The notes beneath the pieces were generated by a model that had not been told where the DNA came from, ran no database searches, and saw nothing but the letters and a program-made list of their open reading frames with translations. Positions 1-40,262 of a stretch of DNA of 40,262 nt are shown here, piece after piece. The DNA lies in assembly GCA_947445225.1 (NCBI GenBank), contig CANFCX010000012.1, positions 1 to 40,262 on the forward strand, written 5' to 3'. A program made the translations under genes and the position numbers. Every line of letters starts with the position of its first letter. Within the stretch, counting starts at the first letter, position 1. The stretch comes from Rhodospirillales bacterium. Lineage in GTDB: Bacteria > Pseudomonadota > Alphaproteobacteria > CACIAM-22H2.

Positions 1-335
1 CTGAATGCAATGCGTGGCGGCACCGCGGCGAGGCGGGCGCGAAGCCAGTCGGCATGGCTCCTGGCGAAACGCATTCCCTCCGGCAGTCCGACGCCGTGCG
101 GCAAGACGAGTTCGACTTTTTCGCCGGCGGCGTCGACGCGAAGGAGCAAGCGGTGGGCCCGCCGGCTGCGCCGAACCGTCAAGGAAACCGTGCGGTCGTC
201 GAGTTCGAGATCCGCCGTGGTCGCCGCGACCTTGGGAAGTCTGCGCACGCGGTCTAGATACAGGCCGCCGATGGGGCCATCAAGCGCGAATGCGGGCCGG
301 GCGCGCGCGTCGAAACGCCGCGACGATCTCGACAT
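1..335 (-). CDS. YgjP-type M48 metallopeptidase, N-terminal part (cut by window edge)
   Basis: The minus-strand frame is open from an ATG at 335 to the left edge, so only about 111 N-terminal residues are visible. They include VSLTVRRSRRAHRLLLRVD followed by VELVLPHGV and HADWLRARLAAVPP. This is the typical opening of YgjP/DUF45-type zinc metallopeptidases, in which an HExxH zinc site comes later and would lie outside the window. The start is uncertain: ATG 335 would overlap the 3' end of the RNA methyltransferase gene by 56 bases, while an in-frame GTG at 248 avoids overlap. Neither has a strong ribosome site. It is the last gene visible in a minus-strand run. The family call rests on remembered family style. 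Confidence 0.6.
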   Translation of the reverse strand, partial: MSRSSRRFDARARPAFALDGPIGGLYLDRVRRLPKVAATTADLELDDRTVSLTVRRSRRAHRLLLRVDAAGEKVELVLPHGVGLPEGMRFARSHADWLRARLAAVPPRIAF

Positions 336-1617
336 GCGGCGACCACGGGAATTGATCGAGTGCTACGATACGCTCGATCGAGAAGCCGCCATCGGCGAGA
401 ATTCTGGCGTCGCGGGCGAAGCTGGACGCATCGCAGGAGACGCCGACGGCGAGCGGGATCGTCGATCGGGCGATTTCCGCGGCCTGTCCCTGCGCCCCCG
501 CCCGCGGCGGGTCGAAGATCACGCCATCGAACCGCGCGAGTTCCGCCGCAAGAAGCGGTCGCCGCGCCAGGTCCCGGGTTTCGACCACCAGGCGGGGAGC
601 CAACCCCGCGCGCCTGGCGGCCGCATCCAAGGTCTTCGCCATTTGCGCGTCGCCTTCGACGGCGTGAACGGAGGTCCGCACTCCGGCGAAGGCCCGCAGG
701 AGCGGGAGGGCGAGCGTACCGCAGCCGGCGTAGAGATCGGCGATCGAAAGGGTCCCGTTGGCCGGCGCCCCGATGCCGGCGACGACTTCCGCGACGATGG
801 CGGATTCACCCTCGGCCGTCGGTTGCAGAAACGCACCGGGTGGGATGTCGACCGCGACGCCGCCAATAGTGACACGCGGCGGGCGGCGCGTGACGACCGC
901 CTCGGCGGTCTCGCCGCCGGAGACCATCCATGCGACCCGAGCAATGTCATTGGTCGCGGCAAAGCCGGCGAGGAGCTCACGATGGGCCAGGGATGCGGCC
1001 CTTGGCATGGTCAGCAAAAGGTCGATGCCCGATTCGGTGGAACCGAACGCCAAATCGGCCTGTTCCCCCGATGATAGGAGTGTTTCCGTCAATCCGCGAA
1101 GCGCCTGGAGAAGCGCGCGAATCTCCGGCTTCACGATCAGGCAGGTGGTCAAGTTGACGAGCCGGCGACTGTTGCGCGCGCGGAAGCCGAGGACGAGCCC
1201 GTGACGGTCCCGCCTGGCCGCAAAAGCGCCGCGCCTTCGGCTGCCTGGCGTCGTGCGGAGGAGTGGCGGCAGGTTGACGGCGATGCCCTGGCGACCCAAG
1301 GCGTCCGCGACCAAGCCCAGCTTCCATTCGGCATAACGGTCATCGGCCCAATGCTGAAGCGCGCAGCCGCCGCAAAGCCCAAAATGCGGGCAAGGGGCCG
1401 TCACTCGATCCTGGCTTGGGGAGAGTATTTCGACGATTTCCGCCGTGCGGCCGTGTCCCGAACGGGTCGGGGTGCCCAGCCTTACCTGATCGCCTGGGAG
1501 GCCAAAGGGCACGGCGACCCGCTCGCCGTTCACCTCTGACAGGCCGTCCCCCAACGCGCCCACGGCATTGATGGTTGCCGCGATGGTCTCGGCGGAGGAG
1601 GCGCCGCGGCCGGTCAT
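280..1617 (-). CDS. TrmA/RlmD-family RNA (uracil-5-)-methyltransferase
   Basis: A 445-residue SAM-dependent enzyme expected to methylate C5 of a uridine in rRNA or tRNA. The N-terminal 60 or so residues resemble a TRAM RNA-binding domain. C76, C82, C85 (CPHFGLCGGC) and C159 match the [4Fe-4S] ligand set of RlmD. The C-terminal Rossmann domain has the SAM loop DLYAGCGTL (294-302), FDPPRAGA (368-375), the nucleophile region with C395, and the general base E430 in HVEIVAAF. The nucleophile motif reads SCDAS rather than the usual SCNPA, so the partner residues differ while the Cys is kept. Which RNA position is modified cannot be told from sequence, so no symbol is given. It lies 30 bases downstream of the patatin gene on the same strand. 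Confidence 0.9.
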   Translation of the reverse strand: MTGRGASSAETIAATINAVGALGDGLSEVNGERVAVPFGLPGDQVRLGTPTRSGHGRTAEIVEILSPSQDRVTAPCPHFGLCGGCALQHWADDRYAEWKLGLVADALGRQGIAVNLPPLLRTTPGSRRRGAFAARRDRHGLVLGFRARNSRRLVNLTTCLIVKPEIRALLQALRGLTETLLSSGEQADLAFGSTESGIDLLLTMPRAASLAHRELLAGFAATNDIARVAWMVSGGETAEAVVTRRPPRVTIGGVAVDIPPGAFLQPTAEGESAIVAEVVAGIGAPANGTLSIADLYAGCGTLALPLLRAFAGVRTSVHAVEGDAQMAKTLDAAARRAGLAPRLVVETRDLARRPLLAAELARFDGVIFDPPRAGAQGQAAEIARSTIPLAVGVSCDASSFARDARILADGGFSIERIVALDQFPWSPHVEIVAAFRRARPARIRA

Positions 1618-1647
1618 GGCCGCGGTTTTCCCGGGATGCCGACGCCG

Positions 1648-2730
1648 TTAAAGGAACTTCTTGGCGACGTCGGTCGAGGATTCGTTACCGATCTTGTCGA
1701 AGTGCTGATCGAGGAACTGGTCGGCACGTTCCCGTCCAAGATTGAATAGGCGTTGTAGCCAATCCCAATCGGCGTTGATCTTGCTGGAGACGCCAAGCCG
1801 CCCAAGCACGTCCTCGGCATCGATTGTATGGATCAACACGCGCTTCATGCGGCCGCCATCGTCGATGCCGCGGTCGATGAGGCCGCTGACGAAATGAATC
1901 GTTCTCATTTCGCGCATCAAGCTGGAATTGAAGCTCAGTGTGTTGACCCGGTCGAGAATGGATTGGGCGGTGGTGGGAAGCTCGTGGATATTGATCGGGT
2001 TGAGCTGCACGATCAGGACGTCGCGCGTATTTGAATTGTAGATAAGAGGGAAGATCGGCGGGTTGCCCATGTAACCGCCGTCCCAGTAGTGCTGGCCATC
2101 GATTTCCACGGCCTGGAACAAGAAGGGCAGGCAGCCCGATGCGAGCACCGCGTCGACCGAAATCTCGGTGTGATCGAAAACCTTGAGCCGGCCTGTCATG
2201 ACGTTGGCGGCGCAGACATAGATCTGCACCTTTCTTTCGCGGTGCAGGAATTCGAAATCGACGGTTTCCAGCAACACCTCGCGAAGCGGGTTCGCGTTCA
2301 TGGGGTTCGTCTGGTACGGCGACATCAAGCGCGACAACGCATCGGCGATCACATAGCCGGGCGAATAATCCATGTTGCCCAGGCCGATCAGCTTGTCGAC
2401 AAAGCTCGGCTTCAACGGCGATTTCTTCGCCTGGTCGGATATTTTGCGCCAGAATATCGCAAGCGCTTCACGCGCTCCGTCGGGACCTCCCTTGGCCAGG
2501 CCATAGGCCGTGACCGTCGCGTTCATCGCCCCGGCGCTTGTCCCGACAACGCCGTCAATCGCGATACGCCCCGATTCCAGGAGCCGATCGATAACACCCC
2601 AGGCAAAAGCGCCATGCGCGCCGCCACCCTGGAGGGCCAAATTGATGTGTTTCAGCGATGGCTTGGCGGCGCCCTTTGTTGAAGCCTTGCGTGCAGCCGC
2701 CACTGTCGACTTCGCCTTGCTTCTGGCCAT
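1648..2730 (-). CDS. patatin-like phospholipase family protein
   Basis: A 360-residue Ser-Asp dyad lipid acyl hydrolase. The oxyanion loop GGGAHG is at 35-40, the nucleophile elbow GTSAG at 63-67 (S65), and the second dyad residue is D217 in YWDGGYMGNPP. The first 27 residues are rich in Lys, Arg and Ala with no hydrophobic core, so it is probably cytoplasmic. The ATG at 2730 has AAAGGAG six bases upstream, fixing the start. It follows the acetoacetate decarboxylase gene on the same strand after a hairpin. Patatins of this style often sit near hydroxybutyrate/PHB genes in alphaproteobacteria, so a role at PHB granules or membranes is possible but only inferred. Substrate unknown. Confidence 0.88.
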   Translation of the reverse strand: MARSKAKSTVAAARKASTKGAAKPSLKHINLALQGGGAHGAFAWGVIDRLLESGRIAIDGVVGTSAGAMNATVTAYGLAKGGPDGAREALAIFWRKISDQAKKSPLKPSFVDKLIGLGNMDYSPGYVIADALSRLMSPYQTNPMNANPLREVLLETVDFEFLHRERKVQIYVCAANVMTGRLKVFDHTEISVDAVLASGCLPFLFQAVEIDGQHYWDGGYMGNPPIFPLIYNSNTRDVLIVQLNPINIHELPTTAQSILDRVNTLSFNSSLMREMRTIHFVSGLIDRGIDDGGRMKRVLIHTIDAEDVLGRLGVSSKINADWDWLQRLFNLGRERADQFLDQHFDKIGNESSTDVAKKFL

Positions 2731-2825
2731 TGCTGGCTCCTTTATCGTTGTTTTCGATGGGAATCCGGCCCCGGAAAGATAAGCTTTCCGGCGCCGGTGG
2801 GCGGCGTTGGCGCCATGTGAAATTA

Positions 2826-2853
2826 AGGTCGGCGGTCGCCCCGCCGCCGACCT
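2826..2853 (-). terminator. probable intrinsic terminator after acetoacetate decarboxylase gene
   Basis: A perfect 10-base inverted repeat (AGGTCGGCGG and CCGCCGACCT, 8-base loop) lies 10 bases beyond the stop of the decarboxylase gene. On the minus strand it is followed by the weakly T-rich TAATTTCAC. The short T tract means termination may be partial, letting some transcription reach the patatin gene. Confidence 0.5.
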
Positions 2854-2863
2854 GTCGTTCCCA

Positions 2864-3607
2864 TTACTTCAAATAATCGAGCAATACCCTGCCGTAGGGA
2901 AGGGTGAGATCGGCGACAAAATGCCGCCCGCCGACGATGCGCTTGATCGGCAGGTCCGCCGCTGGCGCATTGACATGCGGGACGAGGTGCAGCCTCGCCG
3001 GACCGGTCCAGGAACCCTTTACCGTGATGTCGGTCAGGTTGTAGGCCACAAGCTGGGCGATCGCCGGCTTGCCATCGACGTCCGGGATCAATTTGAGATT
3101 GATCTGGGTCTTGGTCAGCGCGCTCATTGTCTTGCTGGCGTCGCGCGTCAGGCTTTCATGTTTGTAGGCCATGGTGCCCATCGCGACGAGCTGGCCGCTA
3201 TAGTGCAATGTGCCGGTCAACGTATCGACGGCGACTTCAAGCTTGGGCTGGGCGTATTTCTTGGGGAAGCCCCAAATTTCACGGCCGGCGGCAATCGGGG
3301 GATCGTCGTCCAGGTACATCTGCGCGACGAAATTGCAGGGCTCTTTCTTGTAGGAGCAGGGGATGACGACGCCGCTTTCGGTGTAGTCGCCGAAGCCGGA
3401 GCTATCGGGCATCCGAATCCACTCGTAATAGACGAGGTTTTCAGCGACCGGCGTCAACGGTTCCGGCACGGCCTCGCGGATCGCCTTCGGATCGCTTTCA
3501 TACACGATGATGAAATATTCGCGATTGATGAAACGATACGGGCCGAACGGATAGCTCGGGCTGCATGCCGGCATCGACGGCAGCGACAGAATCTGTTTAC
3601 GGTTCAT
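2864..3607 (-). CDS. adc: acetoacetate decarboxylase
   Basis: A 247-residue cytoplasmic enzyme converting acetoacetate to acetone and CO2 through a Schiff-base lysine. The active-site segment GREIWGFPKK (108-117) carries the paired lysines K116/K117, matching the catalytic lysine and its pKa-lowering neighbour in the Clostridium enzyme. Length and the N-terminal YPFGPYRFINREYFIIVYE match the family. The ATG at 3607 is preceded by AGGGGGA, and a plausible sigma70-type promoter lies about 80 bases upstream. Its presence about 12 kb from phaA/phaB fits a strain that makes acetoacetate from PHB or acetoacetyl-CoA, though the two sets are not one operon. Confidence 0.92.
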   Translation of the reverse strand: MNRKQILSLPSMPACSPSYPFGPYRFINREYFIIVYESDPKAIREAVPEPLTPVAENLVYYEWIRMPDSSGFGDYTESGVVIPCSYKKEPCNFVAQMYLDDDPPIAAGREIWGFPKKYAQPKLEVAVDTLTGTLHYSGQLVAMGTMAYKHESLTRDASKTMSALTKTQINLKLIPDVDGKPAIAQLVAYNLTDITVKGSWTGPARLHLVPHVNAPAADLPIKRIVGGRHFVADLTLPYGRVLLDYLK

Positions 3608-3687
3608 TGGTCCCCCTGGAGGCGAACGACGCTTGACGGCCAGAACCGTCCCCCGATTGTCGCCTTGTCATTGATCGAAGCGCGGCT

Positions 3688-3716
3688 ATCATGCCGTTTC
3701 CCAGCCGGGCTTTCAA
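3688..3716 (-). promoter_or_regulatory. predicted sigma70-type promoter for adc
   Basis: On the minus strand TTGAAA (3716-3711) and CATGAT (3693-3688) are separated by 17 bases, about 80 bases upstream of the decarboxylase ATG. The 257-base stretch 3608-3864 holds no convincing gene. Apart from this promoter it has a perfect ATTTTGGG/CCCAAAAT dyad at 3784-3807, possibly an operator. Confidence 0.4.
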
Positions 3717-3864
3717 GCAATCTGGGAAGCCACTCAGGCTCCCGGTCCAAGGTCCGGGTCTCGTTCGGGCAGGTTTTTTTAGCATTTTGGGCTGAAATTC
3801 CCAAAATCGACCCCGCGAGTCTTCGACTCCCTTCGCTAAGGGGAGGGGCGCCGCCGGGCGCGCC

Positions 3865-4695
3865 TTAGGCCTTGTCGATCTGCTGCGCCGCTTCCGCCGC
3901 GAGCGCCCGCAGAACGTTCTCGGGCACGCGACCGACAAAAGCATAGGAATAGCCGTCTTTTCGCCAATACAGCGTATTGACGCCCGCCCGCTGATCGAAC
4001 AAGGGGTTGTGATCCCTCAAGACCGCGCGTGCGATGACCAGGGCGACGATCTCACCTTCCACCGTCACATAGACAAATTGCGCGGCCGGGAAGCCACCGA
4101 TGACCAGGGCGCGGCCGCCTTGAAGGATCAATCCCCGTTCGGCCAAATTGGGCACGTGCAAATCGCGCTCGAGCCGGCGGCTGAACCAATTCTCCAATTC
4201 AGGGAGGTCGGCGCCGGAGAGGTCGACGAGTTGGCGTTCGTCCTTGGTGAAAACGCGCGTATAGAGGTTGTAGGTGCCGACGACATTGTCGAGCCAACGA
4301 TTATTGGCCTCGGCGCTCGTGATGGCCAGTGTATCCCTGGTGCCGGAATAGTCCTCGCCGTAATACAGGGTGCCGAGACCAATCGCCAAGGCGGCGATTC
4401 CCGCGGCGAGCGCCGGCGCGAAACGGCGCGAGTTGGAAAAAATCGGGCGACGCCGCGGTCCATTAACAGCGGCGAGAAGACGTTCGGGTACGGGTTCATG
4501 AAGGGCCGGCGCAAACGCGGCGCGGACCACAATGCTCGCGTCGCGCAATAGGCGAACCTTGGCGGCGGTCGCGGCATCGTCCGCAATCGCCGCTTCGATT
4601 TCCCGCGCCGTTGCCGAATCGAGCTCGCCGTCGACATACGCCATCAACAGCGTATCGTCGAATCGCCGCGGCCGTGTTTCACCCGAGTTTGACAA
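3865..4695 (-). CDS. membrane anti-sigma factor partner of the ECF sigma
   Basis: A 276-residue protein with a short N-terminal cytoplasmic domain (DDTLLMAYVDGELD, about 13-26), one membrane helix at about 93-111 (FAPALAAGIAALAIGLGTL) and an extracytoplasmic domain of about 165 residues. The start of the N domain matches the ASD fold of ECF anti-sigma factors, but the protein has no Cys at all, so it lacks the HxxxCxxC zinc motif. The gene overlaps the sigma gene by 17 bases and is translated after it, the usual sigma/anti-sigma arrangement. The outer domain may sense an envelope or oxidative signal by direct contact or proteolysis. The signal is unknown. Confidence 0.85.
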   Translation of the reverse strand: MSNSGETRPRRFDDTLLMAYVDGELDSATAREIEAAIADDAATAAKVRLLRDASIVVRAAFAPALHEPVPERLLAAVNGPRRRPIFSNSRRFAPALAAGIAALAIGLGTLYYGEDYSGTRDTLAITSAEANNRWLDNVVGTYNLYTRVFTKDERQLVDLSGADLPELENWFSRRLERDLHVPNLAERGLILQGGRALVIGGFPAAQFVYVTVEGEIVALVIARAVLRDHNPLFDQRAGVNTLYWRKDGYSYAFVGRVPENVLRALAAEAAQQIDKA

Positions 4696-5209
4696 CTTTG
4701 TCGTCTCCCTTGTCGCCGTCCGCCGCCGCCTTGGTCACCGCCAAACGCGCCCGCGCCAACCTGCTCATGATCGTGCCGATGGGCACGCCTAAAATCTCCG
4801 CCGCCTCTTTGTAGGTCGCACCTTCCACCGACACGAGCAGCAACACGATGCGTTGATCGTCCGGCAGACGGGCCACCGTCCGCCGAACTTCGTCCAGGGT
4901 CAGCCTCGCCTCGACCCGCCTTTCGCCATCCTCGGCCAGATGGGCCGAGGCAGTTTCAAGATCGCCAACCCAATCACCCCCCCGTACCTTCGCGGCCCGC
5001 CGCTGATCCAGCCAGATCGTCTGGATGATCCGGAACATCCAGCTATCGAGGCGGGTTCCCGGCGTCCATTGATCCAGTCTCGACAACGCCCGTTCGCAGG
5101 CGGCCTGGACAAGATCGTCGGCCTGGTCCACCGACCGCGACAAACCGCGCGCAAAGCGCCGAAGCCGCGGGAGGAGAGCAACAAGCTGCGACCGCGCCGA
5201 GTCGCTCAC
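4679..5209 (-). CDS. ECF (sigma70 group 4) RNA polymerase sigma factor
   Basis: 176 residues from the chosen start. Region 2 is seen in DQADDLVQAACERALSRLDQW and SWMFRIIQTIWLDQRR. Region 4 is seen in LPDDQRIVLLLVSVEGATYKE followed by AAEILGVPIGTIMSRLARAR. The two are joined by an ordinary short linker with no extra domain. The reading frame is open to a GTG at 5230, but the GTG at 5209 is preferred. It has an AAGG ribosome site, and the predicted ECF promoter has its -10 at 5244-5247, which would leave almost no leader for the upstream GTG. The gene is divergent from a small exported protein with a matching promoter, so self-activation and activation of that gene are likely. Confidence 0.92.
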   Translation of the reverse strand: MSDSARSQLVALLPRLRRFARGLSRSVDQADDLVQAACERALSRLDQWTPGTRLDSWMFRIIQTIWLDQRRAAKVRGGDWVGDLETASAHLAEDGERRVEARLTLDEVRRTVARLPDDQRIVLLLVSVEGATYKEAAEILGVPIGTIMSRLARARLAVTKAAADGDKGDDKVVKLG

Positions 5210-5243
5210 GACGGCAGACCTTGTTGCCACGTTCGATGATTAC

Positions 5244-5268
5244 AACGATTGGGGGACGCGGTTATTCC
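5244..5268 (-). promoter_or_regulatory. predicted ECF-sigma promoter of the sigma/anti-sigma operon
   Basis: On the minus strand GGAAT (5268-5264) is followed after 16 bases by CGTT (5247-5244). This is the GGAAC-N16/17-CGTT architecture known for several alphaproteobacterial ECF sigmas. The expected transcription start, near 5237, gives a short leader to the GTG at 5209. The same sequence pair occurs facing the other way 50 bases on. Confidence 0.6.
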
Positions 5269-5315
5269 ACGGGCAAAGTGTCTTTGGGGAATATTTTTCA
5301 CCAGGGGTCCGGAGT

Positions 5316-5341
5316 GGAATTTCCGCAAGTTTGCGCCCGTT
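5316..5341 (+). promoter_or_regulatory. predicted ECF-sigma promoter of the small exported protein gene
   Basis: GGAAT (5316-5320), 17 bases, then CGTT (5338-5341), about 55 bases upstream of the ATG at 5396. The elements are the same as in the opposing promoter. Two facing copies in a 186-base intergenic region are unlikely by chance and suggest a shared sigma factor, most simply the one encoded here. Confidence 0.6.
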
Positions 5342-5395
5342 ATCAACGCGGCCTGCACATGCACGCCGATGAAACCCCAAAGAAGGAGAATTGTC

Positions 5396-5635
5396 ATGAC
5401 AAAGTTTGCCGCCGCCCTTGCCCTGGTGCTCGGACTTGGCTTCGCGACCGCGCCGGCCTACGCCGATTGCGCGGGCGACATTACCACCGTCAAGGCCGCC
5501 TGGGACAAGGCCACCGACAAGGCGAAGAAGGATGCCGCGATGCCGCACTATCAGACCGCCGAAAAGGCGCTGAAGGACAAGAATGAAAAGGCCTGCGTCG
5601 ACGCTCTCGACAAAGCCCGCACCGCGATGAAGTAA
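5396..5635 (+). CDS. small exported two-cysteine helical protein, function unknown
   Basis: 79 residues. Residues 1-23 form a clear signal peptide (MTKFAAALALVLGLGFATAP, cleavage after AYA), leaving a mature protein of about 56 residues. The mature part starts DCAGD and has two lysine- and alanine-rich amphipathic helices. It has just two cysteines, C25 and C67, placed so that a disulfide could tie the N-terminus to the second helix. AAGGAG seven bases before the ATG at 5396 fixes the start, although the frame is open further upstream. I do not recognise the family. The divergent position and matching ECF promoter make it a likely target of the adjacent sigma factor, perhaps an envelope stress effector or chaperone-like protein. 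That role is inference. Confidence 0.8.
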   Translation: MTKFAAALALVLGLGFATAPAYADCAGDITTVKAAWDKATDKAKKDAAMPHYQTAEKALKDKNEKACVDALDKARTAMK

Positions 5636-5674
5636 TCCGGCGCCGCCGCGATCGGCGAGTCGGAAGGATGAAAG

Positions 5675-5703
5675 GATCGCGGGTGGCGCTGCTACCCGCG
5701 ATC
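5675..5703. terminator. bidirectional hairpin between convergent genes
   Basis: A perfect 10-base inverted repeat (GATCGCGGGT and ACCCGCGATC, 9-base loop) lies between the small exported protein gene and the TPR/GT41 gene, and covers the latter's stop codon. Neither side has a real T tract, so it may act as a weak terminator or an mRNA 3' stabiliser. Confidence 0.4.
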
Positions 5704-7921
5704 ACTTCCGAAGATTGGAGCCCGAGGCGGCTTCCAAGAGTAGACCCTCGAAATCGCGCACGACCTGGATGTCCTCGTAGAGGACGACGCTGCGCTCGGT
5801 GATTTTCTTACGCAGGCCCTCGCGCCAGTCGCGATCGGTGCCCAGGCGGATCGCGAGATCGACATAGGTCTTGGCGCCGTCCGCGATCAAGTCGAGCATG
5901 TTCATCTTGCGGTAAAGCGCATAGGTGATGCGCGAACGCAGGAAACCTCCGGGAAGTGTGACGATTGGCGCGCCCATCGCGAATGCCTCGAGCGATGTGT
6001 TGCCGCCCCCGAAATGCGGCGGATCGAGGATCACATCCGCCGCCCGCAGCAGATCGAGAAATTCCGTGAGCTTCAATTGCGGCGTGAAAACCACGCGGTC
6101 GACGTTTTCGGGAAACGCGCGGGCGAAACGGTCGCGGATCTGCCGCGCCTGGTGGCCGGTGCGATCCTGGATGAACAGAATCCTGGCGTTGCGGTCGCGA
6201 TCGAGGATGGCGCCGATCAGGGGGTCGAAATCCGGATGCAGCTTGAACAGGCTCTGCGGGCAGGCGTAGAGGGTTGCGCCGTCCGGTACCTGAAGCCACG
6301 CCCGGCCCCGCGGGTGCGCCGGCAAGGGCGGACGGTGGTAGTGGACGATGGGCGAGCGCGGCTTCAATAGGCGTTCGGTGTATTGGTCCTCGCTGCCATC
6401 GGGCTCCAGATCGCGGCTCGACAGGAAATAATCGATGTTGGGGATGCCGGTGGTGACCGGGTGGCCCCATGTCACCATTTGAACCGGGGCGAGACGCGCA
6501 AAACCCAGGAAATAGGTCATCGGCTCCATGCCGATGTCGGGATAGAACAAGACATCCAGTTCAGCCTCGCCGATCGCGCGGCGCGCATCGGTCAGCTTCG
6601 CCGGCAATCTCGCGGCCCGATCCGCCGAGGCCGCGATCGCGCTCGCCATGGCATCGGCGGGGCCGGGCAGTTGCATGACAACGACCTCGAATCGCTCGCG
6701 ATCGAGATGGGCGATCAATCCGCGATTGAGCTTGCCGATCGTGTGTTCGTAGAGGTGCCGCGAAACGAAGCCAACCCTGAGCCGCCTTCCCGCTGTTTGT
6801 CGCGGGGAAACGCAGTGCGGCGCGGTCCAGTCGAGCGACGGACAGGATTTCAGGTACAGGCGCGAAGCCTTTTGCTGGAGTTCGCGGTCGTTCAGGCCCT
6901 GATAGGCCAGATAGAATTGGGTGTGGCCGACTTCCGTCTCCGGCGCCGAAAGATTTAGGTCTTCGCGCGCCAACCCGTCGAGATTCTCGCCATACCGCCG
7001 CCGCGATTCGGCGATTTCCGCCGGCGAATCGTAGATCGCGGGAAGCAGGGTGGCGAGGCGAATGCGCAGTCCGGCGTCGGGCTTGATCGCCAGGGCCTGA
7101 CGGTAGGTTTCCCGTGCCTGGTCCAGCCGACCGAGGGCGGCGAGCGTGGTGCCGAGATCGCCATAGGTCTCGATTTGGCCGGGAGCCAAGGTGATGGCTT
7201 GGCGAAAGGCGGCGACGGCCTCTTCGATTTTGCCCAAATCCTGAAGGGCGGCGCCTTTATTCTTGTAGGCCTCGGCATAACCCGGCTCCAGAGCCAATGC
7301 TTTTTCCAGGCAGACGATGGCCTCGGCGGGCCGGCCAAGCTGGCGAAGCGCGGCCGCCAGATTGTTATGAGCCTGGGCGAAACCGGGCTTCAGCGCGATC
7401 GCCCGACGATAGGCGGCGGCCGCCTCCTCGTGGCGCGACACGGCTTGCAGGGCGTTGCCGAGATTGTTGTGCGCCTCGGCGAAGGCGGGATTGATTGCGA
7501 CGACGCGAAGGTAACGGCCGATGGCCTCATCGATCCGTCCGCGCGCCTTGTCGGTATTGGCGAGATTATAGAGCGCATCGGCGTGATCCGGCGCGATCCG
7601 CAAGGCTTCCGACCAAGCCGCTGCCGCGCCGTCGATGTCCCCCCATTTTTGCAGGATGACGCCGAGATTGTAGCGATAGCCGGCATTCGACGGATCGCCG
7701 TCGGCGGCCGCGCGCAAGCGTTCGACCGCGACCTTGCCGTCGCCCTTGCGATCGGCGACGAGGCCGAGGAGTTGCAGCGCCTCCGGTGGCGCCGGGCCGA
7801 CAAGCGACCGGCAGAGCCGCTCCGCTTCGACCAAATCGCCGGCCAGAAAATGTCTGGTGGCTTCGGCCAGGATATTGGCGAGGCTGGTGTCGTGCCGCGC
7901 TGTCGGCTCGGTCATTGTCAT
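5702..7921 (-). CDS. TPR protein with C-terminal GT41 (O-GlcNAc transferase-like) domain
   Basis: 739 residues. After a short N-terminus come about eight tetratricopeptide repeats (roughly residues 20-290), recognisable by repeated units such as AHNNLGNALQAVSRHEEAAAAY. The C-terminal half resembles the SPINDLY/OGT catalytic region. It begins at RRLRVGFVSRHLYEHTIGKL and includes VQMVTWGHPVTTGIPNIDYF and, near the end, ILDPPHFGGGNTSLEAFAMG. The latter is the nucleotide-sugar binding segment. Such proteins transfer a sugar to Ser/Thr or act in surface glycosylation; donor and target are unknown. ATG 7921 or 7915 is the likely start, as the longer frame begins only with TTG. It converges on the ECF-regulated gene and is followed upstream by methyltransferase genes, a grouping typical of surface glycan modification loci. 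Confidence 0.85.
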   Translation of the reverse strand: MTMTEPTARHDTSLANILAEATRHFLAGDLVEAERLCRSLVGPAPPEALQLLGLVADRKGDGKVAVERLRAAADGDPSNAGYRYNLGVILQKWGDIDGAAAAWSEALRIAPDHADALYNLANTDKARGRIDEAIGRYLRVVAINPAFAEAHNNLGNALQAVSRHEEAAAAYRRAIALKPGFAQAHNNLAAALRQLGRPAEAIVCLEKALALEPGYAEAYKNKGAALQDLGKIEEAVAAFRQAITLAPGQIETYGDLGTTLAALGRLDQARETYRQALAIKPDAGLRIRLATLLPAIYDSPAEIAESRRRYGENLDGLAREDLNLSAPETEVGHTQFYLAYQGLNDRELQQKASRLYLKSCPSLDWTAPHCVSPRQTAGRRLRVGFVSRHLYEHTIGKLNRGLIAHLDRERFEVVVMQLPGPADAMASAIAASADRAARLPAKLTDARRAIGEAELDVLFYPDIGMEPMTYFLGFARLAPVQMVTWGHPVTTGIPNIDYFLSSRDLEPDGSEDQYTERLLKPRSPIVHYHRPPLPAHPRGRAWLQVPDGATLYACPQSLFKLHPDFDPLIGAILDRDRNARILFIQDRTGHQARQIRDRFARAFPENVDRVVFTPQLKLTEFLDLLRAADVILDPPHFGGGNTSLEAFAMGAPIVTLPGGFLRSRITYALYRKMNMLDLIADGAKTYVDLAIRLGTDRDWREGLRKKITERSVVLYEDIQVVRDFEGLLLEAASGSNLRK

Positions 7922-8040
7922 CCATGCAGGGAAAAGCCGATGCCGCGACAATGACGGCCGCTCCGGCGGACTGTCAATCGGCGGCGTCGGGCTTGCCGCG
8001 ACGCGCGAACCGCCCTATTTTCCGATCGCATCTCTTGGAG

Positions 8041-8115
8041 GCCGGCGTAGCTCAGGGGTAGAGCAGCGCATTCGTAATGCGCGGGTCGGGGGTTCAATTC
8101 CCTCCGCCGGCACCA
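8041..8115 (+). tRNA. tRNA-Thr (anticodon CGT)
   Basis: A complete 75-base cloverleaf. The acceptor stem GCCGGCG (8041-8047) pairs with CGCCGGC (8105-8111). The D arm is GCTC/GAGC. The anticodon stem GCGCA/TGCGC encloses TTCGTAA, giving anticodon CGT (reads ACG, Thr). The T loop is TTCAATT. The 3' CCA is encoded (8113-8115). A strong hairpin follows 19 bases later. No integrase gene or duplicated 3' end was seen nearby, so there is no sign that this tRNA is an occupied attachment site. Confidence 0.95.
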
Positions 8116-8134
8116 TACTACCAATGACGGCCTC

Positions 8135-8165
8135 ACCCTCGCCGCGATGTTATCGCGGTGAGGGT
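8135..8165. terminator. long hairpin between tRNA-Thr and the methyltransferase pseudogene
   Basis: ACCCTC-G-CCGCGAT pairs with ATCGCGG-T-GAGGGT around a GTT loop, a 14-pair stem with one G-T wobble. It lies 19 bases past the tRNA 3' end and covers the stop codon of the convergent gene. There is no T tract on either side, but the stem strength suggests bidirectional termination or tRNA 3' processing. Confidence 0.55.
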
Positions 8166-9297
8166 ATTCGGAATAACACCGCCCCGGCTTTCCACAGCGA
8201 CCCGAATAGTGCCGAACAGAATTCGAGGCTCGGAGTCGCCCGGGCCGAGTTTCGCAGTTCGCCGATCATCCGGCAGCCATCGATAGATCGAAGCAGATCG
8301 ACAGCCCATCGTGGGAATGTTGCCTCTCCGTTCGGTCGAACCATGCGACAGGCCTCAAAATCTAGCCTTACGTCCAGCCGCCAAGCTGGCACAAACTCTA
8401 GAAAGCGTGGGTTGGAGAAATCGAGCCGATACTCCGCCTGGTCGCGGGCGGGTTTGCATGCCACAAAACTATGCAATGAGTGCGCGGTCATTAGCGGTTC
8501 CATCGCCTCCCAGATTTTTTGTTCCGGCAGAGCGGCGATGAGTTGGCAGAGGTCTGCGGAAAAATGAAGTTCCGGGTAATACATCGCGTTATCGATCCAG
8601 CCCTGCAGGACAAGGCCAGCACCAGCCAGCAAATCCATGCAATCGGCGACCGTATAGCTACGATCTCGCCCGTGTAGGAATAAGTCGATGATGCCGGAAC
8701 TGTACCCGATATCCTCAACTTGCTTGATGGCAGCATGAATCGGGTGGCTGGTTTTGAGTTGCGCAATCAGTTTGCGCACGATCTCTACCGACCTTTCGTC
8801 CTGGGAGAGCGCGAGCGATCGGCAAAACGATTGGATCGTCTCGACGGCGAACCGACCGTACTTCGCATAGAGCATGAGCTCGATTGCGCCATCGTCTTTG
8901 AGACAACCCGCAAGGGCACGCGCACCCACCACCGGATCGGCTAGGTGATGCAGGACGCCGTCGCAGAAGATGAGATCGAACTGGGTCCGAAGCTCGGCTG
9001 CTCCCTCGGGTTGGCCAACCCGTACTTCTCTTTGAGCCGACGCTCGTTGGCCAGCGCGGCTTGGCTCACGTCGATGCCGACCACGCGGGCATGACGGTCG
9101 CCGAGGGCGAGTTGTGCGGCCTGATTGGTGCCGCATCCCGCCACGAGTATATCGATACCCTCCCAGTATTCGCGCGTCGGAAAGTAAAAAAGATAAGAGT
9201 TGTTGGACGTTGATTGTCTTAGCTCGTCGGCAGGCCTTGGGTAGGGCCAGATTTCATATTGCCTCGCGACGGCGTCGTTTAGCGGTGAGTCCTTCAT
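8150..9297 (-). pseudogene. SAM-dependent methyltransferase gene with frameshift/deletion
   Basis: Two overlapping frames make up one damaged gene. From the ATG at 9297 the first 96 residues read as a class I methyltransferase: RQYEIWPYPRP, then the SAM loop ILVAGCGTNQAAQLA and VVGIDVSQAAL, up to KYGLAN (codon 9012-9010). That frame then degenerates to a stop at 8941. The rest of the fold resumes in another frame at 9007 with EGAAELRTQFDLIFCDGVLHH and continues 285 residues to 8150. About eight codons present in the neighbouring copy (LELRQLPI) are missing at the junction, so this is a deletion with frameshift and not just a one-base error. The last 100 residues form an extra domain I do not recognise. 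If expressed, only fragments would be made unless a hybrid with the upstream copy forms. Confidence 0.75.
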
Positions 9298-9323
9298 CGG
9301 CGGGATTTCACCATCACCGGCCT

Positions 9324-9662
9324 TCAGGGCAACCGAATGACGATCGGCAACTGGCGGAGTTCAAGGTTCGAGAGGCCGTATTTCTCCTTGAGCGCGGATT
9401 CGTGACGCAGCGCCGCGCTGGTCACGTCGATGCCCAGCACCCGCGCGGTGGGATTGTGGAGCGCGATCGATGCCGCCTGGGTCGTGCCGCATCCCGCGGA
9501 GAGAATATTAAGACCCTCGGGGTACGCCGCCATGCGCGGCCAGAACTGCTGAAATGCGTTCTTTGGATCGCATACGAGCAACGGCAAGTCGTCGTTTGGC
9601 GGCGGATACGGCCATACTTCGTATTGCCGCGAAATAACGTCGTTCAGCGGGGAGTCGTTCAT
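9324..9662 (-). pseudogene. truncated upstream paralogue of the methyltransferase (N-terminal half only)
   Basis: 112 residues starting MNDSPLNDVISRQYEVWPYP, with SAM loop ILSAGCGTTQAASIA and VLGIDVTSAAL. It ends VIRLP-stop just after NLELRQLPI, where the methyltransferase fold should continue with the DLI..GVLHHL strand. It is about half identical to the N-terminus of the gene 365 bases downstream and shares its leader AAATCCCGCCG before the ATG, so the two are tandem paralogues. It lacks the second half of the Rossmann fold and is unlikely to be active alone. Joining its residue 107 (position 9342) to position 9007 of the next copy would recreate a normal family sequence. Confidence 0.7.
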
Positions 9663-9840
9663 CGGCGGGATTTAATCATCCTCGCCCGCCTTGCGCCAGC
9701 CGGCATTCCGGGCGCAAGCCGGGTAGTGGACGAAGGCCCGCCGCGCGCGTTAGAAACCGCCCAGGCTTGTGGCCGCCGCCGTCACTTGCGCCTAAATCCA
9801 CACGGCGTGCTGCACCGGCGTGTTTCAACGGAGACCGAGA

Positions 9841-10770
9841 ATGGCCGAACGATCCGCGAAGTGGCTGCAGGACAATGCGGCGTATCTCGAGAAAATCTCG
9901 AACCTGTCCTTCGAGAACCGGCGATGGAACAAGCGGTCCTTGGCCGAAACCCGGGATTTCCTAGGGCCCTGGCGGCACAACATCCGGCTGCCTTTCGGCG
10001 TCTACACCGCCCATGTGCCCGATCATTACCCGTCGCACCAGGTCATCATGCGGGTGATCAACCATCACCTCGATGGCGGATTCGCCGGGAAGCGGATCGT
10101 CGATATCGGGTGCCTCGAAGCGTATTTCGCGGCCGAATGCGCCCTGCAGGGCGCCGAGGTGCTGGGCATCGACGGCAAGGCGATCAACATCAAAAAATGC
10201 GAATTCGTGAAGTCGGCGCTGGGCATCGAGACTATTTCCTTCGCCGAGGACGACGCCATGAACGTCACGCGGCGAAAATACGGCAGGTTCGACGTCTCGC
10301 TCGTACTCGGTCTCCTCTATCACCTCGACGATCCCTTCACCTTCCTGAAGAACATGGCGGATCTGACAGAAGAATTCATGGTTTTGGAAACCCATGTCGG
10401 CCTTCCCGGCACGCCGAGGACGCTGCGCGGCGGGTGGCGGCCCGAATTGTCGGGTATGAAACGTTTCAAACGCGGCGGGCGCACCTACGAGGGCCGGACC
10501 TATCGCGAATTCGATCGCGGCACGAGCCAGGTGTTCAAGGACCTGTCGTCCACGGCCTCGCTCACGAACGACCTCTCGATCTGGCTCAGTGATGAATCGC
10601 TCGTGGACCTGTTGCACGATGTCGGATTCGAGGCGACCTTCCGCTACATGTTCCCGCGCGACCGCGAAGATTTGTGGTGGTCGGACATGCGGCGCGACGC
10701 CCGCGTGTTGATGGTCGCGGTCAGAAAACAAAGGCCGCTTCGCTCGCGCATCTTTGGCAAAGCGCGGTGA
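9841..10770 (+). CDS. class I SAM-dependent methyltransferase (CmoB/DUF1698-like)
   Basis: 309 residues. The methyltransferase core begins about residue 70: KRIVDIGCLEAYFAAECALQ (motif I), then EVLGIDGKAINIKKCEFVKS, an acidic EDDAMNV, and FDVSLVLGLLYHLDDPFTFL (motif IV and the following helix). The style matches the CmoB-like group, which includes tRNA and glycan/lipid modifiers; the carboxy-SAM binding set of true CmoB was not verified. ATG 9841 with GGAG upstream is preferred over ATG 9820. It is divergent from the broken methyltransferase pair and close to a GT41 enzyme, which favours a glycan or surface target. That is inference. Confidence 0.8.
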   Translation: MAERSAKWLQDNAAYLEKISNLSFENRRWNKRSLAETRDFLGPWRHNIRLPFGVYTAHVPDHYPSHQVIMRVINHHLDGGFAGKRIVDIGCLEAYFAAECALQGAEVLGIDGKAINIKKCEFVKSALGIETISFAEDDAMNVTRRKYGRFDVSLVLGLLYHLDDPFTFLKNMADLTEEFMVLETHVGLPGTPRTLRGGWRPELSGMKRFKRGGRTYEGRTYREFDRGTSQVFKDLSSTASLTNDLSIWLSDESLVDLLHDVGFEATFRYMFPRDREDLWWSDMRRDARVLMVAVRKQRPLRSRIFGKAR

Positions 10771-10798
10771 CTTGACCGCGGACGGGTCGGCTTCGGCG

Positions 10799-11413
10799 CT
10801 ATCGCAGGAATTCGGCCGTCAGCAGCTCGGCGGATCGGATATCGTCTTTGCTCAAGCGGTTGCCGACCAAATCGCGTTCGATTTCCGAGGCCGTGTTTCC
10901 CAGGATCATCGCGGCGTTCAACCAGGCATAAGCGACGAGGAAATCGCGGGTCGACCGCCCGGTCATTGAATATTCGCGGCCGAGAAATTCGGCGCACAAT
11001 GCCGCTTGGGCGCGGCGGTGCTCTGTTAATCCTTTGCCTTGGCGGGCGAGGCGTTCGGCCCATTTTGCCTTCTGGGCGATCTCCTGCGCGAAATCCCCGC
11101 CGCTCGTGGGGTAGATGGAGAATAACTCGAACTGCGCGCCGGGGTGATCCCGTTCGGCGGCCTGGCCGAGCCACCGCAACGCGGCCACGGCGTCTTTCCG
11201 GACGCCGTTGCCGCCGTCGAGGAGAATCGCGCCCATCAGGAATTGCGCTTCGGCATCACCCGATTCGGCGGGAGGGCGCAGCGCCTCGATTGCCGCCGGC
11301 CACTGGCCGCGATCATAGAAGCCGCGACCGCCGGCGGTCTGAGCCGTAAGCGGCGCCACGGCGGCGGCGGCGATCACCGCGCTCAGCACGATTGGACATG
11401 CCAACCGGTTCAT
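10799..11413 (-). CDS. exported Sel1-repeat protein
   Basis: 204 residues from ATG 11413. The N-terminus MNRLACPIVLSAVIAAAAVA with an alanine-rich cleavage region (APLTAQ) is a signal peptide, so the protein should be periplasmic. A Sel1-like repeat is visible in SGDAEAQFLMGAILLDGGNG followed by AALRWLGQAAERDHPGAQFE; the second half is helical with weaker repeats. The frame is open far upstream, but the ATG overlapping the zapE stop as ATGA makes this start and translational coupling likely. Sel1 proteins are adaptor scaffolds; its partner is unknown. Confidence 0.75.
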   Translation of the reverse strand: MNRLACPIVLSAVIAAAAVAPLTAQTAGGRGFYDRGQWPAAIEALRPPAESGDAEAQFLMGAILLDGGNGVRKDAVAALRWLGQAAERDHPGAQFELFSIYPTSGGDFAQEIAQKAKWAERLARQGKGLTEHRRAQAALCAEFLGREYSMTGRSTRDFLVAYAWLNAAMILGNTASEIERDLVGNRLSKDDIRSAELLTAEFLR

Positions 11414-12597
11414 TCCATGGCCTCCCGCGGAATATGGCGCAAAGCCAGATAGTCGGCGGATTGCATCTCCATCAAACGCGACGCCGTGCGGCGGAAATCG
11501 ACCGCGCCCTCGCCCGATGGGTAAAGCCGATCCGGCGGGGCCGCCGCGGCGCAGATCAATTTGGTTCGATGTTCGTAGAGGGCGTCGATCAGGGTGATGA
11601 AACGCCTGGCCTCGTTGCGACGGTCGGCGTCCAGCAGCGGGATATCGTCGATGACCACCGTGGGGAAGCTCCCGGCAAGGGCGAGGTAATCGGCCGCGCC
11701 CAGCGGCTTGGAGCAAAGGTCGGCGAAAGACATGCGGGCCACGCCGCGGGCGGCTTGGGGCACGATCAAGGTCCGGCCCTGGACGGCGATTTCCGCCCTT
11801 TCCCCCTGTTCGTCATCGGTGAGTTTGAAGAACGCCGCGTCAAGCGCGGAAGCGGCCGTGGGGCCAAGCGGGGTGTGGTAGATCGGCATGGTGAGGATGC
11901 GGTCGCGCCGATAGTCGCGATCTCCATCGAGATGAACGACGTCCAGGCGGCGCTTGATCAGATCGATGAACGGAAGAAAACGTTCCCGCTGCAATCCGTT
12001 GCGATAGAGATCGTCGGGCGCGGTGTTCGAGGTCGCCACCACAACGACGCCGAGCGCGAAAAGCTGCTCGAACAGGCGGCCCAGGATCATGGCGTCGGCG
12101 ATATTGGTCACCTGGAACTCGTCGAAGCACAACAAACGGGACTCGTCGGCGATCTTGCGCGCGAGCGGGGCAATCGGATCCTTGCCCTCGCGATCCTGCA
12201 GGTTCTTCTGCCGCCATTTGTGCATGCGCGCATGCGCCTCCAGCATGAAGGCATGGAAATGGACGCGGCGTTTCGCCGCCATCGGTGATGCCGCGAAGAA
12301 CAAATCCATCAGCATCGACTTGCCGCGCCCGACGCCGCCAACCAGGTAAAGACCGCGCGGCGGCGCCGCCGTCCGCCGCGAAAGGCCCAATCGGCCGTGC
12401 CACGTCGTCTTTACCGCGTCGCGGCCATGGCTGGACAACGCCGCGTGAAGCGCCTGCAATCTTTCGGCCGCCCATTCCTGAATCGGATCGAAGGCGATAT
12501 CGCCTGAAGCGATCCCAGCTTGAAACGCGGCGAGAGGACCGCCGCCCGCGGACGGAAGAGGTGCCGCGGCCACCGGAGCGGGCATTGCTTTCTTCAT
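11410..12597 (-). CDS. zapE: cell division protein ZapE (AFG1-family ATPase)
   Basis: 395 residues. Walker A is in GLYLVGGVGRGKSMLMDLFF and Walker B in RLLCFDEFQVTNIADAMIL, followed by the sensor segment VVVVATSNTAPDDLYRNGLQR and the catalytic-arginine region RERFLPFIDLIKRR. These match the ZapE/AFG1 family. ZapE acts at the Z-ring under stress or low oxygen; the related mitochondrial AFG1 handles membrane proteins. The start at 12597 has a GGAAA site. The next gene, a Sel1-repeat protein, overlaps it by four bases. Confidence 0.92.
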   Translation of the reverse strand: MKKAMPAPVAAAPLPSAGGGPLAAFQAGIASGDIAFDPIQEWAAERLQALHAALSSHGRDAVKTTWHGRLGLSRRTAAPPRGLYLVGGVGRGKSMLMDLFFAASPMAAKRRVHFHAFMLEAHARMHKWRQKNLQDREGKDPIAPLARKIADESRLLCFDEFQVTNIADAMILGRLFEQLFALGVVVVATSNTAPDDLYRNGLQRERFLPFIDLIKRRLDVVHLDGDRDYRRDRILTMPIYHTPLGPTAASALDAAFFKLTDDEQGERAEIAVQGRTLIVPQAARGVARMSFADLCSKPLGAADYLALAGSFPTVVIDDIPLLDADRRNEARRFITLIDALYEHRTKLICAAAAPPDRLYPSGEGAVDFRRTASRLMEMQSADYLALRHIPREAME

Positions 12598-12703
12598 GGT
12601 GTTTCCAACGTAGCGTCCGCTGGGCTCCGGTCAATGCCCGATCGGCAACGCAGACGCGGCGGCGCCAAGCCGATAAGATGCGGCCCGTGCTCCAAAATCG
12701 CGC

Positions 12704-14128
12704 GTGAACCCCGCTGCCATGTCGGCCGATCCATTTTCAACAATATCCACGCTGGCCGAGCGGCGCCGCTGGCGAATCGACGCCGCCTTCGCCAACGAGG
12801 CGCAGGCGGGGGTGCGTCTGGCGGCGCAGGCCAAATTGGCGGCCGTGTCCATTATCGCGTTTTGGATATTGGTCAATTTCAACGCACCCGCCGGCTACTA
12901 CGACATTCTGACGCTTTCGGGTTTCGCCATCACGGGGCTTCTCCAGCTTCATCTGGCCCGCGCCCGGCTGCATCGGGCCTGGTTCAAATACGCCTTCATG
13001 TCGCTCGATATCCTGTTGCTGACCTATTTGATTACGGTACCCAACCCGCTTCGAGTCCATGACTTGCCGGTCGCCATGGAATTGCGGGAGGCCAGCTTCG
13101 CGAACTATTTTCTCCTTCTGCCGCTTGCCGCCCTCAGTTATTCGCCGGGCTTCGTGTTGTGGACCGGGTTCACCGCGGCGCTGGCGCGCGGCGTGGGCGT
13201 CGCCTGGATTCTCATGCAACCGGGCACGATTGGCGGACTCGCGCCGCCGCCGGGTCTATCGGCGGATGAAATCCTGGCCCGGCGCCTCGATACGCACTTC
13301 GTCGACCTGCTGGTTGTAATCTACGAAATCCTTGTCTACTTGGTCGCGACCGGGATGTTGACCGCCGTCGTTGCCCGCGTGCGCAAACTGGTCCAGCGCC
13401 AAGCCATCGCCGAGCGCGCCCGCGGCAACCTCGCCCGTTATTTCTCCCCGAACCTTGTTGATGAGCTGACCGATACCGACCAAGCGCTGGGGACCGGACG
13501 GGCCCAGAACGTCGTCGTTCTGTTCACCGACATCGTCGGCTTCACCGGGTTGACCGCCACAATCCCGCCGGCCAAGACCATGGAGTTGTTGCGTAAATTC
13601 TTCGGCCGCCTCGAGGACGAGGTGTTCCGTCAGGGTGGCACGATCGACAAATTCATCGGTGACGGCCTGATGGCGACCTTCGGCACGTTGAAACCCGCTC
13701 CCGACGATCCCTTACGCGCATTGCGCTGCGCCAAGGGAATCGTGCGCGCCGTGCAGGCATGGAACGAACAACGGCTCCAACAAGGCGAACCCCCGATCAG
13801 GATCGGGGTTGGCGCTCATTACGGCCCGGTCGTCGTCGGCGATGTCGGGGGGGAGCGCCGCGTCGAGTTCACCGTGGTCGGCGATACTGTCAATGTCGCC
13901 AGCCGATTGGAAAAGCTAACTCGCGCGCTCCAAGCCGATATCGCCGTCAGCGCCGATTTGCTGGCTGCGGCGCGGACCTTGCCGGATTCCGCGGCCGACC
14001 TCGCCGGATTTTTCGATTGCGGGGACCGGCTGCTGCCCGGACGGGAACAGGCCATAGGGGTTTGGAGTCTCAGCCTGGGCCGAGCGGCGAGTCCGGCGGC
14101 GCGGCCGAAACTCCGCGCGGAGTCCTGA
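12704..14128 (+). CDS. membrane-bound class III adenylate cyclase
   Basis: 474 residues. The N-terminal half has several hydrophobic segments (around residues 44-60, 66-86, 95-112, 130-170 and 205-225) forming a membrane anchor with no recognised sensor. The catalytic domain (about 245-440) has both metal aspartates, in LFTDIVGFTG and DKFIGDGLMATFG, the substrate lysine of IDKF, and the VVGDTVNVASRLE segment with the Asn and Arg needed for catalysis. It should therefore be active and make cAMP. GTG 12704 is used; ATG 12719 is an alternative. It is followed after 24 bases by gloB and then a glutathione transferase, suggesting one transcript. Confidence 0.88.
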   Translation: MNPAAMSADPFSTISTLAERRRWRIDAAFANEAQAGVRLAAQAKLAAVSIIAFWILVNFNAPAGYYDILTLSGFAITGLLQLHLARARLHRAWFKYAFMSLDILLLTYLITVPNPLRVHDLPVAMELREASFANYFLLLPLAALSYSPGFVLWTGFTAALARGVGVAWILMQPGTIGGLAPPPGLSADEILARRLDTHFVDLLVVIYEILVYLVATGMLTAVVARVRKLVQRQAIAERARGNLARYFSPNLVDELTDTDQALGTGRAQNVVVLFTDIVGFTGLTATIPPAKTMELLRKFFGRLEDEVFRQGGTIDKFIGDGLMATFGTLKPAPDDPLRALRCAKGIVRAVQAWNEQRLQQGEPPIRIGVGAHYGPVVVGDVGGERRVEFTVVGDTVNVASRLEKLTRALQADIAVSADLLAAARTLPDSAADLAGFFDCGDRLLPGREQAIGVWSLSLGRAASPAARPKLRAES

Positions 14129-14152
14129 GCCGTCCTCGACGGGCATCGCGTC

Positions 14153-14923
14153 ATGGCAGCCATGCTCATCGAACAAATCCCGGTCTTGCGCGACAATTAT
14201 GTCTACCTGGCGCGTGACGCGATGACCCTGGCGACGGCCGCGATCGATCCGTCGGTGCACGAGCCGGTGCTGGAGCGCCTCGCCGAACTTGGGTGGCGGC
14301 TGACCCACATCCTTAACACCCATCACCATGGCGACCATGTCGGGGGCAATTTGGCTCTGAAGGAGGCGACGGGATGCACGATCGTTGGACCGCTCGCCGA
14401 TCGCGATCGCATCCCAGGCATCGATATCGCTTTGGGTGATGGCGAGAATTTTTTTCTCGGCGGGCAGCGAGCGACGGTCTTCGACATCCCCGGCCACACA
14501 CGCGGTCACATCGCCTATTGGTTTCCCGACCGCGCCGCGTTGTTTTGCGGCGATACGCTCTTTGCGCTGGGCTGCGGACGTTTGTTCGAGGGCACGCCGC
14601 GCCAGATGTGGGAATCGCTGCTCAAACTGCGCGGGTTGCCGGACGATACCGCGGTGTATTGCGGCCATGAATACACCCAGGCCAATGCCCGCTTCGCCCT
14701 AACCATCGATCCCGACAATCCCAGCCTTCGCCAGCGGGCGCGCGCGGTGGACGCGGCGCGTGCGCGCAACCTGTCCACGGTGCCGTCGCTCCTGGCGGAT
14801 GAACGCGCGACCAATCCGTTCCTGCGCGCCGACCACCCGGGCGTGGCGCGAGCGGTCGGACTCGAAGGTGTCGATGCCGTTACGGTTTTCACGGAAATTC
14901 GGCGCCGCAAGGATGTTTTCTGA
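14153..14923 (+). CDS. gloB: hydroxyacylglutathione hydrolase (glyoxalase II)
   Basis: 256 residues of the metallo-beta-lactamase fold, hydrolysing S-lactoylglutathione in methylglyoxal detoxification. The binuclear metal motif THHHGDH is at 56-62. Further ligands occur in PGHTRGHIAYW and LFCGDTLFALGCGRLFEGTP, and the C-terminal YCGHEYTQANARFA is the glyoxalase II signature. The C-terminal KD-F end helps bind glutathione in the family. The gene sits between an adenylate cyclase and a glutathione transferase on the same strand, so a common electrophile-stress role is plausible. Confidence 0.95.
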   Translation: MAAMLIEQIPVLRDNYVYLARDAMTLATAAIDPSVHEPVLERLAELGWRLTHILNTHHHGDHVGGNLALKEATGCTIVGPLADRDRIPGIDIALGDGENFFLGGQRATVFDIPGHTRGHIAYWFPDRAALFCGDTLFALGCGRLFEGTPRQMWESLLKLRGLPDDTAVYCGHEYTQANARFALTIDPDNPSLRQRARAVDAARARNLSTVPSLLADERATNPFLRADHPGVARAVGLEGVDAVTVFTEIRRRKDVF

Positions 14924-14941
14924 GAACGCGATAGGTGGATC

Positions 14942-15544
14942 ATGAAACTTCGTTATTCGCCCTTTTCACCCTATGCCCGCAAAGTCGCCGTCGTCGCCAT
15001 CGAAGTCGGCCTCGATGCGCGGCTTGATCGCATCAACACGATTCCCAACGACGCCGCCGGCGACCTGAAAAAGGACAACCCCCTCGGCAAGGTGCCGGTG
15101 TTACTAACCGATGACGGCGAGGCGCTGTACGATTCCCCGGTGATCTGCGAGTACCTCGACAGTCACGCCATGGGCGCCAAGGTCTTCCCGGAGGCGGGCA
15201 GGGAACGTTGGCGGGCGTTGCGGCTTCAGGCGTTGGCGGATGGCGTCATGGACGCAGCCCTATTGTGCCGAGAGGAGAGCCGTCGACCGCCGGACAGACA
15301 ATACCCGGACTGGGTTTCTCGGCAGAAATCCAAGGTGAACCAGGCTCTGGACGATTTGGAAAAACGCGTTGGCGAACTGGACGGAAAGCTGACGATCGGC
15401 CAGATCGCCGTCGGTTGCGCGCTCGGCTACCTCGATTTCCGCTTCGCCGCCGACGATTGGCGGAAGGCGAGGCCGAAACTCGCCAAATGGTATGAATCGT
15501 TCGCCAGGCGCCCGTCGATGCTGACGACCCGGCACCAGGGATAA
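14942..15544 (+). CDS. glutathione S-transferase family protein
   Basis: 200 residues. The N-terminal thioredoxin-like domain starts MKLRYSPFSPYARKVAVVA, with the cis-proline in GKVPVLL and the glutathione-binding pair in YDSPVICEYLD. The C-terminal helical domain contains LTIGQIAVGCALGYLDFRF, the position of the conserved N-capping box. The start is supported by AGGTGG before the ATG. It is last in the cyclase-gloB-GST run, ahead of a strong terminator. Substrate unknown. Confidence 0.9.
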   Translation: MKLRYSPFSPYARKVAVVAIEVGLDARLDRINTIPNDAAGDLKKDNPLGKVPVLLTDDGEALYDSPVICEYLDSHAMGAKVFPEAGRERWRALRLQALADGVMDAALLCREESRRPPDRQYPDWVSRQKSKVNQALDDLEKRVGELDGKLTIGQIAVGCALGYLDFRFAADDWRKARPKLAKWYESFARRPSMLTTRHQG

Positions 15545-15546
15545 CG

Positions 15547-15585
15547 GGCTCCGCGCCACCCGTGTGATCGCGGAGCCGGTTTTTT
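15547..15585 (+). terminator. intrinsic terminator after the cyclase-gloB-GST run
   Basis: GGCTCCGCG (15547-15555) pairs perfectly with CGCGGAGCC (15569-15577), followed by GG and six T. This is a classic Rho-independent terminator, three bases past the GST stop and abutting the convergent phaB stop. Confidence 0.88.
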
Positions 15586-16307
15586 CAGATCAAATACTGG
15601 GCGCCATTGACGGTGAGCGTCGATCCGTTGACGAAGCCGGCGTCGTCGGCCGCGAGGAAGGCCACGCAACGCGCCACGTCTTCGGCGGTTCCCAACCGCC
15701 CAGCCGGGATTTGCGCCACGATCTTCTCAAGAACCTCCGGCTTCACGGCCTGCACCATTTCGGTGGCGATGTAACCCGGGGCGACGGCGTTCACGGTGAT
15801 GCCCTTGTTTGCGTTCTCCAACGCCAAGGCCTTGGTGAAGCCGATCATTCCAGCCTTGGCCGCGGCGTAATTGGACTGGCCGAACTGCCCTTTTTGCCCG
15901 TTGATCGACGCGATATTCACGATGCGGCCGAAGCTGCGCTCGCGCATCGATTCGATGACCAGCCGGCTCATGTTAAAGCAGGAGGTCAGGTCCGTTTCGA
16001 TGACCGTACTCCATTGTTCGGGCGTCATGCGGTGGAGGGTGACGTCGCGGGTGATGCCGGCATTGTTGACAAGGACGTCAACCGGTCCAAGCTCCAGAAC
16101 GACTTTTGCTAGACCCTCCCGGCACGCGTCGAATTTCGCGACGTCCCATTTGAAGGACTTGATGCCGGTTTCCTGGCTGAATTTCGCCGCCGCCGCATCG
16201 TTTCCCGCGTAATTGGCGGCGACGCGACAGCCAGCCGCCTTCAAGGCCTTCGAAATCGCCTCGCCAATGCCCCGGGTTCCGCCGGTGACGACTGCCACAC
16301 GCGCCAT
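15585..16307 (-). CDS. phaB: acetoacetyl-CoA reductase
   Basis: 240-residue short-chain dehydrogenase. It reduces acetoacetyl-CoA to (R)-3-hydroxybutyryl-CoA with NADPH, the second step of PHB synthesis. The nucleotide loop TGGTRGIG is at 8-15, NNAG at 81-84, and the catalytic S134, Y147 and K151 are all present. GITRDVTLHRMTPEQW and the ending VNGSTLTVNGAQYL are typical of PhaB and not of FabG. It has a good GGAG site and follows phaA after 69 bases, so it is the last gene of the phaE-C-A-B operon. Confidence 0.93.
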   Translation of the reverse strand: MARVAVVTGGTRGIGEAISKALKAAGCRVAANYAGNDAAAAKFSQETGIKSFKWDVAKFDACREGLAKVVLELGPVDVLVNNAGITRDVTLHRMTPEQWSTVIETDLTSCFNMSRLVIESMRERSFGRIVNIASINGQKGQFGQSNYAAAKAGMIGFTKALALENANKGITVNAVAPGYIATEMVQAVKPEVLEKIVAQIPAGRLGTAEDVARCVAFLAADDAGFVNGSTLTVNGAQYLI

Positions 16308-16376
16308 GCCTTATCTCCGTGATGCTTTTAGTTGAATCCAGACTCGGTCAAAGAGCCGAGCGTTCCCGCCGCGCGA

Positions 16377-17555
16377 TTAATTTCTCTCCACGCACATTGC
16401 AATACCCATGCCGCCACCAATACAAAGCGTGGCGAGCCCTTTTTTTGCGGAGCGTCGCTCCATTTCGTGGAGGAGCGTGACAAATATACGGGCGCCGGAC
16501 GCGCCGATGGGATGCCCAATGGCGATCGACCCGCCATTCACATTGACCTTGGCCACGTCCCAGCCGAGGTCTTTATTCACCGCGCAGGCCTGTGCCGCAA
16601 AGGCCTCGTTGGCCTCGATCAAGTCGAGATCGGCGGCACTCCATCCTGCCTTCTTGAGCGCGGCGCGACTCGCCGGAATCGGGCCGCTCCCCATGACCGC
16701 GGGGTCAACCCCCACCGTCGCCCAGGAGGCGATCCGCGCCAGCGGCTTGAGGCCGCGCTTGGCCGCCTCTTTTTCGGTCATCAGAACGACGGCGGCGGCG
16801 CCATCATTAATGCCCGAGGCATTGCCAGCCGTTACCGTGCCGGCCTTGTCAAAGGCTGGGCGCAGTTTGGCCAAAGCCTCCAGCGTCGTTCCGTGCCTCG
16901 GATATTCGTCGGAATCGACGATCACGACCTCACCTTTGCGGCCGACAATCTTCACGGGCGAGATTTCCGCCTTGAACTTGCCGGCTTTTTGCGCGGCCTC
17001 GGCCTTGTTCTGGGAAGCCACGGCGAAGCGGTCTTGTTCCTCGCGGGTAATTTGCCACTTTTGGGCGACATTCTCCGCGGTATTGCCCATATGGTAGCCA
17101 TTGAAGGCATCCCACAACCCATCCTTGATCATGGTGTCGACCATTTCCGCCGGGCCCATTTTCACCCCGTTTCGGAGGTGCATGCAGTGAGCGGACTGAC
17201 TCATGCTTTCCTGGCCGCCGGCGACAACGATGTCGCTGTCACCGAGTTTGATGGCCTGATAGCCCAAAGCCACGGCCCGCAGACCCGAGCCGCAAACCTG
17301 ATTGATTCCATAGGCCGTTTTTTCTATCGGGATACCCGCGGCGACGGCGGCCTGCCGCGCTGGATTTTGACCCATTCCCGCCGTCAAGACCTGCCCCAAG
17401 ATCACCTCCGCGACCTCGCCGGGTGCGACCTGGGCGCGATTGAGCGCTTCCTGAATCGCCATGGCTCCAAGGCGGTGGGCCGGTAGTGAACTCAACGAGC
17501 CGTTGAACGCGCCAACAGGGGTGCGGGCGGCGCCAACGATGACGACGTCGGTCAT
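16377..17555 (-). CDS. phaA: acetyl-CoA C-acetyltransferase (beta-ketothiolase)
   Basis: 392 residues. It condenses two acetyl-CoA into acetoacetyl-CoA, the first PHB step. The acylated cysteine C88 is in [14 protein letters not shown], the histidine is in [10 protein letters not shown], and the second cysteine C378 is in [15 protein letters not shown]. Length and order match PhaA exactly. Its ATG overlaps the phaC stop by four bases (ATGA), indicating coupled translation. Confidence 0.95.
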
Positions 17556-18886
17556 TCAGACTGTCCTTTCGCGCGAGCCCCGACCTTTGCGGGACGGAGG
17601 GATTTCACTTTGGCCTTTTTATATGCAGCCGGGGCGTTCGATACAAGTCCGCCGGTCGCATGGGTACGAAGCCATTCGAGGAGCGGCCGCCAAAGTTCCT
17701 CTTCAGCGCGGCGCCCAACCACCATGCCGATGTGTCCCAACGGCGGCACCAGGCGCCTGGCCTGCGGAAGGGTCTGGGCCAGCACCTCGGACGAAGCCGG
17801 AAGGACGATGCGGTCCTGCTGCGGAACAACAACCAAAGCCGGCAGGGTCAGCGTTTGCGGGAGAACCGCTCGCCCGGCGACCCGCCATTCTCCCCGTCCC
17901 GGCGTGTTGGCGCCATACCAGCCCACCAAACATTCGCGCGCCACGCCGGCGGCCAGACCCACGCCGTCGTTCAGCCAGTCTTCCAAAGCGACAAACTCAA
18001 TGGCGCGCGAGGAGGTGGGATCCAGCGTTCCAAAGTTCAGGAATTTGCGGATCACCATATAAGGATCAAGGCCGAAGAACAGAACCTGGATCAAATCGAC
18101 GGGAAGTTCCCCGATGCGTTCAAGCCAGGGCAGGATCGGCTGCATCGACCTCGAGAGTGTTGCTCCCGTGTTCGGGCGATCGACGTGGAAGTCCCACGGC
18201 GTGGCCAACAACGCCAACGAGGCGATATCGCGCCGTCTGCGATGCGCCAATGCCAGGGCAAGCAATCCACCCATGCAATAACCGATAACCTGCACGGGCC
18301 GGCCGGTTGCGTCGAGAACGGCATCGAGGGCGGATTCGAGGCGGCCGGCAACATAGTCGGTCAGGGAAAAATTGCGCTCGACCGGACCAGGTTTTCCCCA
18401 ATCCATGAGGAAGGGGCGCAGGCCTGCCCCGGCAAGAAAGCGCAGCAAGCTGCGCTGTTCGGACAGATCGACGATATAGGCCCGATTGATGAGCGAAGGG
18501 ATAACCAGGACCGGTGGCGCGTCGGCGGCGGCGGGAACGCCATAGTCGAGAAGGCGGGTCGTGCCCTCGCTCCAGATCGCGGGAGGATCATCCAGCGTGC
18601 GGCGATAGGGGTGACGACGATAGGCGAGTATTCCGGCCGCGAATCCGTCGAAACGCCGTCTGGTTTCGCGGTCGACAGCCGCGGTGAATGCCTCAGCGTC
18701 TATTTTTTCGAGGTCGCGTACCAGCTCGGCCGCCGCCTCCGCCACTTCCTTTTTCCAGGGCCATGAGGCGTGCCTCGAGATCGGCAATACGGCGCGTGAG
18801 CCGAGCCACGTCATCGCCGCCGTCGCTACGTGCAGCGGTAGGGGGCGCGGACCCATTCGAGGGTTCTGCGAGTGGCTTGTTGTCAT
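17552..18886 (-). CDS. phaC: PHA synthase-like alpha/beta hydrolase (PhaC)
   Basis: 444 residues. The nucleophile elbow is GYCMGG, with Cys in place of the usual Ser as in PHA synthases. The other triad members appear as the Asp of [12 protein letters not shown] and the His of [20 protein letters not shown] and [20 protein letters not shown] are PhaC signatures. The short length and lack of a long class I N-terminal domain resemble class III-type synthases, which need a partner subunit; the overlapping upstream gene could supply it. Start uncertain: ATG 18886 has a GGAAA site, ATG 18856 is where family-like sequence begins ([14 protein letters not shown]), and the frame is open to 18922. All options overlap the phaE-like gene. 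Confidence 0.85.
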
Positions 18887-19100
18887 TTCGCATGTTTCCG
18901 CGCGGCTTCGTGGTGAGGTCATTAGCGATCGGGGTGGTCGGCGGCGATCCCCCGGCCGAGGGAGCCGCCCAGGCCATCAGCCCAAACAATCGGCCCATGG
19001 TTTCGGCGAAATCCGGATCGGCCGCGATCGCTGTCATTTGGTCCTGCCACAGGTCCAGATAGCGGCGGGCAAGCGCCTCGATATCCGGCGGATCCTGCAT
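18693..19100 (-). CDS. small PhaE-like/PHA-synthase-associated protein
   Basis: 135 residues. The N-terminus DPPDIEALARRYLDLWQDQM and DFAETMGRLFGLMAWA is amphipathic and tryptophan-containing, as in PhaE and phasin-like partners. A low-complexity linker follows, then a coiled coil ([20 protein letters not shown]), then a Gly/Arg-rich tail. ATG 19100 is used; the frame also has an upstream GTG at 19109. The last about 190 bases are shared with the start of phaC in another frame. The PhaE assignment is inference from size, helical style and position; no PhaE family motif was verified. Confidence 0.65.
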   Translation of the reverse strand: MQDPPDIEALARRYLDLWQDQMTAIAADPDFAETMGRLFGLMAWAAPSAGGSPPTTPIANDLTTKPRGNMRNDNKPLAEPSNGSAPPTAARSDGGDDVARLTRRIADLEARLMALEKGSGGGGGRAGTRPRKNRR

Positions 19101-19107
19101 GGCCAAC

Positions 19108-19137
19108 ACTATAGCGAAGGCGCCACCGCGTTGTCAG
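19108..19137 (-). promoter_or_regulatory. predicted promoter of phaE-like/phaC/A/B operon
   Basis: On the minus strand CTGACA (19137-19132) and TATAGT (19113-19108) are separated by 18 bases. Transcription would start within a base or two of ATG 19100, so the message may be leaderless. Confidence 0.4.
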
Positions 19138-19138
19138 C

Positions 19139-19160
19139 ATTGCCGCCGCGATGCGGCAAT
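19139..19160. promoter_or_regulatory. candidate operator dyad between phaR and the pha operon
   Basis: ATTGCCGC and GCGGCAAT form a perfect 8-base inverted repeat with a 6-base spacer, just upstream of the predicted -35 of the pha operon and 62 bases before phaR. PhaR is known to bind its own and phasin promoters, so this is a candidate site. Binding is not shown by sequence. Confidence 0.4.
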
Positions 19161-19221
19161 TCCCCTCACCGACCGAATTGGTGTATCGTCCCGCGACTTC
19201 GCAGCCCTTTCCGCCGGCATC

Positions 19222-19806
19222 ATGACCGACAGCGAACCCACAGCCGCCACCGTTCGGATCAAGAAATACGCCAATCGCCGCCTCTATAACACGGCGAGCA
19301 GCAGCTACGTCACGCTTGAGCATCTCTGCCAGATGGTCAAGGACGGCACCGAATTCGTGGTTCAGGATGCCAAGTCGGGCGACGACATCACCCGGTCCGT
19401 CCTGACCCAAATCATCGTCGAGGAAGAGGCTAAGGGCCCCAATCTTCTGCCGATCGGGTTTCTGCGGCAGCTTATCGGGTTCTATGGCGATAGTTTGCAA
19501 GCCGTGGTTCCGCGTTATCTGGAACACAGCATGAAATCCTTCGCCCGCAATCAGGTGCAGATGCGGAAATATCTCGAGGGTGCCTTTGGCGGCTTGTTTC
19601 CCTTTGGCCGCTTCGAGGAAATGGGCAAACAGAACATAGCCATTCTCGAAAGCGCGATGAAGATGTTCGCGCCCTTCGTCAAGGATGAGGACATAGCCCA
19701 AGCGGGCATCCCCGAGCCGGGCACCGACAGCATCAGCGAGTTGAAGTCAAAGCTTGAGGCCATCCAGAAGCAATTCGACCACCTAAGCCAGAAGCGCCCG
19801 GATTAG
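19222..19806 (+). CDS. phaR: polyhydroxyalkanoate synthesis repressor PhaR
   Basis: 194 residues. The N-terminal DNA-binding domain VRIKKYANRRLYNTASSSYV followed by TLEHLCQMVKDGTEFVVQDA is the PHB/PHA accumulation regulator signature. The downstream VLTQIIVEEEAKGPNLLPIG and LRQLIGFYGDSLQAVVPRYL segment matches the second PhaR domain that senses PHB. The frame is open upstream to 19099, but family similarity begins at ATG 19222. It is divergent from the pha operon and overlaps the convergent GGDEF-EAL gene by four bases. Confidence 0.95.
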   Translation: MTDSEPTAATVRIKKYANRRLYNTASSSYVTLEHLCQMVKDGTEFVVQDAKSGDDITRSVLTQIIVEEEAKGPNLLPIGFLRQLIGFYGDSLQAVVPRYLEHSMKSFARNQVQMRKYLEGAFGGLFPFGRFEEMGKQNIAILESAMKMFAPFVKDEDIAQAGIPEPGTDSISELKSKLEAIQKQFDHLSQKRPD

Positions 19807-21500
19807 GTACCGCGAGCTTCATTCGCGGCGACGGCCCGTGTTGGCTTTTCCCAGGGTTTGACAGTCGCCGGCGCGCCGCAATGAAAGCCTTGTAGGAAAC
19901 CAACGCCGCCTTGAACGAGGAGTTCGGCGTCGAGCTCGTTTTCAACACACTCGGCGACGGTGTCCAGGTTGAAGCCCTGCGCGAGGCCGACGAGTGTCTT
20001 GACGAATAATTGGTTGTCCCGGCTATGCGAGATGTCGCGGACGAAGGTTCCGTCGATCTTGACGCAGTCGATCCGGAGATCCTTCAAATGCCGAAAGGAT
20101 GTATATCCGGCGCCGAAATCGTCCAGGCTGACGCGGCAGCCCAGCCGATGCACGGAATCGACGAATTGCGCCGTCTCCTGGACATCGCGCAGGGCCGTTG
20201 TTTCGGTGATTTCCAGGGTCAGCCGCCTGGCCATTTCCGGCCGATGGCTGAGTAGCTTGGTCAGGGCTTGGAGCCACCCTGGATCGGCGGGGGTTAGACC
20301 CGAAATATTGATTGCCAGCCTCGCGTCGCAAAAATTCTCGAGGTCCGCGACCGCCATTTCGAGGACGCGGCGATCCATCTGGCGCATCAGACCAAGTTGT
20401 TCGGCGACAGGAACGAACTCGATGGCGTTCAACACGGTACCATCCTCATCGCGCATGCGGATGAGGCATTCATAGTGATCGACCTGGCGCCCGGCGCTGG
20501 CAACGACGGGCTGATACGCAAAAAATAGCTCGTCGCTGCGCAATGCCATTTGCAGTCGTTTGGCCCGGGAGATCAACTGACGTTGGCCGACGCGTTCGGC
20601 TTCGGTCCCGCTATAGGGGACAAAACAATTGCGGCCGGAGCGTTTTGCCTCCTGCATTCCGATGTCGGCCTTGGTCATGGCATCCTGAGCCACGCTCGCG
20701 CCGGTCGGAAAACTGACGCCACCCGCCGAGACGGTGACATGGATCGGCCCGGCTGGCGTCAGGACTTCGGGATAGAGGATCGCTTGCAATATCTTGTCCG
20801 CGGCGGCGGCGATGTCGCCGGGCGGGCAATTGGCGAAAACGACCCCGAACCGATCGCCGCCCACACGCCCAACCACGTCACCCGCGCGCACCGAACGTTT
20901 CAGGCGGCGCCCGACATCGACAATCACCGAATCGGCGGCGTTTGGGCCATAGGCGTCGTTGATCAGGGAAAGTTTGTCGATGCCGATCGTCAGATAGGCT
21001 CCGGGAACATCGTAGCGGATGCTGTAGGTGATCGCTTGATCCAACGCCGCGCGGAGCCTTGGATAATTGAGTTGCCCGGTGAGCTGATCGAAATTCGCCT
21101 GATACTCGAGCTCGGCTTCCTTTTGTTTGCGCGCGGTCACGCCGCGCAAGGCGCCGACCATACGAATCGGCCGGCCATTGGAGTCGAATTGGGCGAAAGC
21201 GCGGTCATGGACCCAGATCGTCTTCTCGGGCTCCGGACAAAGCCGGTACTCGCAGTCGAACGGTTCTTGGGTCGTGAAATGATGGGACAGCGCCTTTAGG
21301 CGTCGAGCCAGGTCTTCGGGATGGAGAAGGGCGTTGAAGGCGTCGCCATCGCCGACCAGGGTGCCGGCGCGGCCAAGCAATTCCGCCGCTCGACCCGACC
21401 ACAACACCGCGTCATTGACCAAATCCCAGTCATAGACAACGTCGCCGGTCGCGGCGATCGCCGCCCGCAGTCGCACCAGTTCCTCTTGACCCTCGTTCAT
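19803..21500 (-). CDS. PAS-GGDEF-EAL protein, likely c-di-GMP phosphodiesterase
   Basis: 565 residues with no membrane segment. A PAS domain (about 8-128, including WDLVNDAVLWSGRAAELLG and the PAC-like IWVHDRAFAQFD) is followed by GGDEF (about 135-300) and EAL (about 310-555) domains. The GGDEF motif reads GGDRF, so cyclase activity is probably lost. The EAL motif reads ECL, but the other catalytic residues are present: NIS, the Glu of LEITET, DDFG, the Lys of CVKIDG, the Glu of AECVE and the Gln of LQGFHCG. Phosphodiesterase activity therefore seems possible. The start at 21500 has GGGAG directly before it. Confidence 0.88.
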   Translation of the reverse strand: MNEGQEELVRLRAAIAATGDVVYDWDLVNDAVLWSGRAAELLGRAGTLVGDGDAFNALLHPEDLARRLKALSHHFTTQEPFDCEYRLCPEPEKTIWVHDRAFAQFDSNGRPIRMVGALRGVTARKQKEAELEYQANFDQLTGQLNYPRLRAALDQAITYSIRYDVPGAYLTIGIDKLSLINDAYGPNAADSVIVDVGRRLKRSVRAGDVVGRVGGDRFGVVFANCPPGDIAAAADKILQAILYPEVLTPAGPIHVTVSAGGVSFPTGASVAQDAMTKADIGMQEAKRSGRNCFVPYSGTEAERVGQRQLISRAKRLQMALRSDELFFAYQPVVASAGRQVDHYECLIRMRDEDGTVLNAIEFVPVAEQLGLMRQMDRRVLEMAVADLENFCDARLAINISGLTPADPGWLQALTKLLSHRPEMARRLTLEITETTALRDVQETAQFVDSVHRLGCRVSLDDFGAGYTSFRHLKDLRIDCVKIDGTFVRDISHSRDNQLFVKTLVGLAQGFNLDTVAECVENELDAELLVQGGVGFLQGFHCGAPATVKPWEKPTRAVAANEARGT

Positions 21501-21534
21501 CTCCCGGCTTTCCGCGCGATCGTTGGCACGAATC

Positions 21535-21574
21535 CACCCGATATGGCGGGTCGTACCCTAACCATCCACGGTTA
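21535..21574 (-). promoter_or_regulatory. two adjacent dyads upstream of the GGDEF-EAL gene
   Basis: ACCCG-N6-CGGGT (21536-21551) and TAACC-N6-GGTTA (21559-21574) lie 36 to 74 bases before the ATG at 21500. The second also contains a TTAACC half-site resembling CtrA sites. They are candidate operators; no matching regulator is identified. The rest of 21501-21651 holds only a 7-base stem with a 4-base loop at 21614-21631. Confidence 0.25.
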
Positions 21575-21651
21575 AATAAGAGCTAATGTGAACTTTCGAA
21601 GACAGCGTTCTTAGATCGCGGACGCGCGATCCGCAAGCTCGCCCGCTTGGG

Positions 21652-22995
21652 TCAGGCGGTGGCTTTTATCGTCCGGCCAAGGATATCGACGATCTGATCG
21701 ATTTGCGGACGGCTGACGATGAGCGGTGGCGAAAGGGCGATGATGTCTCCGGTCGCGCGGACAAGAAGACCGGCTTCGAAACAACCGACGAGCACGTCAT
21801 AGGCGCGCGTTGTCGGCTTGCCGGCCCGGGGTTCGAGTTCGACCGCCGCGACCAGGCCAAGATTGCGGATGTCGATGACGTTGGGAAGTCCCTTCAACGA
21901 ATGAACCGCATCTTCCCAATAGGGGGCAAGATCGGCGGCGCGCTGGAACAACCCTTCCTGGGCATAGAGATTAAGCGTCGCCAATCCGGCCGCGCAGGCA
22001 AGGGCGTGGGCGGAGTAGGTGTAGCCATGGAACAGCTCGACCATGTGCTCCGGGCCGGTCATCAGCGCGTCGTAGATGCCCTTGCGCGCGAAAACGGCTC
22101 CCATCGGCACCGCGGCGTTGGTCAACCCCTTCGCCACCGTCATCATGTCCGGCTGAATCGCGAAGCGATCGGCGGCAAAGGCCGTGCCGAGACGGCCGAA
22201 ACCGGTAATCACCTCGTCGAAGATCAGCAGGATTCCGTGTTTGTCGCAGATCTGGCGCAAGCGCTCGAGATAACCCTTGGGCGGGATCAACACCCCGGTC
22301 GATCCCGCGACCGGCTCGACGATCACGGCCGCGATGGTCGAGGGGTCGTGCAGGGCGACCAGCTTCTCCAAAATGTCGGCCAGTTCCACGCCATTGGCCG
22401 GTTGCCCGCGGCTGAACGCATTGCGCGCCAGGTCATGGGTGTGGGGCAGATGGTCCACGCCCGCCAACCCGACGCCGAACTGCCGCCGATTGAGCCCGAT
22501 CCCGCCCACGGCCATGCCGCCGAAACCAACGCCATGATAGGCGCGCTCGCGCCCGATGAAGCGCTGCCGGCCCGATTCGCCGCGGGCGCGATGATAGGCC
22601 AGGGCAATCTTCAACGCGGTATCGACCGCCTCGGACCCGGAATTAACGAAGAAAGTGTGGTTCAAGTCGCCGGGAAGCATCGTGGCGAGCCGGGCCGCGA
22701 GTTCAAATCCCCCCGGATGGCCCATCTGAAAGGTCGGCGAGAAATCCATGCGCGCGGCCTGCGCGGCGATGGCCGCGGCAATCGGCTCCCGGCAATGCCC
22801 GGCGTTCACGCACCACATACCGGCGGTGCCGTCGAGAATCGACCGGCCATCGGCCGAGGTGTAGTGCATGTCCTTAGCCGCCACCAGGATGCGGGGGCGT
22901 GCCTTGAATTGGCGGTTGGCCGTAAACGGCATCCACCACGCATCCAGATTGTTCGTTGCGGCGTCCGCGGCGCGCGCGGGAGCTGCTGGCGACAT
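21652..22995 (-). CDS. class III aminotransferase (omega-amino acid/beta-alanine:pyruvate type)
   Basis: 447 residues, PLP-dependent. The PLP lysine is in MMTVAKGLTNAAVPMGAVF; the cofactor aspartate is in LLIFDEVITGFGRLG; the phosphate loop is in FFVNSGSEAVDTALKIAL. The opening LDAWWMPFTANRQFK and AGMWCVNAGHCREPI match omega-amino acid:pyruvate transaminases. ATG 22995 with AGGGGAG upstream is preferred over the longer frame to 23061. Possible roles are beta-alanine or polyamine catabolism; substrate not certain. It stands alone between the GGDEF-EAL gene and a divergent hypothetical. Confidence 0.9.
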   Translation of the reverse strand: MSPAAPARAADAATNNLDAWWMPFTANRQFKARPRILVAAKDMHYTSADGRSILDGTAGMWCVNAGHCREPIAAAIAAQAARMDFSPTFQMGHPGGFELAARLATMLPGDLNHTFFVNSGSEAVDTALKIALAYHRARGESGRQRFIGRERAYHGVGFGGMAVGGIGLNRRQFGVGLAGVDHLPHTHDLARNAFSRGQPANGVELADILEKLVALHDPSTIAAVIVEPVAGSTGVLIPPKGYLERLRQICDKHGILLIFDEVITGFGRLGTAFAADRFAIQPDMMTVAKGLTNAAVPMGAVFARKGIYDALMTGPEHMVELFHGYTYSAHALACAAGLATLNLYAQEGLFQRAADLAPYWEDAVHSLKGLPNVIDIRNLGLVAAVELEPRAGKPTTRAYDVLVGCFEAGLLVRATGDIIALSPPLIVSRPQIDQIVDILGRTIKATA

Positions 22996-23183
22996 GGCTT
23001 GATTTCTCCCCTGATTGACGAAAACTCTAATCCTCGCCGCGCCCCCAAACAAGCCGATCACGGTTCGGCGGCGTTTACCTTCGATTAAGGACTCATAGGC
23101 GACAATGCGGTCGACACCAATGAAGCCGGTAAAGCCGGCACCCCAATCGGGTCGGGGTAGGGTGAAGAAGGACCGGGACCGGC

Positions 23184-23597
23184 GTGCAACTCCAACTCAT
23201 CACCTCCGCCGCACTTCCGCCGCCGGATTTCAAACGGTTCGGCGAGACCGATTCCGCGGTCGATTCATTTCAAACCGAAGAATTCCTGCGGCCGGAACGT
23301 CGCCGCATCCTCGACGAGGATGCCCCGCGGCGGCCGGTCGATCGCCGTTCCTCCTGGGCCGAGGCCTATGCCGGCTATCGCGGCGACGCCAATCGTCAGA
23401 GCCGATCGGTCGCTCCGCATTTTCGGCCGACACGCTCGTTCACGACCGCGGGTTTTGCCGCCCAGACGATCGCTCAAGAAAATCTGTCGGCCGGCGCCCA
23501 TTACGAGCCCTTCGGCGCCGCGATCAACGCCTATTCTCAACTGGCGCACCGCACCGAAAACGCCGCGCCCGGGTCGATCATCGACTTCGCCGCCTAA
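23184..23597 (+). CDS. hypothetical protein, conserved style
   Basis: 137 residues starting at GTG 23184. There is an AGGA about 11 bases upstream. The protein has no signal peptide, membrane segment or cysteine. The N-terminal two thirds are Arg/Pro-rich and probably disordered. The C-terminal part (FAAQTIAQENLSAGAHYEPF, then INAYSQLAHRTENAAPG) looks like a short conserved helix. I do not recognise a domain. Coding is supported by frame length and lack of competing frames of better quality. Confidence 0.55.
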   Translation: MQLQLITSAALPPPDFKRFGETDSAVDSFQTEEFLRPERRRILDEDAPRRPVDRRSSWAEAYAGYRGDANRQSRSVAPHFRPTRSFTTAGFAAQTIAQENLSAGAHYEPFGAAINAYSQLAHRTENAAPGSIIDFAA

Positions 23598-23764
23598 CCG
23601 ATGCCGCGGCAAGAGCCGCCGGGATCGTCTAAGGCCTTGATATAAAGTCTGAAAAAGCGGTTAGGCCACATCTGAGGGCTGTGGCGGATGTGACGGGCCG
23701 GGCGACGGACTAGGAGTGTCCCATCGGTCGCCCCACGAGAAGGCGTGGCGGCCGGGATGCCCTC

Positions 23765-23784
23765 CGCGGCGCAGGTGCGCCGCG
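23765..23784 (-). terminator. GC hairpin downstream of the small hypothetical gene
   Basis: CGCGGCGCA and TGCGCCGCG form a near-perfect stem 31 bases past the stop of the gene at 23816-24205. No T tract follows on the minus strand. The 218-base stretch 23598-23815 shows no gene and no other convincing signal. Confidence 0.3.
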
Positions 23785-23815
23785 ACGCGGCGTTCTACTT
23801 AATTGACGGGGGGCC

Positions 23816-24205
23816 TTACCGCTCGCGCGGGGGCTTGGCGCGATAGGCGGCGGCGATGGTGTGGATGGCTTGTTCCTGCCGCTTGCGGTTCGTCGGTGTC
23901 CATGCGGGTTTCGGTGTTCCCGCCGGCGACTTCCCGCCAAGGGCCATACGCACGACCTCGGCCATGTCGACGCCCGGCGATTCGGTTGCCGGCGATAGTT
24001 TTTGTTGACGTGCCCGCGCCCGTTTCGCGGCGGCGCGTTGGATGGCAAGCGCGCACAGGCTACCGAGAAACGGTTGCAGCAGAGCGGCCTGTAGATCGAG
24101 ATCGTCCTTGGCCCAATCGCGCAACAGCTTGGCCGCGCGGCGGTGATCGCCGCCGCCGGTGGAAAGCGCCTCTTCGGCCTTGCTCATGCAGTAATCGTCG
24201 ACCAT
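23816..24205 (-). CDS. small helical protein of unknown function
   Basis: 129 residues from ATG 24205, which has a perfect AAGGAGG five bases upstream; the open frame continues to 24331 but that extension is not needed. The N-terminal 75 residues are helical: MVDDYCMSKAEEALSTGGGD, RAAKLLRDWAKDDLDLQAAL, LLQPFLGSLCALAIQRAAA. The C-terminus is basic and Pro-rich. I recall similar small proteins as Rhodospirillales hypotheticals, but no function is known to me. Two cysteines (C6, C52), no signal peptide. The strong ribosome site suggests high expression. Confidence 0.7.
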   Translation of the reverse strand: MVDDYCMSKAEEALSTGGGDHRRAAKLLRDWAKDDLDLQAALLQPFLGSLCALAIQRAAAKRARARQQKLSPATESPGVDMAEVVRMALGGKSPAGTPKPAWTPTNRKRQEQAIHTIAAAYRAKPPRER

Positions 24206-24351
24206 GCGAGCCTCCTTAAACCTTGTCGTCGCCGAAATTACGCCCTCATTGGTTAACGAATTGTAACACGGACGAATCTTCGATGGGCGGCTATCGGCGG
24301 CACCCCGACGCACTATAATGCTTGGGGTCACTCAAGCTGAAAGCCTGTCCG

Positions 24352-24789
24352 ATGCGCCGCCTGTTTGTTTGCATTGTGCTGGTACTCGCCGCAACCGCGG
24401 CCTTTGCCCAAACCAATCCGCCCGCGGCCAGGATATCCGACATCGACCGGGCGGCCATCCGGTCGAAAATCGAAAAACAACTCGACGCATTCTCTCGGGA
24501 CGACGGGGTTGTTGCCTTCGCTCTCAATTCCTCGAAAATCCGCGCGATGTTTCGTACGCCCGAACGTTTCATGAGCATGGTTCTGGGGTCGTACGCCTCC
24601 CTCTATCGGCCCAAAGAGGTGACCTTTCGCGAGATCGTGGATTTGGATGGCATCGTCGCCCAACTTGTTTACGTCCGTGGGGGCGATGGCATTGCTGTTC
24701 TCGCCGTCTATCCCATGGAACGGGGGATCGATGGCGAGTGGCGGATCGATGGCTGCATGTTGTGGCCGGTTCCCGAATCGGCGGTCTGA
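24352..24789 (+). CDS. DUF4864-type exported protein
   Basis: 145 residues from ATG 24352. The N-terminus MRRLFVCIVLVLAATAAFAQ is a signal peptide. The mature part (IRSKIEKQLDAFSRDDGVVA, MFRTPERFMSMVLGSYASLY) matches the DUF4864 style, with a final beta region EWRIDGCMLWPV. Function unknown. A TATAAT at 24314-24319 lies 33 bases upstream without a clear -35. Gpt follows 34 bases downstream. Confidence 0.78.
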   Translation: MRRLFVCIVLVLAATAAFAQTNPPAARISDIDRAAIRSKIEKQLDAFSRDDGVVAFALNSSKIRAMFRTPERFMSMVLGSYASLYRPKEVTFREIVDLDGIVAQLVYVRGGDGIAVLAVYPMERGIDGEWRIDGCMLWPVPESAV

Positions 24790-24822
24790 AGCCGCGCCGG
24801 CAATGTTGCCATCGCGCGGCCC

Positions 24823-25263
24823 ATGCCGACTCTAAACATTTCCTGGATGACGCTGCACGACCATGCCAGCGCACTTGCCGGCCTGCTGGCGCGGCAGGGT
24901 CCGTGGCGGGGCATCGTCGCGGTGTCGCGGGGCGGGCTCGTGCCCGCGGCGATCGTGGCCCGGGCGCTCGACATAAGGCTGGTCGAGGCGGTCGCGATCG
25001 CCAGTTATGACGACCGGGTGCGTGGCGATGTGCAGGTCCTGAACGCGACGCCGCGGGACGCCGCCGGCTGGTTGATCATCGACGATTTGGCGGACACCGG
25101 CGCCACGGCTCGCGTCGTGCTGGCGCTAAGGCCCCAGGCCCACTACGCGGTGTTGTACGCGAAACCCCGGGGACAGCCCTTCGTCGATACGTTTTTCTCG
25201 GCGGTCGCGCAGGACGTTTGGATCGAGTTTCCCTGGGATCAGGCGCCGCCGATCGTCAAATGA
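24823..25263 (+). CDS. gpt: xanthine-guanine phosphoribosyltransferase-like protein
   Basis: 146 residues. The PRPP-binding loop WLIIDDLADTGATARVVL, the N-terminal substrate segment GIVAVSRGGLVPAAIVARAL and the closing DVWIEFPWDQAPP match Gpt. It salvages guanine and xanthine to GMP and XMP. The last 8 bases overlap the end of the convergent ABC ATPase gene, so the two transcripts must run into each other. Confidence 0.88.
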   Translation: MPTLNISWMTLHDHASALAGLLARQGPWRGIVAVSRGGLVPAAIVARALDIRLVEAVAIASYDDRVRGDVQVLNATPRDAAGWLIIDDLADTGATARVVLALRPQAHYAVLYAKPRGQPFVDTFFSAVAQDVWIEFPWDQAPPIVK

Positions 25264-26230
25264 GGTGACAGGCCGCGTGCCGTCCAGGCGCGATGGGCCG
25301 CAAATTCGGTGCGTCGATTCGGCAACGCGCTTCCGCTCGCGGGCATCGTGGGGCGAAGGAACAGCCGGTGGTCGCCGCCGGTGCCGGTTCGGGAATGCGA
25401 TGCCGCCGCCGATCCGGCCTTTGCGGATCGGGCACCGAATCCACCAATGCTTGTGTATAGGGATGGGCGGGCGCGGCGAATATCTCCCTGGCCGGACCCA
25501 TCTCGACGAACTTGCCCAAATACATCACCGCCACGTCCTCGGCCACGTGTTCGATCGCCGACAAATTATGGCTGATCAGCAAATAGGTGACGTTGCGGCT
25601 GTCGCCGAGATCGCGCAACAGGTTCAGCACCTGCGCCTGAACGGAGACGTCCAGGGCCGACACCGGTTCGTCGGCCACGATCAGGGCCGGTTCGGTGATC
25701 AGGGCGCGGGCGATTGCCAGGCGTTGGCGCTGGCCGCCGGAAAATTCGTGGGGATAACGCTCGCCGTCGTCGGGGCGAAGGCCAACCGCCGCGAGCATCG
25801 CCGCGACGCGATCGTTCCGTTCGGTCCCGGGCAGGCCAGGGGCGGCCACGTCTAAAGGCTCGCCGACGATTCGTTTTGCCCTGTGACGTGGGTCGAGCGA
25901 GCCCTGTGGATCCTGAAAGACGATCTGAAAATTGCGGCGAAGTCGCCGCAGGGCCTGCGCGCTTAGGGAAAACAGGTCGTTTCCCATGAACATCACCCTT
26001 CCGGCGGTAGGCCTGTCGAGCGCCATGACTAGCCGCGCAAGGGTCGATTTCCCGCAGCCCGATTCCCCGACGATTCCAAAGCTGCGGCTTTGCTCGATCC
26101 GAAAATCGACGCCATCGACGGCGCGAACCGCCTTCCGTTCCGCGAAGACAGCACCGCGCGGCGGATAATGCCGAACCAGATCGATAACCTCGACCAGCGG
26201 GTCAACCTTTCCGATTTGCGCCCCGCTCAT
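25256..26230 (-). CDS. peptide ABC transporter ATP-binding protein (DppF/OppF type)
   Basis: 324 residues. Walker A GIVGESGCGKSTLARLVM, Q-loop FQIVFQDPQGSLDPR, ABC signature FSGGQRQRLAIARAL, Walker B LIVADEPVSALD and the H-loop SHNLSAIEHV are complete. The C-terminal oligopeptide-transporter tail has the Cys cluster GCSFAPRCPRAEARC, typical of Opp/Dpp ATPases. The start at 26230 overlaps the previous gene as ATGA. It is the last gene of the transporter operon. Confidence 0.93.
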   Translation of the reverse strand: MSGAQIGKVDPLVEVIDLVRHYPPRGAVFAERKAVRAVDGVDFRIEQSRSFGIVGESGCGKSTLARLVMALDRPTAGRVMFMGNDLFSLSAQALRRLRRNFQIVFQDPQGSLDPRHRAKRIVGEPLDVAAPGLPGTERNDRVAAMLAAVGLRPDDGERYPHEFSGGQRQRLAIARALITEPALIVADEPVSALDVSVQAQVLNLLRDLGDSRNVTYLLISHNLSAIEHVAEDVAVMYLGKFVEMGPAREIFAAPAHPYTQALVDSVPDPQRPDRRRHRIPEPAPAATTGCSFAPRCPRAEARCRIDAPNLRPIAPGRHAACHLI

Positions 26231-27192
26231 GGCGCGCTCGGAAAGTGACAAAGGGCGAAATGATCTTCCGCCACCGCGATTGTGGGGGGCCGCTGCGCTT
26301 CGCAGACCGAGGTTCCAATCGGACAACGGTCGCGAAAGGCGCAGCCGCGGGGCAGCTCTCTGGGATCGGGGACGAAGCCAGAAATCGCGGCAAGCCGGGC
26401 CCTTTCGCCGCCGCGCGCTCGCGGAAGGGCACCGAAAAGCGCCTGGGAATAGGGGTGCGCCCGCCCGCGAAAGAACGCCGCCGCCGATGCGCTTTCGACG
26501 ATTTGCCCGGCGTACATGACGATGACGCGTTCGCAGACCTCGCCGATGACTCCAAGATCATGGGAGATGAGAATCAACGCCATCCCCAATTCCGCGACCA
26601 GATCGCGCAATAGGTCGAGAATCTGCGCCTGCACGGTGACATCAAGGGCGCTGGTTGGCTCATCGGCGATCAGCAATGCCGGCTTGCAGGCGAGCGCCAT
26701 CGCGATGAGCACCCTCTGCCGTTGTCCGCCGGACAGCTCATGTGGGAAAGAATCCAGTCGCCTGTGGCGTTGTGGGATTCCGACCCGGTCGAGCAATCGC
26801 TCGGCCTCGGCGAGGGATGAAAGCCTGGACAGACCGCGGTGAAGAGTAAGCCCCTCCGCGACCTGTCGGCCGATCGGCTGCAACGGGTTCAGCGCGGACG
26901 CCGGCTCCTGGAAGATCATGGCGATACGGTTTCCTCGCAGGCGGCACCATGCCGCCTCGTCTTGACCCAGAAGATCGGTGCCCTCGAACTCGATACGCCC
27001 GGTGGCCGTGGCGGCATCCGGCAGCAGCCCCATCAAGGCCAAAGCCGTCATCGTCTTGCCGCACCCGGATTCCCCGACGATCCCCAGCGTGCTGCCGCGC
27101 TCAAGTTTGAACCCGACGTCGCGCAGGATATGGGCGTTGCCGGACGGCGCGACGATGGTGACGTTCAGCGACTCGATTTGCAGTAACGGCAC
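26227..27192 (-). CDS. peptide ABC transporter ATP-binding protein (DppD/OppD type)
   Basis: 321 residues. Walker A GIVGESGCGKTMTALALMGL, signature LSGGQRQRVLIAMALACKPA, Walker B LLIADEPTSALD and SHDLGVIGEVCERVIVMYAG are intact, with a C-terminal Cys-rich FRDRCPIGTSVC. It begins with GTG 27192 directly after the permease stop. It pairs with the next ATPase as the two nucleotide-binding subunits. Confidence 0.93.
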   Translation of the reverse strand: MPLLQIESLNVTIVAPSGNAHILRDVGFKLERGSTLGIVGESGCGKTMTALALMGLLPDAATATGRIEFEGTDLLGQDEAAWCRLRGNRIAMIFQEPASALNPLQPIGRQVAEGLTLHRGLSRLSSLAEAERLLDRVGIPQRHRRLDSFPHELSGGQRQRVLIAMALACKPALLIADEPTSALDVTVQAQILDLLRDLVAELGMALILISHDLGVIGEVCERVIVMYAGQIVESASAAAFFRGRAHPYSQALFGALPRARGGERARLAAISGFVPDPRELPRGCAFRDRCPIGTSVCEAQRPPTIAVAEDHFALCHFPSAP

Positions 27193-28026
27193 CTAACGCA
27201 TCCGGGCAAGTTTCGGGTCGACGAGGTCGCGCAGACCGTCGCCCAATAGGTTAAAGGCCAACACCGAAACGGCGATGGCAAACCCGGGGAATAGGGCGAG
27301 AAGCGGCGCGGCGCTCATGAAGGTCTGCGCCTCGTTTAACATGCGCCCCCAGCTGGGATTGGGCGGCTGCGTACCGAATCCGAGATAGGACAATCCGGCT
27401 TCTGCGAGAATGGCGAGGGCAAATTGGAGGCTGGCCTGCACGATGAGCAAACCGGCCACATTCGGCAGCACGTGTTCGACGGTGATGCTGAGGCTGCCTT
27501 TGCCCGCCGCGCGGGCCGCGAGGATGTAGTCGCGGCCCCATATCTGCAGCGCGGCGCCGCGCGTCACCCTGGCGAATACCGGAATATTGAAGATTCCGAT
27601 GGCGAGGACGGCGTTGATGGCGCCGGGTCCAAGAACCGCCGTGATCAGGATGGCCGACAACAAGGCGGGAAAAGCGAAGGTGAAATCGGCGAGCCGCATG
27701 ATGACGTCGCTGAACCATCCACCCGAGGCGGCGGCCGCGGCGCCCAGGCCGACGCCCAGGACAAGGCCGACAAACACGGCGGTCAGGGCGATCGCGAGTG
27801 AATTGCGCCCGCCGACGATCAACATCGAGGCGACATCGCGTCCAAAGGGATCCGTCCCCAACCAATGCGCCAGCGAGGGCCCCTGCAGCCGGCTGGGGAT
27901 GTCGATGTCCGCGGGTGGGTAAGGGGTCCACACCAGGGACAGGACGGAGGTGACGACCAGAACCAAGACCAGGCCAATCCCAACGGCCAGGCCGGCGCGC
28001 CCGCGCCTGAGGCCTTTCAATGCCAT
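27193..28026 (-). CDS. peptide ABC transporter permease (DppC/OppC type)
   Basis: 277 residues, about six membrane helices, starting at ATG 28026 (which shares one base with the preceding TGA). The conserved HWLGTDPFGRDVASMLIVGG and the ATPase-contact loop region RAAGKGSLSITVEHVLPNVA are present, followed by AILAEAGLSYLGFG. The open frame continues upstream inside the neighbouring gene, but similarity starts at this ATG. With the partner permease it forms the membrane channel. Confidence 0.92.
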   Translation of the reverse strand: MALKGLRRGRAGLAVGIGLVLVLVVTSVLSLVWTPYPPADIDIPSRLQGPSLAHWLGTDPFGRDVASMLIVGGRNSLAIALTAVFVGLVLGVGLGAAAAASGGWFSDVIMRLADFTFAFPALLSAILITAVLGPGAINAVLAIGIFNIPVFARVTRGAALQIWGRDYILAARAAGKGSLSITVEHVLPNVAGLLIVQASLQFALAILAEAGLSYLGFGTQPPNPSWGRMLNEAQTFMSAAPLLALFPGFAIAVSVLAFNLLGDGLRDLVDPKLARMR

Positions 28027-28973
28027 CAGCGGCCGGTCCTCAATCGTGGGTCCACCGCGGCGTAAAGCAGATCGACGATGAAATTGACCGTCACGACCGC
28101 GGCGGCGAGCAACAAGACGACATTCTTGACGACGATGAGATCGCGCTGACTGACGGCCTGAAAAACCAACCTGCCCAATCCCGGCAGATAAAACACGTTT
28201 TCCACGATCACGGCGCCGGCCAGGAGAAACGAAAATTGCAACCCCATGATCGTCAGAACCGGGATCAACGCGTTGCGCAGGGCATGACGCCAGAGGGCGG
28301 CGTCTCGACTGAGTCCCTTGGCGCGGGCGGTGCGGACAAAATCCTCGCCCATCATGTCGAGAACCGCCGAGCGGGTGACCCGAGCCAGGATCGCGGCCTG
28401 GGGTAAAGCGAGGGCAATCGCGGGTAACACGAGCGCCTGGAAAGCGGCTCCGGGCGATTCCGACCAACCCGGGAACCCGCCGGCGGAAAACCAGCCGAGC
28501 TGCACCGCAAAAACCAGCACCAGGAGCAGCGCAAGCCAGAAATTCGGGATCGCCATGCCCAGTTGCGCGAACGCCATGATCGCGCTATCGCCCCACTTTC
28601 GGTGGCGGGATGCGGCAAAAACGCCCAGCGGGATGGCAAGAGCCGTCGACAGGGAAATGGCGAGAACCGTCAGCGGCAAGGTGACTTCCAGCCTTTGGAC
28701 GACCAGCTCCCCGACGGGCACCCGGTAGGTGTAGCTCAGACCGAGATCGCCGCGGACAAGCCCCGCGACCCAAGTCAAATAACGTTGGGGCGCGGGTTGA
28801 TCCAACCCCATTTCGGCGCGCAACAAGGCGAGGGTTTGGGGCTGCGCCTCCGTCCCCAGCATGACCAAGGCGGGATCGCCCGGCAGCACCTCGAGGACCA
28901 CGAAGACGACCAGCGAAGCCGCCGCCAGTGTCGCCGCGAGCCCAAGGACTCTCCGCAGGACGAAGGCGATCAT
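28026..28973 (-). CDS. peptide ABC transporter permease (DppB/OppB type)
   Basis: 315 residues. It begins MIAFVLRRVLGLAATLAAAS, a typical DppB first helix, then VLEVLPGDPALVMLG. The EAA loop appears in DFVRTARAKGLSRDAALWRH, and NVFYLPGLGRLVFQAVSQRD is conserved. It lies 25 bases from the solute-binding protein gene. Confidence 0.92.
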   Translation of the reverse strand: MIAFVLRRVLGLAATLAAASLVVFVVLEVLPGDPALVMLGTEAQPQTLALLRAEMGLDQPAPQRYLTWVAGLVRGDLGLSYTYRVPVGELVVQRLEVTLPLTVLAISLSTALAIPLGVFAASRHRKWGDSAIMAFAQLGMAIPNFWLALLLVLVFAVQLGWFSAGGFPGWSESPGAAFQALVLPAIALALPQAAILARVTRSAVLDMMGEDFVRTARAKGLSRDAALWRHALRNALIPVLTIMGLQFSFLLAGAVIVENVFYLPGLGRLVFQAVSQRDLIVVKNVVLLLAAAVVTVNFIVDLLYAAVDPRLRTGR

Positions 28974-28998
28974 GCCCGCGGCGGAAAGTTCGCCTGGC

Positions 28999-30486
28999 CT
29001 ATTTTCGCCAACTGACCTCGGTTAGGTCGTTCGCCGGCAGCGGCACGTTTTGCCAAAGGCCAATGACGTCGGCATTGGCGACGGTGATCCGCGACAATTG
29101 GAAGAGGAAGACATTGACGCTGTCGTCGGCGAGCAGGGTCTGCGCCTCCCGGTAGAGCCGATTCTGCGCGGCCGGGTCCGTGGCGCGGTCGATGGCCGCC
29201 ATGACTTCCTTGAAGCGAGGATTCCTGTAGCCGAAATAGTAGTCGTCGACGGCGTATTTATCGATGTCCATGGGTTCGACATGCGAGATGATGGTCATGT
29301 CGAACTGTTTGTTCTGAAAGACATTGTCGAGCCACTGCGCCCATTCCACCGGTTCGATCGATACCTGGATGCCGACCTTGGAAAGCTGGGCCGCGACAAT
29401 TTCGCCGCCCCGGCGGGCATAAGGGGGCGGCGGCAATCGCAGCGTCGCTTTTAGGCCGTTCGGATGTCCGGCCTCGGCCAGGAGCGCCCTGGCCTTCGCC
29501 GGATCGTAGGGATAACGGCCGGTGAGATCGACATAAGCGGGATGCCCCGGCGAAAAATGGCTGCCGATGGGCGTGCCGTAACCGGACATGGCGCCCGCGA
29601 TGAGGGCATTGCGGTCGACGGCGTGGGCCAAAGCCTGGCGGACGCGCAGGTCGTTGAAGGGCGGCTTTTGGTTGTTGAGGGCAAGGATGGTCTCGCCCTC
29701 GGTCGCCCCAACGGTGACGCTGAACCGTTTATCGGTCTTGAACTGTTCGACCGCCTCGGGCGCGGCGAATATCGGCACGGCATCGACGTCCCCGGCCAGC
29801 AGGGCGGAGATTTGCGCCTGGGCGTCGGGAATGAAGCGAAAAGTCACTCTGCGAAGCGCGACGGCATCCTTGCGCCAATAACCGTCGAAGCGGCTCAACT
29901 CGACGCGGTCGCCCTTGACCCAACGGTCGAATTTGAAGGGGCCGGTGCCGATCGGACTGGCCGAATTGTTCGCCGCTGTCTCCGGCGCGACCATCGCGGC
30001 GTCGCCCCAACCCAGGCCATAGAGGAAATTCCCCGCCGGCCTCTTCAGCGTCACGACAACCGCATACCGATCCGGTGTCTCGATCTTGGCGATGGGAGCG
30101 AATATCCATTTCTGCGCGTTGCGGCTATCCGGCGCCATCGCTCGTTCCAAAGAATATTTCACATCCGCGGAGTCGAACTCGGTGCCGTCGTGAAACCGGA
30201 CGCCTTGCCGAAGCTTGAAGCCATAGACCATCCCGTCGGCCGAAACCGTCCAGGATTCGGCGAGCGCCGGCCGGATCTCCGCGTTGCGGTCGATCCGGGT
30301 CAAACCCTCGAACAGGTTGGCATAGGTGATTTCGCGGATCGCCGCGGCCGGGCCCATGGTTGGATCGAGGCCGGGTGCCGGCTCCAGCGTCATCGCCAGG
30401 GTCAACGTGTCGCGCTGCGCCTCCGCCGCCGCCGTGGACAGGGCCAGAATGGCGAACGAAGCGAAAGCGATCACAACTTTTCTCAT
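28999..30486 (-). CDS. peptide ABC transporter solute-binding protein (SBP_bac_5)
   Basis: 495 residues, exported: MRKVVIAFASFAILALSTAA with cleavage near AEAQ. It is a cluster C substrate-binding protein with YANLFEGLTRIDRNAEIRPA, LAESWTVSADGMVYGFKLRQ and GVRFHDGTEFDSADVKYSLE. It has no lipobox Cys, so it is periplasmic and soluble. GGAGG before the ATG gives strong translation. Position after a peptidase gene suggests di/oligopeptide substrates, though this family also takes nickel, glutathione and opines. Confidence 0.93.
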   Translation of the reverse strand: MRKVVIAFASFAILALSTAAAEAQRDTLTLAMTLEPAPGLDPTMGPAAAIREITYANLFEGLTRIDRNAEIRPALAESWTVSADGMVYGFKLRQGVRFHDGTEFDSADVKYSLERAMAPDSRNAQKWIFAPIAKIETPDRYAVVVTLKRPAGNFLYGLGWGDAAMVAPETAANNSASPIGTGPFKFDRWVKGDRVELSRFDGYWRKDAVALRRVTFRFIPDAQAQISALLAGDVDAVPIFAAPEAVEQFKTDKRFSVTVGATEGETILALNNQKPPFNDLRVRQALAHAVDRNALIAGAMSGYGTPIGSHFSPGHPAYVDLTGRYPYDPAKARALLAEAGHPNGLKATLRLPPPPYARRGGEIVAAQLSKVGIQVSIEPVEWAQWLDNVFQNKQFDMTIISHVEPMDIDKYAVDDYYFGYRNPRFKEVMAAIDRATDPAAQNRLYREAQTLLADDSVNVFLFQLSRITVANADVIGLWQNVPLPANDLTEVSWRK

Positions 30487-30519
30487 ATTGTCCTCCAGGG
30501 ACCTTGCTCGACCGCTATC

Positions 30520-31593
30520 TTAGCGCGGCATGGGGGCGGCGTTATAGGCCGCCATAACGCCCAGACTTTCGGCGGCGAAAACGCCGCGGGCGATCGCGCG
30601 GGCCACGCAATCGGCGGCGAGCGACCCGACGCGCATCAATTCCATGGCGCCGTTGAGCGGCTTCCGGGCGGTCGACAGTGCAAAGACGACATCGCCGTCG
30701 AATGGCGTGTGAACCGGGCGAATGGCGCGCGCGAAACCATCCTGAGCCATCATCGCCATGCGCATGGCTTGGGGGCGCGACAGCGCAACATTCGTGGCGA
30801 CCACACCCAGGGCGGTATTGGCCCCGGCCGCGGCTCCGGTGGCCGGCTTTTCGATCGGGGGATCGAGGTCGAAGGAACGATCGCGCGCCGGTGGGCTAAG
30901 GCCGCCGAATTCGCCATCCTGTTCGAATGGCCAAGCCCAAAAACATCGAGAGCCCGGAATGGTAACGCTGCCGAAACAATTGACGGCAACCACGGCGCCC
31001 ACCTCGATGCCGTCATCGGTCACGACGGACGCGCTGCCGAGCCCGCCCTTCAATCCACCCGCGCATGCGCCGAAGCCGGCGCCGGCATTACCCAAGGCGA
31101 AATCGCCGCCGCGTGCCGATTCCGCGGCCTGACGGCCAAGCTCTCGATAGGGCGGCGTGTCGCCCCAGCCCTTATCCCCGCCATTGAGCAGGTCGAACAA
31201 TATCGCGGCCGGCACGATTGGAACGACCGCGGCGCCAACCCTGAAGCCGCGGCGGCGTTCCGCCAGCCAGGCCATCGCGCCGCTGGCGGCGTCGAGGCCG
31301 AAGGCCGATCCGCCGCTTAAAACGATCGCGTCAACGCGGTCGACCAGTCCGGTTGGCCCCAATGCGTCGGTCTCGCGGGTTCCCGGGGCACCGCCGCGGA
31401 CATCGACCGCGGCCACCGCCCCCGCGTCCGGCAGGATCACGGTCACGCCCGACCACGCCGCGTGATCCTCGGCGTTGCCAACGGCAATGCCGCCGACATC
31501 GGTGATCAGATTGGCGCGACCGGGGAGCGCCTTTCGCCTCATCGCCCCGGCGGCCGGCGCGGCGATTAGCGGGGGATCGATTGTCGAACGCAT
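30520..31593 (-). CDS. P1-family (DmpA/BapA-type) N-terminal-nucleophile aminopeptidase
   Basis: 357 residues. NLITDVGGIAVGNAEDHAAW, AIVLSGGSAFGLDAASGAMA and GLKGGLGSASVV are P1 peptidase signatures; LGVVATNVALSRPQAMRMAM is the region just after the self-cleavage site, where ANT-A would give the new N-terminal nucleophile. No signal peptide. The family includes D-Ala and beta-peptide aminopeptidases. ATG 31593 is used; ATG 31542 (MRRKALPGRANLI) is a strong alternative, because a predicted promoter sits only a few bases before 31593. First gene of the peptide transporter operon. Confidence 0.88.
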   Translation of the reverse strand: MRSTIDPPLIAAPAAGAMRRKALPGRANLITDVGGIAVGNAEDHAAWSGVTVILPDAGAVAAVDVRGGAPGTRETDALGPTGLVDRVDAIVLSGGSAFGLDAASGAMAWLAERRRGFRVGAAVVPIVPAAILFDLLNGGDKGWGDTPPYRELGRQAAESARGGDFALGNAGAGFGACAGGLKGGLGSASVVTDDGIEVGAVVAVNCFGSVTIPGSRCFWAWPFEQDGEFGGLSPPARDRSFDLDPPIEKPATGAAAGANTALGVVATNVALSRPQAMRMAMMAQDGFARAIRPVHTPFDGDVVFALSTARKPLNGAMELMRVGSLAADCVARAIARGVFAAESLGVMAAYNAAPMPR

Positions 31594-31601
31594 CGCGGTC
31601 G

Positions 31602-31630
31602 AAGCTAGTCGCTGATCCCCCCGGGGTCAA
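31602..31630 (-). promoter_or_regulatory. predicted promoter of peptidase/peptide-transporter operon
   Basis: TTGACC (31630-31625), 17 bases, TAGCTT (31607-31602) on the minus strand. Transcription would begin at about 31595, which leaves no room for a ribosome site before ATG 31593 and favours the internal start at 31542 or a leaderless message. Confidence 0.45.
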
Positions 31631-31694
31631 CGTGCTGCGGTGCACAAATCAGCCTGAGATTGTGGCGAACCCGCAGATGACGGCGTTCGCGCCG

Positions 31695-32171
31695 CTATTC
31701 AAGCTGAACGCGGAGCATCCATGCATTCTTGTCGTGGATGTCGATGCGCTCGATCATAAGGTCGGCCGTGGCGTCATCCTTGGCTTTTTCGGCGATGTCG
31801 AATACGGCACGAGCGGCCCGGCTCAATGCTTCGTTGTCGTTGACTAGCTGGCGAATCATCGCGGTCGCTTTTGGCACCGCGGCTTCATCCTTGATCCGGG
31901 AAAGCCGGCTGAACAGCGTCAAGCTGCCGGGAGCGGAATGGCCAAGGGCACGAATGCGTTCCGCGACGACATCGATGGCCTTCTGAAACTCCTGATATTG
32001 CAGGCCGAATTGCTCGTGTAGAGGTGCAAAATTCGGCCCGGCGACGTTCCAATGAAAGCCCTGCGTCTTCACATACAGGGCGTAGGTGTCGGCAAGAAAG
32101 GCGGACAAGGCATCGGCGACCGCCGTGCGACCTTTTGCGTCGATGCCGATGTTGATCGTAACTGCCGCCAT
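31695..32171 (-). CDS. dps: Dps-family DNA-binding ferritin-like protein
   Basis: 158 residues. Ferroxidase-site residues are present in TQGFHWNVAGPNFAPLHEQF (His, His) and in IDVVAERIRALG (Asp/Glu), the canonical Dps intersubunit iron centre. Length matches the dodecameric family. It oxidises Fe(II) with hydrogen peroxide and protects DNA. AAAGGAG lies seven bases before the ATG. Upstream is an AT-rich promoter with a PerR-box-like dyad, so peroxide or iron control is likely. It follows an EF-G-like gene by 64 bases. Confidence 0.93.
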   Translation of the reverse strand: MAAVTINIGIDAKGRTAVADALSAFLADTYALYVKTQGFHWNVAGPNFAPLHEQFGLQYQEFQKAIDVVAERIRALGHSAPGSLTLFSRLSRIKDEAAVPKATAMIRQLVNDNEALSRAARAVFDIAEKAKDDATADLMIERIDIHDKNAWMLRVQLE

Positions 32172-32186
32172 GCGTTGGCTCCTTTA

Positions 32187-32201
32187 TTATAGTCATTATA
32201 A
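32187..32201 (-). promoter_or_regulatory. PerR/Fur-family-like operator in the dps leader
   Basis: The + strand reads TTATAGT-C-ATTATAA, a 7-1-7 inverted repeat differing in one base pair from the PerR box consensus TTATAATNATTATAA. It sits between the predicted dps start of transcription and the ribosome site, where a repressor would block transcription. Confidence 0.5.
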
Positions 32202-32239
32202 TATATGATCCATATAATTGTTTCTAATTAATATTTCAA
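32202..32239 (-). promoter_or_regulatory. predicted dps promoter with central palindrome
   Basis: On the minus strand TTGAAA (32239-32234), 17 bases, TATATG (32216-32211). The palindrome TATATG-GAT-CATATA spans 32202-32216 over the -10. The region 32181-32235 is strikingly AT-rich in an otherwise GC-rich window. Confidence 0.5.
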
Positions 32240-34284
32240 GCATGGACAGCGGCGGGAGCACCTTGCCGTGTTTCGACCACTTTTTCGGCCAGCCGGCCGG
32301 TGAGTTCGGCCAGATGGTCGAATTTCCATTCGAACGTGCCCACGCCGAGCGTTAGCGAACGCAATTCGATGATCAGGTCGTGCATCTCCGATTGAGGGAG
32401 CGTGCCGGCGACCTCGTCCCAACCCTTCCACCCGGCCTTTGCATCGAAGCCAAGGATGTGGCCGCGGCGTTGACTGAGGAGACGTTGCACCTTCGACGTG
32501 AATTCGGTTGGCACCGAAATCTTCACTTGGAATATCGGTTCGAGCAGAACCGGATCGCATTTGGGCATGCCTTCGCTCATGGCGATGCGGGCCGCGGTCT
32601 TGAAGGCCATTTCGGAGCTGTCGACCGCGTGGTAGGAGCCGTCGGTGAGCGCCACCCCGACATCGACGACGGGGAAGCCCAGCGGTCCGCGCTTCAAATA
32701 GTCGATGACGCCCTCTTCGACGCCGGGAATGAAATTTCGGGGAACGGCGCCGCCCACGATCTTGTCTTCAAACATGAAGCCGGCGCCCCGGGGCCGCGGT
32801 TTGATGTCGATGTGGACATCGCCGAATTGGCCATGGCCGCCGGTTTGGCGTTTGTGACGCCCGTGCTGGGATACACTCCTGCGGATGGTCTCTTTGTACG
32901 GGACCAGCGGCCTTTTCACGGTCACCGGCATGTTGTACCGCAGGCGTAGTTTATCCGCCGCGATCTGCAGGTGAATCTCGCCCTGACCCCACAGCAACAA
33001 TTCGCCGGTGTCCGGGTTCATTTCGTAGGACAGCGACGGGTCCTCTTCCACCAGCCGATGGAGTGCCGCGGAAAGCTTGACCTCGTCATTGCGCTTCTCG
33101 GCCGCGATCGACAGCGCGAAAAGCGACGGCGGCCGTTGCGGCCAAGGCGCCAGTCCAGCGGGCGTCGTGCCCGACGGCGTAAGTGTATCGCCGACGCCGA
33201 TGCCTTCGGTGCGGCCGAAGGCGACAACCTCGCCGGCCTCGGCCTTGGCGACCTTCGTTTGATGAAGGCCGAGCAGTCGGAACATCCCGCCGATTCGGGT
33301 TCCATTCACACTCGCTCCATCGGCGAAGGAACCGCGCCAGACCCGGACGAGGGAGAGTTTTCCGACATGGGGCACGTTCAGCGTCTTGAGCACCTGGGCG
33401 AGCGGCTCGCCTTGGCTCGGGATGCCGCGCCTTGCCGCCGTTTCCGAGGGTTCCGGAACCTCATGGCGCAAGGCTTTGAGCAATCTCCGGCTGCCATTGT
33501 CGCGTTCGGCCGAACCCAGGAACACGGGCACGATACGGTCGGCGCGCATGTTCTTCGTCAGATGTTTGTAGATGTCCTCTTTCGAGGGAACGGTGTCCTG
33601 GAGAAGCTGCTCGAGCAGGCTGTCATCGAAATCGGCGAGGGCTTCCAGCAACCCCGCCCGCGCTTCCTGTTCGCGGTCCTTGACGGTGGTGGGTATCGGA
33701 ATGAGATCGGAGGGTTGCCCCGGCTTATATCGATAGGCGCGTTCGCTGACCAGATCGACGTAACCGGTCACGACGTCGTTGTCCCCGCGGATAGGCACTT
33801 GGCGCAGCACCAGCGGCCGTTCCGACACCGATTGCAACGCCCCCAGCACATCGCGGATGCGCGGAGCCTCGGTATCGATGCGATTGACGAAGATGAAATG
33901 GGGAATGTTGTAGTCGTCGAGAAATTTCAAGATGGGCGCGACCGTCAAGGCGCGTTCCACGGTCGGCTCACAGACGACGATGGCGACATCGGCGACCATC
34001 AAGGCGTTGTGCGTCTCGTGAACGATTTCGATCGATCCCGGACAATCGATGAAGGTCCAGGCATCGCCGAGATACTGAGCCGAGGCAACGTTCACCTCGA
34101 CGCTCATCTGCCGGCTGCGGGCCTCCGCGGAGGCATCGCCGACGGTGCTGCTTTCCTTGACCGAACCTTTGCGTGAGATGGCGCCGGCGGCCACCAGCAG
34201 GCTTTCGAGCAACGTTGTCTTGCCGACGAGGTATGGGCCAACGAGAGCGGCCACGCGTGGAGCTGAACCCGGTTTTCCGGTCAT
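32236..34284 (-). CDS. EF-G-like translation factor paralogue with degenerate GTPase motifs
   Basis: 682 residues from ATG 34284, fixed by AGGGAGG six bases upstream (an in-frame ATG at 34314 has none). The G domain has GPYLVGKTTLLESLL (P-loop) and NRID (G4). Its G3 motif is FIDCPGS where EF-G has DTPGH, so the catalytic His is a Ser. The switch I RGITI motif is also absent (SVEVNVASAQY instead). Domains II to V are recognisable: YKETIRRSVSQHGRHKRQTG, GHGQFGDVHIDIKPRPRGAG, AMSEGMPKCDPVLLEPIFQV. It probably binds GTP but may hydrolyse it poorly, so a ribosome-associated stress role is more likely than canonical translocation. Located just before dps on the same strand. Confidence 0.85.
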   Translation of the reverse strand: MTGKPGSAPRVAALVGPYLVGKTTLLESLLVAAGAISRKGSVKESSTVGDASAEARSRQMSVEVNVASAQYLGDAWTFIDCPGSIEIVHETHNALMVADVAIVVCEPTVERALTVAPILKFLDDYNIPHFIFVNRIDTEAPRIRDVLGALQSVSERPLVLRQVPIRGDNDVVTGYVDLVSERAYRYKPGQPSDLIPIPTTVKDREQEARAGLLEALADFDDSLLEQLLQDTVPSKEDIYKHLTKNMRADRIVPVFLGSAERDNGSRRLLKALRHEVPEPSETAARRGIPSQGEPLAQVLKTLNVPHVGKLSLVRVWRGSFADGASVNGTRIGGMFRLLGLHQTKVAKAEAGEVVAFGRTEGIGVGDTLTPSGTTPAGLAPWPQRPPSLFALSIAAEKRNDEVKLSAALHRLVEEDPSLSYEMNPDTGELLLWGQGEIHLQIAADKLRLRYNMPVTVKRPLVPYKETIRRSVSQHGRHKRQTGGHGQFGDVHIDIKPRPRGAGFMFEDKIVGGAVPRNFIPGVEEGVIDYLKRGPLGFPVVDVGVALTDGSYHAVDSSEMAFKTAARIAMSEGMPKCDPVLLEPIFQVKISVPTEFTSKVQRLLSQRRGHILGFDAKAGWKGWDEVAGTLPQSEMHDLIIELRSLTLGVGTFEWKFDHLAELTGRLAEKVVETRQGAPAAVHA

Positions 34285-34310
34285 CCTGCGCCTCCCTGTC
34301 TCGTACTGGG

Positions 34311-34331
34311 CCATCGGTTCATTGCCGATGG
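34311..34331. promoter_or_regulatory. hairpin/dyad upstream of the EF-G-like gene
   Basis: CCATCGG and CCGATGG form a perfect 7-base inverted repeat with a 7-base loop, 27 bases before the start at 34284. It could be an operator, an mRNA leader structure or part of the aminotransferase gene's 3' end. Confidence 0.3.
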
Positions 34332-34377
34332 TTATTTGTGTCGCCTATGTTTCTCCCCGAGGCCGGAGGATGCAAGG

Positions 34378-34394
34378 AAAAAGGGGAACGCCCC
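34378..34394 (-). terminator. short terminator after the aspartate aminotransferase gene
   Basis: On the minus strand GGGG-CGTT-CCCC is followed directly by five T. The stem has only four GC pairs, so confidence is modest. Confidence 0.4.
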
Positions 34395-34402
34395 GGTTCA
34401 CC

Positions 34403-35647
<1,245 letters not shown>

Positions 35648-35741
35648 CTAGTACCTGCTCGCGAAGGTCCGCGCAACGGGCGCCGAGCCGCTACGCGCGG
35701 CCCCGCTAGCATTGGGCGGTACCAGCCACTATCTTTCGGTC

Positions 35742-37871
35742 ATGGCAACACAATCGGCTGAACCGGGCGTAAAGGCTGAAAGCCGCGCCTTCGCCCTCGT
35801 TTCCGACTTTCAACCGGCCGGCGATCAGCCCCAGGCGATCGACGCGTTGATCGCCGGCATTCGCCGCGACGACCGTGACCAGGTTCTTCTCGGCGTCACC
35901 GGATCGGGCAAGACCTTCACCATCGCCCAAGTCATCCAAGAGGTGCGGCGGCCAACCTTGGTTCTGGCGCCCAACAAAACCCTTGCCGCCCAGCTCTACG
36001 GCGAAATGAAGTCCTTCTTTCCATCCAACGCGGTGGAATATTTCGTGTCCTATTACGACTACTACCAGCCCGAGGCCTATGTGCCGCGGACCGACACCTA
36101 CATCGAGAAGGATTCCTCGATCAACGAACAGATCAATCGCATGCGCCATTCGGCGACGCGCGCCCTCCTGGAATGCGACGACGTCGTGATCGTGGCGTCG
36201 GTATCGTGCATTTACGGCATCGGGGCGGTGGAGTCCTATGCCGCCATGACCATTCCCCTGCGCGTCGGGCAAGTCATCAATCGCAGCGAGCTGCTGCGCC
36301 AGCTCGTGGCGCTGCAATACAAGCGCAACGATGCCAATTTTCAACGCGGCGCCTTCAGGGTGCGCGGCGACATCGTCGAAATTTTCCCGGCCCATCTCGA
36401 CGAGCGCGCCTGGCGATTGTCGCTGTTCGGCGACGAGGTCGAATCGATCGTCGAATTCGACCCTTTGACCGGGGAACGCACGGCCGTGCTGGACGCGGCG
36501 AAAGTTTATGCGAACAGCCACTACGTCACGACCCAGCCTTCCCTCGATCAGGCGATGCGTCGGATCAAGGAAGACCTGAAGGTCAGGCTCGCCGAATTCG
36601 CGACCCAAGGCAAACTCCTCGAAGCGCAACGGCTGGAGCAGCGGACCAATTTCGACCTCGAAATGATGGCGGCGACCGGGAGCTGCGCGGGAATCGAGAA
36701 CTACTCTCGCTATTTGACCGGACGCAAACCCGGCGCGCCGCCGCCGACACTGTTCGAATATTTGCCGAAAAACGCCCTTCTGGTTGTCGATGAAAGCCAC
36801 GTCACGGTGCCCCAGATCGGGGGCATGTATCGCGGCGACTTCCAGCGCAAATCGACTCTTTCCGATTACGGGTTCCGCCTGCCCTCCTGCGTCGACAACC
36901 GGCCCCTGAAATTCGAGGAATGGGAGACCATGCGGCCGTTGACGGTCTTCGTTTCGGCGACCCCCGGACCCTGGGAATTGGAGCGTACGGCCGGGGTCAT
37001 CGTCGAACAGGTCATCCGCCCGACCGGCCTGATCGACCCGGTTTGCCTGATCCGTCCGACCGAACAGCAGGTCGACGATCTGCTCGCCGAGTGCCGGAAT
37101 TGCGTGGTCAAGGGACAACGTGTCCTGGTCACGACCTTGACCAAACGCATGGCCGAGGACCTGACGGAATATATGCACGAAGCCGGGTTGAAGGTTCGGT
37201 ACATCCACTCCGATGTGGAAACACTGGAACGCATCGAGATCATTCGCGATCTGCGCTTGGGCGCATTCGACATCCTCATCGGCATCAATCTGCTGCGCGA
37301 GGGATTGGACATTCCGGAATGTGCGCTGGTCGCGATCCTCGACGCCGACAAGGAAGGGTTCCTGCGCTCCAAGACCTCCCTGATCCAGACCATCGGGCGC
37401 GCCGCGCGCAATATCGATGGCCGGGTCATTCTGTACGCCGACAAGATGACCCCATCGCTCGATTTCGCGCTCAAGGAAACCAACCGCAGGCGTGAACGGC
37501 AGCAGGCCTACAATGCCGCCAATGGGATCACGCCCGAATCGGTGCGCAAACAGATCGGCGACATCCTCGGCAGCGTCTATGAACGCGATCACTTGACGAT
37601 CGGCACCGGAGACGAAGGCGCAACGCATTTGGTTGGCACCAATCTCAAGGTGCATATCGCCGACCTGGAAAAACGCATGAGCGCCGCCGCGGCCGATTTG
37701 GAATTCGAGGAGGCGGCCCGGATTCGCGACGAAATCAAACGCCTCGAAGCGGCCGACCTCGGCGTGGTCGACACCGGGAGACCGCGTGCGCGATCCGTGG
37801 GCGGAACCGCGCAGAGCGTGGGCCGCGTTTTCCGCGGCGGCGGTCCGCGGAGCCAGAGCCGCGGGCGTTAA
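35742..37871 (+). CDS. uvrB: excinuclease ABC subunit B
   Basis: 709 residues from ATG 35742 (an in-frame start at 35712 is less likely). Walker A GVTGSGKT at 51-58; the DNA-wrapping beta-hairpin [20 protein letters not shown]; the helicase motif [59 protein letters not shown]. The C-terminal UVR domain ([20 protein letters not shown]) binds UvrC. A Gly/Arg/Ser-rich tail follows. It is the damage-verification helicase of nucleotide excision repair. No alphaproteobacterial LexA box (GTTC-N7-GTTC) was found upstream. Confidence 0.97.
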
Positions 37872-37894
37872 GCGGCGAGGCTGCCGCCCGACCG

Positions 37895-38908
37895 TCAGAA
37901 CCGCATCGAAAAGCTCAAGGCGCCGAAGGGATGGCTGCCGTCTTGGCCGGAGAATTCCTCACTGCGGATGACATAGGAGAACGTCAGCCGCGCCTGAAGC
38001 CAGCGGATCGCCAATCCCGTTTGCAGGTCGGTCACGAATGGCTTCCTATCCACCTTGTGGCTGTCCCTAAAGGTGTTGCCGTCGAGGAAGATGTCGCGGG
38101 CGACGATGCGTTCTTCAACTCCGATAAACAAATACCAGCCGAAATCGTCATTGACCTTCGGGTCGATAAATCCAGAACCCGCGAGTGCCGGTCTTATCCG
38201 CGGCGGCCCATAATCATCCGGAAGATTTTCGCCGAAACGCAGGGCTAGTCCCGCTCCGGCATAGGTAAAGACGTTGCCGACCGCGCCGACGAGGTGTGGT
38301 GTCGCATCCACGCCCACCTCCAGGATCTTGCTGATCGGGCCGACATTCCGCCACTTGTGCTCGTACAACATTACGATACCGGGCTCGTTCTTGAGTTGAT
38401 TGTCCCAGCCATTGGCGGCGGCAACGTTCTTGATTTCGTGGATGTGATTTTGGGCCGGTTCACCGAACGCAGCCGGCCCGACGATCCCCGCGTTGATCTC
38501 GAATGTTTGGAGGGTATCGAGTTTGTTGCCCCGTTGTTTTTCGGCGATGACGGTGAAGGCGCCGTAGAGCCATGCGGCATAGGGCCGGTCTTCGCGTACG
38601 AGGTCGCGGCGGTTGGTATCCGCCGGTGTGTAAATGCTCTGCCCAAGGGCGCCGCCGAATCGGATGGCGCTATCCGAAGGAACCGGAAGCCAGCGCCGCG
38701 CCATCGTGACGGCCTCATGGGGCTCGTCCACCTTGTCCGACACCCAATTCAGCCGCAAACCCTGCGTATAGTCCTGGTCGGTACCGGTGAAGGTGTCGTT
38801 CTCAAGGACGATGGAATAAGTGCCCTGTGCCTCGGATTGTCCGGTTGGGACAGGAAGCGAAAGGGCGGCCAGAGCGATCCGAATGACGGTCGCGAAACGC
38901 GGCGACAT
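37895..38908 (-). CDS. lpxR: LpxR-family outer-membrane lipid A 3-O-deacylase
   Basis: 337 residues from ATG 38908. A signal peptide (MSPRFATVIRIALAALSLPV, cleavage near SEAQG) precedes the family signature SIVLENDTFTGTDQDYTQGL and the conserved EDRPYAAWLYGAFT. The remainder is beta-strand-rich and ends SFSMRF, with the terminal Phe typical of beta-barrels. It should remove the 3'-acyloxyacyl group of lipid A in the outer membrane. The start lies two bases after the cyclase stop, so the two are co-transcribed. The frame upstream of 38908 is inside the cyclase gene and is not used. Confidence 0.85.
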   Translation of the reverse strand: MSPRFATVIRIALAALSLPVPTGQSEAQGTYSIVLENDTFTGTDQDYTQGLRLNWVSDKVDEPHEAVTMARRWLPVPSDSAIRFGGALGQSIYTPADTNRRDLVREDRPYAAWLYGAFTVIAEKQRGNKLDTLQTFEINAGIVGPAAFGEPAQNHIHEIKNVAAANGWDNQLKNEPGIVMLYEHKWRNVGPISKILEVGVDATPHLVGAVGNVFTYAGAGLALRFGENLPDDYGPPRIRPALAGSGFIDPKVNDDFGWYLFIGVEERIVARDIFLDGNTFRDSHKVDRKPFVTDLQTGLAIRWLQARLTFSYVIRSEEFSGQDGSHPFGALSFSMRF

Positions 38909-38910
38909 TC

Positions 38911-40262
38911 CTATTTCTCGCTTAGGCGCCAGACCCCGTCCCAATCCGGGGAAGGCGGGTTGGCTTGAAGCCGCTTCACCCGATCGAGGAATACCGTGGC
39001 GGGTCCGTCGTTCGGTGCGATGGCGCGACAGGCGGAAAACGCAGCCTCGGCTTGGTTCCATTCGCGCCGCCGATAGGCGGCCAAGCCCGCTTCGAAGCGC
39101 TGACGAAGCTGGACGGTGTCGTCGTCGAGCGTACCCTTGCGGCCAACAATTTCGAAAATACGCACGGTTTCGTTTCTTCCGAAAACGGCGATGGAATCGA
39201 TTTCCCGTGTCTCTATCGAATCGCCCGCCTGTTTAGCCGTTTCTTCCGCGACCAGAATCCGGGTGCCATAGACCTTGTTCACCGCTTCAAGGCGCGAGGC
39301 GAGGTTCACCGTGTCGCCCATTACGGTATAGCTCCTGGACGTGTCGGACCCGATATTGCCGATAATGACGTCGCCGCTGGCGATACCGATTCGGATGTCG
39401 ATTTCAGGCAATCCACGCTTGATACCCATCAATTCCGGCATCTCACCCCGAAACACGGCCAACGTCTTGACGAAGTCGATGGCGGCAAAACACGCCTTGG
39501 CGGCATGTTCGTCGGCCCCGACGAAGGGTGGCCCCCAGAACGCCATGATGGCATCGCCGATGAACTTGTCGATGATCCCGCCTTGGCGGCGGACGGGTTC
39601 GGACATAAGCGTGAAATATCGGTTGAGCAGGTTGACCAGCCCGGTCGGAGTCAGCCCCTCACTCATCCCGGTGAAGCCCTTGATGTCGCAAAAAAACACA
39701 CTCATCACCCGGCGGTCGCCGCCGGCGCCCACGGCCTCGGGCCGTTCGATCAAATCGGCGACGATCCGGGGATCGACATAACGGCCGAAGGTTTCCTTGA
39801 TCCGTTCCTTCACCTTTAGCTCGCGGACCATCCGGTTGAAGGCCGTGGTCAATTGACCGACTTCATCGTCGGTATGGACGGCGAGGACGAGATCGAGATC
39901 GCCATGCTCCACCGCGCGCGTGCCGGCGACCAGGGCGCGAACCGGGCGCACCAGACCGCGGACGACATAGGCTGAAATCAGCAGACCGACGAGCACGGCG
40001 ATAATGGTGACGGCCAACACCAGCATCATCAGCCGATTGGCATCCGCGCGCGCGGTTTCGACCGAGCGGAGGCTGAATTGCCGGATGTCGGCGATGAAAC
40101 TGTCGATGTCGCGGTCCAAGTCCTCCCGCTCCTTGGCGAGCAACAATTCAAGCTCGGGGACGGCCTCGGGCCGCCCGTTGGCGATCAGGTCCACGATACG
40201 GATGGCCACCTCGTGGAAATCGCGATGTTCCTTGTGCAGCAGGGAAAGCCTGCCGTCGAATC
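38911..40262 (-). CDS. HAMP-class III adenylate cyclase, N-terminus beyond window
   Basis: 449 residues are visible and the frame stays open to the right edge; a GTG at 40209 is within the frame and not a convincing start. Visible parts: end of a helical outer sensor, one membrane helix (LMMLVLAVTIIAVLVGLLIS), HAMP (VRPVRALVAGTRAVEHGDLD), then the cyclase domain. The latter carries metal aspartates in FFCDIKGFTG and FIGDAIMAFWG, the lysine of IDKF, and YTVMGDTVNLASRLEAV. All catalytic residues seem present. The C-terminal 60 residues resemble a TPR pair. Coupled to lpxR. Confidence 0.88.
   Translation of the reverse strand, partial: FDGRLSLLHKEHRDFHEVAIRIVDLIANGRPEAVPELELLLAKEREDLDRDIDSFIADIRQFSLRSVETARADANRLMMLVLAVTIIAVLVGLLISAYVVRGLVRPVRALVAGTRAVEHGDLDLVLAVHTDDEVGQLTTAFNRMVRELKVKERIKETFGRYVDPRIVADLIERPEAVGAGGDRRVMSVFFCDIKGFTGMSEGLTPTGLVNLLNRYFTLMSEPVRRQGGIIDKFIGDAIMAFWGPPFVGADEHAAKACFAAIDFVKTLAVFRGEMPELMGIKRGLPEIDIRIGIASGDVIIGNIGSDTSRSYTVMGDTVNLASRLEAVNKVYGTRILVAEETAKQAGDSIETREIDSIAVFGRNETVRIFEIVGRKGTLDDDTVQLRQRFEAGLAAYRRREWNQAEAAFSACRAIAPNDGPATVFLDRVKRLQANPPSPDWDGVWRLSEK

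Follow-up and report, generated by a model that had tools for sequence, protein, structure and literature searches.

A probable broken tandem pair of SAM-dependent methyltransferase genes in a Rhodospirillales bacterium

Anatomy of the methyltransferase locus

The window, which is the whole 40,262-nt stretch of contig CANFCX010000012.1 that we analysed, carries on its minus strand three pieces of a SAM-dependent methyltransferase, which we call N1, N2, and C in the order in which they would be read (Table 1). We placed these pieces on a family profile of ~405 columns that was built from five full-length relatives. N1 covers family columns 1–112 and is followed by the residues VIRLP and a stop codon (coding 9662–9327, TGA 9326–9324). 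The stretch NLELRQLPI within N1 is in the family reading frame, with the codon of its final I at 9344–9342. N2 stays in frame through KYGLAN (N codon at 9012–9010), after which two bases, CC at 9009–9008, lead into C. The first codon of the C frame is GAG (9007–9005), where the sequence EGAAELR begins, and the frame stays open over 285 codons with no internal stop, ending with the residues LFRIPSPR (coding 9007–8153, stop 8152–8150). C has no start at the joint; in its frame, ATG first occurs at 9136, inside N2 and out of N2's frame. The I codon of N1 and the C frame are thus 334 bases apart (9341–9008) on the DNA, and on the family profile the end of N1 (column 112) and the start of C (column 113) abut with no gap and no overlap.

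These positions are as originally predicted from the letters alone, and so are 1) the loss of a stretch after KYGLAN with resumption in another frame at EGAAELR, a loss that we measure as net 22 nt, and 2) the uninterrupted sequence that would result from an N1–C fusion. Two other elements of the original prediction need revision. The upstream copy was thought to stop right after LPI, but the five further codons for VIRLP, which look like a tail, precede its stop. The locus was also described as two half-genes, but the downstream copy has its whole N-half and whole C-half minus the net 22 nt (residues LELRQLPI), and it is the upstream copy that is short of ~277 codons from its middle, if both copies are equal in length. 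We therefore read the downstream copy as a frameshifted, nearly complete gene rather than as a half-gene.

The starts of the two copies are alike upstream of the coding sequence as well. The 10 bases before the ATG of N2 are the same as those before N1 (10/10), 20/25 are alike over 25 bases, and a direct repeat (D1) of 99 nt at 75% was found. At the other end of the locus, a strong predicted hairpin sits between the convergent C gene and tRNA-Thr and has no clear T run.

Table 1. Positions of the methyltransferase pieces and of neighbouring features in the window
Feature	Position	Strand	Basis
TPR/GT41-like glycosyltransferase, neighbour	5702–7951		
tRNA-Thr (CGT), convergent neighbour	8041–8115	+	ARAGORN
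Hairpin spanning the C-frame stop	8118–8170	−	Fold −26.8 kcal/mol, z −4.97 vs 200 shuffles
C, downstream copy, C-terminal half (columns 113–404)	8150–9007	−	Profile match 271 bits
Joint AAC CC GAG, net −22 nt (columns 105–112) with frame shift	9007–9010	−	Family codon table, columns 103–118
N2, downstream copy, N-terminal half (columns 1–104)	9010–9297	−	Profile match 117 bits; 53/90 residues like N1
Spacer, 26 nt, with leader of the downstream copy	9298–9323	−	Leader comparison; direct repeat D1
VIRLP, candidate C-terminal tail of the upstream copy	9327–9341	−	Tail pattern; relatives' tails
N1, upstream copy with internal deletion	9324–9662	−	Profile match 121 bits, columns 1–113; ORF 112 aa
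Another methyltransferase, neighbour	9841–10767		

Family membership, age, and state of the copies

The profile scores of all three pieces exceed chance, and N1, N2, and C are members of the SAM-dependent methyltransferase family by profile match over both halves. Against Pfam and NCBIfam, weak matches to general SAM methyltransferase models were obtained for the pieces, with no named specific family reaching its cut-off. A literature search at the level of titles and summaries found no paper on this methyltransferase family. No single uninterrupted frame runs over all family columns, N2 and C being in different frames with columns 105–112 absent, and we read the locus as a broken member of the family rather than a working one. 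When compared to intact homologues, both copies are disrupted in the manner of pseudogenes, copy 1 by an internal loss and copy 2 by the 22-nt net loss with its frameshift. We presume that function is lost and that neither copy yields an active enzyme, because N1 is without all that follows the initial portion of the SAM-binding fold, and because the frame of the downstream product is interrupted.

As neighbouring homologues in the same orientation with a repeated leader, N1 and N2 have the arrangement of a tandem duplication. Besides the residues compared in Table 1, they share 63% of bases and 15/27 four-fold sites, a divergence which indicates that the duplication is old. To see which of N1 and N2 goes with C, we built trees from 25 rows each, picked from the 90-odd aligned members to span the groups. 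In the N-half tree, N1 and N2 are sisters (95/88) and stand beside copy A of the same-genus genome G001 (86/82). In the C-half tree, C groups with the C-half of genome G009 (86/88). The branch lengths are 1.27 for N1, 0.44 for N2, and 1.25 for C, values that come from different columns and with N1 flagged as a long branch. The long N1 and C branches could hint at a common history, although the hint is weak and not decisive.

To gauge decay, we looked at the columns that at least 90% of 95 full-length members conserve, of which 29/33 are retained by N1, 27/31 by N2 (two more being gaps), and 59/71 by C. The corresponding counts are 31–32/33 and 63–65 of 70–71 for the two G001 copies and G005, and 61/70 for the C-half of G009, while the intact G021 and G022 keep only 50/71 and 53/71 of the C-part columns, below C itself. 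Erosion in N1, N2, and C thus appears mild at most. The breakage is probably recent relative to the duplication since the C frame has no stop over its 285 codons. Third-position G+C (0.78 for N1, 0.70 for N2, and 0.64 for C) does not clearly point to decay or to a foreign origin when set against the 0.63–0.83 of 13 other frames of the window.

The reading of the 334 bases depends on VIRLP. Near relatives have the tails FVRLPAPS..., LFRIPAAG, and VVLRLPTAATR, and C has its own LFRIPSPR. The pattern hydrophobic-hydrophobic-R-[LI]-P within the last 13 residues occurs at 2 of the 1034 six-frame stops of the window, which are those of N1 and C. However, the same exact pattern is found near the end of only 3/96 members of the whole family, and VIRLP is only five residues long. 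We infer that VIRLP is encoded by the final codons of the upstream gene. If so, N1 would be a gene with an internal deletion, and the putative 334-base module would be a normal tandem-pair junction, most likely made of the tail of gene 1, a spacer with a leader, and the head of gene 2. The seamless N1–C join is itself partly trivial since equivalent columns join any two members of one family; it would follow from homology plus one real coincidence of deletion ends.

Missing parts and tandem copies in related genomes

We searched the organism's own genome, a draft of 157 contigs that is 97.5% complete, for the missing parts. C found itself and one 38% paralogue, N1 found only itself and N2, and N2 found, besides itself and N1, one 34% match on contig C53. 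No C-half for N1 was found elsewhere in the assembly, although an unbinned contig could still carry one. Nor did the 157 contigs hold further near-identical donor segments of the kind expected for silent cassettes. That no close copy turned up elsewhere counts against the presence of a donor or cassette, and equally against copy 1 having an unplaced remainder. The proposed role of the locus as a reservoir for sequence variation finds no support either, near-identical repeated segments being absent from the assembly, and none of our observations favours the suggested surface-modifying role of the enzyme.

Homologues of C were detected in 33/61 genomes at E 1e-3, and the full-length profile matched in 16/23 genomes of the taxonomic family at E 1e-40, the organism's own genome being counted in both. 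In G001, contig C15 carries two full-length tandem copies (3850–5115 and 5147–6352) that are 31 nt apart, have 36/50 bases alike before their starts, and are mutually 50% identical in protein. This pair resembles that of the window in belonging to the same family, in its head-to-tail order, in its short spacer, and in its repeated leader. It differs in that both copies are whole, with no stop and all blocks present, and in having other neighbours. Since the site differs, we regard the G001 pair as a parallel rather than a direct ancestor. Two full-length genes in another strain were to count against the original prediction, and such a pair does exist within the genus, although the species and the chromosomal site are different. 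The inserted N-terminal module that had been proposed fits less well with this comparison, as the apparent order tail-spacer-leader-head between N1 and C matches that of the intact G001 pair.

Attempts to place the locus by synteny gave no common site. Homologues of the neighbouring methyltransferase at 9841–10767 (56% identical, in the same-genus genomes G001 and G002) adjoin other genes, the neighbours of the G001 tandem pair do not match those of the window, and the TPR glycosyltransferase has many paralogues and pointed to no common locus.

Two or three family genes are present at 8 of the 78 loci listed, among which are many from Mycobacterium and many from draft metagenome genomes. In Mycobacterium helveticum (L116), a C-terminal remnant (4187–4645, plus strand) lies just upstream of a full-length copy. 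As in the window, a partial copy adjoins another family copy, but here the remnant covers columns 279–332 and its neighbour is whole. We read it as another decayed tandem copy. Among the 83 other loci that we scanned, no second remnant of this kind was seen, if weak matches to paralogues and a fragment at a contig end are disregarded. One of the eight multi-copy loci, from Mycobacterium (L135, 3264–5879, plus strand), has two family copies fused head to tail in one open frame of ~870 codons. Three loci (L112, L124, and L178) are titled as Bifidobacterium breve MAG; their copies resemble those of other Actinomycetota drafts, and the titles may be wrong.

How the pair may have been broken

We consider it probable that the locus is an old tandem methyltransferase pair in which both copies were broken by two separate deletions. 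An old tandem duplication of the gene would have been followed, in the upstream copy, by one internal deletion of ~830 nt joining codon 107 (LPI) to the gene's own last codons, VIRLP-stop. In the downstream copy, a net 22-nt deletion would have removed the eight residues LELRQLPI and shifted the frame. What remains of the tail-spacer-leader-head junction would then lie between the LPI of N1 and the C frame. The anatomy, the family membership, the tandem pairs of relatives, and the absence of anything close to the missing parts from the rest of the assembly are direct observations; that the deletions were separate and of these sizes is inferred. We favour two deletions in a tandem pair because of 1) the order of elements between the starts and the alike leaders of N1 and N2, 2) the full-length G001 pair, the multi-copy loci, and the L116 remnant, 3) the sister grouping of N1 and N2 and the losses of conserved columns in all three pieces, somewhat below their nearest relatives, and 4) the absence of an N1 C-half from the rest of the genome. 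Against it stand the coinciding deletion ends, the shortness of VIRLP, the mild erosion of C and its open frame, and the different site in G001. A frameshifting small deletion and a larger internal deletion in a redundant copy are features shared with bacterial pseudogenes that arise by small and internal deletions (the subject of The Extinction Dynamics of Bacterial Pseudogenes, PMC2916853). The present locus differs in that adjacent copies each have a deletion end at one homologous position.

No other observation argues as strongly for a linked event as this coincidence of ends. When ends were drawn at random, 0.25% of trials brought the left end of the copy 1 deletion within 1 nt of the right end of the copy 2 deletion, and ~0.9% did so for any of the four end pairs, frequencies that are no p-value as the finding was chosen for its match. 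The shared break position is a well conserved DNA block, CCGATCGA (LPIE), and contigs of two other genomes end at the same block at columns 111–112 (L085 at 3221, the gene-strand start,/L111 of G009, and L164 at 1). Because two deletion ends coincide, we keep as a rival, though an unlikely one, a single linked rearrangement, in which both paralogues broke at this block and the released fragment, trimmed at both ends, was rejoined between N1 and C. The trimming would have cost copy 1 its C-half and removed 22 nt from copy 2, leaving a tail-leader-head fragment inserted into an N1–C gene, an outcome close to the module insertion first proposed. The abutting columns 112 and 113, the rarity of such a meeting between separate random deletions, the conservation of the break position with the two contig ends found there, and, as a weak hint, the long N1 and C branches beside the short N2 branch would all be in keeping with it. 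However, it requires two breaks and a rejoining in which the inner piece alone was trimmed, and no donor copy exists elsewhere in the assembly. In addition, only 2/14 tandem paralogue pairs have their longest exact shared run at the block, and the branch lengths carry the caveats given above. Of the two origins first offered, chance deletions or module insertion/shuffling, the deletions fit best and insertion fits less well, with a linked rearrangement as the lesser rival.

Contig ends at the block also bear on a possible fault of assembly, which we find rather doubtful: two longer copies would exist in reality, their pieces having been dropped or misplaced at a word common to the paralogues. 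The genome is indeed a draft in many contigs, the 22 nt lost from copy 2 are the block kept by copy 1, as if a repeat had been used once, and the same two members (L085/L111 of G009, and L164) have contigs that end there. Yet the C-half of copy 1 is absent from all other contigs, the N1 and N2 DNA is only 63% alike, and the differing tails VIRLP and LFRIPSPR make a long exact repeat reaching both ends unlikely. No second assembly path was found at the contig end of G009 either. Also in G009 (L086, 6652–6756), the N-half runs into unrelated sequence after AGCGAN near a contig end, with its C-half on another contig, perhaps through an insertion in the gene.

It is highly improbable that the arrangement works as it stands, be it as an N1+C split enzyme, an N2–C frameshift product, or a store of alternative N-termini: the open 285-codon C frame and the exact match between the N1 end and the C start in the family alignment speak for it, but an N2–C product would be without eight residues kept by every other aligned homologue covering the stretch, no classical slippery heptamer was seen by eye at the joint, C has no start there, and the near-identical repeats needed for shuffling were not found in the assembly.

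If the rearrangement was a linked one, it would point to a fixed joint in these enzymes where N- and C-halves swap. We think there is little chance of a still broader version, in which the CCGATCGA block would be a preferred point of breaking and joining in tandem arrays where N- and C-halves are swapped, the window a failed exchange in one rearrangement, and the two contig ends traces of this in assemblies. Most likely, the locus reflects ordinary gene decay. Taken alone it matters little, beyond correcting the reading from an inserted module to a tandem pair that was probably broken by deletions, and it would be one more case of birth and death among tandemly arrayed methyltransferases.
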